Shown: in pieces, positions 1-64,000 of the stretch
Layout: each line of letters opens with the position of its first letter
Position numbering within the stretch: position 1 is the first letter of the stretch
Assembly: GCF_900636965.1 (NCBI RefSeq)
Contig: NZ_LR134331.1
Span: forward strand, 2,356,001-2,420,000
DNA: 64,000 bases
Direction of reading: 5' to 3'
Origin: Lacticaseibacillus rhamnosus
GTDB taxonomy: Bacteria > Bacillota > Bacilli > Lactobacillales > Lactobacillaceae
Position numbers and translations under genes: made by a program
Notes under the pieces: model-generated
Seen by the model: only the letters and a program-made list of their open reading frames with translations
Told to the model about the DNA's origin: nothing
The model's database searches: none

Positions 1-579
1 CACATTGACGTCAACGGCAGTAACCCGGCGAATGGTTCGTTTTTCAACCATGACTGTGGCTTCAATAGACAACGATGCATAGTAGCCATCTGCGTCTTGA
101 ACGATGCAAACCTGCTTGATTTCACCTTGCCATCGTGGCTGTTCAGCCATTTTGATGTCATACCATACCCTTGTGCCATGTGGTTTGTCCAAACGGAGCT
201 TGCCATTAACTATCTGGGCACGATCCGTTCTAAAAGTTTTACGTGAGCGCTTTTTCGACTTCCACTTAGGCTTGTCATGGTTGGGCATTTTAGGATTCAA
301 ATAGTTTGCCCACGCCTTACTTAAATCATTCACGGCAAGCTGTAAAACGCGCGCCGATCGTTCAAACTGCCAATCTGCTTTGTTCGCAACCAGTTCATCA
401 CGAACTTTTCGCTCATTAGGCCGTATCGACTTATCCATCATGACTAAAGAGGCGTCATACATGTCATTCCAGATTTCCAGCCCTTGGTTCCAAACGAAAC
501 GGCGATAATCAAACAATTTTTCTAATTCTTTACGCATCGTTGCATTGGGATAAAGTTTGATCTTATGCGTTTTAATCAA
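1..579 (-). CDS. tnpB: TnpB, IS607/IS605-type RNA-guided nuclease (5' part, runs off window)
   Basis: The open frame reads from a TTG at 579 to the window edge with no stop, giving 193 residues of the N-terminal part of TnpB. The start opens IKTHKIKLYP, typical of TnpB, and is preceded by a strong GGGAGGTG ribosome site five bases upstream. The last residues, AVDVNV, fit the RuvC-I motif with its catalytic Asp. TnpB proteins are RNA-guided DNA nucleases that help retain the transposon; the guide RNA lies near the 3' end, outside the window. The degenerate frame just upstream (619-983) is a remnant of an IS607-type serine recombinase, so the element is of the IS607 kind and probably cannot move by itself. 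Whether this TnpB is intact cannot be seen here. Confidence 0.9.
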   Translation of the reverse strand, partial: MIKTHKIKLYPNATMRKELEKLFDYRRFVWNQGLEIWNDMYDASLVMMDKSIRPNERKVRDELVANKADWQFERSARVLQLAVNDLSKAWANYLNPKMPNHDKPKWKSKKRSRKTFRTDRAQIVNGKLRLDKPHGTRVWYDIKMAEQPRWQGEIKQVCIVQDADGYYASLSIEATVMVEKRTIRRVTAVDVNV

Positions 580-618
580 AAGTGTTCACCTCCCTTCAAG
601 TTAACTAAAGGACTTACT

Positions 619-983
619 TCAAAAATGGATCGTCTTCAAGCTTTCCTTGTATTGACGTAAGCCGGATAACCGACGCGAAAATACGTGAATCATACTAATT
701 AAGTCTTCAGTTAGCTCTCCCTGAGGTGATAGACCAGGATGATTCAACCCCACAAGCTGTGTGGTTGAATCTTTGGGGTTTGGCGCTCAAACCAATCATA
801 GCCAAAACGCACGCAACTCGTCGATGTTTCTTTAATTCATCAGCATGACCGATATAAGCCAAGTATTGATGCTCGGTATAATAACATCAATTAGGTGGTG
901 TTCTGCGAGCTTTGAGCTTTCCAGACTTATCCCACTGTTGCAGTTGCACCGAGACATTTAGCCATTTCGTTTGGTCTGAGCAT
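619..983 (-). pseudogene. Remnant of IS607-type tnpA (serine recombinase)
   Basis: On the minus strand an ATG at 983 opens MLRPNEMAKCLG, like the MerR-type helix-turn-helix of IS607 TnpA. The frame then shifts; the neighbouring frame continues QQWDKSGKLKARRTPPN, a stop where the family has Arg, then CYYTEHQYLAYIG. A third section ends ELTEDLISMIHVFSRRLSGL and a TGA at 619-621, matching the family's C-terminus. The catalytic serine recombinase core (about 100 residues) is missing. So the gene has at least one frameshift, one in-frame stop and a large internal deletion. It sits 40 bases upstream of tnpB in the same direction, the usual IS607 order. Identification rests on remembered family motifs. 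Confidence 0.75.
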
Positions 984-1078
984 ATGAGCATCTTCCACTT
1001 AATTATCGTGCTCATAACATACCATGTTACGCTACATTGTTACATATATTTGTCTGCTGTTAATCACCTCCAAAAAGT

Positions 1079-1199
1079 GTGAGCGCGAGCCGGCGCGCTT
1101 AGAAACCGGAGCATAAGTGGCCTTGGACGTGATGACCGGGCTTTGGTCATTGCGTCCAAGGTCCTTATGTGCAGGTTTCTGCGCCGGGGAGCGCGTTAT
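1079..1199 (+). repeat. Structured intergenic repeat, full copy A
   Basis: Near-palindromic element of about 120 nt running from GTGAGCG to GCGTTATA. Helices: CCGGCGC/GCGCCGG, AGAAACC/GGTTTCT, GCATAAG/CTTATGT, CCTTGGACG/CGTCCAAGG and TGACC/GGTCA around a GGGCTTT loop. It differs from copy B at paired positions in four helices, each time with a matching change on the other arm. Confidence 0.9.
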
Positions 1200-1206
1200 A
1201 GTGAGC

Positions 1207-1327
1207 TGAGCGTGAGCCAGCGCGCTTAGAGATCGGAGTGTAAGTGGCCTTGGACGTGATGGCCGGGCTTTGGCCATTGCGTCCAAGGCCCTTACACGCA
1301 GATCTCTGCGCTGGCGAACGCTTTATG
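1207..1327 (+). repeat. Structured intergenic repeat, full copy B
   Basis: Tandem neighbour of copy A in the same orientation. Its helices are CCAGCGC/GCGCTGG, AGAGATC/GATCTCT, TGTAAG/CTTACA, CCTTGGACG/CGTCCAAGG and TGGCC/GGCCA. The AGAGATC/GATCTCT pair against AGAAACC/GGTTTCT in copy A is a clear double-sided change. Confidence 0.9.
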
Positions 1328-1437
1328 CACCGGTGAGCATCTTGAACCGAAAGCAAGCCGACACACTAGCCAAGTGCCACATCGTTTACTGACTAAAACG
1401 GTTACAGCACCATTATACCGGGCATTATGAGCATAAG

Positions 1438-1483
1438 AAAAGAACTCGCTCAGAAAAATTATTCCAAACAAGTTCTTGCTTAG
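1438..1483 (-). terminator. Possible terminator of pplA
   Basis: On the minus strand an AAGAACT arm and an AGTTCTT arm, separated by a long loop, are followed by TTCTT. It lies about 50 bases after the pplA stop. The long loop makes this a weak prediction. Confidence 0.35.
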
Positions 1484-1531
1484 TTAACCCGCGCTAATAA
1501 CGCACATTAACTTCTTTTCAAGATCACGCCA

Positions 1532-2440
1532 TTACTTGTAAACAATATTGTCGACTTCGATCTTGTTGGTATTACCATTTTGAGCAGCGTTAACTAACTG
1601 ATCAGCATACAAGATGAAGGTATCGGAACTGTGGGTTGCACCGGAAACCACATCAACCTTGGCTGGTGACTGCTTAGCAACCAGTGACTTGTTCAGTTCT
1701 GGGATGTATTCCTTCGGGCCAACCTTGTTCACTTTCTTCATGTTAGCTTCGTATTTCGTATCCTGAGTCTTGGACTTACCGTCTTTATTGACGTTGTCGT
1801 AGTTGCTTTCGGTAATCTTACCGTCTTTAACCGTGATGGAGAAGGTTACCCGATAGCCGTTGAAGTAGTTCTTTTCTTCAAGCGTGTAAGTACCATCTTT
1901 CATCTTGCCAGTGTTATTGACTTCAATTGGCTTGGTGTCCCCAGCCTGAGCCGCCTGAACTAATTGTTGGGCGTAATTCTTAAAGGTCATACTGGAATCG
2001 GTCGCACCGGAAATAACATCGATAGCGCCGACATTGGTTCCATTCTTCTTAAAGGACTTGTTTAATTCAGGAATGTATTCCTTTGGTCCAACCTTGACCT
2101 TAGCCTTCATGGCCTTTTCATAGCTGGCGTCTTTGGTCTTGGATTTGCCATTCTTATCAACGTAATCATACTTAGTAGAAGTAATCTTCCCGTCTTTGAC
2201 CGTCATCGCCATTTCAACCTTATAGCCATGGTCATAGCCGGTTTCATTCAGCTTGTAAGTACCATCCTTCAACGGGCCACCTGCAACCTGCTTTTGGGTT
2301 GATGACTTCTTGACCACTTTACTGCTGGAAGCCTTGCTGCTGGATGAATTTTTGCTGCTTGAACTACTGCTGCATGCACTTAAAACCAAAGTGGACAGTG
2401 CAACAACGGCTGTCCCCGTCACAACTTTACTTAACTTCAT
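1532..2440 (-). CDS. pplA: PplA-like flavin-binding electron transfer lipoprotein
   Basis: A 302-residue lipoprotein: signal peptide with lipobox LSAC (Cys23), then a Ser/Lys-rich linker to about residue 55. Two repeats follow (about 57-165 and 178-295), each starting DGTY and holding VGPKEYIPELNKS and a D-V-x-SGAT motif (DVISGAT 141-147, DVVSGAT 263-269). This is the FMN-binding domain pattern; in Listeria PplA the Thr of such motifs carries covalent FMN added by FmnB, so Thr147 and Thr269 are the expected sites. The protein would sit on the outer face of the membrane and pass electrons to outside acceptors. It is transcribed away from ndh2 across a 287-bp region with putative Rex and CcpA sites. 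Its grouping with ndh2, eetA and eetB makes the role likely. No FmnA or FmnB gene is in the window. Confidence 0.9.
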   Translation of the reverse strand: MKLSKVVTGTAVVALSTLVLSACSSSSSSKNSSSSKASSSKVVKKSSTQKQVAGGPLKDGTYKLNETGYDHGYKVEMAMTVKDGKITSTKYDYVDKNGKSKTKDASYEKAMKAKVKVGPKEYIPELNKSFKKNGTNVGAIDVISGATDSSMTFKNYAQQLVQAAQAGDTKPIEVNNTGKMKDGTYTLEEKNYFNGYRVTFSITVKDGKITESNYDNVNKDGKSKTQDTKYEANMKKVNKVGPKEYIPELNKSLVAKQSPAKVDVVSGATHSSDTFILYADQLVNAAQNGNTNKIEVDNIVYK

Positions 2441-2497
2441 GACATTTACCCCTTTTGCAGTTCATAACTGCGATATTGTGTTTTCAATCACATATTT

Positions 2498-2526
2498 AGT
2501 TTAGCTAGTCAAATCAAAAAAATCAA
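2498..2526 (-). promoter_or_regulatory. Predicted pplA promoter
   Basis: On the minus strand TTGATT (2521-2526) and TAAACT (2498-2503) are separated by 17 bases, about 58 bases before the pplA ATG. Confidence 0.5.
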
Positions 2527-2540
2527 CCAAACACGGGTAT

Positions 2541-2554
2541 TATAAGCGCTTTCT
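2541..2554. promoter_or_regulatory. Possible cre (CcpA) site
   Basis: TATAAGCGCTTTCT matches the ideal cre palindrome TGAAAGCGCTTTCA at 11 of 14 positions, with the core AAGCGCTTTC intact. It lies just upstream of the predicted pplA -35 box, so carbon catabolite control of pplA or ndh2 is plausible. Confidence 0.45.
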
Positions 2555-2586
2555 CATTTTTTAATCGTCCTTTACGAAGCGTATTT

Positions 2587-2604
2587 TTGTGTCATTTTAC
2601 ACAA
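2587..2604. promoter_or_regulatory. Rex-like redox operator
   Basis: TTGTGTCATTTTACACAA is an 18-bp dyad with the TTGTG-N8-CACAA form of Rex operators, inside a longer dyad ATTTTTGTGT-N6-ACACAAAAAT (2583-2608). Rex is the NADH/NAD+-sensing repressor that often controls NADH-oxidising enzymes. The site is 36 bases before the ndh2 -35 box, between the divergent pplA and ndh2. Confidence 0.6.
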
Positions 2605-2639
2605 AAATGTACGGCTTTAGAAAAAGAGAGCGCGAACGT

Positions 2640-2669
2640 TAGACATTACGTAATTTTAAAGGCTATAAT
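2640..2669 (+). promoter_or_regulatory. Predicted ndh2 promoter
   Basis: TAGACA (2640-2645) and TATAAT (2664-2669) with an 18-base spacer, 58 bases before the ndh2 start. Confidence 0.65.
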
Positions 2670-2727
2670 GGCTTAGATACATACTTTGTAAGAGTATGGG
2701 TAAAGCAAATGGTAAGGAGTGTTATGC

Positions 2728-4626
2728 ATGGCGAAAACCAATATCGTCGTGGTTGGCGCGGGGTTTGCCGGGGTCTATGCGACAAAGCACCTGGCCAAGC
2801 ACTACAAACGTAACAAAGACGTGACGATCACGCTGATCGATCGCCACTCGTACTTCACTTATGTCACCGAACTGCACGAAATCGCCGCGGATCGTGTCCC
2901 AGAAGACGCAATCCAATACGATTTACAGCGGTTGTTCAATCGACGTAAGAATGTCAAGCTGGTCACCGATAATGTGACTGGGATTGACCGCGACAAGAAG
3001 GAAGTTGTCACTGAAAACGGACGCTTCCCTTATGATTATGTGATCTTGGGAATTGGATCACAACCGAACGACTTTGGGACGCCTGGCGTTGCCGAACACG
3101 GTTTCACCTTGGGTAAGTGGGAAGACGCGATTCGGCTAAAGCGCCACATTGAAGACGTTGTTCGGCGCGGTTCCGAAGAGCACGATCCGGCTAAACGCAA
3201 AGCCCTTTTGTCTATCGTCATTGTCGGTTCTGGCTTCACTGGTACCGAAACGATTGGTGAATTACGTGACTGGCGCGATACCTTAGCCAAACAGTACAAG
3301 CTAGATCCGAACGAAATTCAATTTAGCTTGATGGAAATGGCGCCAACGATCATGAATATGCTAGATCGTTCAGACGCGAACAAAGCCGAACGTTACATGG
3401 AAAAACGCGGCATCAAGGTCATGAAGAATACCGGCGTTGTCGGCGTTCACGCAGATCACGTTGATCTAAAAGACGGCTCCACGTTCCCAACATGTACCTT
3501 AGTCTGGACGGCCGGGGTTAAAGCAACTGACCAAGCGAAAGATTTCGGCTTGAAACAAGGACGTGCCGGCCGAATCTTAGTCAAAAACAACATGGAATCG
3601 CAAGACGATCCAAGCATCTATGTTGTCGGCGATGTATCGTTAGTTGATCAAGACGGCACCGGCAAGGGCCAGCCGCAAATCGTTCAAGGCGCTGAGGCAA
3701 CTGCCCACACCGCGTTGACGAACATTGAAGCCAAGTTGGAAAATAAGGAACAGGTTGAATATAAAGCCAACTATTCCGGATTTATGGTCAGCTTGGGTTC
3801 AAAATATGGTGTTGCCAATATCATGGGCTGGCTGCACCTTTCCGGTTTCTTTGCGATGTTGATGAAACATTTAGTCAACATGCTCTACTTCGTTCAGATC
3901 TATTCCGGTTATTATTTATTCGAGTACTTCATGCACGAATTTTTCCGGACCCGCAATGGCCGCAACATGTTCCGCGGACATCTTTCCCGTCAAGGCAATG
4001 TTTTATGGACACTGCCTGCCCGTCTCACATTAGGCGCTATGTGGTTGATTGATTGCTGGCCGAAGATTCAAGGTAAAGAGTCATGGTTCATTGACAAGCT
4101 CCGGTTGCCATTTAGCTGGTTACAACCGGCTGCTACCAGTGGTGCCTCTGCTGCTGGCGCTGATGCAACCAGTGCTGCTTCCGGGGCCGCTGCCGGTGCT
4201 GCCAAAGCAACCAAGACCGTCTTCTCCCTTTCATATCAGTATGGTAATGATCCGATGATGGTCTTTGACAAGATGCCAAACTGGTACTACAGCATTACCA
4301 AGACCTTGATTCCTAATCAGCAAGTTGCCTTCTTCATGCAAAAGGCCATGACGATTATGGAAATTCTGATTGGGCTTGCGCTTGTTGCCGGTTTATTCAC
4401 CTGGTTGACCTCTGCTGCTACGATCGCTTTTGTCGGCGTCTTCTGCCTCAGTGGTATGTTCTACTGGGTTAACATTTGGATGATCCCGATGGCCTTTGCC
4501 TGCATGAACGGTTCCGGCCGCGCATTTGGGCTCGATAAATGGGTTGTCCCTTATCTCCAGAAAGTCTTTGGCAAATGGCGCTATGGAACACCGCGATCTC
4601 TTTACGGTACCGATGCACTCAAATAA
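2728..4626 (+). CDS. ndh2: Type II NADH dehydrogenase with C-terminal membrane extension (Ndh2)
   Basis: 632 residues from the ATG at 2728, chosen because AAGGAG lies eight bases upstream; a GTG at 2719 overlaps that site. The N-terminal 400 residues are a two-dinucleotide-fold flavoprotein: GAGFAG at 10-15 for FAD, a second nucleotide motif VGSGFTG near 170, and a Y-V-V-G-D-V FAD-closing segment near 295. Unlike ordinary type II enzymes of about 400 residues, it carries a C-terminal extension with several membrane segments and an Ala-rich linker near 470-500; the last part resembles a DoxX-type membrane domain. This extension is typical of the Ndh2 used in flavin-based extracellular electron transfer, where it passes electrons from NADH to a demethylmenaquinone-type quinone. 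A terminator follows, then eetA. Confidence 0.9.
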   Translation: MAKTNIVVVGAGFAGVYATKHLAKHYKRNKDVTITLIDRHSYFTYVTELHEIAADRVPEDAIQYDLQRLFNRRKNVKLVTDNVTGIDRDKKEVVTENGRFPYDYVILGIGSQPNDFGTPGVAEHGFTLGKWEDAIRLKRHIEDVVRRGSEEHDPAKRKALLSIVIVGSGFTGTETIGELRDWRDTLAKQYKLDPNEIQFSLMEMAPTIMNMLDRSDANKAERYMEKRGIKVMKNTGVVGVHADHVDLKDGSTFPTCTLVWTAGVKATDQAKDFGLKQGRAGRILVKNNMESQDDPSIYVVGDVSLVDQDGTGKGQPQIVQGAEATAHTALTNIEAKLENKEQVEYKANYSGFMVSLGSKYGVANIMGWLHLSGFFAMLMKHLVNMLYFVQIYSGYYLFEYFMHEFFRTRNGRNMFRGHLSRQGNVLWTLPARLTLGAMWLIDCWPKIQGKESWFIDKLRLPFSWLQPAATSGASAAGADATSAASGAAAGAAKATKTVFSLSYQYGNDPMMVFDKMPNWYYSITKTLIPNQQVAFFMQKAMTIMEILIGLALVAGLFTWLTSAATIAFVGVFCLSGMFYWVNIWMIPMAFACMNGSGRAFGLDKWVVPYLQKVFGKWRYGTPRSLYGTDALK

Positions 4627-4639
4627 TTGTCTACACAAA

Positions 4640-4672
4640 AGGCTCTGGGTGGACTTACCTAGAGTCTTTTTT
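4640..4672 (+). terminator. Terminator after ndh2
   Basis: GGCTCTGGGT pairs with ACCTAGAGTC (two G-U pairs), followed by six Ts. eetA may therefore depend on read-through or its own promoter. Confidence 0.7.
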
Positions 4673-4798
4673 CAAGAGCGGGAAGCTGCTGCGGTCTCTT
4701 TTATCGGCCACGACTGCTCCCCGTCCTTCGTGTTCACATCATCGTTTTGAAGTCATGAACTTGAACGCGATTCAATTTCACTAGATTGGAGGCTCACA

Positions 4799-5242
4799 AT
4801 GAAACGGCCAAATACCTTTAAACGTTATCTTAAGATGATTCGCCCATTTGACTGGATCATTGTTGGCGGCCTGTTTATCGCAGCGTTCATTCCGTATCTT
4901 ATTTTCGGCATTCATGAGAATCAGCAGCAAGCAACCGCCTCGCAACAGGTATTAACAGCCGTGGTGACCCATGACGGCCATGAAGTTTATCGCAAGCGAC
5001 TAACCGGTCATACTGGGACCAGCCACTTCACCTATCGTGATAAAGACGGTGACTGGAATAAGATTGAAGTCAAAGGCGCGGGAATCGCGATTACGGAAGC
5101 TAACTGTCAGGATCAGGTCTGCGTTCGCCGCGGTCGGATTACGAAACCCGGTCAAACAATTGTCTGCCTGCCGCATAAGCTACTCATTGCGATTAAGTCA
5201 AATAAAGGCGATAGCAACACGGGAGGTATGGTGACCGAATGA
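4799..5242 (+). CDS. eetA: EetA-like NusG-II-domain membrane-anchored protein
   Basis: 147 residues. A single membrane segment lies at about 17-38, then an outward domain with a conserved Cys pattern (NCQDQVC, then CLPHKL), the signature of NusG-domain-II proteins such as EetA. EetA is needed for extracellular electron transfer in Listeria, probably with EetB, though its biochemical role is not settled. The start is fixed by TTGGAGG ten bases before the ATG. Its stop overlaps the eetB start (ATGA), so the two are translationally coupled. Confidence 0.85.
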   Translation: MKRPNTFKRYLKMIRPFDWIIVGGLFIAAFIPYLIFGIHENQQQATASQQVLTAVVTHDGHEVYRKRLTGHTGTSHFTYRDKDGDWNKIEVKGAGIAITEANCQDQVCVRRGRITKPGQTIVCLPHKLLIAIKSNKGDSNTGGMVTE

Positions 5243-5826
5243 GTGTTTATAAAGCCGACCGTACCCGGCAGTATATCTATATTGCCTTACTCTGCGCTCA
5301 AGGCGTCATTATCGGCCTACTCGAGCGTATGATCCCGTTTCCCTTTGCCTTTGCGCCTGGTGCCAAATTGGGCCTGGCCAATTTAATCACGATCATTTCA
5401 TTGTTCACGATGTCAATTCCCGACAGCTTTATTCTGATGTGCTTGCGACTGCTGCTCACCACACTACTTGGCGGCACCTTGTCAACCTTTCTTTACAGTG
5501 GTGCTGGTGCGGTTTTATCGTGGTTTGGCATGTTACTCATTAAACAATTAGGTGAAAAACGTGTCAGTATGATCGGTATTTCTGCAGCAGGTGGCATTTT
5601 GCATAATGTCGGCCAGCTCTTGATGGCATCCTTCATCGCCCAAAGCTGGACCGTCATGCTCTATTTACCGATTCTCGCGTTTATGGGCATTCTGGCGGGC
5701 ATTGCGGTTGGGATTGCTGCTAATTTTCTTTTTGAACACATCGATATCTTACGACGACTCCGCTATGATCGCACCAAGCGTCGTAAAAAAGGAGCTACAC
5801 ATGAAAATTCATCCCATGTGGCATGA
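5239..5826 (+). CDS. eetB: EetB-like Gx-family membrane protein
   Basis: 195 residues, hydrophobic throughout with about five membrane segments, and a charged C-terminus. The N-terminal section with PGAKLGLAN is characteristic of the Gx transporter family that includes EetB and HepS-operon membrane proteins, distantly related to ECF substrate-binding subunits. It overlaps eetA by four bases and dmkB by 26 bases, so the three genes form one unit. In Listeria EetB works with EetA in extracellular electron transfer; another possibility is a role in quinone or prenyl precursor handling, as it is often encoded beside prenyl synthases. Confidence 0.85.
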   Translation: MSVYKADRTRQYIYIALLCAQGVIIGLLERMIPFPFAFAPGAKLGLANLITIISLFTMSIPDSFILMCLRLLLTTLLGGTLSTFLYSGAGAVLSWFGMLLIKQLGEKRVSMIGISAAGGILHNVGQLLMASFIAQSWTVMLYLPILAFMGILAGIAVGIAANFLFEHIDILRRLRYDRTKRRKKGATHENSSHVA

Positions 5827-6778
5827 ATACCCGACGTTGGCGCCGGAGCTTGCTTCAGCGCTAACGTTGATTGAAAAACAGATCACAACCAACAATACAC
5901 CTGTGGCCAAGGCGATCATGGAAATGATTAATGGCGGTGGCAAATTGTTACGGCCGGCGTACTGTCTGCTTTTCTCCCGGTTTCAAGACACGGATCGCGA
6001 GAAAATGATTGCACTGGCGGCCGCCATTGAGACGCTTCATACCGCCACTTTGATCCACGACGACATTATCGATAAATCTCCAACCCGCCGCAATCAGGTG
6101 ACGATTCAAAAACAATTCGGCCCGGACACAGCAGTTTATGCTGGCGATTATCTCTTTGTTGTCTGCTTCAAGCTGTTGGCACATTACGCCTCAAGCCTCC
6201 GCAGCATTCAACAAGACAGCGGCAGCATGGAGAAAATCTTAAAAGGCGAACTGGATCAGATGGCCACACGCTACCAAACCCAAATCACCATTAATGACTA
6301 TCTCAAGCAGGTTTCCGGAAAAACCGGCCAGCTCTTTGCGTTAAGCTGTTTTGTCGGTGCCTACGAAAGCGGCGGAACAACGAACTTTGCCAAAACGGCC
6401 GAAAAAATCGGCATGAACATTGGCATCGCCTTCCAATTGCTAGACGACATTCTCGATTACACTAGCGATGGCGAAACTTTGGGCAAACCGGTTTACGAAG
6501 ATGTGCGCAGCGGCGTCTACTCAGCACCACTCATTTTGGCCATGCAGCGCGATCGCCAAGCCTTTTTGCCGCTGTTAGCGAAAAAAGAACACATTAGCGA
6601 TACCGAGATGATTCAACTGCGCGATCTTGTCATCAAGTATGAAGGTGTCAAGCAGGCCTACACTATGGCGCAACAACGTACTGAACTGGCGACTGCCGGT
6701 TTGCAGAAGTTGCCTGCCGGCGCTGCACGAGACGATTTAATCCGTTTGACGGAGAGCCTTTTGAAGCGCAAATCTTAA
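5801..6778 (+). CDS. dmkB: Polyprenyl diphosphate synthase, DmkB type
   Basis: 325 residues from the ATG at 5801, which follows AAAGGAG; an upstream in-frame ATG at 5702 lies deep inside eetB and lacks a ribosome site. The two Asp-rich motifs of trans-prenyl synthases are present: HDDIIDKS and LLDDILDYTSD. GGGKLLRPA is the first substrate-binding motif. The enzyme chain-elongates isoprenyl diphosphates with IPP, here most likely to supply the side chain of the demethylmenaquinone used by Ndh2. The partner prenyltransferase DmkA is not in this window. A strong terminator follows. Confidence 0.88.
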   Translation: MKIHPMWHEYPTLAPELASALTLIEKQITTNNTPVAKAIMEMINGGGKLLRPAYCLLFSRFQDTDREKMIALAAAIETLHTATLIHDDIIDKSPTRRNQVTIQKQFGPDTAVYAGDYLFVVCFKLLAHYASSLRSIQQDSGSMEKILKGELDQMATRYQTQITINDYLKQVSGKTGQLFALSCFVGAYESGGTTNFAKTAEKIGMNIGIAFQLLDDILDYTSDGETLGKPVYEDVRSGVYSAPLILAMQRDRQAFLPLLAKKEHISDTEMIQLRDLVIKYEGVKQAYTMAQQRTELATAGLQKLPAGAARDDLIRLTESLLKRKS

Positions 6779-6800
6779 TTCGTATTAACCGGATCTTAAG

Positions 6801-6832
6801 CAACCAGCAGAAATTGAGCTGGTTGTTTTTTT
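6801..6832 (+). terminator. Terminator of eetA-eetB-dmkB
   Basis: CAACCAGC and GCTGGTTG arms (6801-6808, 6818-6825) followed by seven Ts. Confidence 0.88.
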
Positions 6833-7222
6833 GTTAATGCAGATGTACAACAAATCCTCTAACTCCTAGATCGCTATCAGGTTCGATTTTTCTTACTCTC
6901 GATTAATGACCATTAACTTTTCATTTTTGATCTGTTTATCTGCCCATGGTCTTTACGGCGTCTTGTCGATATGTAGCCCATTTTGATGGAAAAATCTCTT
7001 CGCTTCATGAGACAATCCCAAGACTTTTTTACTTTCACAATTGTTAGAACTCGTTATTTAAAGTCGAACTTTCATCTGCGGAAAATCAGCTAAATAACCA
7101 AACTAATGTAACAGTCTCATTCGATGAATCCGCTTGCAATGGCAACGAAATCAGCTTACTATAGGTTCACAATTTCAAGTCGTAGAAGTCAGAAGTCTAT
7201 TTTTGAATAGTGGGTAACCGTT
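6833..7222. other. AT-rich non-coding stretch before secreted-protein gene
   Basis: No frame with a plausible start and ribosome site was found on either strand. The last 200 bases should hold the promoter of the gene at 7223, but no clear -35/-10 pair stands out. Similar segments GAACTC and GTCGAACTTTCA occur near 7048-7075. Confidence 0.4.
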
Positions 7223-7720
7223 ATGGAAAATAAAGCTAAAGTCATTAATTCCGGCAAGATAATTGTCAGTCATATCGTCTTTCCCTTGGTTCTGGCTATT
7301 GCTGTTGGCATCACCACTTCTGGATCATTTGTTTACCAAGCCGTTAATCATGAAGAACCCGTTGTCGTCCAGGCTGCTTCATACCCCACTCCTGCAAAGC
7401 GCGGTATCACCCTATATGGATTGGGTAATGATACGGTTTATGTTTACTATTCAGCCTCACAAATGGCTGCAGTTAAAGCGGCTTCAAACACCCAGGCAAA
7501 TGCTAGACTAGCTTTTGCGGCAGCTTTTGGCGCTATAAATCAATACGCAGGGCTTCTGGCAACGGCCGCATTGATTCGAACAAACACCCAGTTCAACAAC
7601 TTTAGAGAGGCGATCAATTCGGCTATTTCTAAAAAGAAAGGCTTGCAGCTTCAATACAACACAACTTTCGATGATGGTAATAACAGCGCTACCTGGGGAG
7701 CATCATTTGTTGTTAAGTAA
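7223..7720 (+). CDS. Secreted protein of unknown function
   Basis: 165 residues, not recognised. A charged N-terminus is followed by a hydrophobic segment at about 17-40 and a likely signal peptidase site after VVVQAA (near 53), leaving about 112 residues outside. The mature part has an aromatic stretch TVYVYY, an Ala-rich amphipathic section (ARLAFAAAFGAI, LLATAALI) and no Cys. The ribosome site is weak (GTGGGTAA before the ATG). It stands alone with its own terminator in an AT-rich patch next to the Rgg and bacteriocin-like genes. An antimicrobial, adhesin or stress-related role cannot be separated from the sequence. Confidence 0.65.
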   Translation: MENKAKVINSGKIIVSHIVFPLVLAIAVGITTSGSFVYQAVNHEEPVVVQAASYPTPAKRGITLYGLGNDTVYVYYSASQMAAVKAASNTQANARLAFAAAFGAINQYAGLLATAALIRTNTQFNNFREAINSAISKKKGLQLQYNTTFDDGNNSATWGASFVVK

Positions 7721-7774
7721 TTAGCATTCCCCTTAAATCGACCCCATGCAATGTACATTGCTGAATTGAAGGAA

Positions 7775-7805
7775 CAATCAGCTCATCTGCTGGTTGTTTT
7801 TTTGC
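7775..7805 (+). terminator. Terminator after 7223 gene
   Basis: CAATCAGC and GCTGGTTG arms with a six-base loop, followed by a run of nine Ts. Confidence 0.85.
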
Positions 7806-7870
7806 GTTCCACAAAGCATAGTTATCCATAGAGCCTTCAACCATTCTCAACCCAGGAAAGTGTGAGTGAC

Positions 7871-8662
7871 ATGACAACCATTGCCGTCTTTTCAGATATC
7901 CATGGCAACTTAGCAGCGTTAGAAGCCGTGTATGCAGATGCGATTCAACATGGCTCTGGAGCTTACTGGTTCTTAGGTGATCTTTTTGGGCCCGGACCAG
8001 ACGTTCAGCCATTGTGGGAAGAATTACAAACCATCAACCCGACGATCAAAATCCGGGGCAACTGGGAAGATTTCTTGGTCACCACATGGTCAGGTAAAGA
8101 TCGTCTATCTACCACGCAAAAGAAAATTGAAGCTTATATTTTGAACCACCTGCATGATCCGGCCAAGATTTGCGCCACCCTTGCCAGCTGGCCGCTTCAC
8201 CAAGAAGTGACGGTCAATGGGGTGCAAATTGGGCTCTCACACCATCTTCCCGCCAATAACAGCGGGGATACGCTCTCAGTCCGTGCTGAAGGTTCCGCAT
8301 TATCGGCATTATTCAGTGGACCCCGTAGTACCCTTGACTTGGCCATCTATGCCCACATTCACCATCCCACAATGCGTTATGTCGACTTAAGCATGCCGAT
8401 CCAAACCGCTGATGCCTTTGATTATGCCAAAGCCGATGAACGCCTTGTTTTGAACCTTGGCTCAGTCGGTTTGCCTTTTGACAAGCCAACTCGCCGGTAT
8501 CAAGAGTGGCGCGCTGAGTATCTCTTACTGGAAGTGACTGACGACGGCGCAATCAATCCGCAGTTTCGCCGAATTTCTTATGATCTGCAAAGGGAATTCA
8601 AGCAGGCGCTGGCAATGGACATGCCGTTTGTTGAGAATTATCGGCATAATTTCTATATTTAA
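7871..8662 (+). CDS. Calcineurin-like metallophosphoesterase
   Basis: 263 residues from ATG 7871; a GTG at 7862 is too close to the AGGAAAG site. Metal-binding motifs of the YfcE/MJ0936 phosphoesterase class are visible in order: SDIHGN (about 8-13), GDLFGPG, RGNWE and YAHIHHP, the last replacing the usual GHTH. The protein is cytosolic. Substrate is unknown; relatives hydrolyse phosphodiesters or act on signalling nucleotides. It stands alone, with a terminator before it. Confidence 0.85.
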   Translation: MTTIAVFSDIHGNLAALEAVYADAIQHGSGAYWFLGDLFGPGPDVQPLWEELQTINPTIKIRGNWEDFLVTTWSGKDRLSTTQKKIEAYILNHLHDPAKICATLASWPLHQEVTVNGVQIGLSHHLPANNSGDTLSVRAEGSALSALFSGPRSTLDLAIYAHIHHPTMRYVDLSMPIQTADAFDYAKADERLVLNLGSVGLPFDKPTRRYQEWRAEYLLLEVTDDGAINPQFRRISYDLQREFKQALAMDMPFVENYRHNFYI

Positions 8663-8784
8663 GCGAGGGAGGTTTGCTGTGCATACTTTTCTGCTTTTGT
8701 TAGGATTTTAGTTAGCCCAACATTTAAAAAATTCAGTACACTGATATACATTGTAACTGGATGGCATAGAGACTGTTTACAAGC

Positions 8785-8812
8785 AAAAAAAGTCCCATAA
8801 AATTGGGACTTT
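8785..8812 (-). terminator. Terminator of the 9664-8916 gene pair
   Basis: Arms AAGTCCCA and TGGGACTT; on the minus strand the second arm is followed by seven Ts. Confidence 0.8.
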
Positions 8813-8915
8813 CTGTACTTCAAACACTCCTATTAAATTGTTAAGGATGATGCTATTAGTTGATTTATCGCATATCTGGAGAAAATATCCTGTTAATATC
8901 GTATGGAAGCCTTCA

Positions 8916-9110
8916 CTACTCTGACCTATCTTTAAAATAAACGCTCCCTATGAGTACAGCAATCATTAGATAACCAGTTAATTTAAAATATTGCGTCCAA
9001 TAAAGCTCACCCAGAAAAAGAAGATCATAACCAATATTAAAGAGCATCAACGCCAACCATAGTAAAAATCCTCCAAGATATGTCTTGGCTTTATTCTTAA
9101 CGTTTACCAC
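8916..9110 (-). CDS. Small membrane protein, possible immunity protein
   Basis: 64 residues if translation starts at the GTG at 9110 (ATG codons at 9122 and 9137 are also in frame but have no ribosome site). The GTG lies inside the end of the upstream gene, so coupling by overlap is the simplest reading. The protein has two membrane segments (YLGGFLLWLALMLFNIGY and LTGYLMIAVLIGSVYF) and charged ends. A two-helix membrane protein overlapping the end of a secreted hydrophobic protein gene is the usual layout of a toxin and its immunity protein. That role is an inference; no homologue is recognised. Confidence 0.6.
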   Translation of the reverse strand: MVNVKNKAKTYLGGFLLWLALMLFNIGYDLLFLGELYWTQYFKLTGYLMIAVLIGSVYFKDRSE

Positions 9111-9664
9111 CCCAGACCGCATTGTACGGCATACCATGCCAATACGGTTGCCATAACAGCTGCATTACGTTTAATACCCTGAGCTGCTACTTTAGCAACG
9201 ATAGCCTTTGCTGCTTCCAACCAGAGCTTTTTGTCAATATAAGCCACGATAGTATTGACATTGACCATGCTTCGGATTTCCTCACCGAGTTTTCCCAGCA
9301 TGCAATTTCCAATATCGGCTAGATCGCGTTGAACAATTCGATGCTCCGTTGGAAAAATACGAGATTCATTCTCAGAGATACCGATAAACCTTTCTGTAGC
9401 CTGAATTTCATCTTTTCCATATTTGGCAATGAGATAATCAATGTTAAGATTTTCAATATCGCCATCTACAAACATCTTTTCTAGTTCCTTGGCGACGGCT
9501 TGCTCTTTTGGCGTTGCCGAGTTTACAGTAATCTCGTCTGCTTTAGTTGCTGCATTGACCGGTTTGGCTCCGGTTAGCATTAGACTAACAAACAATGTCG
9601 TTGTGAATATCGCTAGCAATGCAAGAAATTTAGGTGTTCTTTTCCACTTCGACTGAAATTCCAT
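9104..9664 (-). CDS. Secreted protein with hydrophobic C-terminus, bacteriocin-like
   Basis: 186 residues. The signal peptide spans about 10-39 with a likely cut after VNA. An acidic, helical middle part (about 45-120) leads to a C-terminal section (about 130-186) that is Ala/Val-rich, cationic and amphipathic (AAKAIVAKVA, NAAVMATVLAWYAV) and ends CGLGW. Two Cys residues, 121 and 182, could form one disulfide. This pattern of pro-part plus hydrophobic Cys-bearing end recalls SdpC-type toxins, but it is not a clear family member. The ribosome site is GGGGGG before ATTCAC-ATG. It overlaps the small membrane gene downstream and lies next to an rgg gene, which fits a quorum-controlled toxin locus. 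Function is inferred. Confidence 0.7.
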   Translation of the reverse strand: MEFQSKWKRTPKFLALLAIFTTTLFVSLMLTGAKPVNAATKADEITVNSATPKEQAVAKELEKMFVDGDIENLNIDYLIAKYGKDEIQATERFIGISENESRIFPTEHRIVQRDLADIGNCMLGKLGEEIRSMVNVNTIVAYIDKKLWLEAAKAIVAKVAAQGIKRNAAVMATVLAWYAVQCGLGW

Positions 9665-9683
9665 GTGAATCCCCCCATTTGTT

Positions 9684-9705
9684 AAGCGAGTTACTCGCTT
9701 TTTTT
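9684..9705. terminator. Hairpin between short-peptide frame and secreted-protein gene
   Basis: AAGCGAG-TTA-CTCGCTT with Ts on the plus side. On the minus strand it sits just ahead of the ribosome site of the 9664 gene, so it could also act as a leader hairpin. Confidence 0.5.
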
Positions 9706-9723
9706 GTCAACATCCGCCATAAT

Positions 9724-9795
9724 TTATCCAGGAACAATAATAACGTCATCACCCACCGGATAAGTGTCATTCAGGATCTCTGTTAAATCCGGCAC
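9724..9795 (-). CDS. Candidate short signalling peptide frame
   Basis: A 23-codon frame starting with GTG at 9795, preceded on the minus strand by an AAGGGGGG and two GGAGGAG stretches. The product has an acidic middle and ends GDDVIIVPG. The ending resembles mature SHP pheromones of Rgg systems (such as DILIIVGG), and the frame is divergent from an rgg gene 113 bases away, the usual shp-rgg layout. Against this, it lacks the cationic hydrophobic N-terminus of SHP precursors. It may be a chance frame. Confidence 0.35.
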   Translation of the reverse strand: MPDLTEILNDTYPVGDDVIIVPG

Positions 9796-9908
9796 ACGGA
9801 TTCCCCCCTTTCTCCTCCAACCTCCTCCGACATCTACACTGATAATTTAATCAAACTTCAGCTAAAAAAATTCAAAGGTCGAGTATTTTCTACATGAGAG
9901 GTGAAGAA

Positions 9909-10793
9909 ATGTTTGCTGATCAATTTACTTGTGGTAACTTATTTCGCCAAATTCGTGAACGTCGTCATCTTAAAATCTCCGATGTACAAGGACCCTTACA
10001 CAAGACTTCAGTTTCTTTCTTTGAGACTAAAGATGCCAACATCCGTCTTTTTAGCCTGATGGAGATCTTGAAGCCAACAATGACAGAACCCCAGGAATTC
10101 TTTGAGTTAATTGATCAAACGCATAGTCAATTGCGTCGCTTTTTTACAGAGCTCAATACCTTATATGAAAGTCTGGATTTAGCGGGCTTGCAAATGCTCT
10201 TGACCGATTATCATGGAATTAAACGATCTGAAACACCACAGTATATGCTCAAGCTAATCGTTATGTCTTGTATTGCTAAAGTTAAGGAACAAAGCCCGAT
10301 TTTCTCGGCTGAGGATGAAGAGTGCATCCAGCAATTTTTGTTAACAGAAGGGCGTTGGTTCCACTTTGAGTATCTGGTATACGCCAATTTGTGTCACTCG
10401 CTCTCCAATTGCGTCAATGACCGTTTACTTCGCCATATGGTCAACAAATATCAAGAATTTCACCTATCTCGGTACGATCAAGCTTTTGTTGGTACTTTTT
10501 ATAATATTTCCGCGAGGTACTTAAAAGATGCCGATTATGACCGTGCCTTATCAATGCTAGATATAGTTGCCGACTTTCCTGTCAAAAATACAGCCCTGTA
10601 TCTGCGGCATCATGTGGCATTCATCCGGCTAGCTGTGCCGATTTTAAAGTGCCAAGATCAGGAAGCCAAAAAGAAACTAGCTACCTTACTGATGGCCACA
10701 GAGATCATTGACCCGAAGTTATATAAGACGAATATGGCGTGGATGAAGTCTCTGAATTTAGATCCCGAGGCAATCTTAAATAACATCACCTGA
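9909..10793 (+). CDS. Rgg/MutR-family transcriptional regulator
   Basis: 294 residues from ATG 9909, chosen because GAGAGGTG lies six bases upstream and an earlier ATG at 9894 overlaps that site. The N-terminal helix-turn-helix (about 5-60) begins CGNLFRQIRERRHLKISDVQ, and the remainder is all-helical repeat structure as in Rgg proteins, which bind short hydrophobic peptides in a TPR-like fold. Length fits the family (about 285-300). It is divergent from the secreted-protein pair at 8916-9664 and is the obvious candidate regulator of it. The same family recurs at 32968. Confidence 0.88.
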   Translation: MFADQFTCGNLFRQIRERRHLKISDVQGPLHKTSVSFFETKDANIRLFSLMEILKPTMTEPQEFFELIDQTHSQLRRFFTELNTLYESLDLAGLQMLLTDYHGIKRSETPQYMLKLIVMSCIAKVKEQSPIFSAEDEECIQQFLLTEGRWFHFEYLVYANLCHSLSNCVNDRLLRHMVNKYQEFHLSRYDQAFVGTFYNISARYLKDADYDRALSMLDIVADFPVKNTALYLRHHVAFIRLAVPILKCQDQEAKKKLATLLMATEIIDPKLYKTNMAWMKSLNLDPEAILNNIT

Positions 10794-10886
10794 AGAAGTG
10801 CTGGGTCCCCATGGAAGAAGAGAACGATTAACCTAATATTCTAAGGTGGAATATTTGATGTCAGCCTAGGATTAAATAGTTTGCAA

Positions 10887-10940
10887 AAAGCAGCAAGTCC
10901 ACCCGTCTTAGCACAGACGGGGCGAACTTGCTGCTTTGTT
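10887..10940. terminator. Terminator after rgg (bidirectional)
   Basis: Long hairpin: AAAGCAGCAAGT pairs with ACTTGCTGCTTT, with an inner CCGTCT/AGACGG pair. It ends the rgg gene on the plus strand. Confidence 0.8.
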
Positions 10941-11001
10941 AATTTCATTTATTCAAGGCTGCACATCCCAAACAAAGTCAAAAAATGTATAGCGCTAAAT
11001 C

Positions 11002-11187
11002 TCATTGATTCACTAAGGTTCCAACATACCAAGTTGCCCAAATAAGCAACAAAGACAGTACGCCGACCAGGACAAATCGTTTCAAACTGAACTTTTTATC
11101 AGGAACCAGCCGTACGTACCCTATATAACCGGCCATGGCAAGCGTTAACACGATTAGCACTCGATGTAAACCTTCAAGAAATGTCAT
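11002..11187 (-). CDS. Small membrane protein, unknown
   Basis: 61 residues with two membrane segments (about 8-25 and 38-57) separated by a basic loop (DKKFSLKR). No good ribosome site precedes the ATG, which weakens the call. It lies between the Rgg gene terminator and the ABC module, transcribed like the latter. No family is recognised. Confidence 0.5.
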   Translation of the reverse strand: MTFLEGLHRVLIVLTLAMAGYIGYVRLVPDKKFSLKRFVLVGVLSLLLIWATWYVGTLVNQ

Positions 11188-11340
11188 AATTTTTCTAGAT
11201 TAATCTATGCCTCTGCCCTTTGTCAAACTCAACTAGACTAATTGACTCGCATTTTTAATCTTTAACAAGACCGAATCCAAGCCGGCTTGACACAATTATC
11301 CGTTTCACATTCAACAAATCTTTATGATCGTAAATCACAC

Positions 11341-12216
11341 TCACGCTTTTTGAAATATCAGCCTAAACTCATCAGCCAACGAAAGCGGCGCAACACTATA
11401 TGGCACGTCATGAGTCACAAGTCCTAAAACAAGCTTCTCACGTGTTCCCTTATCCAGTTTTGTCAAATCAATAAGCACCCGATCACGATCAGTATCTAAT
11501 ATCGCATCCGCACTAACATCGGTTAACAGCTGGGATGTCTGCCGCATTTTCAAAAAGTTTGGCTGGCTCTCATGCATATTGATTTGTTTGACAATCTTGC
11601 CTGCTCGCAGAAAAAGAATGCGATCGGCCAGACTTTGCAGGTTGTCCAGTAAATGCGAGACCATGATGACGAGCTTGCCATCTTCTCGCAGTTGCTGAAT
11701 TTGACCCGAGATCAGCGCAATATTTTCCGGATCAAGGCCGTTCATGGCTTCATCCAGTAACATAATCGGCGTATCCGAAGCCACGACCATTGCAAAACAT
11801 AGGCGCTGTTTCATCCCGAGCGAATAGGTGCTGACTTTTTGGGTGATATAACTGCGCATTTTCAAGCCATCGATTAAGGCATCGAGCGTGATCTGACTCT
11901 GCCACATGTTTCGGTACAATTTCAAATGTTCATAGCCAGTTAACTCACCAAAAAGCTCGCTTTCTAAAGGGAATGCGCAAATTTTTTGATAAATCGCCTT
12001 AATCGCTTGATTGCTTTCGTAGCGCAGCCCGTCCACCTCTACATAGCCACGGTCAGGCTTTAGATTATTCATGATGACATTCAAAAGCGTGGTTTTACCT
12101 GTGCCATTCGGAGCCACAAGTCCGACAATTTCTTTCTGATTCAAAGTGAGCGTGACGTCATCTAAGACATGCTTTTTGTTGGCAAAAGACAATCCGATAT
12201 CATTTAGCTTTAGCAT
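11341..12216 (-). CDS. ABC transporter ATP-binding protein (module 1)
   Basis: 291 residues from ATG 12216, preceded by GAGAGGTGG. Walker A is APNGTGKTTLL (about 35-45), the signature loop is the variant YSLGMKQRL, Walker B is PIMLLDEAMNGLD and the switch is SHLL. About 80 residues after the nucleotide-binding domain form a C-terminal part of unknown role. It overlaps the second permease gene by seven bases. It is clearly homologous to the ATPase at 43453 in every motif, including the unusual GTGKTT. Substrate is unknown; ABC-2-type relatives export peptides or drugs or give bacteriocin immunity. Confidence 0.9.
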   Translation of the reverse strand: MLKLNDIGLSFANKKHVLDDVTLTLNQKEIVGLVAPNGTGKTTLLNVIMNNLKPDRGYVEVDGLRYESNQAIKAIYQKICAFPLESELFGELTGYEHLKLYRNMWQSQITLDALIDGLKMRSYITQKVSTYSLGMKQRLCFAMVVASDTPIMLLDEAMNGLDPENIALISGQIQQLREDGKLVIMVSHLLDNLQSLADRILFLRAGKIVKQINMHESQPNFLKMRQTSQLLTDVSADAILDTDRDRVLIDLTKLDKGTREKLVLGLVTHDVPYSVAPLSLADEFRLIFQKA

Positions 12217-13448
12217 GATGCCACCTCTCTCTTTTTCGGGTGCCGTTTGTGAGTCAGGCAAAATATAACAACTTCAAGTACGACTATCACACTCAGAATC
12301 ATGATCAACCCGAACACGAAGGTCATTTGGGTCGTCTCATACCTGAAGTTTTGAAAGCCCACCACCAACCGGCCGATATTGAAGTAACTCGGCAACAAGT
12401 ATAACGAGTTGTGATTAATGGCGACTAAGCCGGGTAGAAAATAAAGACTTTCGCTAACTATCAACAGGATTGTCACCGCCAAACTGGCAAACTCACTTTT
12501 TAAAATTACCTGTAAGACAACCTGCAGACGAATGATCATCCATACGCTTAACAGTAAAAGAATAAAGGCTTCCATCATAAACTGGCCAAGTGAAATCGTG
12601 CTGAAAGTAAGCCCTTCATACACCGGTATCGGTAGGGACAAACTACCGAGGCCGAACTTGATCATGTTAAACGGTAATAAGATGGCCAAAAAGCCAAGTA
12701 ACAAGCCGCCACTCATCAGTAACGCTGACAGAGACTTGTCATTGAGCATGGCCCAAGTTGTTAACGGGAAGTTTTTCAAAATCGATTGTTTCTTGCGATC
12801 TCTTGTCACTAAATCTGTACTGATCATCGCCGTCACAAGCAATAACGACAACGCCAGTCCATAAAATAACGCGCGTTGCAGCTGCTGTAAGGCTGTTTGT
12901 TGATTAATCATCGCTGCCGTGACACTATTGTTTGGCATATGTGCATATTGACGCAACCGAGTCCGCGCCTCTAAATTCCAATAATGGCCATTACGGTTCT
13001 GATTGCCTGAACCTGCATCGCGGACCACAGTCGGATCACTGTAATATTGCAGCGGATAACTAAGCCACGGTTGCCCTTGTAGCACTAGGCGATCGGTAAG
13101 CGCTAATTCATCAGCCATTGATGCTGCCACCTGATTGTATTTGCCTTGCCCAGCCGCTTTCAACTGCGCGCGTTCATCTTTCATAAACTGAGGGACATAG
13201 GTACCAGCGTTGGCAATGGTCGGATAGTTAGGAAATGCCGGATTGAAGGATTTCATGAATTTCGCATTTTTCTGGTACTTAGCGGTCACCTCCTGGCGTG
13301 AAAAGTTTTCCAAGGTGCCATTTGCAGGTAAGTACTGATAGCAGAACCAAAAACTCCATAGCAAAAAAATTAAGCACGCGCCCCAATTTTTCTTACTGAG
13401 GAGATTTTGTTTGATTTGAAAGGCTATGTATGAACGATTACGACTCAT
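12210..13448 (-). CDS. ABC transporter permease B (module 1)
   Basis: 412 residues from ATG 13448 with AAGGTGGGGG upstream. There is one N-terminal membrane segment, a large outward loop of about 150 residues, then five or six membrane segments, the layout of ABC-2-type permeases with a big extracellular domain. Shared words with the paralogue at 42246 (for example QNFRYET against QNFRYDT) show common descent. It overlaps permease A by 11 bases and the ATPase by seven. Confidence 0.85.
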   Translation of the reverse strand: MSRNRSYIAFQIKQNLLSKKNWGACLIFLLWSFWFCYQYLPANGTLENFSRQEVTAKYQKNAKFMKSFNPAFPNYPTIANAGTYVPQFMKDERAQLKAAGQGKYNQVAASMADELALTDRLVLQGQPWLSYPLQYYSDPTVVRDAGSGNQNRNGHYWNLEARTRLRQYAHMPNNSVTAAMINQQTALQQLQRALFYGLALSLLLVTAMISTDLVTRDRKKQSILKNFPLTTWAMLNDKSLSALLMSGGLLLGFLAILLPFNMIKFGLGSLSLPIPVYEGLTFSTISLGQFMMEAFILLLLSVWMIIRLQVVLQVILKSEFASLAVTILLIVSESLYFLPGLVAINHNSLYLLPSYFNIGRLVVGFQNFRYETTQMTFVFGLIMILSVIVVLEVVIFCLTHKRHPKKREVASC

Positions 13449-14553
13449 TTTTTGCACGCCCCCACCTTGAAATCACGAATAAAATACCCATCAGCCAGAT
13501 TAACATCATCCCCAAACCTGTCACCCAACCAATGGGCAGATGATCGTTTATTAGAAAATGGCCTGAATACACATTAGCAATGCTTAAATAAGGTAGCGGT
13601 GTTAAATAGAAGACTGCTGGCAACGATGGACTGAATGTCACGATGGTTAACACGACAACCAAAGCGAGGAGTGTCGCATAGAAACTTCCGATCAGTCGAT
13701 TCAACCAAATGGCTACAACCGACATCAATACTGTGAGCACAACTGCATAGACCGCAATCAGTAAGCCGGCAAGCCAACTGGGAACCGTGGTGATTTTGTT
13801 TATCAAGGTAAAAGCGGTTGGATAGTTCCAGTCCCCGAAACCGATAACGATTCCTAAAAGTATTAATCCCACAACCGGCAGAACAAAGAACAGTCCGATA
13901 CTTAATTGAAAGTTTGCTTTGACGTGGGCCGCCATTTTACCAAGAAAATGAACCGGCATGTTCCTCAAAACACTTTGGTGCTCAAGTTCTACTAACCATG
14001 AATCTCCGACTAAATAGGCGATTAAAAAGGGTGCGCACACAGCGATGGCCTGAAATAATAAGGCGCCATAGTCACTGGCAGTCTTGATGGCAACCCGCGG
14101 CGAACCTTGAACTTGTTGTAACTTTCTGGCAACCGCGAGCTTCCCCGTCACGGCTTCTTTGGTTGGGATTAATAGTCCGCTAGCACCGGCAAAATCAAGG
14201 GAATAACTTTTAAGTTGCGCCTGAGCCAATTCAACCTGCCCATTAAGAATCATGCTGGCATCATGGACGAGTAAGCCACTATCAATCTTGCCGGTTCCTG
14301 AAAGTTGCTCATTCAACGCCTGCACCATTTTTCCTTGTTTGCTGGTTTTCGAATAGCTTTGGGCATCATAGCGTAAATAACTCGATTGCACCGACTGCTG
14401 AATCCTAAATGTCTCAATCTTTAAATCGGCAATCTGCTGAAATTTAGCAACCCAAAACAAGCCAATCACTAGAAAAACCATAAAAAGTTCGCCTACCAGG
14501 TTTTTCTGATTCAGCATCACTTGCTTTTGAAAAAAGGCGCTTAACTGTTTCAT
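13438..14553 (-). CDS. ABC transporter permease A (module 1)
   Basis: 371 residues from ATG 14553, which follows GAGAGG at good spacing; a GTG at 14574 lacks a site. One N-terminal membrane segment, a loop of about 130 residues, then six membrane segments. Segments DSWLVELEHQS and GFGDWNYP match DSWVERRRHQT and GFGDFDYP in the paralogue at 41149. It is the first gene of a three-gene unit. An inverted repeat (TTTACT-CAAAGTAAA) lies just upstream at about 14600-14620 and may be regulatory. Confidence 0.85.
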   Translation of the reverse strand: MKQLSAFFQKQVMLNQKNLVGELFMVFLVIGLFWVAKFQQIADLKIETFRIQQSVQSSYLRYDAQSYSKTSKQGKMVQALNEQLSGTGKIDSGLLVHDASMILNGQVELAQAQLKSYSLDFAGASGLLIPTKEAVTGKLAVARKLQQVQGSPRVAIKTASDYGALLFQAIAVCAPFLIAYLVGDSWLVELEHQSVLRNMPVHFLGKMAAHVKANFQLSIGLFFVLPVVGLILLGIVIGFGDWNYPTAFTLINKITTVPSWLAGLLIAVYAVVLTVLMSVVAIWLNRLIGSFYATLLALVVVLTIVTFSPSLPAVFYLTPLPYLSIANVYSGHFLINDHLPIGWVTGLGMMLIWLMGILFVISRWGRAKNES

Positions 14554-14827
14554 CTTAGATGCCTCTCTGTTCACCCGTTTTTGCTTTCTCTGGTCAAAAC
14601 TTTACTCAAAGTAAAATTCTGTGAGTTGCTTTAACATACCAAATCAATAGGTCCACATATTTTGAGTATATTGATAAAATATGAGCCCAGCAAAAACCAG
14701 CTATTTCTTTACTAGTTCATACCTTCTATTCTCTTTATCCATTGATTAGTACATGATGAGCTTTACATTACATTAAAATGAGGCCGCCATCAAGTAAGAG
14801 CTCAAATTAATCGTGCATCACATCCGC
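14554..14827. other. Non-coding region upstream of ABC module 1
   Basis: AT-rich, with the short dyad near 14600-14620 noted for permease A. No gene is supported on either strand. Confidence 0.4.
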
Positions 14828-14868
14828 CATAACGCGCTCCCCGACGCAGGTCCCTACATGTAAGGGCC
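14828..14868 (-). repeat. Structured intergenic repeat, partial copy
   Basis: Only the CATAACGCGCTCCCCG... arm through TGTAAGGGCC is present, in reverse orientation; the other arm is missing. It lies 12 bases before a full copy. Confidence 0.75.
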
Positions 14869-14880
14869 TTCCTTTACTCC

Positions 14881-15000
14881 TATAACGCGCTCCCCGGCGC
14901 AGGGATCTGCATGTAAGGACCTCAGGCGCAATGGCCAAGACCGGGCCATCACGCCTGAGGCCACTTACACTCCGATCCCTAACCGCGCCGGCTCGCGCTT
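14881..15000 (-). repeat. Structured intergenic repeat, full copy H
   Basis: Full-length copy in reverse orientation. Read on the minus strand its second helix is AGGGATC/GATCCCT, a fourth paired variant of the family, and its fourth helix is CCTCAGGCG/CGCCTGAGG. Confidence 0.9.
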
Positions 15001-15003
15001 ACC

Positions 15004-15053
15004 AAAAAAGCCAAAGCACCTCAGCCTTCAAAAAAACTGGGTACCTTGGCTTA
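15004..15053 (-). terminator. Terminator of the oxidoreductase pair
   Basis: On the minus strand AAGCCAAGGTACC pairs with GGTGCTTTGGCTT (two mismatches), followed by Ts. Confidence 0.65.
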
Positions 15054-15064
15054 TTAAACCCGCA

Positions 15065-15748
15065 TCAATGAGTGTGAACTTTTGCAGCGATTTGTTTGCC
15101 GAAATCTGTTTGATCAAAATGTTCGATAATATCCTTAAGCTCGGCATACCGCAGACTAGCGCCGAACAACGGACTTCCCGGTTCGGTCATAATGCCGTCT
15201 GCTAATCGGTTATGAACAACCGTGTCAAAGCCCATTCGATCAACAAAGGCAGCTACTTGATCAACAGCAGCGGGATCATCACCGGTCACAAACAGCGCCT
15301 TGCGTTTTGGATTCCCTTTAGGCCGCGCTTCTTCTTGCAGGTTATGATAGCCCATATGGTTGAAGGTTTTGACAATTTTGGCACCTTTAAAATAGGCTTG
15401 AACCTGTTCACTCGAGGTGGTCGTTGGATCTAACACTTCTTCACGAATACCGTCTGTTTCCCACCAGTAATTCATCGCATCAATGACTAAATGACCTTTG
15501 AGTAAGTCTGCATCAATATTTTTATACCGGCTTAACGGGATTGCTAAAATGATCAAGTCACTGTTAGCCACCACCTCGGCATTTTCGGAAGCAATCGCGT
15601 CGGGGACGAGGGTTTTGATGGTTAAGGCGATTTTTTTGACTGCGCCTGAGCCGGAAATCCGGACAGTATAACCGGCATCTAAGGCTAAACCAGCGAGAAC
15701 GATGCCGACTTTACCAGCACCAAGAATGCCTATACGTTGAATCGCCAT
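15065..15748 (-). CDS. NADP(H)-binding F420-type oxidoreductase
   Basis: 227 residues. A Rossmann motif GILGAGKVG sits at 7-15 and the remainder follows the NADP oxidoreductase/coenzyme F420-dependent fold, with IVKTFNHMGYHNL in the middle. Lactic acid bacteria do not make F420, so the enzyme most likely acts with NADP(H) on another partner, perhaps the flavin-dependent enzyme encoded just upstream. Its ATG shares a base with the stop of that gene (TAATG), so they are coupled. Substrate is unknown. Confidence 0.8.
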   Translation of the reverse strand: MAIQRIGILGAGKVGIVLAGLALDAGYTVRISGSGAVKKIALTIKTLVPDAIASENAEVVANSDLIILAIPLSRYKNIDADLLKGHLVIDAMNYWWETDGIREEVLDPTTTSSEQVQAYFKGAKIVKTFNHMGYHNLQEEARPKGNPKRKALFVTGDDPAAVDQVAAFVDRMGFDTVVHNRLADGIMTEPGSPLFGASLRYAELKDIIEHFDQTDFGKQIAAKVHTH

Positions 15749-16803
15749 TATTTCACCGCCGCCTTTTCTGCTAGAATTTCTTTAACCCGCGGGATGACTT
15801 TCGTGCCATACAACTCAATCATGCGTTCACGCTGAGCCGCAGTTTGGTTACCGGCGCCGTAAACAAGGTCAAAGCGGCCCAAATCCAGCAGATCAATTGT
15901 TTCTGCCATGCGCCGCGCCACGGTTTCCGGATTGCCGACATAGAAGGAGCCCACTTTGGTTTCACCATCGAATTGTTCGCGACTCATCGGTGCCCAGCCG
16001 CGAGTTAAGCCAATGCGGTCAAAATTGGCTTTGATATTCTTAAAGGCGACTTCAATTGCTTCATCTTCGTCATCGGCAATAAAGCCATGAGAGTGGACGG
16101 CGATTGGGAATTCGGGTTTGCCGAGCTCCTTTGCGGCAGCATGGTACAGCTGAATATATGGCTTAAACCGACTCGCCTGACCGCCAATAATCGCGATGAT
16201 CACTTTATAGCTGAAGTTAACCGCCCGAATGACAGATTCCGGTGAGCCGCCGATACCAATGTATGTCTCCAGTTTGCCGTTTTCTGTTTTGGGATAAACT
16301 TCCTGATTCTTCAAAGCAGCGCGGAATTTTCCTGACCAGGTTACCGCTTTTTCATTGCGCAAGGCATCGTACAAGCCAAGTTTTTCGTTGAACAAGTCGT
16401 CATAGTCGGTCAAATCGTAGCCAAATAACGGAAAGGATTCGGTGAATGATCCGCGGCCCAACATTACTTGCGCGCGCCCGTTAGACAAAGCATCTAAAGT
16501 TGCAAAGCGCTCATAAACCCGAACCGGATCATCGGAACTGAGCACCGTGACCGCCGTGGCAAGCTTAATTTGCTTGGTAACTGTCGAAATTGCTGCCAAA
16601 ACCGTTTCCGGACTTGAAACGCTATAATCCGGGCGATGATGTTCGCCCACTCCGAAAACCTGAATGCCTAATTCGTCAGCCAGTTGACCTTCACGCACAA
16701 TCTGTCGAATCGAGGCCGCAGCCGTTTGTAAACTGCCATCTTCATTCGCCACAATGTCACCAAACGTCTCCAGCCCAAACTGTAAATGCTCAATGTCTAC
16801 CAT
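15748..16803 (-). CDS. Luciferase-like (LLM) flavin-dependent oxidoreductase
   Basis: 351 residues from ATG 16803, after GGGAGG. The family words GVGEHHRPDYSVSSPE and SNGRAQVMLGRGSF are in the first third and GIGGSPES in the middle, all typical of bacterial luciferase-like monooxygenases using FMN or F420. In Firmicutes such enzymes are usually FMN-dependent. It forms a two-gene unit with the downstream NADP-binding protein, which might recycle its cofactor. Substrate is not known. Confidence 0.85.
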   Translation of the reverse strand: MVDIEHLQFGLETFGDIVANEDGSLQTAAASIRQIVREGQLADELGIQVFGVGEHHRPDYSVSSPETVLAAISTVTKQIKLATAVTVLSSDDPVRVYERFATLDALSNGRAQVMLGRGSFTESFPLFGYDLTDYDDLFNEKLGLYDALRNEKAVTWSGKFRAALKNQEVYPKTENGKLETYIGIGGSPESVIRAVNFSYKVIIAIIGGQASRFKPYIQLYHAAAKELGKPEFPIAVHSHGFIADDEDEAIEVAFKNIKANFDRIGLTRGWAPMSREQFDGETKVGSFYVGNPETVARRMAETIDLLDLGRFDLVYGAGNQTAAQRERMIELYGTKVIPRVKEILAEKAAVK

Positions 16804-16937
16804 CAAAAATGCCTCCCAAACGATAATACTTACTTTTTGTAAGTCGATAATCGTATCATAGCCTTTTTTCTGGCGGGTGGCAAGCTTTCACACAGATATT
16901 CATACGAGGATGTGCCAATAAATTGCTCAGAGACGCA

Positions 16938-17012
16938 AAAAAAGTCCGATCATCGTGCGACGGTCATTAGCCAATATTGACAATGACCCGCTGCGTAACC
17001 GGACTTTTTAAA
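16938..17012. terminator. Bidirectional terminator, rae1 end
   Basis: AAAAAGTCCG and CGGACTTTTT form the base of a long hairpin with an inner GGTCATT/AATGACC stem. On the minus strand it ends the cysS-mrnC-rlmB-rae1 unit. Confidence 0.8.
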
Positions 17013-17031
17013 TGAAGTCACATCTGAAAAC

Positions 17032-17571
17032 TTATTCTTTTGGTTTCGGTCGACGTTCCAAGTGGCGCCGCATTTTATCGAGCAAGAAGAGTTGATCATT
17101 ATTCCATGGGCTATTACGGCGAGCTAGATGCGCCGCGTAACTGGACGTATCATGGTTGAATTCACGTTCCGAGCGTTGCACTTCCTTGAGAAAGTCGCGC
17201 GAACTGATGCGTAAGGCACCACGGGAAAAGACCGTCCACTGCTCTGCTTGATCACTGGTGACCACGACCAGCTGCACCAGCGGCGAGTTCATCTCCTGAG
17301 CGAGTCGTTCGATATAGCTGTCGGCAGTTTCGTCTTCTTTCGTGAAAACCACTTGCAAGTCCCACTTGGCGTAACTTTTACCGATTCCCGGAACATACAT
17401 GGCATCGAAAACCACAATCATTTTCGCATTTTCATGACTGCGGTATTCAGCCAGAATATCCAGTAAGCGATCACGGGCGACATCGAAATGATCTTCTGCT
17501 TTCAACTTGGCGAGTTCAGGCCAGTTACCGATGACGTTATAGCCATCCACAATCATAATATGTTCGCGCAT
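17032..17571 (-). CDS. rae1: Rae1/YacP-type NYN-domain ribonuclease
   Basis: 179 residues. The NYN/PIN-like fold starts MIVDGYNVIGNW with the metal-binding Asp, continues VVFDAMYVPG and ends VVTSDQAEQW. B. subtilis Rae1 (YacP) cleaves mRNA in the ribosomal A-site. It follows rlmB with no gap (stop 17572, start 17571), as in other Firmicutes. Confidence 0.9.
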   Translation of the reverse strand: MREHIMIVDGYNVIGNWPELAKLKAEDHFDVARDRLLDILAEYRSHENAKMIVVFDAMYVPGIGKSYAKWDLQVVFTKEDETADSYIERLAQEMNSPLVQLVVVTSDQAEQWTVFSRGALRISSRDFLKEVQRSEREFNHDTSSYAAHLARRNSPWNNDQLFLLDKMRRHLERRPKPKE

Positions 17572-18354
17572 TTACTTACCCTCATGGCGACTGGCAAAAG
17601 CTTGATACATCAAGATGCCCGCCGCAACACTCGCGTTAAGGCTCTGCACGTGACCGACCATGGGAATGGCAATGGTGGCATCCATCAATTTGGCAATTCC
17701 CGGCGAAATACCTTTGCCTTCATTGCCGATGACTAACGCCGTGCTGCCTTTTGCGTCCCACTGGCGATAATCCTGCCCGTCCATGGCGGTGCCAAAAATC
17801 CACATGCCGCGATCTTTCAAGATTTTGATGGTTTGCGCTAGGTTCGTGACCCGCGCAACCGGCACATATTCGATCGCCCCAGTGCTGACTTTGGCCACGG
17901 CACTGGTCAAACCGACTGCCCGATGCTTTGGGATAATAATGCCATGCACCCCGCTCGCATCAGCCGTTCGCAAAATCGAGCCGAGATTGTGCGGATCTTC
18001 CAAGTTATCCAGCAATAAGAAGAACGGATCTTCCCCTTTATCTGCCGCGTGCTTAAACAGATCGTCCAATGTTGCGTAAGCATATGGCGTCATCGCCAAG
18101 AGAACCCCTTGATGATTGCCGTGGTCACTCATGAGATCAAGTTTTTGCTTTGGAGCCGTGGCGACTAAGATCTTCTTCTTTTGCGCCATGCCGACAAGAT
18201 GCTGAATCGGTTCGCTTTTTAGATCGGTCTGGACAAACAGCTTGTTGATGGTGGCTGCGGTTCCCGCCTTGAGTGCGGCTTCAACTGCATGGCGCCCGAA
18301 GACGAATTCATCTGGCTCGTGTTCATTATTTGGTGCTTGCGGCTGTTTTGCCAT
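17572..18354 (-). CDS. rlmB: 23S rRNA 2'-O-methyltransferase, RlmB/TrmH family
   Basis: 260 residues from ATG 18354 (an upstream TTG at 18375 lies inside mrnC). An N-terminal substrate-binding part begins [12 protein letters not shown], then the SpoU knot domain with [29 protein letters not shown] and [14 protein letters not shown], the three SPOUT motifs. The family methylates G2251 of 23S rRNA. It overlaps mrnC by 29 bases and abuts rae1. Confidence 0.92.
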
Positions 18355-18754
18355 GACCCGTCTTCCCTTCTTCAACGTATTGGATACACCATGCGGCTAG
18401 CTCGGCAACGCGATTATCGCGGCCTTCAAGATGCAAGTAACCAAACAGTGCTTCAAATCCTGTCGAGATGCGATACGTGACCACATCCGTATGTTTGGCA
18501 TGGGTGTAACTTTTGGCATTGCGCCCATGCTTGAAAACTTCTGTCTCTTCGGCACTTAACAAATCCGCCGTCTGCATCCCGGCAATCAACGCCGCTTGTG
18601 CCTTGGCGGAAACAAAATCCTTGGCTGCTCGTTGCAAGGCTGCCGGGCGCACCAGCCCGCGTTTGAGTAAGTGTTCCCGAATATAGACTTCATAAACTGC
18701 ATCGCCTAGATAGGCCAGTGCAATCCCGTTCAATTGTTTTGGATCAAATGTCAT
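18326..18754 (-). CDS. mrnC: Mini-ribonuclease III
   Basis: 142 residues from ATG 18754, whose ATGA overlaps the cysS stop. It holds a single RNase III catalytic domain ([16 protein letters not shown]) and no double-stranded RNA binding domain, the mark of Mini-III, which processes 23S rRNA precursor. A GTG at 18766 is also in frame but the GGTGG site favours 18754. Confidence 0.92.
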
Positions 18755-20157
18755 TTTCTGCGCCACCGTGTCCCTTGAGGAGTGTCTTCCAAAATAATCC
18801 CTTGTGCTGCCAGCTGATCGCGAATCTCATCACTCTTGGCAAAATCCTTCGCCGCGCGCGCCGCATCCCGAGCCTTCACCAAGGCGTCAATATCCGCATC
18901 CAGATTGGTCGGGTCGGTGAAAACAACCCCGAAAATCTGCAGCCAAGCGTCATACTGATTCAGGAGATCATTGACACTTTCCTGTTTGACGGTATCTTCA
19001 TTGGCATATTCATTCAACAATTTGGCAAGATCAAATAGCACAGTCAGGCCATTTTGCACGTTCACATCATCGTCCATTGCAGCAATGAAACGGTCTTTTA
19101 AGGTTTTAAGCTCAGCAGTGATCTGTGCATCAACGCCGTCAGCAGCATTGGCACGGCGATAGACCAAGTTTTCCCGGGCAATTTTCAAACGATTTAAGCT
19201 ATTAGCAGCATTCTTTAAATTCGCCTCTGAATACCGAATCGGCATCCGATATTGCGTCCCCGCCATGAAGAAACGTAAAACCTGGGGATCGACCGTTTTG
19301 AGAATATCATGGACCGTAATAAAATTACCCAGCGACTTGCTCATTTTCTGGTCATCTTCGCCAATGGTCACAAACCCGTTGTGCATCCAATAACGCACAA
19401 ACTGCTTGCCGGTTTTGGCCTCACTTTGGGCAATTTCGTTTTCATGGTGCGGAAATTCAAGATCCTGACCGCCGCCGTGAATATCAAATGTATCCCCAAG
19501 GAGTTGGGTACTCATAACCGAGCATTCGATGTGCCAACCTGGCCGCCCTTTACCCCATGGTGAGTCCCAACTGATTTCACCGGGTTTAGCAGCTTTCCAC
19601 AAGGCAAAATCGATTGGATCTTCTTTCTTGTCCAGCTCTTCTTGTGTGATATGCTGACTGGCACCTTCTTCGAGTTCATCAACATTTTGATGGGATAACT
19701 CGCCGTAATGTTTGAATTTACGGGCGCGATAGTAAACATCCCCATCAACCGCATATGCATAGCCTTTTGCAATTAAATCCTGGACGAAATCGACAATATC
19801 CGGGATCATCTGACTGGCACGCGGATGCGCCGTCGCCGGTTCGATGCCAAGCGCAGTGGTATCCTCCATGAACGCATCAATAAATCGTTGTGCCAGATCA
19901 AGGGGGGCTTCTCCGGTTTTGTGTGCAGCGGTGATAATTTTATCATCGACATCAGTGAAATTCGAAACATAGGTGACCTTAAATCCGCGATATTCAAAAT
20001 AACGGCGGATTGTATCGAACGCAATGGCACTGCGCGCGTTACCGATGTGGATGTAATTATAGACAGTCGGGCCGCAGACATACATTCGGATTTCTCCGGG
20101 ATGCAAGGGTTTAAACGGCTCTTTTTGTCGCGACATCGTATTATATAGCGTTAACAT
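18751..20157 (-). CDS. cysS: Cysteinyl-tRNA synthetase
   Basis: 468 residues, usual length. Class I motifs are HIGNARS near 37 and KMSKSLGNF near 268; the zinc-site residues [18 protein letters not shown] and [13 protein letters not shown] are present. AGGAAGG precedes the ATG. In many Firmicutes gltX lies close upstream; here glcD, an unknown gene and a small membrane protein gene intervene. Confidence 0.96.
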
Positions 20158-20252
20158 CGGCTCATATCCTTCCTGTAGCGTCTTACCTGCATTTTACAGG
20201 AAACAGCAGCGTTTATAAAGGAACGTGACGCGTTGTTTCACAGTTTTTCATC

Positions 20253-20286
20253 AAAAAACGGCGTCCGGATATGATCAACCGGCGCG
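20253..20286 (-). terminator. Terminator of glcD-like gene
   Basis: On the minus strand GCGCCGG pairs with CCGG-CGC around TTGATCATAT, followed by six Ts. Confidence 0.65.
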
Positions 20287-20293
20287 GCTGCAT

Positions 20294-21688
20294 TTAATCA
20301 ATCTTCCGCTTTGGATTCAAAATGTTTAACGGATCAAACAAGTCTTTGATGCGATGTTGAAGCTCGTCAACGGCAAATCCAAGCTCTTCATTGTTCCATT
20401 GATTCTTGCTCATCCCCACGGCATGTTCGCCGGAAATTGTTCCGCCTAGTGCAAGAGCTTTGCGAAACATCAAGCGAATTGCCTGCAGGGCTTCTTTTGG
20501 CGGTTCAACTTGATCGGCTGGCCAAATGACGGTTGGGTGAACATTGCCATCGCCTGCGTGTCCGGCGGTGTAGATTTCAACGTTTAACTCTTTGGCGACC
20601 GCCGCAATATAGTCCATCATTTCCGGAAGCTTGGAAAGTGGCACGGCCATGTCTTCCATGATGTGCTGACCGTTTGCAAACACAGCAGGCAACATGTCTT
20701 GGCGCAGTTTGATGATCGCGGCTGATTCAGCGGGATCACTGGTCACCTGAATGTTTTTAGCGTGGTCAGCGGTTAATATTTTCTCGGCAATTTTCAAGCT
20801 TGCCTCACCACCAGTATCCAGGCGGAAAATGAGCATAGCTTCGGCGCCTTCTGCATAATGCGTGCCTTCATAACGATCTAGTGCTGCCACCGTTAACCCA
20901 TCCAGCGCCTCCAGTGTCACCGGATAAATACCGGACAGCCGCAAATCCTCGACCCCTTTGGCTAAAGCGGTCATATTGTCAAAATACGCCACGCCGACAA
21001 CCGGAGTGCCAACCGGAATCGGATTTAACTTGACGGTAATTTCCGTGATGATCCCCAGCGTTCCTTCAGAGCCGACAAAAAGATGGGTTAAATCATAACT
21101 GAAGGCATGCTTATAAGTACGCCCGCCAAGCTTGATTTCACGTCCATCTGCCAGCACCACTTTTAGTCCTAGCACGTTGTCACTGGTAGTGCCATATTTC
21201 ACCGTGCTCATGCCACCTGCATTCGTTGCAACATTCCCGCCAATGCTTGAAATCGGCTTGGATCCCGGGTCAGGCGCATAAAATAGGCCTTGTTTTCGGG
21301 CGGCTTGATCCAGATCGCCATTGATGACGCCAGGTTCCACAACGGCCAATAAGTCGCCTTTGCTAATCTCTTTAATCCGCTTCATTCGCGCCGTGGACAA
21401 AATGATGCTCCCGTCCAGTCCGTCAGCACCAATCACCGTGCTAGTGTCAGCTCCTTGAGGCACGACCGGAATATGATATTGCCGTGCCACCTTTAAAACG
21501 CCCTGAATATCAGGCACGTCCCCCACTGCAATGTATGCCAAAATGTGCCCGGCTATCTCCTGTTGGGCATTGCCATTAGCGCTATGTTCGCGGGCAACTT
21601 TATCATCTGTGTGAATCTCCGCATGCGGCGCGGCATCCTGCAATGCGGTTAAAATCTCTGCATGATCGTAAGCTGTAAAAATCGCCAT
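20294..21688 (-). CDS. FAD-linked oxidase, GlcD/D-lactate dehydrogenase type
   Basis: 464 residues. The FAD-binding PCMH domain covers about 45-220 with VVPQGADTSTVIG, PDPGSKPISSIGGNVATNAGG and GSEGTLGIITE; the C-terminal FAD-oxidase domain ends GTISGEHAVGMSK. These match the GlcD subunit of glycolate oxidase and FAD D-lactate dehydrogenases. No GlcE or GlcF partner is nearby, so it probably acts alone on a 2-hydroxyacid, perhaps D-lactate. The electron acceptor is unknown. Confidence 0.85.
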   Translation of the reverse strand: MAIFTAYDHAEILTALQDAAPHAEIHTDDKVAREHSANGNAQQEIAGHILAYIAVGDVPDIQGVLKVARQYHIPVVPQGADTSTVIGADGLDGSIILSTARMKRIKEISKGDLLAVVEPGVINGDLDQAARKQGLFYAPDPGSKPISSIGGNVATNAGGMSTVKYGTTSDNVLGLKVVLADGREIKLGGRTYKHAFSYDLTHLFVGSEGTLGIITEITVKLNPIPVGTPVVGVAYFDNMTALAKGVEDLRLSGIYPVTLEALDGLTVAALDRYEGTHYAEGAEAMLIFRLDTGGEASLKIAEKILTADHAKNIQVTSDPAESAAIIKLRQDMLPAVFANGQHIMEDMAVPLSKLPEMMDYIAAVAKELNVEIYTAGHAGDGNVHPTVIWPADQVEPPKEALQAIRLMFRKALALGGTISGEHAVGMSKNQWNNEELGFAVDELQHRIKDLFDPLNILNPKRKID

Positions 21689-21810
21689 GATCTAACCCCC
21701 TGTCCTGACCGTCAATCATGAAATGTTACTGATACGACTATTTCGCTTTTATTATGACTCAATTCACAAAAGAAGGTCAGGATTTAGTCTCAGGGGCAAA
21801 CCAAGATAAA

Positions 21811-22386
21811 TTAAGCTAGGCGATTGGTATCGTCAAGATTGCGATACGACAGTTTAGGATGGACGGTAATCACCGCTTCTCCCAACCACGTTAAATCTCG
21901 GGCCATTCTTTTCGTCTGCAATGGTCGCCGCGGATAGCCAACACCCGTCACTTTCGTTTGTGAGGCCACACAAATGGTCAAGACATCCGTGTCGGCGCAG
22001 GCATCCGGCTCATGCCGAAACCGCAGTGCATTGAAAACTTGCCCGGGCGCTATTTGCAAGGGCTCTGCGATTTGCGGATAAGCAACGCGCACCACATGCC
22101 GACCATGAGTATCAAAACCGGTCAAAACCGCGACTTCAGGCTGCCCCAGCAAGCAGAAATGATGATCAAATCCGTCAAACCGGCTAAATCGTGGCAAAAT
22201 GTAATAAAAAGTCGGCACCAATAGTTTCAGCATCCGTTGACCGGTCAGCATTAGCCCAGCCTTTCCAGCAAAACAACCGGCTGCGGCAGAACCGGGAATA
22301 TAGCGCAACGCAAAGGCAGGATATTTTGAGGAAGTGGTAACCGAATTTTCCGGGGATGGGGGTTGGCGGGAAGGCAACATCAACAT
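21811..22386 (-). CDS. Protein of unknown function
   Basis: 191 residues with ATG at 22386 or 22380 after AGGAG. The Pro/Ser-rich N-terminus gives way to a mixed alpha/beta part with several His and aromatic residues (FDGFDHHFCLLGQ). No signal peptide, no convincing membrane segment and no recognised domain. Transcribed with glcD but about 120 bases apart, so it may be a separate unit. Confidence 0.6.
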   Translation of the reverse strand: MLMLPSRQPPSPENSVTTSSKYPAFALRYIPGSAAAGCFAGKAGLMLTGQRMLKLLVPTFYYILPRFSRFDGFDHHFCLLGQPEVAVLTGFDTHGRHVVRVAYPQIAEPLQIAPGQVFNALRFRHEPDACADTDVLTICVASQTKVTGVGYPRRPLQTKRMARDLTWLGEAVITVHPKLSYRNLDDTNRLA

Positions 22387-22485
22387 TCACTCCTATCGCA
22401 TCATTAGACTATAAATAAAATAATACTCGGTTAACTGCTGAAAACGCACGCGATAACCCTTCGCCATGCCATCAACCTAACCTTA

Positions 22486-22540
22486 TAAAAAACAGGCCGG
22501 GTGTCAGCTGCCGAATCCGACGCTGTCCCCCTGCCTGTCA
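22486..22540 (-). terminator. Terminator-like hairpin after 36-residue gene
   Basis: AACAGGC and GCCTGT arms with a partly paired interior; on the minus strand it ends in six Ts. It is 115 bases beyond the stop of the small gene at 22656. Confidence 0.5.
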
Positions 22541-22655
22541 CCTGAAACCTACCCCAAAAAATCAACATCACCCAGCTTGTTCGAAACGCACCCGATCAAG
22601 TCCGTCTCGTTCTCACAACTCGGTCATGCCGCAGTATCCATCGCCTTTCCGTTCA

Positions 22656-22766
22656 TCACGAAAAGAGCCACCCACTTAACAGACGAAAAAGCCCTGTCGT
22701 AACCAACCCTGTCACAATGCCCGCCAAAAAATAGCCGACTTTGGACATACTGCGTTTACGTTTCAT
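22656..22766 (-). CDS. 36-residue membrane protein
   Basis: A short gene with an excellent ribosome site, GAGGTGAAG, seven bases before ATG 22766. The product begins with a basic cluster MKRKRSMSK, followed by one Gly/Thr-rich hydrophobic helix (about 11-28) and a short tail, ending in TGA. The basic start and single helix suggest an inner-membrane small protein with the positive end inside. No homologue is recognised; it might be a membrane regulator or a toxin-type peptide. Confidence 0.6.
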   Translation of the reverse strand: MKRKRSMSKVGYFLAGIVTGLVTTGLFRLLSGWLFS

Positions 22767-22944
22767 TTTCGCTTCACCTCAGATGATGTTACCGCTTACC
22801 CGTCCCAACAACTTTTATTTTACCCTATCGAGATGCACTTGTGGGTTTTCCCAAATAAACGTCGGAAAATCACCGATTAACGTTGTGCTGAGTCGTCAAG
22901 AGTTGGATTCACCGTCCAAGTAACGGGTGAAAAAATGTTTTTTC

Positions 22945-22969
22945 TATAACGCGCCGGCTCGCGCTCACA
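22945..22969 (-). repeat. Structured intergenic repeat, deletion derivative
   Basis: TATAACGCG is joined directly to CCGGCTCGCGCTCACA: the two outer ends of the 120-nt element without the middle. It lies next to the gltX terminator. Confidence 0.7.
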
Positions 22970-22971
22970 CA

Positions 22972-23004
22972 AAAACCCGCGGCAAACGTATGCGCGCGGG
23001 TTTT
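22972..23004 (-). terminator. Terminator of gltX
   Basis: AAAACCCGCG and CGCGGGTTTT arms, with Ts on the minus strand. Confidence 0.85.
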
Positions 23005-23012
23005 AAATTTGC

Positions 23013-24521
23013 TTAAAGTTGTGACGTGACAATCTCAACATTCTTCAAGACTTGATCGCGTCCCATTAATTCGATGGTTTCGGCTAGTTGTGGGCCATGC
23101 ATCCGTAATGTTGCGGCAATTCGGATTGGCATGTAAAGCTTGCGTCCTTTAACTTGCGTCTCCTGCTTGACCTCGTTGACGATGTGCCCAATGGAATAAG
23201 CATCAAACGTGTCGAGTGCCCGAATCTTTTTGGCAAAAGCTTCGATCACTGGCTTAGCGTTATCATCTGCCAGTTCCTTGCGCTCATCATCAGTCAAATC
23301 AGTGGCCTTATCAAAGAAAATATCCGCCAATTTACTAATCTGAGCTGTATAACTCATTTGATCAGTGTAAAGGCTGATCAGCTGCCGAGCCCATTCAATC
23401 GTCTTGGGATCCGGATCGCTTTGAATCTTGCCATCTTCAATTAGGTTAGCCAATGACAGGCTCATTAACTCATTTGGATTGGTCTTTTGCTTAGCCTTGA
23501 TGTACTGGTTATTGACCCATTCCAGTTTCTTTTGATCAAACCGTGCCGGACTCTTGGACAAACGCTTAGGATCAAACTGCTTGATGAATTCCTTCTTGGT
23601 AAAGATTTCGTCTTCGCCAACCGGAGACCATCCTAACAGGGTGATAAAGTTGAACATTGCGTCTGGCAGGTAGCCTAATTCACGATATTGTTCGATGAAT
23701 TGCAAAACCGTTTCATCGCGTTTGGACAACTTCTTACCGGTTGCACCATTGATAATCAAGGTCATATGGCCGAAGATCGGTGGTTCCCAGCCGAACGCAT
23801 CATAAATCGCTAATTGCTTTGGCGTGTTGGCAATGTGGTCATCCCCGCGCAGCACATGACTAATTTCCATCAAATGGTCATCGACAACCACCGCAAAGTT
23901 ATACGTCGGCATGCCATCACGTTTTTGAATGACAAAATCGCCGCCAAGCGTGTTGGCATCAATTGAAATTTTGCCTTTAACGATATCGTTCCACTCATAA
24001 GTTTTATCAGTCGGAATGTGGAACCGAATGACTGGCTGTAATCCCTTGGCCTTGGCTGCAGCAATTGCATCCGCCTTTTCTGCTTCACTCATGCCTTCAT
24101 ATTCGTACTCGTAATGTGGCATTTCGTGACGGGCCTTTTGGGCTTCGCGATCGGCTTTCAGTTCCTCTTCGGTCCGATATGATTCGTAAGCAAAGCCCTT
24201 ATCCACAAGCTGCTTGATCAACTTGTCATAAATGTCTTTACGTTCAGACTGACGGTATGGGCCAAAGTCGCCACCTTTATCAGGGCCTTCATCCCAATCA
24301 ATACCAAGCCAGTGAAGGTTGTCCATCTGACTCTTTTCACCGTCTGCAACGTTGCGTTTCGTATCGGTGTCTTCAATCCGCAGCACCAACGTCCCTTTGT
24401 TGTGCCGTGCGAATAAATAATTGAACAGCGCCGTCCGTGCATTGCCAATATGCAAATGCCCAGTCGGACTTGGTGCATAACGCACCCGAATTGGTCGATC
24501 TGCCAATGTCTTAGCCTCCAT
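23013..24521 (-). CDS. gltX: Glutamyl-tRNA synthetase
   Basis: 502 residues. Class I motifs are [18 protein letters not shown] near 17-34 and KKLSKRDE near 260. Length and motifs fit the non-discriminating bacterial enzyme that also charges tRNA-Gln. In many Firmicutes gltX stands between yacL and cysS; here it is separated from both by accessory genes. Confidence 0.95.
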
Positions 24522-24612
24522 TTTCTGTAAACATGCACTGATAGTGTACCACAGAAGGGCAAACGATGGACGGGTCCGGGTGCAATTGGCACCTACTTAA
24601 TTAGCTAATTCG

Positions 24613-24641
24613 TTGACCGTCAACGCAAAAATCTTTAGACT
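24613..24641 (+). promoter_or_regulatory. Candidate promoter of toxin-like locus
   Basis: TTGACC (24613-24618) and TAGACT (24636-24641) with a 17-base spacer on the plus strand. Confidence 0.4.
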
Positions 24642-24653
24642 GTTATCAGGCTC

Positions 24654-24686
24654 AGAACAAGGCTTAATTACCCTTGTTCTTTGTTT
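24654..24686 (+). terminator. Hairpin in leader of toxin-like locus
   Basis: AGAACAAGG pairs perfectly with CCTTGTTCT, followed by TTGTTT. It could end a short RNA started at the upstream promoter, or be a leader hairpin. Confidence 0.5.
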
Positions 24687-24776
24687 AGCGGATTGGATGG
24701 CACACACCCCTCAACATTCTTTGAACGCGGAGGTGATAGCCATGCCAAAATCAGGAGACGAAAGGGTTTCGCCGCA

Positions 24777-24872
24777 TTGGACGTGGCGTCGATTATCGTC
24801 GCGCTTGCCATACTGGTTACCAGAATGGCCAAAGCTTACGCGATAATCAAAAAAGCTAACCGTAGAGGCTAG
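24777..24872 (+). CDS. Candidate type I toxin peptide
   Basis: A 31-codon frame from TTG 24777 encodes a hydrophobic helix (ASIIVALAILVTRMAKAYAI) with a basic tail KKANRRG. The gene end forms half of a hairpin (AAAAGCTA/TAGCTTTT) and a second strong terminator follows, the compact layout of Gram-positive type I toxin mRNAs. A competing frame starts at ATG 24742 behind GGAGGTGATAG and gives a Trp- and Arg-rich 34-residue peptide; both may be read, or the visible strong site may serve the other frame. The antisense RNA is not identified. Confidence 0.4.
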   Translation: MDVASIIVALAILVTRMAKAYAIIKKANRRG

Positions 24873-24877
24873 CTTTT
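24851..24877 (+). terminator. Hairpin overlapping end of toxin-like frame
   Basis: AAAAGCTA and TAGCTTTT arms around ACCGTAGAGGC; symmetric, so it could end RNAs from both strands. Confidence 0.55.
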
Positions 24878-24903
24878 ACCCAAAGTCATCTGTGAACTGC
24901 GTC

Positions 24904-24937
24904 GAGGTCATCAGGGCACCACCTGATGGCCTCTTTT
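24904..24937 (+). terminator. Terminator of toxin-like locus
   Basis: GAGGTCATCAGG pairs with CCTGATGGCCTC (one T-G pair), followed by four Ts. Confidence 0.75.
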
Positions 24938-25056
24938 CAACGCCATTATTATACCTTGGATGTTAACAAATCGTCAAGAACGACCAGACCCTTCCTTATC
25001 AGACGTCAGCTTATCAGATTGAAGCCAATTACAGCACTCGCTGAACCTGCTCGGCT

Positions 25057-25887
25057 TTAGTCGCTAACTTGTCGGTTGCGCATCGTCCGTTGCCATAGCC
25101 AGTAAACAAGTCCCACGATCAAAAGTGACTGGCCAACCAGCAGGAATTCTTCAACGGTCACACTCAACGCACCCACTTGTGTCAGTGCCGCGGGAAAGTC
25201 GATGAAAGCATGTAACCCGATCGGAACCAATAGCCAGAACCATTGCTTCCGTTTAACGATAAGCAACCAAACCACAACGGAAAGGGCAATCTGTACGGCT
25301 AATGCCATGATCCGTTCCAGCAACGACAGCGAAACTGTCCACGCACTCATACCCGTTAACTGTTTCACTACCGCGGTGATAGCGGACCGCGAGCTGGCAG
25401 GCGTTTGGCTTAATACCTTCTCAATTGATCCGCTATTGATCAACATGGCAAAAAGATAGTTACTGAGCACTGTCATACTCCCAACCAGAATCATCTCCAA
25501 GCCGCCATGTCCTAAGCCATACAGGAATGGCGTCTCAGGATCGTTAATTTTATCGGGAATACGCTTTTGGATAAACTTGAAGCCCAAAAACCGGCCAACT
25601 TCTTCAAAGACACCGGCCAAAAGCGCGCCATAAAGTGCATAAGCCCAAGGTGTGTGCTGAAACTGCCGGGCAATTCCACGAAACGGGCCTTCTAGTACAC
25701 CCGCAAATAGGAAGAAGATTCCCATCCCGATGAAGAAGATTTTAGTCGCCCCTTTTTTGGGATGACTTCGCCGCTTAATAACCCAAACTGCCAGCCCAAT
25801 CGGCAACGCTAAGCAGATGAGCATTTGAATCAACATCATGGTCACGGCTGATTGGCTGACCATTTGATTATTCACAACTTTTTCCAT
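25057..25887 (-). CDS. YhfC-family intramembrane metalloprotease-like protein
   Basis: 276 residues with about seven membrane segments. Motifs GVFEEVGRF and FLYGLGHGGLE, with a late HAFID, place it in the YhfC group related to CAAX-type intramembrane proteases; the Glu and His residues probably bind metal. Physiological substrate is unknown. It is the last gene of a unit with a GntR-type regulator and a DUF5808-type membrane protein, starting 13 bases after the latter's stop. Confidence 0.82.
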   Translation of the reverse strand: MEKVVNNQMVSQSAVTMMLIQMLICLALPIGLAVWVIKRRSHPKKGATKIFFIGMGIFFLFAGVLEGPFRGIARQFQHTPWAYALYGALLAGVFEEVGRFLGFKFIQKRIPDKINDPETPFLYGLGHGGLEMILVGSMTVLSNYLFAMLINSGSIEKVLSQTPASSRSAITAVVKQLTGMSAWTVSLSLLERIMALAVQIALSVVVWLLIVKRKQWFWLLVPIGLHAFIDFPAALTQVGALSVTVEEFLLVGQSLLIVGLVYWLWQRTMRNRQVSD

Positions 25888-25900
25888 TCGCTTTTACCTC

Positions 25901-26917
25901 TCAATCAAACCAGAATGCTAAGAGCACAATACCAAGGATCAATACCAGTGTTAGTCCCATTAAGACCCAACTGATCGGCCGAGCCATATTCAATGTAAAC
26001 CCAATGCCGATGCGCTTCTCGACAAAAATGGCTGGGTCGCCGGGATTGTAGTAAAAAACACCACCGATCCAATGCTGATTGTCGTTCAGTACCTTGCCTT
26101 TTGCATCCAGTTTACGCGTGCCAGCAATATAAGCCATGGGCAGTAACATAACCGAGACCAGCGTCAGGGTCGCGGTGAGAATCACGTTAAGCCACTGCCA
26201 GTCGCTAGACATTGCCGGTAACATCAGCTGTAAGACCAGCAGGCTTTGTGAGAGGAAGCCAATTAAAAGCAGATAGTACAAAATAGCGTTACGCACGCGC
26301 CCGGATCGCGGTTCGGCATCCGGATTACCACGAACCGTACCACGTGCTCGACGGGTCAAATAAAAAGCGGTTAATAAGATCAGCGTTTCGATGCCCAACG
26401 CCATTAAAAGCACGATGGTATCTGCGGAAGGCTGGCGGAAACCCAGAAAAATAGCCAGCAAGCATTGTGGCAACAGAACCAGACCCGCTGCGGCCGGGAC
26501 CAGTGTTTGCGGCTTTAGGTTTGCCAAGTCAATTGTCACTTGATGGTTAGTCAACGCCTGATCTGCATGTAATTGCTGCATCAATTGTTTACTTTTCCGG
26601 TGACCAGCAATGATTAATACACCATTAAGGCTCACTGTCGCTAAAGTAGCGGCAATTTGAATCCAGGCAAGGGTCACTGACGACAATGCCCAAATAGCCA
26701 CGGCCCCGCCTGCCAAAACGGCAATCACCACTGCGCCTAACGACGAAGCAACTAGATAACGCCGTCGCAATGTCACTGCTTCAGGACGTTGCCAAATTGA
26801 TGTGCGTGCGTAAACAACGCCGAAGAGAACATTGCGGCGCGACAGCCATGGCAGCATCGCCTGAATGGCAACAAGCACAAGCCAGGTTATGACAAGGATC
26901 AAAATTTCTGCTTTCAT
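25901..26917 (-). CDS. Polytopic membrane protein with DUF5808-type C-terminus
   Basis: 338 residues with about eight membrane segments. The region WIGGVFYYNPGDPAIFVEKR followed by GIGFTLNMARPISW fits the DUF5808 domain found beside DUF1648/SdpI-type membrane proteins. SdpI relatives give immunity to membrane-active peptides, so a protective role is possible but unproven. Its ATG overlaps the stop of the GntR-type regulator (ATGA). Confidence 0.75.
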   Translation of the reverse strand: MKAEILILVITWLVLVAIQAMLPWLSRRNVLFGVVYARTSIWQRPEAVTLRRRYLVASSLGAVVIAVLAGGAVAIWALSSVTLAWIQIAATLATVSLNGVLIIAGHRKSKQLMQQLHADQALTNHQVTIDLANLKPQTLVPAAAGLVLLPQCLLAIFLGFRQPSADTIVLLMALGIETLILLTAFYLTRRARGTVRGNPDAEPRSGRVRNAILYYLLLIGFLSQSLLVLQLMLPAMSSDWQWLNVILTATLTLVSVMLLPMAYIAGTRKLDAKGKVLNDNQHWIGGVFYYNPGDPAIFVEKRIGIGFTLNMARPISWVLMGLTLVLILGIVLLAFWFD

Positions 26918-27300
26918 CTATCTTCACTCCCCGTTAATTGGTCGTACAGCTGATCAATCATTTTATGCACCGTGCTACGGTCAAGGTTCCGCGCCACTGC
27001 TTCGGCAACGACTTTTTCAAGTGCTGGCCGCAAAACATTCTCGACAGCTTGTTCAGGGGCGCCGCGTGATTGGACCACCGCACCGCGTCCTCGTTGTATG
27101 ACTACGAAGCCTTCTTGTTGCAACGCTTGATAGGCTTTGTTCACTGTGTGCAAGTTGACACCCAGCTCATTTCCCAGTGCGCGAATAGAAGGCAACACGG
27201 TTCCATTTGCGAGCGTGCCAGTCGCGATACCATTCACAATAGCATCGCGAATTTGTTGATAAAGCGGTACTTTAGAAGCCAAATCAATTGTCAAACGCAC
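26914..27300 (-). CDS. GntR-family (YtrA-type) regulator
   Basis: 128 residues with GTG start at 27300. The N-terminal winged helix (PLYQQIRDAIVNGI, LPSIRALGNELGVNLHTVNKAY) takes up most of the protein, with a short dimerisation tail, the YtrA subfamily layout. Such regulators usually repress their own membrane-protein operons on cell envelope stress. A perfect 19-bp dyad at 27327-27345 just upstream is the likely operator. It is the first gene of a three-gene unit. Confidence 0.88.
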   Translation of the reverse strand: MRLTIDLASKVPLYQQIRDAIVNGIATGTLANGTVLPSIRALGNELGVNLHTVNKAYQALQQEGFVVIQRGRGAVVQSRGAPEQAVENVLRPALEKVVAEAVARNLDRSTVHKMIDQLYDQLTGSEDR

Positions 27301-27326
27301 AAACCCGCCTTCTTCCCGTTACACTT

Positions 27327-27345
27327 GTTCTACATCATGTATAAC
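27327..27345. promoter_or_regulatory. Operator dyad for YtrA-type regulator
   Basis: GTTCTACATCATGTATAAC is a palindrome centred on C27336 with only the C/T pair at the fourth position unmatched. It overlaps a TATACA-like -10 on the minus strand, 27 bases before the GTG start. Confidence 0.65.
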
Positions 27346-27431
27346 ACTCGTGCAAAAAAAGGTCAACGAATTTTGGCTAAATTGCCGCCGCTCGACTTTT
27401 TTTATTATAAGTACCCTAAACGACGCCTTTT

Positions 27432-29060
27432 TTACCGCATTAAAATCGGCGTACCAATTTGTGCGAGTTGATCATCATGCGTAATCGCAATCACCAACCG
27501 CGTTTTTGCCAGCTCCTGCAGCAAGTGAATCACATCCGCTTTGATTTCCGGGTAAATATTCGCGGTAGGTTCATCTAAAACATAGGTCGTGGCGTGTTCC
27601 TTGCTCAAGGCCTTTAGAAGTCGAACCAGTTGCAACTCGCCACTTGAAAGAATATCGACTTTTTTATCTAGTAAATTGAATATGTTGAAATTAGGCGAAT
27701 GGAACACCTGAGTAAAATGCTTCGGTTCTTCATTTAAAAATGCCGCCACATTGCGACAGTCATCGGCTAAGTATTCGCCAACTGTCAGATGCGGGCTAGG
27801 TACATCTTGAAATAAAAACCCAATTTGCTCGCGCCGCACTTTTGTCAAGTCGACTTGCGCCGCATTAAGCCCATTTATCAGCACATCGCCCGTCATTTCA
27901 GGTTGGTAAATTCCGGTAATGGTTCGAACAAAAGTCGTTTTCCCAATCCCATTGTCGCCGGAAATAACATAAAGTCCGGGCGTCCGAAATGAAACATTCA
28001 TGTTCTTGGCATAAAACATCTCATCGTTACTTGGCTGCTGGGAAAACCTTCTGACATTGAATCCTTTTACCTCAATGGAGTGAATCCCATTCACTTGTCC
28101 GGTCCCTTTTTCATCAGGCGCAATGCTTAGAATTTGTCGCATGCGTGCAAGCGAAGCCCGGTATGCTTCCGTGCCCATTGCTACCGTCAGCAGCTGGTCA
28201 ACCGAATTTAACAATTGACTGAAATATTGCAAAATAATCGAGAAAAAGCCAATGGTAATCTGTCCATTGAGCACTGCAAATCCGCCGACTAAGAAGAAAC
28301 AGGTTTGAAAGATCAACTGAATACTGATTTGCGAAGCCGACATCGTAAACCGAATCCAGAAATCTTTGATATAAGTCTGGAATAGCCCTGCTTCAACCCG
28401 GTTCAAGCGCTTTGCTTCGTTCTGAAAACTACCAGCACCTTTAATTTCAATATAACGACCGATAAAATCATTGCGCGCCGTGAAGTATTCGTTTTGCTTG
28501 TTCTTAACTCGCAAGCTGATCGCGTAGATTTTCTGGTGGAAGACAACGTAAATCACAAAATAAATCGGGACAAAGATTGCCATCATGCCAAAAATTTTAG
28601 CATCTGCTTTCATGACATAAAGAGCAATGGTCACTGTTGAAACGATAATGCCAATGAGCCGTACCATAGTATCCGCAAAGAAGCCGACAATTTCGTTGAC
28701 GTCATCGTTTATGCAGGAACTCAAGGTAGTCGGACTCCAGGTCAGGATTGCGAGGGTCTTCTTAGTAAACAAGCACGCCAAAATACTGCGATTCATCGCT
28801 AGGATTGTTCGCCGTCGCGTCAGGATCTGAATACGATTCTGAAAATAGGAAACGATCAGCCGCGACAGCCCGATTCCTAGAATGATTAGCAATAAGGTGA
28901 CAAATAAGGTGCGATCGTGACTGTACACAAGGCTATCTAACAATTTACCTTCTAGATAAGTCCCGCCAGTGATTAAACTGGTTCCGGCCACTGCCAGTAA
29001 AATTAATGCGATGAAGGAAGCCGTCCGTTTTTTCAGAACATGTTTAATGATGGGTGGCAT
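27432..29060 (-). CDS. ABC exporter, fused membrane and ATPase domains
   Basis: 542 residues. Six membrane segments span about 10-300 and the ATPase domain follows from about 325. Walker A is GDNGIGKTTF, the signature is LSSGELQL and Walker B is TYVLDEPTA. There is no N-terminal peptidase domain, so it is not a leader-cutting bacteriocin exporter. The weak AGAGG ribosome site fits the ATG at 29060. It is a single gene; half-size exporters like this work as homodimers or with a partner not present here. Substrate is unknown. Confidence 0.88.
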   Translation of the reverse strand: MPPIIKHVLKKRTASFIALILLAVAGTSLITGGTYLEGKLLDSLVYSHDRTLFVTLLLIILGIGLSRLIVSYFQNRIQILTRRRTILAMNRSILACLFTKKTLAILTWSPTTLSSCINDDVNEIVGFFADTMVRLIGIIVSTVTIALYVMKADAKIFGMMAIFVPIYFVIYVVFHQKIYAISLRVKNKQNEYFTARNDFIGRYIEIKGAGSFQNEAKRLNRVEAGLFQTYIKDFWIRFTMSASQISIQLIFQTCFFLVGGFAVLNGQITIGFFSIILQYFSQLLNSVDQLLTVAMGTEAYRASLARMRQILSIAPDEKGTGQVNGIHSIEVKGFNVRRFSQQPSNDEMFYAKNMNVSFRTPGLYVISGDNGIGKTTFVRTITGIYQPEMTGDVLINGLNAAQVDLTKVRREQIGFLFQDVPSPHLTVGEYLADDCRNVAAFLNEEPKHFTQVFHSPNFNIFNLLDKKVDILSSGELQLVRLLKALSKEHATTYVLDEPTANIYPEIKADVIHLLQELAKTRLVIAITHDDQLAQIGTPILMR

Positions 29061-29482
29061 AGGCGTACCTCTGTTTCACGTTTGACGTGTTTCGACTGGT
29101 TCTGCAAAAAGGTCCGGGTTCTGTCCGGAAAAAACATAGCATTGTTACATCGTCCTGACATTCTCGCCGCATAGACAACTATTTACTGAAACAGAACTAG
29201 CTTGTCAGGATAATTTGTTTGTACCTGTCTTCATGTGATTCGTCAACGATTTACTTAATACTAATGCCATTATCAAATATTTCTTTAATTTTATAACTTA
29301 ATCTTTTGCTTAGTAACTGAGGCAGCAATTTTTGTGATCGTGTTCTTTTTACGTTTGCCAATCAATTATGAATCCTAACCAGTTGTTTCTTTTTGCTTGT
29401 TGACCAGGCTGATATTCTCATGGCCGAATTTTAGAATATGTAAAGTCGTTTTTTCATTTCAATTTGTCAACTTTTCGCCACC
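29061..29482. other. AT-rich non-coding region between ABC exporter and surface protein genes
   Basis: It should hold the exporter promoter. A short TCCGG/CCGGA hairpin with flanking A/T runs lies at about 29105-29135. No gene is supported. Confidence 0.4.
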
Positions 29483-29518
29483 AAAAAAATCGGTCCTCAA
29501 ATACTGAGAACCGATTTT
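29483..29518 (-). terminator. Terminator of MucBP surface protein gene
   Basis: On the minus strand AAAATCGGTTCTCA pairs with TGAGGACCGAT, followed by seven Ts. Confidence 0.8.
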
Positions 29519-29559
29519 GCTTAATCTCCATGTAGCTGATTTAGATTTACTTTCAACCA

Positions 29560-30876
29560 TCACTGGCGCTTCGCCTTACGAAACAGCTGCGTCGAACCAA
29601 GGCCCATAAGTGATAACAACGCTAAACCCACTGCTGCAATACCGTACTCGTGCTTTTCGTTAGTATTAGGTAACCGTCGCTGAGCACTTGGCGTTATGAC
29701 TTCAGTTGTGGCAGACTGGCTGCTGGTTGATGGTACCGTTGATGTTTCCGGCGTTGTTGGCGTAACTGGAATAGCCGGTTTCGTATAGACAAAGCTGACA
29801 ACCAATCCGGTATCTTTAGGAAAAGTTCCTGATGCTGCAGCACTATCAGCTGCCAGGCGCACATACCGGTAACCGTTAATCGTGATCGGACCGGTCGTAT
29901 AAGCCGATCCACTCTGACCTGTCAACACTTTGTTAGGTGCTAATTCGTTACCATTTTCGTCAACATAACGAACCGTGACCGATCCTTGTGTGGCTGGCAC
30001 CTGCTTGTAAACAAAGGTAACGATCACATTGCCGTTGATAAAGGCATTACCAGCCGGCGCACTGCCTTGGGCCACACGGGAAAAGGCATAGTCGCTAATC
30101 TCAATGGGCCGGGCTTCATATAAATCACCAACTTGACCCGTCAGCGTCTTATCAGGGGCGATGCGCTTGCCAGCCTCATCCACAAATCTTTCCGTCACGC
30201 TTCCTTGCGCTGCCGGTTTTTCTGTATAAACAAAAGTCACCGTCTGCGGATTAGCAGTAAAGCTTCCTTTTTCAGGCGCACTGTTTGCAGCCAGATGCGC
30301 ATATTCATAATTTTTGACGTTCGCTGGCACGGCAGTATACGAACCACCGACTGTCCCTATCAGGGTTGTGGCTGGTGCGATTTCATTGCCATGTTCATCA
30401 ACATACTTCACATTCACCGTTCTTTGAGCTACAGGGACTTTTGTATAAACCAAGGTAACTGTCAAAGTGCCTTTACTAAAGGTTCCGTTAATTGGCGCAC
30501 TGCCATTAGCCAACTTTGTATATTGATAATTGGCAATCGTCGCTGGTTTAATTGTGTACACTTTTCCAACTTCACCTTGAAGAATCATGTCTTTAACAAG
30601 CGTGTTCCCAGCATCATCAACACACTTCACCACAACTTCATTGCTGCTCGTTGGCGAATCAGCGTTCATTGTTTGCTGATTATTTAAATTCAATTCTTGC
30701 CCAAGCGTTGCCGGTTGCACGGCCAATGTGGCTGTCCTAGTCGCCATTGAGCTCGCCTTAACTTGATTAGGTTGATGCCCGATAGCCAACGCAAAGACAC
30801 CAATTAAAGCTACCAGCCATAGCTTTCCTGACTTATATAATCTATAACGAGTCTTCTCTTCTCCAAATAAACGCAA
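29560..30876 (-). CDS. Cell-wall-anchored mucus-binding-type protein with four MucBP repeats
   Basis: 438 residues from a TTG at 30876 with AGAGGGG eight bases upstream. The N-terminus has the KxYKxGKxW-type signal (YRLYKSGKLWL) leading to a cut near residue 42. Four MucBP repeats of about 69 residues follow (about 80-365), each with a YVDE/G-x-x-L-A core and ending in a FVYxxxP stretch. A Thr/Ser/Pro stalk precedes LPNTN at about 402, a hydrophobic segment and the basic tail FRKAKRQ, so sortase anchoring is expected. LPxTN differs from the classic LPxTG but is common in lactobacilli. It probably binds mucus or other cells. Confidence 0.9.
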   Translation of the reverse strand: MRLFGEEKTRYRLYKSGKLWLVALIGVFALAIGHQPNQVKASSMATRTATLAVQPATLGQELNLNNQQTMNADSPTSSNEVVVKCVDDAGNTLVKDMILQGEVGKVYTIKPATIANYQYTKLANGSAPINGTFSKGTLTVTLVYTKVPVAQRTVNVKYVDEHGNEIAPATTLIGTVGGSYTAVPANVKNYEYAHLAANSAPEKGSFTANPQTVTFVYTEKPAAQGSVTERFVDEAGKRIAPDKTLTGQVGDLYEARPIEISDYAFSRVAQGSAPAGNAFINGNVIVTFVYKQVPATQGSVTVRYVDENGNELAPNKVLTGQSGSAYTTGPITINGYRYVRLAADSAAASGTFPKDTGLVVSFVYTKPAIPVTPTTPETSTVPSTSSQSATTEVITPSAQRRLPNTNEKHEYGIAAVGLALLSLMGLGSTQLFRKAKRQ

Positions 30877-31160
30877 TGGTCTTGCCCCTCTTTCGTGATC
30901 CAGCCGAAAACTTTTTCAACTGAAAACAACAAAAACAGCTGCTCATACATTCACTTGTATTGTAGCATTAATTAGTTTTTAAAGAGTTATCAGCTACACC
31001 TTAGCATGCCAATAAAGCCGCTACGTCAGCGTTTCATAAACTTTATCAATAAAATATCGGAGTTCCAATTTTCTTTTTGAATACACACTGATATGGCATT
31101 CAGCGTTGATTCATGCTTCTAGATGGTTGACACTGCTTTTTGATACCGTTGTTCTGATAA

Positions 31161-31919
31161 TTAATTTGAATTCCGTTTTTTAAAAATGAACAAACCGGCG
31201 AGTAAGAAGCAACCAATATAAACGACATACCCGACAGTGATTTGACCAAGTGTTAATTGGGTCATCCTAGACAGCTGTTGATTGCCAATTTGTTCTCCTA
31301 AATTCAGCATGTTGACGGGATTCCATTTTAGCCATGGGTGTTGATCAATCATCATGAACATTAACTGGTTAAAGATGGAAATGACAAAATAGGCGCTGAT
31401 GCCGACAATAATCGCTGGTGTTGAGTTTTCAAACAATGTAGCGATAAGTTCGACAAAGCATAACAAGAACAATAAGGTCAAAAACGTGGCAACGATATTC
31501 AGTGACCATAGCTGCCAAACGTGTGCATTTAAGGCAAACTGATTGTTGAGCACTAAAATTTTGATGATGACACTCATGCATGCGCTACTGACGTACAACA
31601 AAATGACACCAATCAATAAAGCCAGCCACTTACTCAGCAAAATTTGCGCAAATGAATATTGCCGATACAGCAATGTTTTCAATGTCCCATACTGGATTTC
31701 CGAAGAGAGTTGCGTACTCCCCACTGCGATCATATAAAACACGATTAACACTGGTGCAAAAAAATTACTGACGAAAGTGGCCTTAATATTTAATAAATTT
31801 GGATACTTCATAGCAATCAGGGCAACTGCTAATTGAAAGCAAAAAAGTAAAATAATAAAAACTACAAGTGAGGGACGTTTCATGAGTTTGTAGATCTCTT
31901 GCTTAAGTAAAGTTATCAC
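31161..31919 (-). CDS. ABC-2-type permease next to Rgg regulator
   Basis: 252 residues from GTG 31919, chosen because GGAGGTG lies seven bases upstream; an ATG at 31940 overlaps the end of the ATPase gene. Six membrane segments and the layout of single-subunit ABC-2 permeases (as in bacteriocin immunity or lantibiotic protection systems). It starts one base after the ATPase stop and forms a transporter with it. Substrate is unknown. Confidence 0.85.
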   Translation of the reverse strand: MITLLKQEIYKLMKRPSLVVFIILLFCFQLAVALIAMKYPNLLNIKATFVSNFFAPVLIVFYMIAVGSTQLSSEIQYGTLKTLLYRQYSFAQILLSKWLALLIGVILLYVSSACMSVIIKILVLNNQFALNAHVWQLWSLNIVATFLTLLFLLCFVELIATLFENSTPAIIVGISAYFVISIFNQLMFMMIDQHPWLKWNPVNMLNLGEQIGNQQLSRMTQLTLGQITVGYVVYIGCFLLAGLFIFKKRNSN

Positions 31920-31920
31920 T

Positions 31921-32826
31921 TTAAAGCACCTCCGAATCAATGTTCTGGTCTTCCAGAACCGCCAACAATGAACTTTCTAAATCACCTTGTGTCTCCGTGA
32001 TTCGATTGATTTTCAGTTGGTGGTCCCACAAGATTTTGAGTAACGCATTGATTGAAGTAGCCGAATCCAACTTCACCTTTAGAGCAGATGCCGTTTGCTG
32101 AACTTCATAGCCGTGCTGTTTCAAGGTACGCTGAGCAACATGATCGTGATCGGTTTGAATTAACAAGAAACGTTGATTGGCGGCCAATATGGCTTCCGTG
32201 GTGGCGTTGGCGACGATATGACCCTGTTTAATAATAACCACATCATCCACGATTTTCTGCAGCTCACTTAAGATATGACTGGAAATCAAGAAACTGACCC
32301 CTTGCGCCTTTTGTTGCAAAATTAATTTGCGCAGTGTCATGGTTGCTTCCGGATCTAAGCCATTCATCGGTTCATCCAAAATCACCAATTCCGGCTGATT
32401 AAGGAAGGCTAGCGCAATGCCTAGCTTTTGACGCATCCCCAATGAATATTTTTTGGCTTTGACGTCCACAAATTGTTCCAGTTGAAGGGCTGCGACAATG
32501 GCATCGACTTTTGCCTTTCGATTTGTACCGTTTGCAAAAAGTGTCAACTGCTCGCGCCCGGTCAGATAAGGATAAAGACCGGGATATTCAATCAACGCGC
32601 CTACGTTTACCAAAGGCTTATGTTCATTCATGGATATTGGCGCATCATTCAAGCTGATGTGGCCAGCAAATGACGAAATGCCCAAGATTGCTTTCATAAT
32701 CGTTGTTTTACCGGCACCATTTGCCCCAATCAAGCCCAAAATATGTCCGGGTTTTATTTCAAACGAAATTTTATGTAAAACTTGGTGTCGTCCAAACCAT
32801 TTATCTAACTGTTCGACTTTTAGCAT
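31921..32826 (-). CDS. ABC transporter ATP-binding protein next to Rgg regulator
   Basis: 301 residues from ATG 32826 with GAGG nine bases upstream. Walker A is GANGAGKTTIM, signature YSLGMRQKL, Walker B LVILDEPMNGLDP and switch SSHIL. The C-terminal 80 residues resemble the regulatory tail of bacitracin/lantibiotic-type ATPases (BcrA/LanF). With the permease it probably exports a peptide or drug or protects the membrane. It is divergent from the Rgg gene at 32968, which probably controls it. Confidence 0.9.
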   Translation of the reverse strand: MLKVEQLDKWFGRHQVLHKISFEIKPGHILGLIGANGAGKTTIMKAILGISSFAGHISLNDAPISMNEHKPLVNVGALIEYPGLYPYLTGREQLTLFANGTNRKAKVDAIVAALQLEQFVDVKAKKYSLGMRQKLGIALAFLNQPELVILDEPMNGLDPEATMTLRKLILQQKAQGVSFLISSHILSELQKIVDDVVIIKQGHIVANATTEAILAANQRFLLIQTDHDHVAQRTLKQHGYEVQQTASALKVKLDSATSINALLKILWDHQLKINRITETQGDLESSLLAVLEDQNIDSEVL

Positions 32827-32898
32827 ACTTAACCTCACAAACTTTTCGACAGGAGTTGAGGTAAAGTTATCACAGATCAGTTAAAAAGCCGCAACTTT

Positions 32899-32927
32899 TG
32901 ACGAAAGAAAAAAATTAACGATATAAT
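32899..32927 (+). promoter_or_regulatory. Promoter of second Rgg gene
   Basis: TTGACG (32899-32904) and TATAAT (32922-32927) with a 17-base spacer. Similar words AACTTTTCGAC (from about 32850) and CAACTTTTGACG (32892-32903) lie in the divergent region and may be regulator sites. Confidence 0.7.
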
Positions 32928-32967
32928 CGAGTGAGTTTCGACTTTAAGAAAAATGAGGTGACAGTCT

Positions 32968-33864
32968 ATGCCGATCCATACTACAGGCCAATTATTCAAA
33001 GAAATTCGCCTTGAACGCGGTCTTACCTTGACCGATGTCGCCGGTGATCTGAGCATCAGTACTGTCTCAAAATTTGAAAATGGGCACTCCGAGATTTCCG
33101 CAGAGAAGTTGATGCTGTTGCTTCAAAAGCTTGGCATGGATGCTACGGAGTTTTTCGAAATCCTTAGTTCAAAACAAAGTAGCAAAAGTTCTCCCGTAAC
33201 ACTTTCGCAAAGGGCTTTTGATAAACATCTGATGAAGCTTGCTCTTGAACAAGACGTTGATGGTCTAACACACTTCCGCAAGCAATTTACTAACTACTTT
33301 CAACAATCAGGAATCAGGCTCTACAAATTGCGCGAAATAATCGTTTCTGCAGTTTTGATTGATACGCGAGACACTCATACTTTACTGACACAGGCAGATT
33401 CAAAGTTTGTTAACGACTATTTAATGGCAAGAGATGTTTGGTACGAACTAGAGTACAGTCTTTATGGTGACTGTGTCTCTTTTCTACAACCCCAGGACTT
33501 TGATCAGTTGTACACTAAATTTTTAACCATTCATTTCTCGTTCCGTCAACGGCGAGATTACATCAATCTCTTTTTCCAGTCGTTTTATAATACTGCTGTC
33601 GCGCTATTCTACCGACAAGAATATAAGAAGGCAATTCAAACTCTTAATCATCTTCAAGATCAGCAGTTGCCAGACAACCTCTTCTTTATCCGTTTGCAAT
33701 TAAGGCTTCTTAAGACAGTATGCCAATACAAGCTCACCAACAGTACCGAAACGGCCGATGAATTATCAGAGCTCGTAAAAGTAATTTTCAAAATCAGTCC
33801 CGCATTCGGGCGTCGCTGGAAATCAGAATTTCAATTTCACGAACCTGTAAGTGACCATACTTAA
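32968..33864 (+). CDS. Rgg/MutR-family transcriptional regulator (second)
   Basis: 298 residues; GAGGTG precedes the ATG at good spacing. The N-terminal helix-turn-helix reads FKEIRLERGLTLTDVAGDLS and STVSKFENG, followed by an all-helical peptide-binding part as in Rgg proteins. It is divergent from an ABC transporter pair, a common arrangement for Rgg-controlled export or immunity. No short peptide gene was found in the 141-bp divergent region. It shares family and length with the Rgg at 9909. Confidence 0.88.
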   Translation: MPIHTTGQLFKEIRLERGLTLTDVAGDLSISTVSKFENGHSEISAEKLMLLLQKLGMDATEFFEILSSKQSSKSSPVTLSQRAFDKHLMKLALEQDVDGLTHFRKQFTNYFQQSGIRLYKLREIIVSAVLIDTRDTHTLLTQADSKFVNDYLMARDVWYELEYSLYGDCVSFLQPQDFDQLYTKFLTIHFSFRQRRDYINLFFQSFYNTAVALFYRQEYKKAIQTLNHLQDQQLPDNLFFIRLQLRLLKTVCQYKLTNSTETADELSELVKVIFKISPAFGRRWKSEFQFHEPVSDHT

Positions 33865-33880
33865 TCAATATAAGCCAACA

Positions 33881-33946
33881 AAAAAGGACAGTTCCGGTAT
33901 TCCCCCGCTTTCTAGAGAAATACCGAAACTGCCCTTTTATTTTTTC
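33881..33946. terminator. Bidirectional terminator between rgg and yacL
   Basis: AAAAGG-CAGTT-CGGTATT arms pair with AATACCG-AACTG-CCTTTT, leaving single mismatches, and T runs occur on both strands. Confidence 0.8.
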
Positions 33947-33955
33947 TTAATCCAA

Positions 33956-35071
33956 TTACCTTTCCTTGTCGCGAATAGCCTTTTGCTGATGAGCCGGCTT
34001 GGCAAAGATCATGCGTCCTGCCGCTGTTTGTAAAGCACTGGTGACAATTACTTCCAGCGGTTTGTTCATGTAGAATTTACCGTCTTCCACCACGACCATG
34101 GTGCCGTCGTCTAAGTAAGCAACACCTTGCTGTCGTTCGGAGCCGGATTTAATCACGGTCACGGTCATGTTTTCGCCGGGGATGACGTCTGGTTTGAGTG
34201 CGTTTGCCAAGGCGTTGATGTTGAGAACCGGGACATTTTGAAATTGGGCGACTTTGTTGAGATTAAAGTCATTGGTCATGACAATCCCATCCAGTAGTTT
34301 TGCCAGTTTAAGCAGCTTGCTGTCGACTTCGGTCATATCGTCAAAATCGCCTTCGTACATCTCAATATGAATGTCCTTGTCTTTTTGCATGGCATTTAGA
34401 ATGTCTAAGCCGCGGCGGCCGCGCATTCTTTTCATTGAGTCAGCCGAGTCCGAGATCAGTTGCAGTTCATGCAAGACAAAATTCGGTACTAACATGGTTC
34501 CTTCGATGAAGCCGGTTTTGGCAATGGCTTGAACCCGGCCATCGATAATCACACTGGTGTCTAGCAATTTGTATTTGCGAAAATGATCGCCAACTTTGCG
34601 CTCGAGCACCTGATCATTTTCCGTTTCCGTATTCCGCCGGTTGCGAAAGCTCAGAAGCCGGCGCCATTCTTCGCTGCGTGTCGTACCCACCCGAAAACCC
34701 AAGTAACCGAATAATAGCATGATGATGAGTGGTAGGAAGATATTCAGCGGCGCGATGAAGCCATAAAACGGAATGGAAATAATAGCGGCCAGGATCAACC
34801 CGATAATCGTCGACAAACTGCCAAACAGTAGATAGCTTGGCGATTTAGTGTTTAACGTTTTTTCCAATACCTTCAAGCGCTTAAGAATCCAGTTCACACT
34901 GAGACTCGCCAAGAGCAAGAAGATAATGGCACCGATTAAGCCGTCAATGAGCAAGTTATTTAAGAAGTGATTGGCGCTCCAACCAATAAGATCCCAAAGT
35001 GATGGTAATGCGCCCATGCCGACGCCGATCCCAATGAGACCAAAGATCAAATAAATAATTCGTTTCTTCAT
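33956..35071 (-). CDS. yacL: YacL-type PIN/TRAM domain membrane protein
   Basis: 371 residues. Four membrane segments (about 1-130) are followed by a PIN nuclease-like domain opening KLLDTSVIIDGRV with metal-binding Asp and VMTNDFNLNKVA, then a TRAM domain near 300-350. The order radA-yacL is conserved in Firmicutes; the exact substrate is not established. It begins 20 bases after the radA stop. Confidence 0.92.
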   Translation of the reverse strand: MKKRIIYLIFGLIGIGVGMGALPSLWDLIGWSANHFLNNLLIDGLIGAIIFLLLASLSVNWILKRLKVLEKTLNTKSPSYLLFGSLSTIIGLILAAIISIPFYGFIAPLNIFLPLIIMLLFGYLGFRVGTTRSEEWRRLLSFRNRRNTETENDQVLERKVGDHFRKYKLLDTSVIIDGRVQAIAKTGFIEGTMLVPNFVLHELQLISDSADSMKRMRGRRGLDILNAMQKDKDIHIEMYEGDFDDMTEVDSKLLKLAKLLDGIVMTNDFNLNKVAQFQNVPVLNINALANALKPDVIPGENMTVTVIKSGSERQQGVAYLDDGTMVVVEDGKFYMNKPLEVIVTSALQTAAGRMIFAKPAHQQKAIRDKER

Positions 35072-35091
35072 GATATACCTCCTTTCTAAGT

Positions 35092-36456
35092 TTAATTAAA
35101 AACCTTATGCAGCGCTTCGGCAATGCTTGTGACGCCAATAACCTGAATATCTTTAGGTGCACGCCAGCCTTGCAGGTTATTTCGCGGCACAAAAATTCGT
35201 TTAAACCCTAACTTAGCCGCCTCTTTCACCCGGTCTTCAATGCGATTCACCCGCCGCACTTCACCGGTTAAGCCAATTTCACCGACAAAACAATCAGTCG
35301 GCGGGATTTCCTTGTCGCGGTATGACGAGGCAATTGCCACTGCCATTGCCAAGTCAATCGCCGGCTCATCCAGCTTAACGCCCCCCGTTGCTTTCAAGTA
35401 AGCGTCCTGATTTTGCAACATCAAATTGGCACGTTTTTCCAGCACGGCCATAATCAGGCTGACGCGGTTGTGATCCAAGCCGCTGCTCGTACGTTTGGCA
35501 TTGCCATACATGGTCGGACTGATAAGCGCTTGAATTTCAACCAGAATCGGACGGGTACCCTCCATCGAAACCACCACCGCTGATCCTGTCGCGCCGGCCA
35601 GTCGCTCTTCTAAGAAAATTTCCGAGGGATTGGCGACTTCCTGTAAGCCATTTTGATGCATTTCAAAAATGCCGATTTCGTTAGTAGAGCCGAACCGATT
35701 CTTGACCGACCTTAAAATGCGATAAGTATGATGCATATCGCCTTCAAAATAAAGCACGGTGTCCACCATATGCTCAAGAATCTTGGGCCCGGCAATGGCG
35801 CCTTCCTTCGTCACGTGGCCAACGATAAAAATCGTCACGCCTTTTGACTTGGCAATGCGCATCAATTCGGCGGTGACTTCCCGAATCTGGGCAACCGAGC
35901 CGACTGCCGAATTCATGTCCGGTACATTCATGGTTTGAACCGAGTCAATCACCACATAATCCGGTTGCATCTGGTCAATCACGTTTTCGATGCTGGGCAT
36001 GTCGGTTTCGGGATATAAATACATGCCAGAGTTGGCAACCCCTAACCGCCCTGCCCGCATTTTAATCTGGCTGGCGCTTTCTTCACCTGAAACATACAAC
36101 ACCGTACCGCCTGTGCTAGCTAGTTGGCCAGACACCTGCAGCAGCAAGGTTGATTTGCCAATCCCGGGATCGCCGCCAATCAGAACCAACGAGCCCGGAA
36201 CCACACCGCCACCAAGCACGCGATTCAACTCGGCCAAGCCTGTTTTAACCCGGGTTTCTTTGGTCACCGTGACCTCATCCATGCGTGTGGGCTTAACCTT
36301 GCTACCGGTGCGCGTTTGTCGCGGCGCCGATTTAGTGGAACTAACGGTTTCTTCGACGAGCGTATTCCACCCGCCGCAGTTTGGACAACGGCCTAAATAA
36401 GTCGCCGAAATATAACCGCAATTTTGACATACATATTGTGTTTTTGCTTTCGCCAT
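35092..36456 (-). CDS. radA: DNA repair protein RadA
   Basis: 454 residues. The N-terminal zinc finger CQNCG...CPNCGGW (about 10-30), Walker [13 protein letters not shown] (about 95), the RadA-specific KNRFGS motif and a C-terminal Lon-protease-like domain are in the usual order. RadA helps branch migration in recombination. It lies 19 bases after dut in one unit with yacL. Confidence 0.96.
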
Positions 36457-36475
36457 ACTATCCCTTCAATATCTG

Positions 36476-37015
36476 CTAGTGATCGGTTGAGCCAAAACCG
36501 CTTTGTCGTTGCGCCAAGCCGCCTTGGTCACCGTCTGCCAATAGAAATGGCATAAAAATACCCTGACCGATGCGATCACCTTTTTTGATCATCACATCCC
36601 GCGGGAAGAAATTCAGGAGCTGAATATAGATTTCGCCTTCATTTGCCGGATTGTTATAGTAGTCGGCATCAATGACCCCAATACCGTTGGGCAGCGTCAG
36701 GCCGTGCTTAAGCGGACTGCTGGAACGATTGGCCAAAATCAACACTTCATTAGGCTGCATATAGGCTTTAATGCCAGTGGGAACCAAGTAAGGCTTTAAA
36801 ATCTTCTTCGCCCGTTCAAAGTCCTTATTCGTCAGCGGGTGCTCATTTTTAATCAACCGAAAAAGCCGAATGAAGTCATAACGCCAAATACTCCGCAACA
36901 GAAAATCTTCGCGCGCATAAAAATCATACCCAGCCGCCTGCTTAGTCTGGCGGGTCGGCAAGGTTAAGTTGTCATCTTGATACTTTGAAACAATTTCAAA
37001 TCCGCGGGTCTTCAT
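36476..37015 (-). CDS. dut: dUTPase family protein
   Basis: 179 residues from ATG 37015, with TTGGAGGC six bases upstream. The five trimeric-dUTPase motifs appear as AGYDFYA, NRSSSPLKHGL, GVIDADYYNN, GDRIGQGIF and RQSGFGSTD. An insertion of about 40 residues lies between motifs 1 and 2 (YDFIRLFRLIKNEH and after), so the protein is longer than the usual 145-150 residues. Motif 5 has Ser where many have Gly (GGFGSTG). It should cleave dUTP to dUMP. Three structured repeats lie immediately upstream of its ribosome site. Confidence 0.88.
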   Translation of the reverse strand: MKTRGFEIVSKYQDDNLTLPTRQTKQAAGYDFYAREDFLLRSIWRYDFIRLFRLIKNEHPLTNKDFERAKKILKPYLVPTGIKAYMQPNEVLILANRSSSPLKHGLTLPNGIGVIDADYYNNPANEGEIYIQLLNFFPRDVMIKKGDRIGQGIFMPFLLADGDQGGLAQRQSGFGSTDH

Positions 37016-37037
37016 GAAAATAGCCTCCAAAAAAAGT

Positions 37038-37159
37038 GTGAGCGTGAACCAGCCCGGTTAGAAACCGGAGTGTAAGTGGCCTTGGGCGTGATGGCCGCTC
37101 TTTGGCCATTGCGACCAAGGTCCTTACACGCAGGTTTCTGGGCTGGCGAACGCGTTATG
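37038..37159 (+). repeat. Structured intergenic repeat, full copy C
   Basis: Outer helix CCAGCCC/GGGCTGG, second AGAAACC/GGTTTCT, third GTGTAAG/CTTACAC, hairpin TGGCC/GGCCA. Its end is only 22 bases before the dut ATG, so on the minus strand it is part of the dut leader. Confidence 0.9.
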
Positions 37160-37281
37160 GTGAGCGCGAGCCGGCGCGTTTAGAAGTCGGAGTGTAAGTG
37201 GCCACAGACGTGATGGCCGGGCTTTGGCCATTGCGGCTGTGGTCCTTACACGCAGACTTCTGCGCCGGGGAGCGCGTTATA
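37160..37281 (+). repeat. Structured intergenic repeat, full copy D
   Basis: Outer helix CCGGCGC/GCGCCGG, second AGAAGTC/GACTTCT, fourth CCACAGACG against GCGGCTGTGG, all differing from the adjacent copies C and E yet paired. Confidence 0.9.
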
Positions 37282-37285
37282 GAAA

Positions 37286-37407
37286 GTGAGCGTGAACCAG
37301 CCCGCTTAGAAACCGGAGTGTAAGCGGCCTCGAGCGTGATGGCCCGGGTTTGGCCATTGCGTTCGAGGTCCTTACACGCAGGTTTCTGGGCTGGTGAACG
37401 CGTTATG
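37286..37407 (+). repeat. Structured intergenic repeat, full copy E
   Basis: Outer helix CCAGCCC/GGGCTGG, second AGAAACC/GGTTTCT, fourth CCTCGAGCG against CGTTCGAGG. A remnant of a further 5' arm (GAGCGCAAACCAGC) follows at 37409-37425. Confidence 0.9.
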
Positions 37408-37659
37408 ACGAGCGCAAACCAGCTTGTGCGCCAGAAAGCACGCCAACACGTCCAAAGTATCATACCACGCGGAGACAATCGAAGGCCACGGTGTAAGGGC
37501 TTCCCTTCTTGTAATTATACCGTTTTCCTGATAAATTTGGCTTATAAAAGTCATTCATGAATTGGGTTAACGACGGATGGGTCATCAGACGAACTGTGCC
37601 AGTTACGCGCCTTGATTCTTAATAGGATGACCATCATTCAATTTGCCAAGGAGGCTGCT

Positions 37660-37950
37660 ATGGAATTTCAACGTGAACCAGGACGAATTTTTAATACGGA
37701 TTGGGACGGCCGACTGATGGCGGAAGTCACTTTCCAATCAATCGATGACGGTCAGGCGTGGGCAGTGGATCACACCTTTGTCGATGAAAGCCTTCGCGGT
37801 CAAGGCATTGCCGCTCAGCTCATCGAAGCCGTAGTTGCAGCAGCGCGCAAAGAAGGCAAAACCATCGAGCCGCTATGTTCCTATGCCGTGCATGCATTCC
37901 ATAATCATCCGGAATATGCAGACGTTTTGCGACCAGTTAAAGATCAGTAA
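37660..37950 (+). CDS. GNAT-like N-acetyltransferase (YjdJ type)
   Basis: 96 residues from ATG 37660, after AAGGAGG. The short GNAT fold has AEVTF, VDESLRGQGIAAQLIEAVVAAAR as the acetyl-CoA loop and CSYAVHAF near the end, typical of the small YjdJ-type acetyltransferases. Target unknown. It is a single gene with its own terminator. Confidence 0.88.
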   Translation: MEFQREPGRIFNTDWDGRLMAEVTFQSIDDGQAWAVDHTFVDESLRGQGIAAQLIEAVVAAARKEGKTIEPLCSYAVHAFHNHPEYADVLRPVKDQ

Positions 37951-37962
37951 AAATCCTCCGCA

Positions 37963-37990
37963 AAAGCTGCCGAACCTTGGCAGCTTTTTT
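37963..37990 (+). terminator. Terminator after GNAT gene
   Basis: AAAGCTGCC and GGCAGCTTT arms followed by Ts. Confidence 0.88.
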
Positions 37991-38121
37991 GATGCCTTTA
38001 TAGTCTTGGCTCCTTTTTTAATAAAACGCCAACTTTTACCCAAAAGCTTTCCAGTTTCATCTTTAAATCTAAATTAAATTGGGGTAAGGTTTCTTTAATG
38101 CAATTTGAAAAGGAGGACGTT

Positions 38122-39441
38122 ATGTCAGAAATTACATTTGATCAAATTAAAGCCTTTCAAGATCAGCTTGATCAGCATCCGGCATCGGGTGCACTTGGCC
38201 GAGCTGTCCAAAATGTCGGGCCACAAGCCGCAAGCCGTGAAACCATGGACGGCGAAGATATGAAGCCGGTTTTCTCAATTGATCTGGACACCGGCAGCGT
38301 TGCCAACCAGAAGAAAAGCGGTCGGTGCTGGCTCTTTGCGACATTGAATACAGTCCGCCACGGGATTGCGGATGAATTTGGCATCAAGGATTTCGAATTC
38401 TCACAAAACTACAATGCCTTCTTTGATCGCTTGGAAAAAGCCAATTTATTTTATGAAAATATTCTGGCAACCGCGGACAAACCCCTGGATGACCGAGAAG
38501 TCGCCACTTACTTAAGCGGTCCAGATGAAGATGGTGGCCACTACGATCAAGCGGCCGCCTTAATTGAAAAGTACGGGTTGGTGCCTAAGTCGGTCATGCC
38601 GGAAACTTATAACAGCGACAAAACCGCTGAACTCAACAGTGTGTTGAACGAGAAGTTACGTAAAGATGCCAAGGTGTTGCGGACCCTCAAGCAAGATAAC
38701 GCCAGCGAAGAAGCCATCGCCAAGCAAAAACGCGAATTTCTCAGTGTTGTTTATCGCATTTTGGCTTACACCTTTGGCAATCCGCCGACAACGTTTGATT
38801 TCGAGTACCGTGATGACAAGAAGCAATACCATCGCGATACTAACTTGACCCCGCAGTCATTCTTCAAAAAGTACGTCAAATGGCATTTCGACGATTACGT
38901 GGTGATTGCCGGCGATCCCGAACCAACCAAAAAGTATCAGCAATTGTATACCATCAATTCAGCCAACACAGTTGTTGAAGGCCATCCGCTGACAATTTTA
39001 AATCTCCCTCCGGAACGCTTGAAGCAGCTGGCATTAGCGCAACTGCAAGCAGGTGAAGCTGTCTGGTTTGGCAATGATGTACTAGCCGACATGGATCGGA
39101 AATCCGGCACGCTTAAAGGCGGATTGTTCAATTACAGTGATTTGTTTGGTGTCGATTTCCATGTGAACAAAACCGACCGTATCGTGACCACCGAAGCAGA
39201 AATGTCCCACGCCATGACCCTAACCGGCGCCGATGTCGTTGATGGCACGGTCACCAAATGGAAAGTCGAAAATTCATGGGGCAAGGAAAATGGCCACGAT
39301 GGTTATTTTGTGGCCGATGCCAGCTGGTTTGACCAGTACGTTTATGAAGTCGTGGTTCGCAAGGATCTTTTAACTGACGCGGAACAAGCGCTCCTTCAAA
39401 CCGAGCCGATCAACTTGCCTGTATGGGATTTTCTAAATTAA
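38122..39441 (+). CDS. pepC: Aminopeptidase C (bleomycin hydrolase family), copy 1
   Basis: 439 residues from ATG 38122, with AAAGGAGG eight bases upstream. Papain-fold catalytic residues are Cys69 in QKKSGRCWLF, His in MSHAMTLTG and Asn in VENSWGKE. Cytosolic PepC of lactic acid bacteria removes N-terminal residues from casein-derived peptides. A paralogue follows 144 bases downstream, with no terminator seen between them. Confidence 0.93.
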   Translation: MSEITFDQIKAFQDQLDQHPASGALGRAVQNVGPQAASRETMDGEDMKPVFSIDLDTGSVANQKKSGRCWLFATLNTVRHGIADEFGIKDFEFSQNYNAFFDRLEKANLFYENILATADKPLDDREVATYLSGPDEDGGHYDQAAALIEKYGLVPKSVMPETYNSDKTAELNSVLNEKLRKDAKVLRTLKQDNASEEAIAKQKREFLSVVYRILAYTFGNPPTTFDFEYRDDKKQYHRDTNLTPQSFFKKYVKWHFDDYVVIAGDPEPTKKYQQLYTINSANTVVEGHPLTILNLPPERLKQLALAQLQAGEAVWFGNDVLADMDRKSGTLKGGLFNYSDLFGVDFHVNKTDRIVTTEAEMSHAMTLTGADVVDGTVTKWKVENSWGKENGHDGYFVADASWFDQYVYEVVVRKDLLTDAEQALLQTEPINLPVWDFLN

Positions 39442-39585
39442 GATTAACTGATATGCTAAACTAAGTGAGTCACAAAACGGTGTCGGCTTATGACGAAATC
39501 TTCGCCGCCTTTTCGAACGACCATGATTTTCATTACCAGCCGCATGGTGACTCAGCTCATGCACATAAAAAGGAGTGTTTATTTA

Positions 39586-40932
39586 ATGTCTGCAGAAATT
39601 ACTTCAGGCGATTTGGATCAGTTCAAACAGGATCTTCAAGCCACACCTGGCGCCAACGCCTTACAAAAAGCGGTCATGAACAATGGTATTAATGCAACCG
39701 CCGAGAATACGGACAGCAAAGTTGCCATGACACCAACGTTCTCAATTGAACTTGATACCGGTGCTGTGTCAAACCAAAAGCAAAGCGGTCGTTGCTGGAT
39801 GTTCGCCGCCTTGAATACTATGCGTCATGGCATTCAGGCACAATTTAAGATCAAGGATTTTGAACTGTCCCAAAACTACACCTTCTTCTGGGACAAGTTT
39901 GAAAAGTCCAACTATTTTTATGAAAATGTCTTAAAAACCGCCGATCAACCACTCGACAGCCGTAAAGTTGCCTTTCTTTTGGCTACCCCGCAACAAGATG
40001 GCGGCCAATGGGATATGCTGTCAGCCTTAATCGAAAAGTATGGTATTGTGCCGAAGTCAGTAATGCCTGAAACCTACAGTTCTAGCAAGAGTAACGAATT
40101 AAACGGCTTGCTCAACTTGAAACTGCGTAAAGACGCCGTCACCCTACGTAAGTTAGTTGCTGACAAAGCTAGCGATGCCGACATTGAAGCAGCCAAGCAA
40201 AAAATGCTGGCTGAAGACTATCGCATCTTGGCATACACGTTAGGCAACCCGCCAACCAAATTTGACTTTGAATACCGCGATGATGATAAGAATTATCACA
40301 TTGATCGCGAATTGACGCCGCAAACCTTCTTCAAGAAGTATGTCGGCTGGAATCTCGATGACTATCAAAGTATCATCAACGCCCCAACCGCTGACAAGCC
40401 TTACAAGCACCTTTACACCGTTGAAATGCTGGGCAATGTCGTAGGTGGTCGTGAAGTTCGCCACTTGAATCTTGACATTGATACCTTCAAAGACTTGGCA
40501 ATCAAGCAACTCAAGGCCGGCGAATCAGTTTGGTTCGGTTCCGATGTTGGTCAAAGCTCCGATCGTCAACTTGGCATTTTGGACACCAACATTTACAAGA
40601 AAGATGACCTGTTCAACACCGACTTCACCATGACTAAAGCTGAACGCCTTGACTATGGCGAAAGCTTGATGACTCACGCAATGGTCTTGACCGGCGTTGA
40701 TCTTGTAGACGGCAAGCCAACCAAGTGGAAAGTTGAAAACTCTTGGGGTGAAAAAGTCGGCGAAAAAGGCTACTTTGTCGCAAGTGATGCGTGGTTTGAC
40801 CAATTCGTCTACCAAGTTGTTATTTCCAAGAAGTATCTCCCAGCTGAACTACAGGATGTCATCAAGAACGAATACGACAAGCCAACCGTTCTTGCACCTT
40901 GGGATCCAATGGGTGCTTTGGCATCAAGATAA
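39586..40932 (+). CDS. pepC: Aminopeptidase C (bleomycin hydrolase family), copy 2
   Basis: 448 residues from ATG 39586, with AAAAAGGAG upstream. Catalytic Cys70 lies in QKQSGRCWMF, the His in MTHAMVLTG and the Asn in VENSWGEK. It aligns with copy 1 along its whole length but differs at many positions, so the duplication is old. An AT-rich segment at about 39440-39470 could provide its own promoter. A good terminator follows. Confidence 0.93.
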   Translation: MSAEITSGDLDQFKQDLQATPGANALQKAVMNNGINATAENTDSKVAMTPTFSIELDTGAVSNQKQSGRCWMFAALNTMRHGIQAQFKIKDFELSQNYTFFWDKFEKSNYFYENVLKTADQPLDSRKVAFLLATPQQDGGQWDMLSALIEKYGIVPKSVMPETYSSSKSNELNGLLNLKLRKDAVTLRKLVADKASDADIEAAKQKMLAEDYRILAYTLGNPPTKFDFEYRDDDKNYHIDRELTPQTFFKKYVGWNLDDYQSIINAPTADKPYKHLYTVEMLGNVVGGREVRHLNLDIDTFKDLAIKQLKAGESVWFGSDVGQSSDRQLGILDTNIYKKDDLFNTDFTMTKAERLDYGESLMTHAMVLTGVDLVDGKPTKWKVENSWGEKVGEKGYFVASDAWFDQFVYQVVISKKYLPAELQDVIKNEYDKPTVLAPWDPMGALASR

Positions 40933-40961
40933 GCTTGATCTGAAAACACTAAGATAACTGG

Positions 40962-41001
40962 AAAAGTCTCGTAATTTTGATCTAAAGTTACGAGGCTTTT
41001 T
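40962..41001 (+). terminator. Terminator after pepC copy 2
   Basis: AAAAGTCTCGTAA pairs with TTACGAGGCTTTT, followed by Ts. Confidence 0.85.
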
Positions 41002-41056
41002 GTATACCGCCGTAAGCGATTCAAACCAATGCGGCTGACTGAGTGACTTAACGCTC

Positions 41057-41084
41057 ATAACGCGTTTTCCAGCGCAGAAGTCTT
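41057..41084 (-). repeat. Structured intergenic repeat, fragment
   Basis: CATAACGCGTTTTCCAGCGC followed by AGAAGTC: only the 3' arm of the element, in reverse orientation, upstream of ABC module 2. Confidence 0.65.
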
Positions 41085-41148
41085 TGAGTCTGATAAAATT
41101 GTGGTATTCTGGTTGCAACTGGATTAAATCAAATGAGGAGATCGGGCC

Positions 41149-42249
41149 ATGGGGACACAATTAGCTTTTGATTGGCGCCAAATCATTCATTCACGCAAAA
41201 ACATTGCCTTATTGGGGTTGTTCTTTGCGGCATTCATCATCGCATTCTTCGCACTAGTCTGGACGCACCGCCTTGATATTCAACAGACTTCCGAGGCCAC
41301 TGCCAATGCCGCCGTGGCTAACTATGCAGAATATAACTTGGACACACTGAGCAAGACGCAAAAACCGCTATTGGCGAATCTAGATGACCAAAATTCGGCG
41401 ACTGGTGTTATTGACTTGGGCATCCAGCTTGATCAACCCGATACGACCCGTAACGGGCTGCTTAGTTTGCGCACTGCTCAACTTGAAATGCGGCAACGGC
41501 ATTATAAAGCACTTAACACCATGCCGCTGCCGCCGCTGCACCAACTTAAAGGTGACGTTCTAGCGCTTACTACGTTAAAAAAGCAGCAAAAACCTGCCGT
41601 CACAGCGGTTTCCACTAGCGTGGCGTATCTCGTCACCATCCTGCCTTATCTCAGCTGGTTAACCGGCGCGGCTGCCGTGCTGCTAGCCTGTGATAGCTGG
41701 GTTGAACGACGACGCCACCAAACGCTGATTAGCGCGCGTCCTTTATCTGTCGGCGTTGCGGGTAGCAGTCGCTTGCTCACTTTAATTGGTTTTTACATAT
41801 TGATCCTTGTTGCGGGTGGCGCGGCTGCAGTCGGCTTACCTGCGCTATTAAAAGGCTTTGGTGACTTCGACTACCCCATGGCCATCATGGGACAAACATT
41901 ACTGCCATTGTGGGAATATTTACTCATTTTCATGGCTCTCACATTACTGGCCGGCATTTGGATCATTAGCTTTAGTATGCTGATTAACACGTGGATAACC
42001 AATGCTTACCTCACGACCTTTATTGTGACCGCCACTGCTTTATTGCCGCTTATACTGCCGCAGCTTTTCCGGTTTGTGTGGTTTCTGCCATTCTCCTATC
42101 TCGACGTTGCCGCAATGATGCGTGGAACATTAATTGATCGACTGAATCAGCCCTTAGCCAGTATTTGGATCGGTACAGGCGCTTTATTCATCTGGTCGGT
42201 GCTTAATCTGGGACTCTTTGGTTATCGGGCCAGAAAGGAGGCAGCATGA
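41149..42249 (+). CDS. ABC transporter permease A (module 2)
   Basis: 366 residues, GAGGAG before the ATG. One N-terminal membrane segment, a loop of about 130 residues, then six membrane segments. It is the counterpart of the permease at 13438-14553 (shared DSWVE..RHQT and GFGDFDYP segments). Its stop overlaps the start of permease B. Confidence 0.85.
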   Translation: MGTQLAFDWRQIIHSRKNIALLGLFFAAFIIAFFALVWTHRLDIQQTSEATANAAVANYAEYNLDTLSKTQKPLLANLDDQNSATGVIDLGIQLDQPDTTRNGLLSLRTAQLEMRQRHYKALNTMPLPPLHQLKGDVLALTTLKKQQKPAVTAVSTSVAYLVTILPYLSWLTGAAAVLLACDSWVERRRHQTLISARPLSVGVAGSSRLLTLIGFYILILVAGGAAAVGLPALLKGFGDFDYPMAIMGQTLLPLWEYLLIFMALTLLAGIWIISFSMLINTWITNAYLTTFIVTATALLPLILPQLFRFVWFLPFSYLDVAAMMRGTLIDRLNQPLASIWIGTGALFIWSVLNLGLFGYRARKEAA

Positions 42250-43442
42250 TGCGATATTTCCGATTTCAACTCCATCAACTGCTTACCAATCGTAAAAACT
42301 TGGCTGTCATTGGCATCGCACTCGTTGCCTTGATTTGCCAGTTCGTCTTTTTTCCGCCAAATCAGGTGCCACCTGAACTTCCGACAAGTACGGTGTTGAC
42401 ACGTGATCGCGATAAAAATGTGGCATTTATCAATGAGCCACATGGACCGCATACAGCGATGTGGGTCCCTGTCACCCGTCAACTCGTCAAAATTGAAAAC
42501 CGCATGTTAACGGCGCAAAAGCAGCAGCATTCGCAGGCCTATGTGCAGGCAACTTTGGATTATCTGGCTTTTGTACGAAAAAATGCCGCCAATCCTGAGG
42601 CTCAAAGTAGCCCATTCCACTATCCGCTAACATATTATTTTGAAAATCGGCAATACCCTGATGCCGATGCTGCTTTTGCCAATATCACCCTGACGCGCTC
42701 GCTGATGACTTTAGCCGATCAGCGCGATCCCGACATGACTGCGGTTCATCAGCAAACTTTCTGGCAGACGCTTTTCCGTGGCGCGTTAGGCGGGTGGCTC
42801 ACTGCGCTACTGCTGATCACGATCTTATTTGCTAATGATTTGCTGACGAGCGAACAACGCCATCGCAGCATCGTTCGGTCATCGCCTCTAAGTCCCTGGC
42901 ATGCCATCAACACCAAAACCTTGACCGTGCTAACAGCCTTAGCCGGTGTACTTCTGCTATCAGCGCTTGTTGTTGCCGGCTTCGTCATCCCTACTCACGG
43001 ACTAGGATCGCTAACAACTGCGATCGCCTACTTTGCCAAAGATGGGATGACAGTTACCGTTGATCCGATCGCGCTCAGCATTGCTCTCCCCATCATCCTC
43101 GGCTTGACAATCCTACTGATGTGGCTCTTTATTCGGTTAAATCTACTGTGTCAGTTACTTTTCCACAACGAACTGGTTGGACTGGTACTCAGTGCACTCT
43201 TGCTATTCGGCGAACCACTCTACTTCATGCATGGCCTGGCTTTTTCGGTTCCGCAAACCGCGTACTACCTGCCCGGGTACATGAATCCGGCGGCGATTGT
43301 CAGCAGGTTGCAAAACTTTCGCTATGATACCAGCCGCATGAGTCCGCTCGCTGCTTTGATTGTGGTCGGCAGTGTGATTATCGTGCTTGAAGTGATCCTA
43401 TTCATCATCACGCATCGACGCCGGGCAGCAATCGTTAAATAA
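42246..43442 (+). CDS. ABC transporter permease B (module 2)
   Basis: 398 residues; AGGAGG before ATG 42246, overlapping permease A by four bases. Layout is one membrane segment, a loop of about 140 residues and six more segments. RLQNFRYDTSRM near the end matches the paralogue at 12210. Part of a three-gene unit with permease A and the ATPase. Confidence 0.85.
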   Translation: MMRYFRFQLHQLLTNRKNLAVIGIALVALICQFVFFPPNQVPPELPTSTVLTRDRDKNVAFINEPHGPHTAMWVPVTRQLVKIENRMLTAQKQQHSQAYVQATLDYLAFVRKNAANPEAQSSPFHYPLTYYFENRQYPDADAAFANITLTRSLMTLADQRDPDMTAVHQQTFWQTLFRGALGGWLTALLLITILFANDLLTSEQRHRSIVRSSPLSPWHAINTKTLTVLTALAGVLLLSALVVAGFVIPTHGLGSLTTAIAYFAKDGMTVTVDPIALSIALPIILGLTILLMWLFIRLNLLCQLLFHNELVGLVLSALLLFGEPLYFMHGLAFSVPQTAYYLPGYMNPAAIVSRLQNFRYDTSRMSPLAALIVVGSVIIVLEVILFIITHRRRAAIVK

Positions 43443-43452
43443 AGGAGGCCCC

Positions 43453-44331
43453 ATGATGGAATTACAATTACAAAATCTCGTTTTGGGTTTCAAAAATAAA
43501 CCCAATGTCATTCATGATATCAGCCTAACGATGACGAGCGGCTCAATTGTCGGCATTGTGGCGCCCAATGGTACTGGTAAAACAACCTTGCTGCGATTGA
43601 TTCTTAATGATCTCAAACCACAATCCGGCAAAGTGGTATTAGATGGACAAACATACGGCAGCCAAAAGCATACCCTCGCCATGCATCGGCAAATGTGCCT
43701 TTTCCCGGTTCAAGATGATCTTTATCCTGACTTATCGGGCAAGGCGCACCTGGCATATTACGCCCGACTTTGGCATAACCAAACGAAAAGTGTTAAGCAA
43801 ATTATCAGCGCACTCGACATGCAGGATTATGTCAATCAGCCGGTGCGAACTTATTCAATGGGCATGAAGCAGCGTCTTTGCTTTGGCATGGTGATGGCGG
43901 CCAACACCCCGATTATGCTATTAGATGAATTCATGAACGGTTTGGACACGATCAACGTTGCGCGCATGTCGCAGATTCTGCGCGGATTGCGGGCAGAAGG
44001 CAAATTGATTATTACAGTGTCGCATCTATTGAATAATCTGCAAGGATATGCTGATTTCATCTACTTCATGCGCGATGGCAAAATCATCAAAACGATTGAT
44101 CAGCATGAACAACAACCTTTGTATATTCAAGTGGCAGCCGAAGAAGCCAACCGGTTACCGCGCATGCCTTGGCAGCACTATCCCAATGGCATGTTGGTAT
44201 TGCCAATTAACAACCTCCCCGGCGAACATTTTAACCAGTTGCTGCTAGGACTGGCTGCGCATCACATTGTGTTTAAATTAGCACCACTGGATCTTGAAAC
44301 TTACTTCAATGAATTTTATGATGCCGATTAA
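43453..44331 (+). CDS. ABC transporter ATP-binding protein (module 2)
   Basis: 292 residues; AAAGGAGG precedes the ATG. Walker A APNGTGKTTLL, signature YSMGMKQRL, Walker B PIMLLDEFMNGLD and switch SHLL, with an 80-residue C-terminal part. Each motif matches the ATPase at 11341. Substrate is unknown; no regulator gene is adjacent. Confidence 0.9.
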   Translation: MMELQLQNLVLGFKNKPNVIHDISLTMTSGSIVGIVAPNGTGKTTLLRLILNDLKPQSGKVVLDGQTYGSQKHTLAMHRQMCLFPVQDDLYPDLSGKAHLAYYARLWHNQTKSVKQIISALDMQDYVNQPVRTYSMGMKQRLCFGMVMAANTPIMLLDEFMNGLDTINVARMSQILRGLRAEGKLIITVSHLLNNLQGYADFIYFMRDGKIIKTIDQHEQQPLYIQVAAEEANRLPRMPWQHYPNGMLVLPINNLPGEHFNQLLLGLAAHHIVFKLAPLDLETYFNEFYDAD

Positions 44332-44425
44332 TCACCAAGGCCACTCAAAGTCGCTTGAACAGCAGCTTTTTATGAAAGTTTTTCTGGATGCAAGATATTG
44401 GGCAAAATAAATTAAGAGCCTTCCC

Positions 44426-44453
44426 TTACAATGACACTCGGTTCTGCTACAAT
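44426..44453 (+). promoter_or_regulatory. Predicted kup promoter
   Basis: TTACAA (44426-44431) and TACAAT (44448-44453) with a 16-base spacer. Confidence 0.5.
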
Positions 44454-44482
44454 GACGTTATTACTTTTCAGGAGGCACAAAT

Positions 44483-46537
44483 ATGGCGTCAGGCTTGACT
44501 GCTAATAAAAAACTGCGGCATAAGATTACCGCGGCGGCTTTACTCGTAACCCTTGGTGTTGTCTATGGCGATATCGGGACATCACCACTTTACGTTATGA
44601 AGTCAATTATCGCTGGAAATGGCGGGATGGGACATTTCGATACCGATTTTCTAGTCGGGTCGGTTTCGCTGATCTTCTGGACGTTGCTGATTATCACGAC
44701 CCTCAAATATGTTCTCATTGCGTTGCGAGCGGATAACAACGGTGAAGGTGGTATCTTTGCACTTTACACCTTGGTTCGGCAGCGGGCGCGGTGGCTTGTA
44801 CTGCCAGCGATGATTGGCGGTGCGGCGTTATTAGCTGACGGGATGTTGACGCCAGCCGTGACGGTCACAACCGCAATTGAAGGTTTAAAAGGGGTCCATA
44901 TTAACGGCAACATTTTGATCGACAATCAACAACAGGTTATTTGGGTCACGATTTTGATCATTACCTTCCTGTTCTTCATCCAGCGTTTTGGGACTGACCT
45001 CATTGGCAAGGCGTTTGGGCCGATCATGTTTGTGTGGTTTACCTTCTTAGGCGTTGCCGGCTTTATTGCTTTATCAAAAGACTGGTCCATGTTGCGTGCT
45101 TTGAACCCTTACTATGCATTGCGTTTGCTGGTCAGTCCGGATAACAAAATGGGTCTCTTTATTCTAGGGAGTATTTTCCTGGCAACGACTGGGGCGGAAG
45201 CGTTGTATTCGGATATGGGCCATGTGGGACGTGGCAATATTTACGTCAGCTGGCCATACGTTAACCTATGCTTAGTGTTGAATTATTTTGGTCAGGCAGT
45301 CTGGCTTGATCGCCATGCTAATGTGAGTGCTTATAATCAGATTAGCGATTTCAACCCATTCTTCCAAATGTTACCGGAAAGCATTCGCCTAGGCGCAATT
45401 ATTCTAGCGACATTGGCTGCGATTATTGCCTCGCAGGCGTTGATCTCCGGTTCTTACACGCTGGTTTCTGAAGCAATTAAACTGCGCTTTTTGCCGCGGC
45501 TGCACATTGTCTATCCGACACGGCTTAAAGGACAGCTCTACATCCCCATGGTGAACACGATTTTGTGGCTCGCCTGCTTGGCTATTATTGCTTACTTCAA
45601 AACCAGTGCCGAAATGGAAGGCGCTTACGGTCTAGCCATTACCATCACGATGTTAATGACGACCTTGTTGCTTTATCAATATCTGCGCGCTCGCCACGCC
45701 CCAACCTTGATCGCCTTGGGTACCTTGATCTTCTTTAGCGCGATCGAAACCGTCTTCTTCATTTCCAGCGCCGTCAAGTTTCTCCATGGCGGCTATGTCA
45801 CGGCCATGATCGCGTTTGTCATTCTGGCCATTATGTACGTTTGGCAATACGGCGGCCGGATTCGCGATGATAACACCTACCGCGCTGAAATGGCCTCACT
45901 GTTTGCGTATAAAAAGCAGCTATCCGAACTTCGCAGTGATCCGGAATATCCAACCTACACCACCAACTTGGTTTATATGACGCAGATTGCCGATGATCAC
46001 TACATTAAAAAAGAAATCCTGTACTCCATTTTGGATAAACGACCAAAGCGCGCCCGTGTCTACTGGTTTGTCACCGTTAACGTCACGGATGAACCATACA
46101 CGGCACAATATACAACTGATACGTATGGCACTGATTATATGGTCAACGTGCAGCTGTATCTAGGCTTTCGGATGGAGCAGCAGGTCAATGTTTTCCTCCG
46201 CCAGATTGTGAATGACATGATGCGCGAAGGTGAATTGCCAACCCAACCGCAAAAATACACCACCATTCCGGATCGACAGGTTGGTGATTGGACGTTTGTC
46301 TTGCTGCATGAAGAATTGTCACCGCAAACTCAGATCAAAGGTTTTCAGAAGACGATTATCCAGGCGCGGCTATGGCTTCAGCGCGTGACAGTTACACCTG
46401 CTCAATGGTTCGGTTTGGAATATGCTGACACCTTGGACGAAACCGTCCCGCTTGTACTTGGTAAGATTCCGATCACCAAGTTAACCCGCCTAAGTCGTTC
46501 GCAAGTTGATGCCCAAGCCGAGGATGAAGACGACTAG
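44483..46537 (+). CDS. kup: Potassium uptake protein Kup
   Basis: 684 residues; CAGGAGG precedes the ATG. The N-terminal signature GVVYGDIGTSPLYV and about twelve membrane segments (to about 455) are followed by a cytosolic domain of about 230 residues. KUP proteins import K+ with H+. In lactic acid bacteria related Kup transporters are controlled by cyclic di-AMP; that is known for the family, not visible here. No riboswitch is seen in its short leader. Confidence 0.95.
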   Translation: MASGLTANKKLRHKITAAALLVTLGVVYGDIGTSPLYVMKSIIAGNGGMGHFDTDFLVGSVSLIFWTLLIITTLKYVLIALRADNNGEGGIFALYTLVRQRARWLVLPAMIGGAALLADGMLTPAVTVTTAIEGLKGVHINGNILIDNQQQVIWVTILIITFLFFIQRFGTDLIGKAFGPIMFVWFTFLGVAGFIALSKDWSMLRALNPYYALRLLVSPDNKMGLFILGSIFLATTGAEALYSDMGHVGRGNIYVSWPYVNLCLVLNYFGQAVWLDRHANVSAYNQISDFNPFFQMLPESIRLGAIILATLAAIIASQALISGSYTLVSEAIKLRFLPRLHIVYPTRLKGQLYIPMVNTILWLACLAIIAYFKTSAEMEGAYGLAITITMLMTTLLLYQYLRARHAPTLIALGTLIFFSAIETVFFISSAVKFLHGGYVTAMIAFVILAIMYVWQYGGRIRDDNTYRAEMASLFAYKKQLSELRSDPEYPTYTTNLVYMTQIADDHYIKKEILYSILDKRPKRARVYWFVTVNVTDEPYTAQYTTDTYGTDYMVNVQLYLGFRMEQQVNVFLRQIVNDMMREGELPTQPQKYTTIPDRQVGDWTFVLLHEELSPQTQIKGFQKTIIQARLWLQRVTVTPAQWFGLEYADTLDETVPLVLGKIPITKLTRLSRSQVDAQAEDEDD

Positions 46538-46588
46538 CTATTTTAGTCAGATCACAACACATTCACTAGCTTAGGCGGTGGCGCACAC

Positions 46589-46621
46589 ATAATGCGCTCC
46601 CCGGCGCCGGCTCGCGCTCAC
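46589..46621 (-). repeat. Structured intergenic repeat, deletion derivative
   Basis: ATAATGCGCTCCCCGGCGC is joined directly to CGGCTCGCGCTCAC: the outer helix without the middle. It lies between kup and ppdK, next to their shared terminator. Confidence 0.7.
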
Positions 46622-46623
46622 AG

Positions 46624-46685
46624 AAAAAAGTGTCCCAAAAGTCATGCATGTCTTCATCGACTGCTGACTTTTTGGGACACTTTTT
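46624..46685. terminator. Shared terminator of kup and ppdK
   Basis: AAAAAGTGTCCCAAAAAGTC pairs with GACTTTTGGGACACTTTTT with one bulge; T runs on both strands. Confidence 0.85.
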
Positions 46686-46756
46686 AAGTACAGGTATTGT
46701 TGAAAATACAGCCTCACACTGCTTGACGGCTCACACCAAATCTGTCCGTCTGCAAT

Positions 46757-49387
46757 CTAGGCACCGGCTTTAACTTTTTTCATGGCGCGCAAGGCTGCTT
46801 GAGCCGCTGCGAGTCGGGCAACCGGCACCCGGTAAGGCGAGCAGGAGACGTAGCTGATGCCAATTTGATCAAAGAACGCCACTGAATCCGGATCGCCGCC
46901 AACTTCGCCGCAGACTCCGATCGGCAGTTGCGGATTTGTTTGACGACCGTTTGTAATCGCCATGGCCATCAATGCGCCTACGCCTTCTGTATCAACTGTT
47001 TGGAAAGGATCATTCGGAAGAATTTTCTGCTCCAGATATGCGGGTAAGAAGGATCCCACATCGTCACGCGAATAGCCAAAAGTTAACTGGGTAAGATCGT
47101 TCGTCCCGAAACTGAAGAAGTCGGCGGCGTGAGCAATTTTGTCCGCGGAGACGCAAGCGCGCGGGGTTTCGATCATGGTACCAACTTCATAGCTCACCTG
47201 CATCCCTTTTGCGGCGGCCAGCTGTTCAATTTGCCGAACAACCAATTGCCGCACCCAACGCAACTCGGTTTCCGAATTGGTCAAAGGAATCATGATGTGC
47301 GGTGTCACCTGCATCCCTTCGTCGGCTAACCGGAATACCGCATGCATCAGCGCCCGCACTTGCATGGCGTAAATATCCGGATAGGTCACGGCTAGGCGAT
47401 CCCCGCGATGGCCTAGCATCGGATTGACTTCTTTCAAGGCTGCCATCCGTTCGCGTAACTGATTTTGCTCCAACCCCAGCTCATGCGCGACTTGCCCGAT
47501 TTCACGCTGGTCATGTGGCAAAAATTCATGCAGCGGTGGATCAAGCAGACGAATCGTGACGGTTTTACCAGCTGCCAAGCGATATAGCTCGTAAAAGTCC
47601 TGCTCCTGCATTTTCTCTAATGCGGCCAAGGGTGCCTTGCGTCCGGCTGCATCTTTTGCGAGAATCAACCGACGCATTTGTAACAATCGTTCTGGTTGGA
47701 AAAACATGTGCTCGGTGCGCGTCAAGCCGATGCCATCAGCGCCAAAAGCCAAGGCCTGCTGCAGATCCTTAGGTGTGTCGGCATTCGTAAACACGCCCAT
47801 GCGGCTGGCTTCCTTTGCCCATGCTAACAGTGTCGCCAGACTATCCTTGACCAAGGCAGCAGTGGTCGGGATTTGGCCGCGATACAAATTGCCGGTTGTC
47901 CCATCAACGGATACCCAATCGCCTTCATGCAGCACCGTATCGCCAACAGTCGCGGTTTTGGCATGTTCATCAACGGTTAAGGCATGCATCCCCACGACAC
48001 CGGTTGCCCCCATGCCGCGCGCGACCACAGCTGCATGTGACGTCATCCCGCCGCGCGCAGTCACAATGGCCTGACTGACAATCATCCCTTCAATGTCTTC
48101 CGGCGAAGTGTCTTGACGCATCAAAATCACTTGATGGCCCGCTTCATGAGCCGCTTTGGCTTCTGCCGCCGTAAAATAAACCTCCCCAGTTGCCGCCCCT
48201 GGTGATGCCGGTAAACCGGTAGCCAAAATCGTATGTGCCTGCAACGCCTGCGGATCAAACTCCGGATGCAACATGTCACTCAATGATTGCGGTTCAATAC
48301 GCAACAACGCGGTCTGGCGATCAATCAAGCCTTCGTTAACCAAATCTATCGCAATTTTAACAGCGGCCGCCGGTGTCCGTTTACCATTACGCGCTTGTAG
48401 GAGATAAAGTTGGCCATGTTCAATCGTGAATTCAAGATCCTGCATGTCGCGATAATGCTGCTCCAACGTGGTCGCGATCGCTGCCAGCTGATTATAAACT
48501 TCAGGCATTTGATCGTGTAAAACCGCGACTGACTGAGGCGTCCGCACTCCTGACACCACATCTTCACCTTGGGCATTCAAAAGATATTCGCCAAACAGCG
48601 CGCGTTCCCCAGTCGCCGGATCACGGGTGAAGGCCACGCCGGTTCCGGAATCAGCGCCAGCATTACCAAAAACCATCGTCTGAACGTTCACCGCGGTTCC
48701 CAAGTCTTCGGGAATGCGATTTTCGCGTCGATAAACGACTGCCCGCCGATTATTCCATGATTCAAATACTGCCGTCACTGCCGCCAGCATTTGCGCTTTG
48801 GGCGATTGTGGAAATGACTTGCCTGCTTCAATATAAAGCTGCTTAAATGCCAGAATGATTTGCTGCAGGTCAGCGGTTGTCAACGCCAAGTCAGAGTCAT
48901 ACCCATTTTGGCGTTTCACGGTGGTTAAAATGTCATCGAATCCTTTTTCCGACAAGCCGTAAACCACGTTACCAAACATCGCCAGTAAGCGGCGATAACT
49001 GTCATACGCAAACCGGGGATCGGCAGTTTCCCGGGCGAGTGCCTGAACGGTTTGATCATTTAAGCCGATGTTCAAAATGGTATCCATCATGCCTGGCATT
49101 GAAATCGGTGCACCGGAACGAACCGACACCAGTAATGGCGCAACCGGATCATCGAATCGTTTCCCGGTCGCTTTTTCTAACGCCTGTATGTGTTGATCCA
49201 GCTCGGTTAACAACGCTTCTGAAAGCCCGTGATGCTGTTGATAATCGTGGCACGCAGCAGTTGTGAGCGTAAAACCCGGAGGCACCGGCAGGCCAAGATT
49301 GGTCATTTCGGCCAGATTGGCACCTTTGCCACCCAATAATGCCCGCATCTCCATATTACCTTCCGCAAACGCATAGATTTGTTTCAT
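46757..49387 (-). CDS. ppdK: Pyruvate, phosphate dikinase
   Basis: 876 residues, the usual length. The N-terminal ATP-grasp part begins KGANLAEMTNLGLPVPPGF; the swivelling phosphohistidine domain has TARGGMTSHAAV with His451 and the regulatory Thr449; the C-terminal PEP-binding part has CGEVGGDPDS. It converts pyruvate, ATP and phosphate to PEP, AMP and pyrophosphate, a gluconeogenic step. Upstream sequence has a strong cre site and a motif shared with the CcpN-like gene. Its usual regulatory kinase/phosphatase (PDRP) is not next to it. Confidence 0.95.
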   Translation of the reverse strand: MKQIYAFAEGNMEMRALLGGKGANLAEMTNLGLPVPPGFTLTTAACHDYQQHHGLSEALLTELDQHIQALEKATGKRFDDPVAPLLVSVRSGAPISMPGMMDTILNIGLNDQTVQALARETADPRFAYDSYRRLLAMFGNVVYGLSEKGFDDILTTVKRQNGYDSDLALTTADLQQIILAFKQLYIEAGKSFPQSPKAQMLAAVTAVFESWNNRRAVVYRRENRIPEDLGTAVNVQTMVFGNAGADSGTGVAFTRDPATGERALFGEYLLNAQGEDVVSGVRTPQSVAVLHDQMPEVYNQLAAIATTLEQHYRDMQDLEFTIEHGQLYLLQARNGKRTPAAAVKIAIDLVNEGLIDRQTALLRIEPQSLSDMLHPEFDPQALQAHTILATGLPASPGAATGEVYFTAAEAKAAHEAGHQVILMRQDTSPEDIEGMIVSQAIVTARGGMTSHAAVVARGMGATGVVGMHALTVDEHAKTATVGDTVLHEGDWVSVDGTTGNLYRGQIPTTAALVKDSLATLLAWAKEASRMGVFTNADTPKDLQQALAFGADGIGLTRTEHMFFQPERLLQMRRLILAKDAAGRKAPLAALEKMQEQDFYELYRLAAGKTVTIRLLDPPLHEFLPHDQREIGQVAHELGLEQNQLRERMAALKEVNPMLGHRGDRLAVTYPDIYAMQVRALMHAVFRLADEGMQVTPHIMIPLTNSETELRWVRQLVVRQIEQLAAAKGMQVSYEVGTMIETPRACVSADKIAHAADFFSFGTNDLTQLTFGYSRDDVGSFLPAYLEQKILPNDPFQTVDTEGVGALMAMAITNGRQTNPQLPIGVCGEVGGDPDSVAFFDQIGISYVSCSPYRVPVARLAAAQAALRAMKKVKAGA

Positions 49388-49407
49388 GATAAAGCCTTCC
49401 CTTCGCT

Positions 49408-49423
49408 AAATATGACGTTATAT
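49408..49423. promoter_or_regulatory. Putative CcpN-type operator at ppdK
   Basis: AAATATGACGTTATAT lies 20-36 bases before the ppdK ATG, and a copy with one difference lies before the ccpN-like gene (50351-50366). Confidence 0.55.
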
Positions 49424-49460
49424 ATGTTCGCTATATAATGTATTATTTAGCCCGCGAAAA

Positions 49461-49474
49461 TGCAAGCGTTTACA
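49461..49474. promoter_or_regulatory. cre (CcpA) site at ppdK
   Basis: TGCAAGCGTTTACA (reverse TGTAAACGCTTGCA) matches the cre consensus TGWAANCGNTNWCA at 13 of 14 positions, about 75 bases before the ppdK ATG. Confidence 0.65.
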
Positions 49475-49613
49475 CTTAGAAATTGGTCTAATTCGGAAAA
49501 AGTTCAATTTCATAACGCTATATAATACACAAAAATCTTTTTGCAAGTGCGGCGATGCGCGGTTAATATAACAACCCATGTCACAACAAGAAACTTGCCT
49601 ATAAGGAATGTAA

Positions 49614-49658
49614 AAAGGTGTCCTATTTCTCGCCAAAATCGAGAAATAGGACACCTTT
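49614..49658. terminator. Terminator of ccpN-like gene
   Basis: AAAGGTGTCCTATTTCTCG pairs perfectly with CGAGAAATAGGACACCTTT. Confidence 0.85.
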
Positions 49659-49687
49659 AATTTGAAGCTGCAAATGAAAGCCCAGCC

Positions 49688-50302
49688 TCATGGTGCAAGT
49701 GTTTCAATTAAGTATTTAAAGATCCGGTTTTTAGTGATCTTGCCAATCACATGAGTGTCCCCATGTTTTTGGATCACAGGGAGTGAATCGACATTGTGTT
49801 TCAACAACAACTTGCTGGCCGCCATAATGGTCGTATCCGCCGTCACCGTCACGACATTGGGCATCCGCGTCATGACAATGCTGGCCGGTAAAGTGGTGTC
49901 ACGATCTGTAAAGCTGGCGCGCAATAAGTCCTTTCGCGAGATGAGGCCGACCAAGGCGCCATCATCATCTAACACGTATAAGGAGCCGACATCCGCCAAG
50001 AACAGCTTGGTTACCGCTTCTTCCATCGAGGTTGTCAGCTTAATTTCAGTCGGCGGCAATAATATTTTGGCAATCGGGGTATTAAACAGCGCATCGTTAT
50101 CGACTGATAAAACACTCGCTCCTTGGTAGGCATATCCAACTTTAGGCCGGGCATCTAAAATTCCAACCGTTGTCAGCAAGCGTAAGTCAGCGCGAATCGT
50201 GGCCAAACTAATCTTTAATTGCGTCGCCAGCATTTCCCCAGTCATCGGACTTTTTGCTTTTAGTAACTGAACAATTTTTTGTTGACGTTTAGTAAGTTGC
50301 GT
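49688..50302 (-). CDS. ccpN: CcpN-like HTH/CBS repressor, apparent ACG start
   Basis: 204 residues if read from ACG 50302. The N-terminal helix-turn-helix QLTKRQQKIVQLL...MTGEMLA and DLRLLTTVGILDARPKVGYAY match CcpN, followed by two CBS domains (about 75-200). CcpN represses gluconeogenic genes in Bacillus. No ATG, GTG or TTG lies between the in-frame stop upstream and the helix; AGGAGGA stands seven bases before the ACG. The next ATG, 50245, would cut off the first helix. So a non-AUG start or a mutated start codon is likely. It lies beside ppdK, its probable target. Confidence 0.8.
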   Translation of the reverse strand, partial: TQLTKRQQKIVQLLKAKSPMTGEMLATQLKISLATIRADLRLLTTVGILDARPKVGYAYQGASVLSVDNDALFNTPIAKILLPPTEIKLTTSMEEAVTKLFLADVGSLYVLDDDGALVGLISRKDLLRASFTDRDTTLPASIVMTRMPNVVTVTADTTIMAASKLLLKHNVDSLPVIQKHGDTHVIGKITKNRIFKYLIETLAP

Positions 50303-50350
50303 AAGCGCTCCTCCTCATGATTGCTAATCAACAGTATAACATTTTCAGGG

Positions 50351-50366
50351 AAATATGACGTGATAT
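50351..50366. promoter_or_regulatory. Putative CcpN-type operator at ccpN-like gene
   Basis: AAATATGACGTGATAT, 15 of 16 bases identical to the site at ppdK. Confidence 0.5.
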
Positions 50367-50401
50367 TTAATCGTTAATCACAACTTAATCCCAAATCTTG
50401 G

Positions 50402-50440
50402 TAAAATAAATCCGGCATGTAGCTAAACTACCTTGCCGGA
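50402..50440 (-). terminator. Terminator of phosphoglycerate mutase gene
   Basis: TCCGGCA-GGTAG pairs with CTAC-TGCCGGA with one bulge, followed by a T-rich run on the minus strand. Confidence 0.7.
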
Positions 50441-50446
50441 AAGTCT

Positions 50447-51118
50447 TCACAGTGTTTGTTTATTGAGAATGGTTAAATGCTGATCAAGCGTGTAGACGAT
50501 AGGTTGGGCATTGCCAATTTCAACTTTGTTAATACCAGCATCGCTAATAGCTTCCATGTACTTGACTAATGCCCGTAACGTTGAGCCGTGCGCCACGATA
50601 AGCTGATTCTTGCCGGCCATCAACCGCGGCGCCAGTTCGGCACTCCAATACGGCAACAGGCGCTCACTCGCATCGGCAAGACTTTCACCGCGCGGAATAA
50701 TCGTCGCCGGGTACGCGTGATAGCGCCGTGAACGACTGGGATGTGCCAACAACGGCGGATGCGCATAAAAGCTTCGCCGCCAGCTGGCAACTTGATCCGG
50801 GCCAAAAAGTTTCCGGGTCAGATCTTTGTTAATTCCGCGTAAGGCGCCATAATGCCGTTCGTTCAGACGCCAACTTTTAGTGATCGGCAGGTAATTCTGG
50901 CCGATTGCGTCCTGAACGATGTAGGCAGTCATAATGGCCCGCGATAACACGCTGGTATGCACATGCTCAAATAAGATCCCGGTCGCCGCAATCTTTTTGC
51001 CGGCAGCTGCTGCTTGAGCTTTCCCTTGCGCCGTTAATCCGACATCGGACCAGCCAGTATAAGTATTTTGTTGATTAGCAATGCTTTCGCCATGTCTTAA
51101 AAGGACTAATTTGACCAC
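50447..51118 (-). CDS. gpmA: 2,3-bisphosphoglycerate-dependent phosphoglycerate mutase
   Basis: 223 residues. The phosphohistidine motif [20 protein letters not shown] (His9) and [35 protein letters not shown] and [13 protein letters not shown] match dPGM. It interconverts 3- and 2-phosphoglycerate. Lactic acid bacteria often carry several dPGM genes, so this may not be the main one. Confidence 0.88.
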
Positions 51119-51275
51119 ATCACGGCCTCCTTAACCCAACTAGTATAACAATCTCAACGGGTTTAGGGTAGTCTGCTCGGCAGGTCTTTTTTGCTGCCAA
51201 GGCGTGAAAATGATAGGCTACTATTATTGAACTAAGCAAGGCACACTGCCTTAGCTTATAGAAAGAAGGATGCTC

Positions 51276-52394
51276 ATGGCCAAGTCGCATCAATCTGTCA
51301 CCATGGTCGAGCTTTTCTATGATTTGATTTTTGCCTATGCCGTTGGGCGAATGGCGCAGACTCTGGCAGTGCCGGTGCATGGGATGATCGCGCCACAAGT
51401 ACTGGTTGAATTTCTATTGATGCTGCTGGTTTTCTGGACCATCTGGACTTTTCAGACAGTCTTAATCGATCGTTTTTCACATCATGAAGTGACCCACAAC
51501 CTGTTTACGTTGTTCAACATGTTTTGGGTGATTGTCTTAAGCACCGCGATTAACCCTGATTTTGCTAAAACTAAGTGGCCATTTCAATTAAGTGCTGCGA
51601 TTCTCTTCTTGAGTCTTGCGAGCCAATACGGTCTGCTTTGGCGGCGAAAACACTCGCAACTCGCCAAAACATTTGGCATCACGCTGGCAGCTTGCAGTTT
51701 TGTGATTTTAATTTCGCTATTTATAAAGCCATACACCCTTTCATTTGCGGTCTTCTTTGGCGGTGTTTTAGCCGCTGGATTGATGCCATTGCTATTGCGG
51801 AACGTACTCAAAGCCACGCCAGCCGACTTAGGCAATCTCAGCACCCGTTATTCTCTATTGGTTTTACTGATATTTGGCGAATCGATCATTGGTGTGGCGG
51901 AAACCATTTATGCTGGTCTATCTTTGCAAGCAGGTCTTTTCTTCTTGGTAGTCATCTTATTGTTTATTGCCTACCAACTTGTTTATGACAACGGTCTCGA
52001 TCGCCGGCAAAAAACCGCGGGCTTGGCTGTTATCTATTTACAACTTCCATTACTGGCGGCCATTCTCAGTCTCAGTACGTTCATTCACTCGTGGCTGGCC
52101 GGGCTGCTTGATCCTCAATGGTTTGCGCTTGCCATCACGGTGACGTTGGCAGTTTATTATTTTAGCTTAATCGGATATCTTAGCGCCTACCCTGTCAAGC
52201 ACATTGACATCGGCTTCAAGCGCTGGTTTTACCTTGGTTTTTCCGTGTTGATTTTTGGTATTTTTAGCTTCATGACAACCATTATGCCATTACCCTTCAT
52301 GTTCGGACTCACCGCTTATCTATTAGCCAATACGCTTTATCTTTGGCAATTTATTCTCCATCCCAATGACGCGATGTATAATAAACTTGGTTAA
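51276..52394 (+). CDS. LtrA-family membrane protein
   Basis: 372 residues from ATG 51276, with AAGGA five bases upstream. About eleven membrane segments; the opening VTMVELFYDLIFAYAVGRM is the hallmark of the low-temperature-requirement A family. Its biochemical role is unknown. The 94-residue gene downstream begins 18 bases after its stop. Confidence 0.85.
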   Translation: MAKSHQSVTMVELFYDLIFAYAVGRMAQTLAVPVHGMIAPQVLVEFLLMLLVFWTIWTFQTVLIDRFSHHEVTHNLFTLFNMFWVIVLSTAINPDFAKTKWPFQLSAAILFLSLASQYGLLWRRKHSQLAKTFGITLAACSFVILISLFIKPYTLSFAVFFGGVLAAGLMPLLLRNVLKATPADLGNLSTRYSLLVLLIFGESIIGVAETIYAGLSLQAGLFFLVVILLFIAYQLVYDNGLDRRQKTAGLAVIYLQLPLLAAILSLSTFIHSWLAGLLDPQWFALAITVTLAVYYFSLIGYLSAYPVKHIDIGFKRWFYLGFSVLIFGIFSFMTTIMPLPFMFGLTAYLLANTLYLWQFILHPNDAMYNKLG

Positions 52395-52412
52395 ATGAAA
52401 GGGGAGCTCCAC

Positions 52413-52697
52413 ATGACAACTTATGATGTCACATTCAACACTGTCGATGGCAAGTCACTCATCAAGCGCAACGTCCAAAGCGATCACGAAAATGCTCGGG
52501 TTTGGGAGGACGCGGTTGAACGTTTTGATGCCGACCACCTTTACATCAAAATGAATGACAAAACAATGGTCAGCCTGTTGCGGCGTGCCGTTGTTCGCAT
52601 TGATATGACCGAACTGCCAAGCGATGTTGAAAAACGGGCAAATCGCCGCGACGAGTTCCGCAATGCCATGTACACGCTGAGCCAGATTGGCCTGTAG
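52413..52697 (+). CDS. Small protein of unknown function
   Basis: 94 residues from ATG 52413 with AAGGGGAG upstream. Mostly charged, predicted beta then alpha, no Cys, no membrane segment. It is probably co-transcribed with the LtrA-type gene. No family recognised. Confidence 0.75.
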   Translation: MTTYDVTFNTVDGKSLIKRNVQSDHENARVWEDAVERFDADHLYIKMNDKTMVSLLRRAVVRIDMTELPSDVEKRANRRDEFRNAMYTLSQIGL

Positions 52698-52839
52698 CAA
52701 TCCTGTTACGGGTATCAAAATGGATCAGCACATTTAGGACATCAGCCTCTAACCCACGTCATCAAAATCCTATCGATTCATACATATCGTAGTTTCTTGA
52801 TGTCAATACGGTCATGCTGATGTACAGAATCTATGTATC

Positions 52840-52885
52840 AAAAAAGAATCCCTTCAGCCTTAAAAACTGACAGGGATTCTTTTTT
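52840..52885. terminator. Bidirectional terminator
   Basis: AAAAAAGAATCCC pairs with GGGATTCTTTTTT; serves the small protein gene on the plus strand and the lactate oxidase gene on the minus strand. Confidence 0.85.
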
Positions 52886-52942
52886 CGGTCGAATCATGTG
52901 TCTGTACAACAAACACCGAGTTTAATTCATCAATGCTGCAAC

Positions 52943-54058
52943 TTAGTCAGCGTAGTTAAAGTGGGTTAACGGTGCATGCTTAACATCTTCAATCGTCTTG
53001 GTGCCGGCCAGCTGCATGATAATTTCCAACTCGTGATCAATCTGTTCGAACACGCTTTGAACACCTTGTGCACCACCTAAAGCCAAGCCATAGATAACCG
53101 GGCGGCCAAACGCAACCAAATCTGCACCGGCTGCCAATGCTTTGAAGACATGACTGCCACGACGAATGCCGGAGTCAAAGATGATCGGAACCTGCTTGTT
53201 AACGGCCTTGGCAATGGCAGGCAAAACATCAAATGATGCTGGGCCACCGTTTAACTGACGGCCACCATGGTTAGAAACATAGATTGCCGCAGCACCGGCG
53301 CCAATTGCCCGCAATGCGTCTTCAGGAGACTGAATACCTTTAACAATAACCGGCAAGTCGGTATATTCAGCAATCCGGCGAACGTCATCTTCATTAATCT
53401 TTTGAGCAGCAGAAGCATAAATTTCGCCGATGCCTTTACCCTTGCCATCGCCTTCAGAATACTTTTCCAGGTTCGGCATTGGAATCGGGAATTGGAAGTT
53501 GTTGATAATATCTTCTTCTCGATAACCATCAACAGTGGCATCAACGGTCAGAATAATCCCCTTGACGCCAGCCTTTTTAGCTTCGTCAAGCAAGCTCTTA
53601 TTGAAGTCCCAATCCTTGCTCATGTACAGCTGGAACAATTGCGGTGCTCCGTTGCCGGCCGCAGCAGTATCCGCGATTGAGGTTGAGCTATACGTGCTCT
53701 GCGCCATCAAACCACCGACTGCTGCCAAGCCGCGAGCGGTATCCTTTTCACCTTGGCTGTGGGCCAATCCCTGAGCCGCAGTTGGCGCCATCATAACCGG
53801 CGTCTTCAGATCAATGCCCAAAAAGTTGGTCGACAAGTCTGGAGAATCAATGTTCGACAAGGCCTTGGGAACAATCTGTGCGTGGTTAAATGCCTTGGTA
53901 TTCTCGGCAAGCGTCCATTCATCTTCGGATCCGCCAACGATATAGCCAAATCCACCTGTTGGAATAATCTTCTTGGCTTCACCTTCTAATGACGGCAAGT
54001 TCAAAATATCCAATTTCTTCTCTGCATCGCTTTGTTCGTAACCATTAACAACTGTCAT
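52943..54058 (-). CDS. FMN-dependent alpha-hydroxy-acid oxidase, lactate oxidase type
   Basis: 371 residues. The FMN-dependent TIM barrel shows YMSKDWDF, LTVDATVDGYREED, NHGGRQLNGGPASFD with the catalytic His/Arg, and DSGIRRGSHVFKALAAGAD. Length and motifs fit L-lactate oxidase of lactic acid bacteria, which makes pyruvate and hydrogen peroxide; an FMN L-lactate dehydrogenase cannot be excluded. AGGAGG precedes the ATG. A strong promoter dyad lies upstream. Confidence 0.9.
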   Translation of the reverse strand: MTVVNGYEQSDAEKKLDILNLPSLEGEAKKIIPTGGFGYIVGGSEDEWTLAENTKAFNHAQIVPKALSNIDSPDLSTNFLGIDLKTPVMMAPTAAQGLAHSQGEKDTARGLAAVGGLMAQSTYSSTSIADTAAAGNGAPQLFQLYMSKDWDFNKSLLDEAKKAGVKGIILTVDATVDGYREEDIINNFQFPIPMPNLEKYSEGDGKGKGIGEIYASAAQKINEDDVRRIAEYTDLPVIVKGIQSPEDALRAIGAGAAAIYVSNHGGRQLNGGPASFDVLPAIAKAVNKQVPIIFDSGIRRGSHVFKALAAGADLVAFGRPVIYGLALGGAQGVQSVFEQIDHELEIIMQLAGTKTIEDVKHAPLTHFNYAD

Positions 54059-54093
54059 GTGTCAAAAGCCTCCTGAATTGCTTACTTATTAGA

Positions 54094-54107
54094 ACACTTA
54101 TAAGTGT
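54094..54107. promoter_or_regulatory. Operator dyad at lactate oxidase promoter
   Basis: ACACTTATAAGTGT is a perfect 14-bp palindrome overlapping the -10 box; a half copy GCACTTATAAAT follows at 54109-54120. Outer CTTACTTA and TAGTAAGTAAAG stretches form a further dyad around them. Confidence 0.6.
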
Positions 54108-54130
54108 AGCACTTATAAATAGTAAGTAAA
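54103..54130 (-). promoter_or_regulatory. Promoter of lactate oxidase gene
   Basis: On the minus strand TTTACT (54125-54130) and TACACT (54103-54108) with a 16-base spacer, 45 bases before the ATG. Confidence 0.6.
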
Positions 54131-54155
54131 GGCATTTTGCTAATTTTTTGTAAGC

Positions 54156-54189
54156 AAAAAGGAGAACCTGCAAAACGAGGCCCTCCTTT
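54156..54189 (-). terminator. Terminator of csbD
   Basis: AAAGGAG and CTCCTTTTT arms on the minus strand. Confidence 0.55.
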
Positions 54190-54220
54190 GTTAGCCAAAC
54201 ACCGAATCACCATTGGCGGT

Positions 54221-54430
54221 TTAGCGTTCTTTCTTCTCCTTGGACTTGTCAACCACGTCATTGAACTTCTCCGCGATTTTGTCCTTGGCATCACTGAGCT
54301 TTTCCTTAGCATTGCCGACCATCTGTTCAGCCTTGCCTTTTGCTTCGGTTGATTCATCGCCGGTAAGTTTGCCTGCGCCTTCTTTTACCTTGCCGCTGAC
54401 CTTATCCTTAGTTGCATCAAAATCTGCCAT
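54221..54430 (-). CDS. csbD: CsbD-family stress protein
   Basis: 69 residues, AAGGAGG upstream. [19 protein letters not shown] and the amphipathic repeats that follow are the CsbD signature. CsbD proteins are abundant in general stress; their molecular role is unknown. Confidence 0.92.
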
Positions 54431-54557
54431 ACGATCATGCCTCCTTATTTTTGCTTAACTTAAGGATACCAAGTTGACGGTTCGTATCACCAGCAATAAG
54501 CTCATATAAATACAATTAATTTTATGATTTATGATCTCTAATCAGGTGATCACACAA

Positions 54558-55748
54558 CTATAATTTGCTAAGAAAGCTTGCGCCAATATTTTGCTTTGAT
54601 TTTAAATTAAAGTTTTCAAGAACAGTTGCTCCAAGGTCACTGAAGGTCTCTCTTATCCCAAGATCTCCATTAGTAAGGTTTGGAGAATAAGCAATCAGCG
54701 GCACATACTCACGCGTGTGGTCGTGCCCACAAAATGTTGGGTCATTTCCATGATCAGCCGTTATAAGTAATAGATCAGATTCAGATATTTTTGCTATCAC
54801 GCTTTGAAGTAAATGATCTACCCGTTCTAATTCTTTACCATAACCTCTTGGATCACGCCGATGCCCATACTGTGAATCAAAATCAACGAGGTTAGCAAAA
54901 ATAAACCTATACTTCTTGTCTTCGAGAATATTAATAACTTGGTATAGCCCATCCTGATTACTTGTTGTGTGAATTTTACGATCAATGCCTCGACCCGAGA
55001 AAATATCGTTAACCTTACCAATACCACAAACAGAAATATTATTCGTGCTTAGTATGTCTAACACCGTTTCGTGGCCTGGTACTATAGTATAATCGCGACG
55101 ATTTGCTGTACGACGAAAACTCCCGGAGTCCATTCTTATAAATGGTCGTGCAATAACTCTACCGATTTGCCACCCGCTATCATCCAGAGTAAATCGAATA
55201 AATCGACAAATGCGATATAGCTCTTCAACTGGGACCACGGTTTCACATGCGGCCACTTGCAGAACTGAATCACCTGATGTGTAAACGATCAGAGCGCCCT
55301 CTGCGATTTGTTCTTCACCGTAATCTTCAATTGCCCGAGTTCCAGAATAAACCTGATTTAAAATGACCCGTCGATTTGAGAATTGTTCTATTTGTTCAAC
55401 TAACCGTTGTGGAAAGCCGTTCGGGAAAGTGTCTAAAGCAGAATCAACAGGAACACCCATCATTTCCCAATGTCCGTCTAAACTGTCTTTCCCAGCAGAA
55501 ACTTCTCTCATCTTTCCAACTGCGCTAGATGTACCGCTCTTTGCTTTAATTCCCTTTAGCGGTGTTGCTCGCAGAATCCGACCTATTCCCAAATCTTCCA
55601 GTTGAGGTATTGCTAGTTTTCCATTCCAATAAGAACAAAGATGCCCGAGCGTGTCTGCCCCTTGGTCGTTGAAGCTTTTAGCATCCGGAGCTTCACCAAT
55701 GCCAACTGAGTCCAATACAATTGTAATGATTCGCTCAAATCTTTTCAT
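54558..55748 (-). CDS. deoB: Phosphopentomutase
   Basis: 396 residues. Metal-site motifs of the alkaline-phosphatase superfamily are VLDSVGIGEAPDA near 11, ADTLGHL and TADHGNDPTF with HTREYVP late in the protein. DeoB converts (deoxy)ribose-1-phosphate to the 5-phosphate, the step after nucleoside phosphorolysis. Its start overlaps the end of the MFS gene upstream (ATGA). It is the last gene of the nucleoside operon and has lower GC than its neighbours outside the block. Confidence 0.95.
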   Translation of the reverse strand: MKRFERIITIVLDSVGIGEAPDAKSFNDQGADTLGHLCSYWNGKLAIPQLEDLGIGRILRATPLKGIKAKSGTSSAVGKMREVSAGKDSLDGHWEMMGVPVDSALDTFPNGFPQRLVEQIEQFSNRRVILNQVYSGTRAIEDYGEEQIAEGALIVYTSGDSVLQVAACETVVPVEELYRICRFIRFTLDDSGWQIGRVIARPFIRMDSGSFRRTANRRDYTIVPGHETVLDILSTNNISVCGIGKVNDIFSGRGIDRKIHTTSNQDGLYQVINILEDKKYRFIFANLVDFDSQYGHRRDPRGYGKELERVDHLLQSVIAKISESDLLLITADHGNDPTFCGHDHTREYVPLIAYSPNLTNGDLGIRETFSDLGATVLENFNLKSKQNIGASFLSKL

Positions 55749-56974
55749 TCAACAACACGCCCTTGACTATCAGAGTTTCTCCGTTTTACTGGGTTGGGGA
55801 TTAGATTAACTATGACTAATGATATTAAGTAAAAGGATCCTAAAACCAACAACGCCACTGAAAAGCCCTTCTCATCGATAATATAGCCAATTAAAATTGG
55901 CGACAGTCCACCAATCGCACGACCGGTATTAAATATTGCATTATTTGCTAAGCTCCGTATTTCTGTTGGGTAAAAGCTGCTGATGAGCGCACCGTAGCCT
56001 GCATTCATACCGTTAGCAAAAAAGCCAACAATCGCGCCGATAATTAACATCAGAAAAGCACTGTGTACGAACGCATAGAGAGTTACCGACATGCCAGACA
56101 TGATTAAAAAGACAGAATAGGTCAATCGAGAGCCAAATTTATCAAACAATTTACCAAACGACAACATCCCTAGTGACATACCGATAATAGTCGAAATCAT
56201 CCACAAAGACGACCCGGAGACAGACAGACCTTGCTGCTTTTCAAGTAACGATGGTAACCAGTTCATCAGTCCATAGTAGCCTGCAACCTGAATTGCTGAC
56301 ATAATTGTTAATCCTACAGTAATCAATGCGATCTTGGGTTGATTGAATAGCAGACTAATTCGAGGATGGTCGGATTTTTCTGCACCTGATTTATGTGCTA
56401 GCTGCCAACTTTTAGTTTCGGGAAGATGTCGGCGCACAAAGTAAGCCAAAAAAACTGGAATAACCCCAAAAATAAACGCTGCACGCCAGCCAGCTAAAGG
56501 GATCACTGTTGCCGCAATCAATGCAGCAATCAGCGTTCCCATTTGACCACCGACTGTAATCCAAGAAGACATCTGCCCTCTTCGTTCTTTTGGAAATGCC
56601 TCTGCAACCAAAGCCATCCCAATACCATACTCACCACCAGCACCTAAACCGACCACAAACCTCAATATATATATTTCCCCTATGCTGCGTGCAAACGCCA
56701 TCAACAGCGTTGCAATAGCAAAAATAAAAATAGTATAGGTGAAAATTTTAATCCTGCCTTTCTTGTCCGCCCAGTACCCAAAAATCACACCGCCAACCAA
56801 CATTCCAATGTTCGTGACTGACGGTAAAACTCCGCCCGCAGCAGATGAAATATGAAATTCATTGATAATTGAGCTTAATGCAAATGACAGCAGCAAGATA
56901 TCCATACCTTCAAGTCCTAATCCCAGCATAGAAGATACTAATATCTTTTTCCGATATGACTCGGCTTCTTGCAT
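55745..56974 (-). CDS. MFS transporter, nucleoside operon (second)
   Basis: 409 residues, about twelve membrane segments; GGGAGG precedes the ATG. It has the MFS loop GYWADKKGRIK and GGEYGIGMALVAEAFP, which resembles sugar/acid transporters (AAHS/SHS type). It is homologous to the MFS protein at 57738 along its whole length. Context suggests import of a nucleoside or related compound. Confidence 0.85.
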   Translation of the reverse strand: MQEAESYRKKILVSSMLGLGLEGMDILLLSFALSSIINEFHISSAAGGVLPSVTNIGMLVGGVIFGYWADKKGRIKIFTYTIFIFAIATLLMAFARSIGEIYILRFVVGLGAGGEYGIGMALVAEAFPKERRGQMSSWITVGGQMGTLIAALIAATVIPLAGWRAAFIFGVIPVFLAYFVRRHLPETKSWQLAHKSGAEKSDHPRISLLFNQPKIALITVGLTIMSAIQVAGYYGLMNWLPSLLEKQQGLSVSGSSLWMISTIIGMSLGMLSFGKLFDKFGSRLTYSVFLIMSGMSVTLYAFVHSAFLMLIIGAIVGFFANGMNAGYGALISSFYPTEIRSLANNAIFNTGRAIGGLSPILIGYIIDEKGFSVALLVLGSFYLISLVIVNLIPNPVKRRNSDSQGRVVE

Positions 56975-57001
56975 CTTATCATTCCTCCCTACAGCTTATC
57001 T

Positions 57002-57745
57002 TTACCCTAAAACTGATTCTAGAACTGACTCGGCAGATCTTTGATGAATACGATTATAGTCTTCGGGCTTTTCCCACTTATATGTTGCACGACTAAGGTG
57101 GACAACCAAACAGTTTGCCACGGGAATATTGTAAAGAGAGCCCAGCAAAAACAAAACCGCAGACTCCATTTCAGCATTGATAATGCCACGGTCTTGCCAG
57201 AACTTCATTTTTGCCCCATCAACTTTGAGAGCTGTCTCCGAGATGTCCGGTTGCCGGTATTGGCCAAAAAAATACGTCTCAGTTGTTAACCCTATACCGG
57301 TATAAACCCTAAACCCATTTTTTACCGCTCCTGTATAAATCTTGTTTACTAAAAGCGGATCAGCTACGGCCGGATAACTATCGGGAACATAATCGCCCAT
57401 TAATCCTGATGTTCGCGCCATTGCACGATTAATAATGATATCACCGGGGTTAATATCATCTCGCCATGCTCCACAGCCACCACATCGAATAATTTGTTTC
57501 GCACCGTTCTCGATAAGTTCTACAACACAAATCTCAGTCGATCCAACTCCCATCCCCGTCGAACAGACAGAAACATGATGGCCCCGAAACATACCAACTA
57601 CCAGGACGAATTCTCGACTATCTTCTATTTTTCGTTTAGACTCCCAATCTTTAGAAATCAACGCAACCCTATCAGGATCACCAACAATTAAAGTTACTTC
57701 ACCAAGATCCCCTTTTTGGATATGTGCTAAATGCTCACTACTCAT
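57002..57745 (-). CDS. Nucleoside phosphorylase (PNP/UDP family)
   Basis: 247 residues from ATG 57745 with AAGGGTG upstream; a GTG at 57754 lacks a site. Phosphorylase-family motifs are VGDPDRVALI, CSTGMGVGSTEICVVEL, RCGGCGAW and NAEMESAVLF with the ribose-binding Met-Glu-Ser. It cleaves a nucleoside with phosphate to base and ribose-1-phosphate. CGGCG in place of the usual RxGTxG leaves purine versus pyrimidine preference open. Confidence 0.85.
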   Translation of the reverse strand: MSSEHLAHIQKGDLGEVTLIVGDPDRVALISKDWESKRKIEDSREFVLVVGMFRGHHVSVCSTGMGVGSTEICVVELIENGAKQIIRCGGCGAWRDDINPGDIIINRAMARTSGLMGDYVPDSYPAVADPLLVNKIYTGAVKNGFRVYTGIGLTTETYFFGQYRQPDISETALKVDGAKMKFWQDRGIINAEMESAVLFLLGSLYNIPVANCLVVHLSRATYKWEKPEDYNRIHQRSAESVLESVLG

Positions 57746-58955
57746 AAGAATCACCCTTCTTTACCTTCAATGTCAAAACTGTTAATAATGAGATAATATA
57801 AAGAACCGATAAGAAGCTCATGGTTATAACCAAAGACGAGTGATCCAATAAAAAGCCTATGATCACTGATGAAAATCCGCCTATTGCCCGACCCACATTG
57901 AAGATCAGATTGTTTGCTGAGGCACGAATTCTTGTTTCATAAAGATTGGCGACGATAGCACCGTACCCCGCATTCATTCCGTTAGCAAAAAATCCCACTA
58001 TTGCTCCACCAACCAATAATGTAATCTGTGTGTCCGCAAAACTATACATGAAAACCGAAATGGCCGAGGCAATCAAGAAAAAAGAATAGGCAACTTTACT
58101 GCCAATTCTATCCATAATTTGTCCAAAGACAAGCATGCCAAGCGACATACCCAAAATTGTAGCAATCATCCATATAGACGATCCAGAAACAGACAAACCC
58201 GATTTTTGTTGTAAGATCGACGGAAGCCAATTCATCAGACCAAAATATCCCGCTATTTGTACAGTCGCCATAATGATCAATTTAATTGTATTACTGGCTC
58301 GACCGTCTCGAAATAAATCTAGCAGGGTTATCTTCGAATTTCTTTGATTTATTAGCTCATTTTTTGACTCTAACCACTGTTTCGATTCAGGCATCTTGAA
58401 GTAAACATAGAATCCCAAAAGAATCGGTAGAGCACCAAAAACAAAAAGACCTCGCCATCCCAAAATCGGAATAATAATTGCGGCAGCTAATGCCGCAATA
58501 ATACTGCCAATTTGGCCTAATATTGTTACATAAGAAGTAATTCGACCACGTTGATCGTTTCTGAAAACATCAGCAACCATTGACATAATGGCGCCATAAA
58601 CACCACCTCCGCCCACGCCCACTAGAAATCTAAATAGATATACCATTTGAATATTTTTTGCTATTGCCATCAGCCCTGTTGCACTCGCGTAAATAATAGT
58701 GGTTACCGCAAAAATCTTCATACGACCATTTCGATCTGCCATAGGTCCAAATATCAGCCCACCTGCCAACATCCCAATATTGGTTATTGTTGAGATAAAA
58801 CCACCAGCAGCCCCATTGACATGAAAGCTTGTCATCATACTTGCTAGGACAAATGACAAAAGCATTGTGCTTGCTGATTGAGAAAACAATCCGCTACCAC
58901 TGACAAATAGAGCCTTGCGCTGTTCGCGGCTAAAACTTCTCGCGCTTTGTTCCAT
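57738..58955 (-). CDS. MFS transporter, nucleoside operon (first)
   Basis: 405 residues from ATG 58955 with GGAGGAGG upstream. About twelve membrane segments, MFS loop GPMADRNGRMK. It is a paralogue of the MFS protein at 55745 (shared NIGMLAGGLIFG / NIGMLVGGVIFG and NGMNAGYGA). It overlaps the phosphorylase gene by eight bases and is the first gene of the operon. Confidence 0.85.
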   Translation of the reverse strand: MEQSARSFSREQRKALFVSGSGLFSQSASTMLLSFVLASMMTSFHVNGAAGGFISTITNIGMLAGGLIFGPMADRNGRMKIFAVTTIIYASATGLMAIAKNIQMVYLFRFLVGVGGGGVYGAIMSMVADVFRNDQRGRITSYVTILGQIGSIIAALAAAIIIPILGWRGLFVFGALPILLGFYVYFKMPESKQWLESKNELINQRNSKITLLDLFRDGRASNTIKLIIMATVQIAGYFGLMNWLPSILQQKSGLSVSGSSIWMIATILGMSLGMLVFGQIMDRIGSKVAYSFFLIASAISVFMYSFADTQITLLVGGAIVGFFANGMNAGYGAIVANLYETRIRASANNLIFNVGRAIGGFSSVIIGFLLDHSSLVITMSFLSVLYIISLLTVLTLKVKKGDSYE

Positions 58956-59002
58956 CAGAAGAACCTCCTCCAAACTATTTAATAGTTGAAGCCTATCACA
59001 TA

Positions 59003-59016
59003 TGTAAACGTTTGCT
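59003..59016. promoter_or_regulatory. cre-like site at nucleoside operon
   Basis: TGTAAACGTTTGCT matches the cre consensus at 12 of 14 positions; on the minus strand it overlaps a TTTACA-N18-TATTAA promoter. Confidence 0.55.
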
Positions 59017-59035
59017 TTTGTGGTATACTACAAAA
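59016..59035. promoter_or_regulatory. Operator dyad between nucleoside operon and PucR-type regulator
   Basis: TTTTGTGGTATACTACAAAA is a 20-bp dyad with a single mismatched pair, midway between the divergent genes. It overlaps a TATACT -10 on the plus strand, so the regulator may control its own gene. Confidence 0.55.
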
Positions 59036-59083
59036 ACGATTTTTTTAATTTGTCCTTCATCACAAAAAAGGGGGTCCTCAATC

Positions 59084-60262
59084 ATGATTTATCTCGAATC
59101 AGTTTTAAAAACGCAATCTCGCCGACTCAAGCCTGTTAATTCAGCAAATCTTTCCGGTCACGTTGTTAGCGCAATTACGATTATGGATAACACAAATGTT
59201 CGGCAGTGGCTACGGGGTGGCGAAATTGTGCTTTCAGGATCGCACACTTTGCCAACCGAGCAGAATCAGTTACAGGAACTCTTATCTCAACTAAAAATCA
59301 GCCAGGCTTGCTGCTTGATTATTAAATGTGTTACTTCCCCAATTTCATCACAAAAATTTTCAAATATTCTTTTAGAAGAGGATGTTCTTCCAATTTTTAA
59401 AATGTCATCAAACATCACATATTTAGAATTGATGAATGACGTTAATATGATGCTTTTTAAAGACCGTCAAGTTAATCGTTTGGCTGAACTAGACCTTGAA
59501 CATCTCCTAAGAACAGACAAACCACGCGATAGTGATTTTGACTACATTTCAAGCGTAAAAAGTATTGATTTATATAAGCAAAATGCTTGTGTTATTCAAA
59601 TCACTCTCACATCTCAGACAAATCTTAATCATCGAATTCATGATTTATTTACACTAAGTCGGCAACTCCACGCCATCTTTAGCAGTTTTATTACTAATCG
59701 AATACTTTCGAGCTATTTTGTTCTTGAGAATTCAGACGGTGCGACTATGATATTATTTACAGGCTCAAAACTTGAATCGGACGTTTCTTTGTTGCATCAC
59801 TTACAACTGTCATCTCAAGTAAAGATCTCAAATCAGGCGCTGTATATTGGAATCTCAACCCTTCACCCAGCTAGAGAACTTCACAAATGCTATCAGGAGG
59901 CTGTATTTAGTATCAAAATGGCTCAAATTTTCAACTACAAAAATACCGTTACAAAATTTAATGATGTAGCTGTTTGGTCACTTATTGAAGGTATACAAGA
60001 ATCAGCTTCTTTAGAACTAACAACACAACGATTGAAAGAAGTTTTAAAAAACCAAGATCTATTCAAAACATTGAAGCTGTTTTTTCAGAATAATGAGTCA
60101 ATCAAAAAAACAAGCCAGCAAATGTTCACGCATCCAAATACTATTAGATATCGTTTAAAGGAGATTAAATCGCAAACGGGGCTTGATTATCAAAAAACTG
60201 ATGATAAATTCAGGTTATATATTGCGGTTATCACTCAAACATTAGCGCATGCGAACAATTAA
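59084..60262 (+). CDS. PucR-family transcriptional regulator
   Basis: 392 residues from ATG 59084 with GGGGGT upstream; an ATG at 59012 lies in the operator region. The N-terminal PucR sensory domain (about 1-120) is followed by a middle GGDEF-like part and a C-terminal helix-turn-helix (KKTSQQMFTHPNTIRYRLKE). PucR-type regulators usually activate purine or nucleoside use. It is divergent from the nucleoside operon, which it probably controls. Confidence 0.9.
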   Translation: MIYLESVLKTQSRRLKPVNSANLSGHVVSAITIMDNTNVRQWLRGGEIVLSGSHTLPTEQNQLQELLSQLKISQACCLIIKCVTSPISSQKFSNILLEEDVLPIFKMSSNITYLELMNDVNMMLFKDRQVNRLAELDLEHLLRTDKPRDSDFDYISSVKSIDLYKQNACVIQITLTSQTNLNHRIHDLFTLSRQLHAIFSSFITNRILSSYFVLENSDGATMILFTGSKLESDVSLLHHLQLSSQVKISNQALYIGISTLHPARELHKCYQEAVFSIKMAQIFNYKNTVTKFNDVAVWSLIEGIQESASLELTTQRLKEVLKNQDLFKTLKLFFQNNESIKKTSQQMFTHPNTIRYRLKEIKSQTGLDYQKTDDKFRLYIAVITQTLAHANN

Positions 60263-60392
60263 CTAAAAGAGTCAATACATCGTCAAAGATACTTATGTAC
60301 TCTTGTCCATCATGTCGCTAATCAACATTTTCAACCACCCAATATCATGTCATCTCATTTGCGGATGCCAATATGGATACTGCAGTTCATAC

Positions 60393-60442
60393 AAAAGGAC
60401 CCCTAAACACCGAAATGTTCGGCATTCAAGGGTCCTTCTTTT
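60393..60442. terminator. Bidirectional terminator after PucR-type gene
   Basis: AAAAGGACCC pairs with GGGTCCTT, with an inner CCGAAATGTTCGG hairpin, followed by a T-rich run. Confidence 0.8.
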
Positions 60443-60461
60443 AATGACTAATGATGCGCCT

Positions 60462-60719
60462 TTAGTGCCGTGCACCGGGACGTTTTTCCTCAGGCGCTGG
60501 CGGAATAACCGCTTTGCCGCCTTTTTTAATATGCTTGTAGTTCACAACTGTCTTATTCTTCATATCTTCAACCATTGACGCATCTTCGGGTGAAAAACTG
60601 TCAATCGTCAACATGGCTGCATTGGCATAAAGCTTTTCGACCGTGCCTTTGAAGCTCAATGGCACATCTTTGGTCTTTCGTACCGAGACCTTATCGCCTA
60701 CAACGATTTCTTGTGACAC
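60462..60719 (-). CDS. DUF2187-like small protein
   Basis: 85 residues. The N-terminal SH3-like part VGDKVSVRKTKDVPLSFKGTVEKLYANAAMLTI fits DUF2187, a small Firmicutes domain of unknown role; the tail is Pro/Arg-rich. GGAGG precedes the ATG. The protein at 61315 is related. Confidence 0.8.
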   Translation of the reverse strand: MSQEIVVGDKVSVRKTKDVPLSFKGTVEKLYANAAMLTIDSFSPEDASMVEDMKNKTVVNYKHIKKGGKAVIPPAPEEKRPGARH

Positions 60720-60908
60720 ACAAAAACCTCCTTCAACGCATCTTCCGCCACATTCCCGTCACCATCGTAACACGAGCCGTCATCATCGGAAAATGAAGGC
60801 GCGTTATGACAATTATTGAAACGGAATCGTGACGCACTGCATTTCGACTGGGATAGACGCACTATCTTTGCGCTGTTGCCAACGCCATTTTCATCAATAG
60901 TTAAGAGC

Positions 60909-61115
60909 TTACTTGGCGACCTGGACTTTAACCTTAATCGGTGCATTCAGGTCAACCGAATCACTGTAATGTTGCAACAAATACCGCTGCATCGCATCAC
61001 GCGCTTCTTTCTTGGTCATCTGGTGACAGACCCGCGAAGAATCGTGCCGGTGTCCCCACTTATCCGTATATTGACCAACGACTTCATAATCACGAAGATG
61101 TGCTGCAAATAACAT
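60909..61115 (-). CDS. Small protein of unknown function
   Basis: 68 residues; AGAGGA precedes the ATG. Basic and His-rich, no membrane segment; VGQYTDKWGHRHDSS and KKEARDAMQRYLLQHY are the main blocks. It lies between the two DUF2187-like genes with the same orientation. No family recognised. Confidence 0.7.
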   Translation of the reverse strand: MLFAAHLRDYEVVGQYTDKWGHRHDSSRVCHQMTKKEARDAMQRYLLQHYSDSVDLNAPIKVKVQVAK

Positions 61116-61314
61116 GATTCCTCTTAACCACCTTTACTAATTGTACCATGACTTGGCACTTGTTTTTGTATCACAAGAAGCATTTATACACCCTTATTGG
61201 TCCCGTTTCAACCACACGAGCAAAAAAAGGTATCAGAACTTCCCAGACTAACGTTCATTCCCGGCATATCAACGCTAAAGCTTTCTCACCGTTTCAACAC
61301 TTACCATTGATATG

Positions 61315-61569
61315 TTAGCCAACATCTCTTTGCATTGGCTGATCAAAGTCAGACTCAAGCCGGTCACGGTTACTCTGCTTCATCCGCTTAAACGCAATCA
61401 CCGTCCGGCCCACCAAGTCCTGAACATTAAACTTATCTCGGGGGTCATAATCCAAAATCGTCACCAAAGCTGAATTCTCATAACATTTCTCGATCCGGAC
61501 AATAAAATCATATTCCATATTGCCATTAGCCTGGCACAAAACAGTCATTCCTGATTTTGCATGTTTCAT
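61315..61569 (-). CDS. DUF2187-like small protein, repeat in leader
   Basis: 84 residues from ATG 61569 with GGAGG eight bases upstream; a TTG at 61575 is too close. SH3-like N-terminal half with IEKCYENSALVTILDYDP and a lysine/arginine-rich second half, related to the protein at 60462. Structured repeat F ends 21 bases before its start, and a promoter at 61885-61914 would read through repeats G and F into this gene. Confidence 0.8.
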   Translation of the reverse strand: MKHAKSGMTVLCQANGNMEYDFIVRIEKCYENSALVTILDYDPRDKFNVQDLVGRTVIAFKRMKQSNRDRLESDFDQPMQRDVG

Positions 61570-61589
61570 CACCAAAACCTCCTTGTATA

Positions 61590-61711
61590 GTGAGCGTGAG
61601 CAGGGCCGCTTAGAAACCGGAGTGTAAGTGGCCTCAGGCGTGATGGCCCGGGTTTGGCCATTGCGACTGAGGTCCTTACACGCAGGTTTCTGGCCCTGCG
61701 AACGCGTTATG
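61590..61711 (+). repeat. Structured intergenic repeat, full copy F
   Basis: Outer helix CAGGGCC/GGCCCTG, the fourth variant of this helix; fourth helix CCTCAGGCG against GCGACTGAGG; hairpin TGGCC/GGCCA. Confidence 0.9.
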
Positions 61712-61829
61712 GAGCGTGAGCAGGGCTGCTTAGAAACCGGAGTGTAAGTGGTCTTAAGCGTAATGGCCCGAGTTTGACCATTGCACCAAGGTCCTTACAC
61801 ACAGGTTTCTCGCCCTGTGAACGCGTCTC
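61712..61829 (+). repeat. Structured intergenic repeat, full copy G (degraded)
   Basis: Outer helix GCAGGGC against GCCCTGT with a G-U pair; the fourth helix is weaker (CTTAAGCG against CACCAAGG). The end reads CGTCTCG instead of CGTTATG. Confidence 0.85.
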
Positions 61830-62138
61830 GGAAAGCGCAACCCAGCACAACCAATATTCCACCTGCTCCTGCTGGGTTGATATTAGATTATCAAGGTGAA
61901 TATTTTATCGTCAACATAAACGATCAATTATACAAATTTTCTAATATTTTGTTCATAATGCCCACTCCTGCAAGCTCGTTCGTTCCCTGTCTCCAGACTA
62001 AAAATTGCGCCAACCCAAACGCCATTTATACTTTCTATGATTTTAAGAATTCCTAGTCATTAATATTTCTATTGACATCATTCTAAGAAAGACTAACGCT
62101 TAAGAAGCATTTAAGTCTCAAGGCAAGGTGATGATCAA
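61830..62138. other. Non-coding region with minus-strand promoter
   Basis: A minus-strand TTGACG (61909-61914) and TAATCT (61885-61890) with an 18-base spacer could drive the DUF2187-like gene through repeats G and F. An AACCCAGC/GCTGGGTT hairpin lies at about 61840-61879. The plus-strand TTGACA at 62073 may belong to the MFS gene. No gene is supported. Confidence 0.45.
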
Positions 62139-63371
62139 ATGAACCGACACGTTTTCGCAGCAACCTTTTCTTCGCTGCGTTCAAAGAACTTTCGTCGATT
62201 TTGGACGGGCCAATGTATTTCCGTTATGGGAACCTGGATTCAGCGAACAACGCAAACCTGGCTTGTCTATCAAATGACAAAATCCGCTTTTCTAGTTGGT
62301 TTGCTAGCGGCGGCACAGTTTGTTCCGATCATGGCGCTGACTTTGGTCGCCGGAACATTGATTGATCGCTACCCCAAGCGACAAATTCTTTTGTTTACCC
62401 AATTCGGCTTTTTACTGTTGGGTGCTACGATGACGTTGATCACCTATTTGAAGATCGTCCAGTATTGGCAGATTCTCGCGATTGCCTTGGGCTATGGCAT
62501 CCTTCAGAGTTTCGATACGCCAACGCGGCAATCATATGTTATTGAACTTGTAGGCAAAAAAGATTTAATTAATGGCATTTCGCTAAACTCATCCATTTTC
62601 AATTTGGCTAAAATTGCCGGTCCGTCACTGGCAGGTATCTTAATGGTGACGCTGGGCGTGGCACCGTGTTTTCTGATTGATACGCTTAGTTATGTGGCGA
62701 TTATTGCCGGTTTGTTAATGATTCACCAAGATCATCCTATTGCCAGTCATCGTTCACGCCACATCTTATTAGATATTCGGGAAGGGTTAAGTTATATCTT
62801 GCATCATGCAGACGTGAAACTCAGTGCTGAATTGATGCTGGTCATCTGTACATTAAACTTCAACAATAACGTCATCATCCCGATCTATGCCGAGGAGGTT
62901 TTGCACCGCGGCGCTCAAGGTTATGCTAGCCTTTTGTCTGCTACTGGTGTCGGCTCACTGGTAGCAGCTTTTCTCATGAGTTATCTTGCCAGCTTCGGCC
63001 TGCGCCGGGATCTTTATTTGGCCGTAGCAGTTGGCACGGCCTTGATTCAGTCGTCCATGCTGTTCATTCATGTCTACTGGCTTGCCATGCTGCTCATGGT
63101 TCTCATCGGCTTTTGTAACATGGTTTTCCTGAACCAGTCCAACGCCTCGTTTCAATTTGGCATTCCCAATCAACTGCGCGGGCGGATTATGAGTGTTTAC
63201 GTTTTGCTCAATCAAGGATCAACCCCGATTGGCAGTCTATACGCCGGCAGTGTCATGGATGCTGCTGGCGGTTTATGGGGATTTCCTGCATGTGGCGTGT
63301 TAGCCCTCATGTTAACGATGGTCATCTTCGGTTTTCACCAGTCTACGATAAAAAAGTGGGTATCGCGGTAA
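62139..63371 (+). CDS. MFS transporter (EntS/MFS_3 type)
   Basis: 410 residues; AAGGTG upstream of the ATG. About twelve membrane segments. FRRFWTGQCISVMGTWIQRTTQTWLVYQMT and the loop LIDRYPKRQI fit the EntS-like MFS_3 family of drug or siderophore exporters. Substrate is unknown. It stands alone with its own terminator. Confidence 0.88.
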   Translation: MNRHVFAATFSSLRSKNFRRFWTGQCISVMGTWIQRTTQTWLVYQMTKSAFLVGLLAAAQFVPIMALTLVAGTLIDRYPKRQILLFTQFGFLLLGATMTLITYLKIVQYWQILAIALGYGILQSFDTPTRQSYVIELVGKKDLINGISLNSSIFNLAKIAGPSLAGILMVTLGVAPCFLIDTLSYVAIIAGLLMIHQDHPIASHRSRHILLDIREGLSYILHHADVKLSAELMLVICTLNFNNNVIIPIYAEEVLHRGAQGYASLLSATGVGSLVAAFLMSYLASFGLRRDLYLAVAVGTALIQSSMLFIHVYWLAMLLMVLIGFCNMVFLNQSNASFQFGIPNQLRGRIMSVYVLLNQGSTPIGSLYAGSVMDAAGGLWGFPACGVLALMLTMVIFGFHQSTIKKWVSR

Positions 63372-63377
63372 CACCAA

Positions 63378-63425
63378 AAAACGCAGGCAAGCACGTTGAA
63401 AAGACACTGTGCTTGCCTGCGTTTT
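63378..63425. terminator. Bidirectional terminator of MFS gene and proA
   Basis: AAAACGCAGGCAAGCAC pairs perfectly with GTGCTTGCCTGCGTTTT. Confidence 0.9.
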
Positions 63426-63439
63426 CGCTAATTTTTGAA

Positions 63440-64000
63440 CTAACCTTCGCGTACCTGTCCGTTACCCAGCACCTGATACTTAATCGTCGTCAACGCCGCT
63501 AACCCCATTGGTCCGCGTGCGTGTAATTTTTGCGTACTAATACCGATCTCCGCGCCGAAACCAAACTCGAAGCCGTCTGTAAACCGAGTTGAGGCATTCA
63601 CATAGACAACAGCCGCATCTACCTGTTGGAGGAATTGCTGACTATTTTGGTAGTTATCTGTAATGATGGCCTCGCTGTGCTTCGTGTTGTGTGCGTTGAT
63701 ATGCGCAATCGCTTCTTCCTCGGAATCCACCACCTTGACCGCCATAATTAAGTCGTTATATTCGGTATCCCAGTCTTCTTCCGTGGCGACCTGCATGTTC
63801 GGCACAATTGCCCGCGCCCGTTCATCACCGCGCAATTCGACACCATGCGCTTGCAGTGCCGCAGCAATTAAAGGCAGCTGCTCGTTTGCAACATCAGCGT
63901 GGATTAAAAGTTTCTCGGCCGCATTGCAAACAGACGGCCGCTGAACTTTGGCGTTGACAACAATGTCGATTGCCATCTGGGCTTGCGCATGCGCATCAAC
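63440..64000 (-). CDS. proA: Gamma-glutamyl phosphate reductase, C-terminal part
   Basis: The reading frame runs in from beyond the window and ends at 63440. The 186 visible residues include [13 protein letters not shown] with the catalytic Cys and [22 protein letters not shown], both diagnostic of ProA. It reduces gamma-glutamyl phosphate to the semialdehyde in proline synthesis. The start lies outside the window. Confidence 0.93.

Follow-up and report, generated by a model that had tools for sequence, protein, structure and literature searches.

An ACG codon, conserved across the casei group, as the likely start of a CcpN-like repressor gene

Translation of a CcpN-like repressor gene (ccpN) of Lacticaseibacillus rhamnosus probably begins at ACG, which very rarely serves as a start in bacteria. 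Comparison with related genes supports this start well, and the presence of ACG at this position is a real and lineage-wide property of the casei group. The initial annotation had suggested that such a codon gives low-level translation and tight dosage of the repressor, and our analysis leaves both plausible. Positions given below are those of the window, the 64,000-nucleotide stretch of contig NZ_LR134331.1 (positions 2,356,001 to 2,420,000 of the forward strand) that was analysed, unless a genome position or another stretch is named.

Gene and candidate start

The following features define the gene and its 5' end.

49688 to 50302, reverse strand: ccpN, gene of the CcpN-like repressor, 204 codons from the ACG plus a stop; named from its helix-turn-helix (HTH) and CBS domains and its orthologs
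50300 to 50302, reverse strand: ACG, proposed start codon of ccpN, kept in 5/5 casei-group orthologs
50310 to 50315, reverse strand: AGGAGG, Shine-Dalgarno (SD) sequence of ccpN, 7 bases 5' of the ACG; GGAGG-type, at a spacing of 7-8, in 5/5 casei-group orthologs
50243 to 50245, reverse strand: first in-frame ATG of ccpN (codon 20), inside the HTH; rejected as the start
50333 to 50338, reverse strand: TATACT, possible -10 box of ccpN, found by eye and from the alignment

Around the proposed start the reverse strand reads TGA GGA GGA GCG CTT ACG CAA CTT ACT AAA CGT. An in-frame stop (TGA, 50317-50315) stands five codons 5' of the ACG, and 19 codons precede the first in-frame ATG, GTG or TTG, which is the ATG at 50245-50243. 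The earlier statement that no canonical start precedes the first helix of the HTH is thus borne out, as the Pfam HTH_11 match begins at residue 6. The placing of the ACG seven bases after the SD was right for AGGAGG (50315-50310), but for AGGAGGA, the form that was named, the spacing is six. The possible -10 box reads TATACT in four of the five casei-group genomes aligned and TATAAT in the fifth (G017).

The product has the architecture of the CcpN family, an N-terminal HTH (HTH_11, residues 6-57 over positions 1-54 of a 55-position profile) plus two CBS stretches (Pfam). The NCBIfam CcpN profile NF053704 aligns with residues 2-201 over its positions 2-205 of 208, and because the score of 208.8 bits does not reach the equivalog cut-off of 260 bits, we use the name CcpN-like. 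As the HTH_11 and NF053704 matches begin there, the first 19 codons are part of ccpN. In its HTH and CBS domains and in the nearly whole CcpN profile that it aligns with, the protein is like YqzB of Bacillus subtilis, which we take to be CcpN, and the match of its CBS part to the solved structure of YqzB, 3fv6, has an E value of 2.7e-23. It differs from B. subtilis CcpN in scoring under the curated cut-off, in its ACG start and in its probable target, which is ppdK rather than the gapB and pckA given in excerpts of PMC3616900.

Start codon in related genomes

We compared the start codon at two scales. In a genus set of 30 genomes, 17 gave some match to ccpN at E 0.001, but true orthologs (63-100% identity) were found in seven, the remaining matches having E values of 2.7e-6 or worse. 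Five of the seven, from our own genome and from G028, G005, G006 and G017, belong to five species of the casei group (86-100% identity) and carry ACG, with no ATG, GTG or TTG at the homologous start position in any of them. The two others, G002 and G023 (63-65% identity), start with ATG. One observation counts against a start at ACG: G017 has an in-frame GTG three codons 5' of its ACG, although this GTG overlaps the SD.

The wider set consisted of 397 genomes sampled from the larger group of Lactobacillaceae genomes, with E 1e-20 as the criterion for orthologs. Orthologs were present in 61 genomes, and inspection of all 61 start codons gave 5 ACG (all in the casei group), 36 ATG, 11 TTG and 9 GTG. 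In every one of the 61 the start column stands directly 5' of a conserved x-x-(T/S)-x-R-Q stretch. Because the column is the same throughout, the ACG appears homologous to a start codon and, on this alignment rather than on a tree, most simply derived once. The comparison that the initial annotation had called for therefore gave a clear outcome, ACG in 5/5 casei-group orthologs (one genome per species) and ATG, GTG or TTG in 56/56 others. Its alternative that an ATG was mutated to ACG survives as an ancestral change of the group and fails as a mutation or error of the sequenced genome. ACG occurs in five separate genome records, which rules out a sequencing error or a strain mutation as its origin.

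We also considered the idea that the ccpN family as a whole prefers weak starts. TTG and GTG together account for 20/56 of the orthologs outside the casei group, which is close to a crude background of 151/518 frames in this genome. Weak starts therefore do not clearly mark the family, and the idea was not borne out.

Coding constraint and the Shine-Dalgarno sequence

By the pattern of substitutions, coding constraint extends 5' up to the ACG. Over codons 2-19, the synonymous and nonsynonymous differences number 6 to 2 between the window and L. zeae and 7 to 4 between the window and G017, and among the three closest casei-group sequences they number 1-3 to 0. Between the main lineages of the group, synonymous change is close to saturation. 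The third base is the same in all five orthologs at only 6/74 of the four-fold codons that they have in common and at 2/18 of the threonine codons of ccpN; thus, an ACG that was not under selection would probably have varied. The codon just 5' of the ACG varies among the casei-group genomes (CTT, CCT, CCA and GTC).

The strength of the SD goes with the start codon. All five ACG genomes have a GGAGG-type SD, whereas the two ATG relatives of the genus (G002 and G023) have the weaker AGAAAGGA. This is in line with the compensation of weak start codons by the SD, which excerpts of PMC5622118 describe as a general trend. Among 61,358, that study reports 363 changes of an AUG start to GUG, 113 to UUG, 2 to CUG and 1 to AUU, and ACG is not mentioned in its main text. 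A leader hairpin that hides the SD was not detected, as 66-base folds from the five species did not surpass those of shuffled sequences (z -0.21 to 0.96).

These data bear on whether the ACG arose by drift, that is, whether weak initiation was tolerated, one transition was fixed and the SD became, or already was, strong, with no regulatory benefit. A single substitution would have been enough, ACG could be common to the five species by descent, and compensation by the SD is not peculiar to this gene but follows the trend cited above (PMC5622118, excerpts). However, ATG is only one transition away, and ACG has been kept in five species despite the near saturation of synonymous sites. We regard drift as rather unlikely.

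The operator-like site and ppdK

The neighbourhood of ccpN suggests what the repressor may control.

46757 to 49387, reverse strand: ppdK, pyruvate phosphate dikinase, probable target of the ccpN product
50353 to 50366, reverse strand: operator-like site ATATCACGTCATAT at the ccpN promoter
49410 to 49423, reverse strand: operator-like site ATATAACGTCATAT at the ppdK promoter
49614 to 49658, no strand assigned: perfect inverted repeat with 19-base arms between ccpN and ppdK, a possible terminator

The two genes lie on the same strand, ccpN first, with the inverted repeat in between, and a full-length ppdK adjoins ccpN in the same 7/30 genus genomes that carry ccpN. A terminator scan of 49300-50500 found none, and a promoter scan of the same interval did not recover the TATACT box and returned two promoter-like sites, both on the plus strand. 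As neither scan gave output on the minus strand, they lend no support to the box or to a terminator. No Rfam element was matched within 48500-51500.

The exact pattern ATATMACGTCAYAT occurs at two places in the 2.99-Mb genome, upstream of ppdK and upstream of ccpN; allowing one mismatch added one more place, and the reversed pattern, used as a control, had one. The looser pattern ATATMACGTMAYAT occurs at 12 places in 7/30 genomes, against 1 for its reversed control. Nine of the 12 are at ccpN or ppdK of five casei-group genomes, and one precedes a CitMHS transporter gene of this genome. It also occurs once each in two genomes without a ccpN ortholog (G016 and G022), which counts against a CcpN operator. 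Because both promoters share this rare site, the CcpN-like protein probably represses ppdK and itself. Excerpts of PMC3616900 list ppdK, ccpN and fbp as predicted CcpN targets in Lactobacillales.

The site is not uniform among relatives, which likewise counts against such a role. In G005 (locus L003) it is present at ppdK only, and the sequence 5' of the -10 region of ccpN differs from that of the other species; as its ccpN has no such site, autoregulation may be lost in this species. Neither G002 nor G023, which have the ATG orthologs and an adjacent ppdK, matched the pattern, and the operator-like site may therefore differ outside the casei group. In other bacteria, proteins of the PF03618 (kinase-PPPase) family act together with CcpN and PpdK, and the genome has a gene of this family at another location.

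A near match of the site, ATATCACGTAATAT, lies on the reverse strand at 503-516 of stretch L228 (genome C1 1928702-1928715), about 40 bases 5' of the ATG of the CitMHS-type citrate transporter gene. On this sequence match the transporter is a possible extra target; with the pattern used, the CitMHS-linked site was not found in the other casei-group genomes.

Model for the dosage of the repressor

We propose a model that addresses how the ACG arose, how it may be read and what the repressor would do. A start codon, most simply ATG, would have become ACG in the ancestor of the casei group. The ordinary initiator tRNA would read ACG with fMet despite the mismatch at the middle base, and the strong SD 7-8 bases upstream would make initiation possible yet inefficient, so that little repressor is made. 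The repressor would then most likely bind in front of ppdK, at the site found in both promoters, and in four of the five species in front of its own gene as well. The result would be a low-copy, self-limiting switch over the step from pyruvate to PEP. Taken as a whole, we consider this model fairly probable, and if it is true, the start codon permanently sets the level of a metabolic repressor, like a volume control.

Published data on ACG initiation cut both ways. In one E. coli reporter ACG gave 0.1-1.5% of ATG, which counts against the model, but the same assay gave 26-33% for odd codons such as CGC (PMC6925171, excerpts). For initiation factor 3 (IF3), a requirement for Watson-Crick pairing at the first two codon bases has been reported (PMC10158994, excerpts), which also counts against the model. 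By such in-vitro rules ACG should hardly work; yet five species keep it.

Non-canonical starts that keep a regulator at a low level are known, with infC and sigR as precedents; new, as far as we searched, are the codon ACG and the gene. In the literature searched (titles and the beginnings of abstracts; unlisted papers or journals could hold cases) we found no natural bacterial ACG start, and the ACG starts that did appear, judged by their titles, were mostly from organelles, viruses, yeast and engineered constructs. The lacI gene of E. coli resembles the proposed role of ccpN in that its weaker start, GTG, lowers the repressor and eases use of the sugar operon (PMC11445065, excerpts), but GTG is an ordinary alternative start.

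IF3 and other non-canonical starts

We scanned a sample of 864 kb of the 2.99-Mb genome (the window and 40 further 20-kb stretches, with 744 open frames) for codons one base from ATG that have an SD match of at least 6 bases and lie 8 or more codons upstream of any ATG, GTG or TTG. Only two frames were returned, ccpN (ACG) and infC (ATA). As infC is a gene known for its non-canonical start, its presence in the output indicates that the scan recovers true cases. A control scan that accepted every codon following a strong SD, again with 8 codons or more to the first ATG, GTG or TTG, gave 8/744 frames, in two of which the codon is one base from ATG. Because the control already gives eight frames, the coincidence of SD and near-cognate codon is weak on its own, and it is the homologous column and the conservation in five species that place the ACG of ccpN above chance.

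The infC gene, which encodes IF3 (L130 14932-15450, reverse strand; genome C1 about 1739932-1740450; confirmed at 225 bits), has no ATG, GTG or TTG start in this genome; its start is ATA, which follows GGAGGTGA and does not vary among the 9 genus genomes aligned, out of 30 found. Like ccpN of this genome, infC pairs a strong SD with a non-canonical start. They differ in that ATA has its mismatch at the third base and ACG at the middle base, and in that the infC start is widespread whereas the ACG of ccpN was seen only in the casei group. In Listeria, six conserved genes have fixed non-canonical starts, including infC (ATT) and rnhC (ATC) (PMC13068326, excerpts); no rnhC match was found in this genome.

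Since infC itself starts at such a codon, it is conceivable that ccpN responds to IF3 through its ACG, so that relaxed IF3 proofreading relative to ribosomes would lead to more CcpN and to further repression of ppdK. We regard such a response as distinctly unlikely. It has a parallel in sigR of Streptomyces, like ccpN a regulator gene with a clade-conserved non-canonical start and a strong SD; sigR functions with GTC and an extended SD, needs its weak start and is repressed by IF3, although the study was unable to demonstrate that the physiological stress relieves this repression (PMC5472188, excerpts). The two genes differ in their codon (GTC versus ACG) and in their product (a sigma factor versus a repressor), and IF3 control has been demonstrated for sigR and is hypothetical for ccpN. 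The conserved ACG would in that case be a regulatory device that has been kept, by which IF3, through proofreading of the middle-base mismatch, sets the level of CcpN and couples the supply of PEP through PpdK to the condition of the translation apparatus. Both infC (ATA) and ccpN (ACG) would then be read by IF3; this larger proposal is equally doubtful. If it were true, ccpN would be the first bacterial gene in the literature searched to have a natural, conserved ACG start. The conserved ACG is also a natural test of how strict IF3 is against a middle-base mismatch.

Other starts and tRNAs

A start at the ATG of 50245 is very improbable. It is the first in-frame ATG, and initiation there would yield a protein of 185 residues that lacks the first helix and has lost DNA binding. 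However, the HTH and CcpN profiles begin upstream of it, and since the HTH_11 match covers residues 6-57, residues 6-19 of that match would be lost. Synonymous constraint also reaches 18 codons further upstream, and by inspection no SD-like stretch precedes this ATG, the strong SD standing before the ACG instead. Gene finders limited to ATG, GTG and TTG would miss part of the repressor's DNA-binding domain in these food and probiotic bacteria.

An out-of-frame ATG (window 50316-50318, reverse strand) overlaps the SD region of ccpN and is the first codon of a nine-codon ORF whose end lies within ccpN, and G017 also has an out-of-frame ATG 5' of its SD. A frameshift from such an ATG, or an initiator-like tRNA for ACG, is barely credible: the upstream ORF is ruled out by the casei-group loci L002, L003 (G005) and L004, which have no ATG between the TATACT box and the ACG, and the one CGU tRNA among those found is a normal threonine elongator, with a paired acceptor end and without the GGG/CCC anticodon stem, unlike both initiators. 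ARAGORN named 60 tRNA genes in stretches that take in 60 of 61 tRNA-family places (the one left out, at 852439, scores 31 bits), and no CGU initiator was among them. The two initiator tRNAs are identical and normal, with the anticodon CAU. ARAGORN also named a tRNA-Phe with the unusual anticodon AAA (L190 28-100, reverse strand; genome C1 1972827-1972899), which reached only 48 bits in the tRNA family search.
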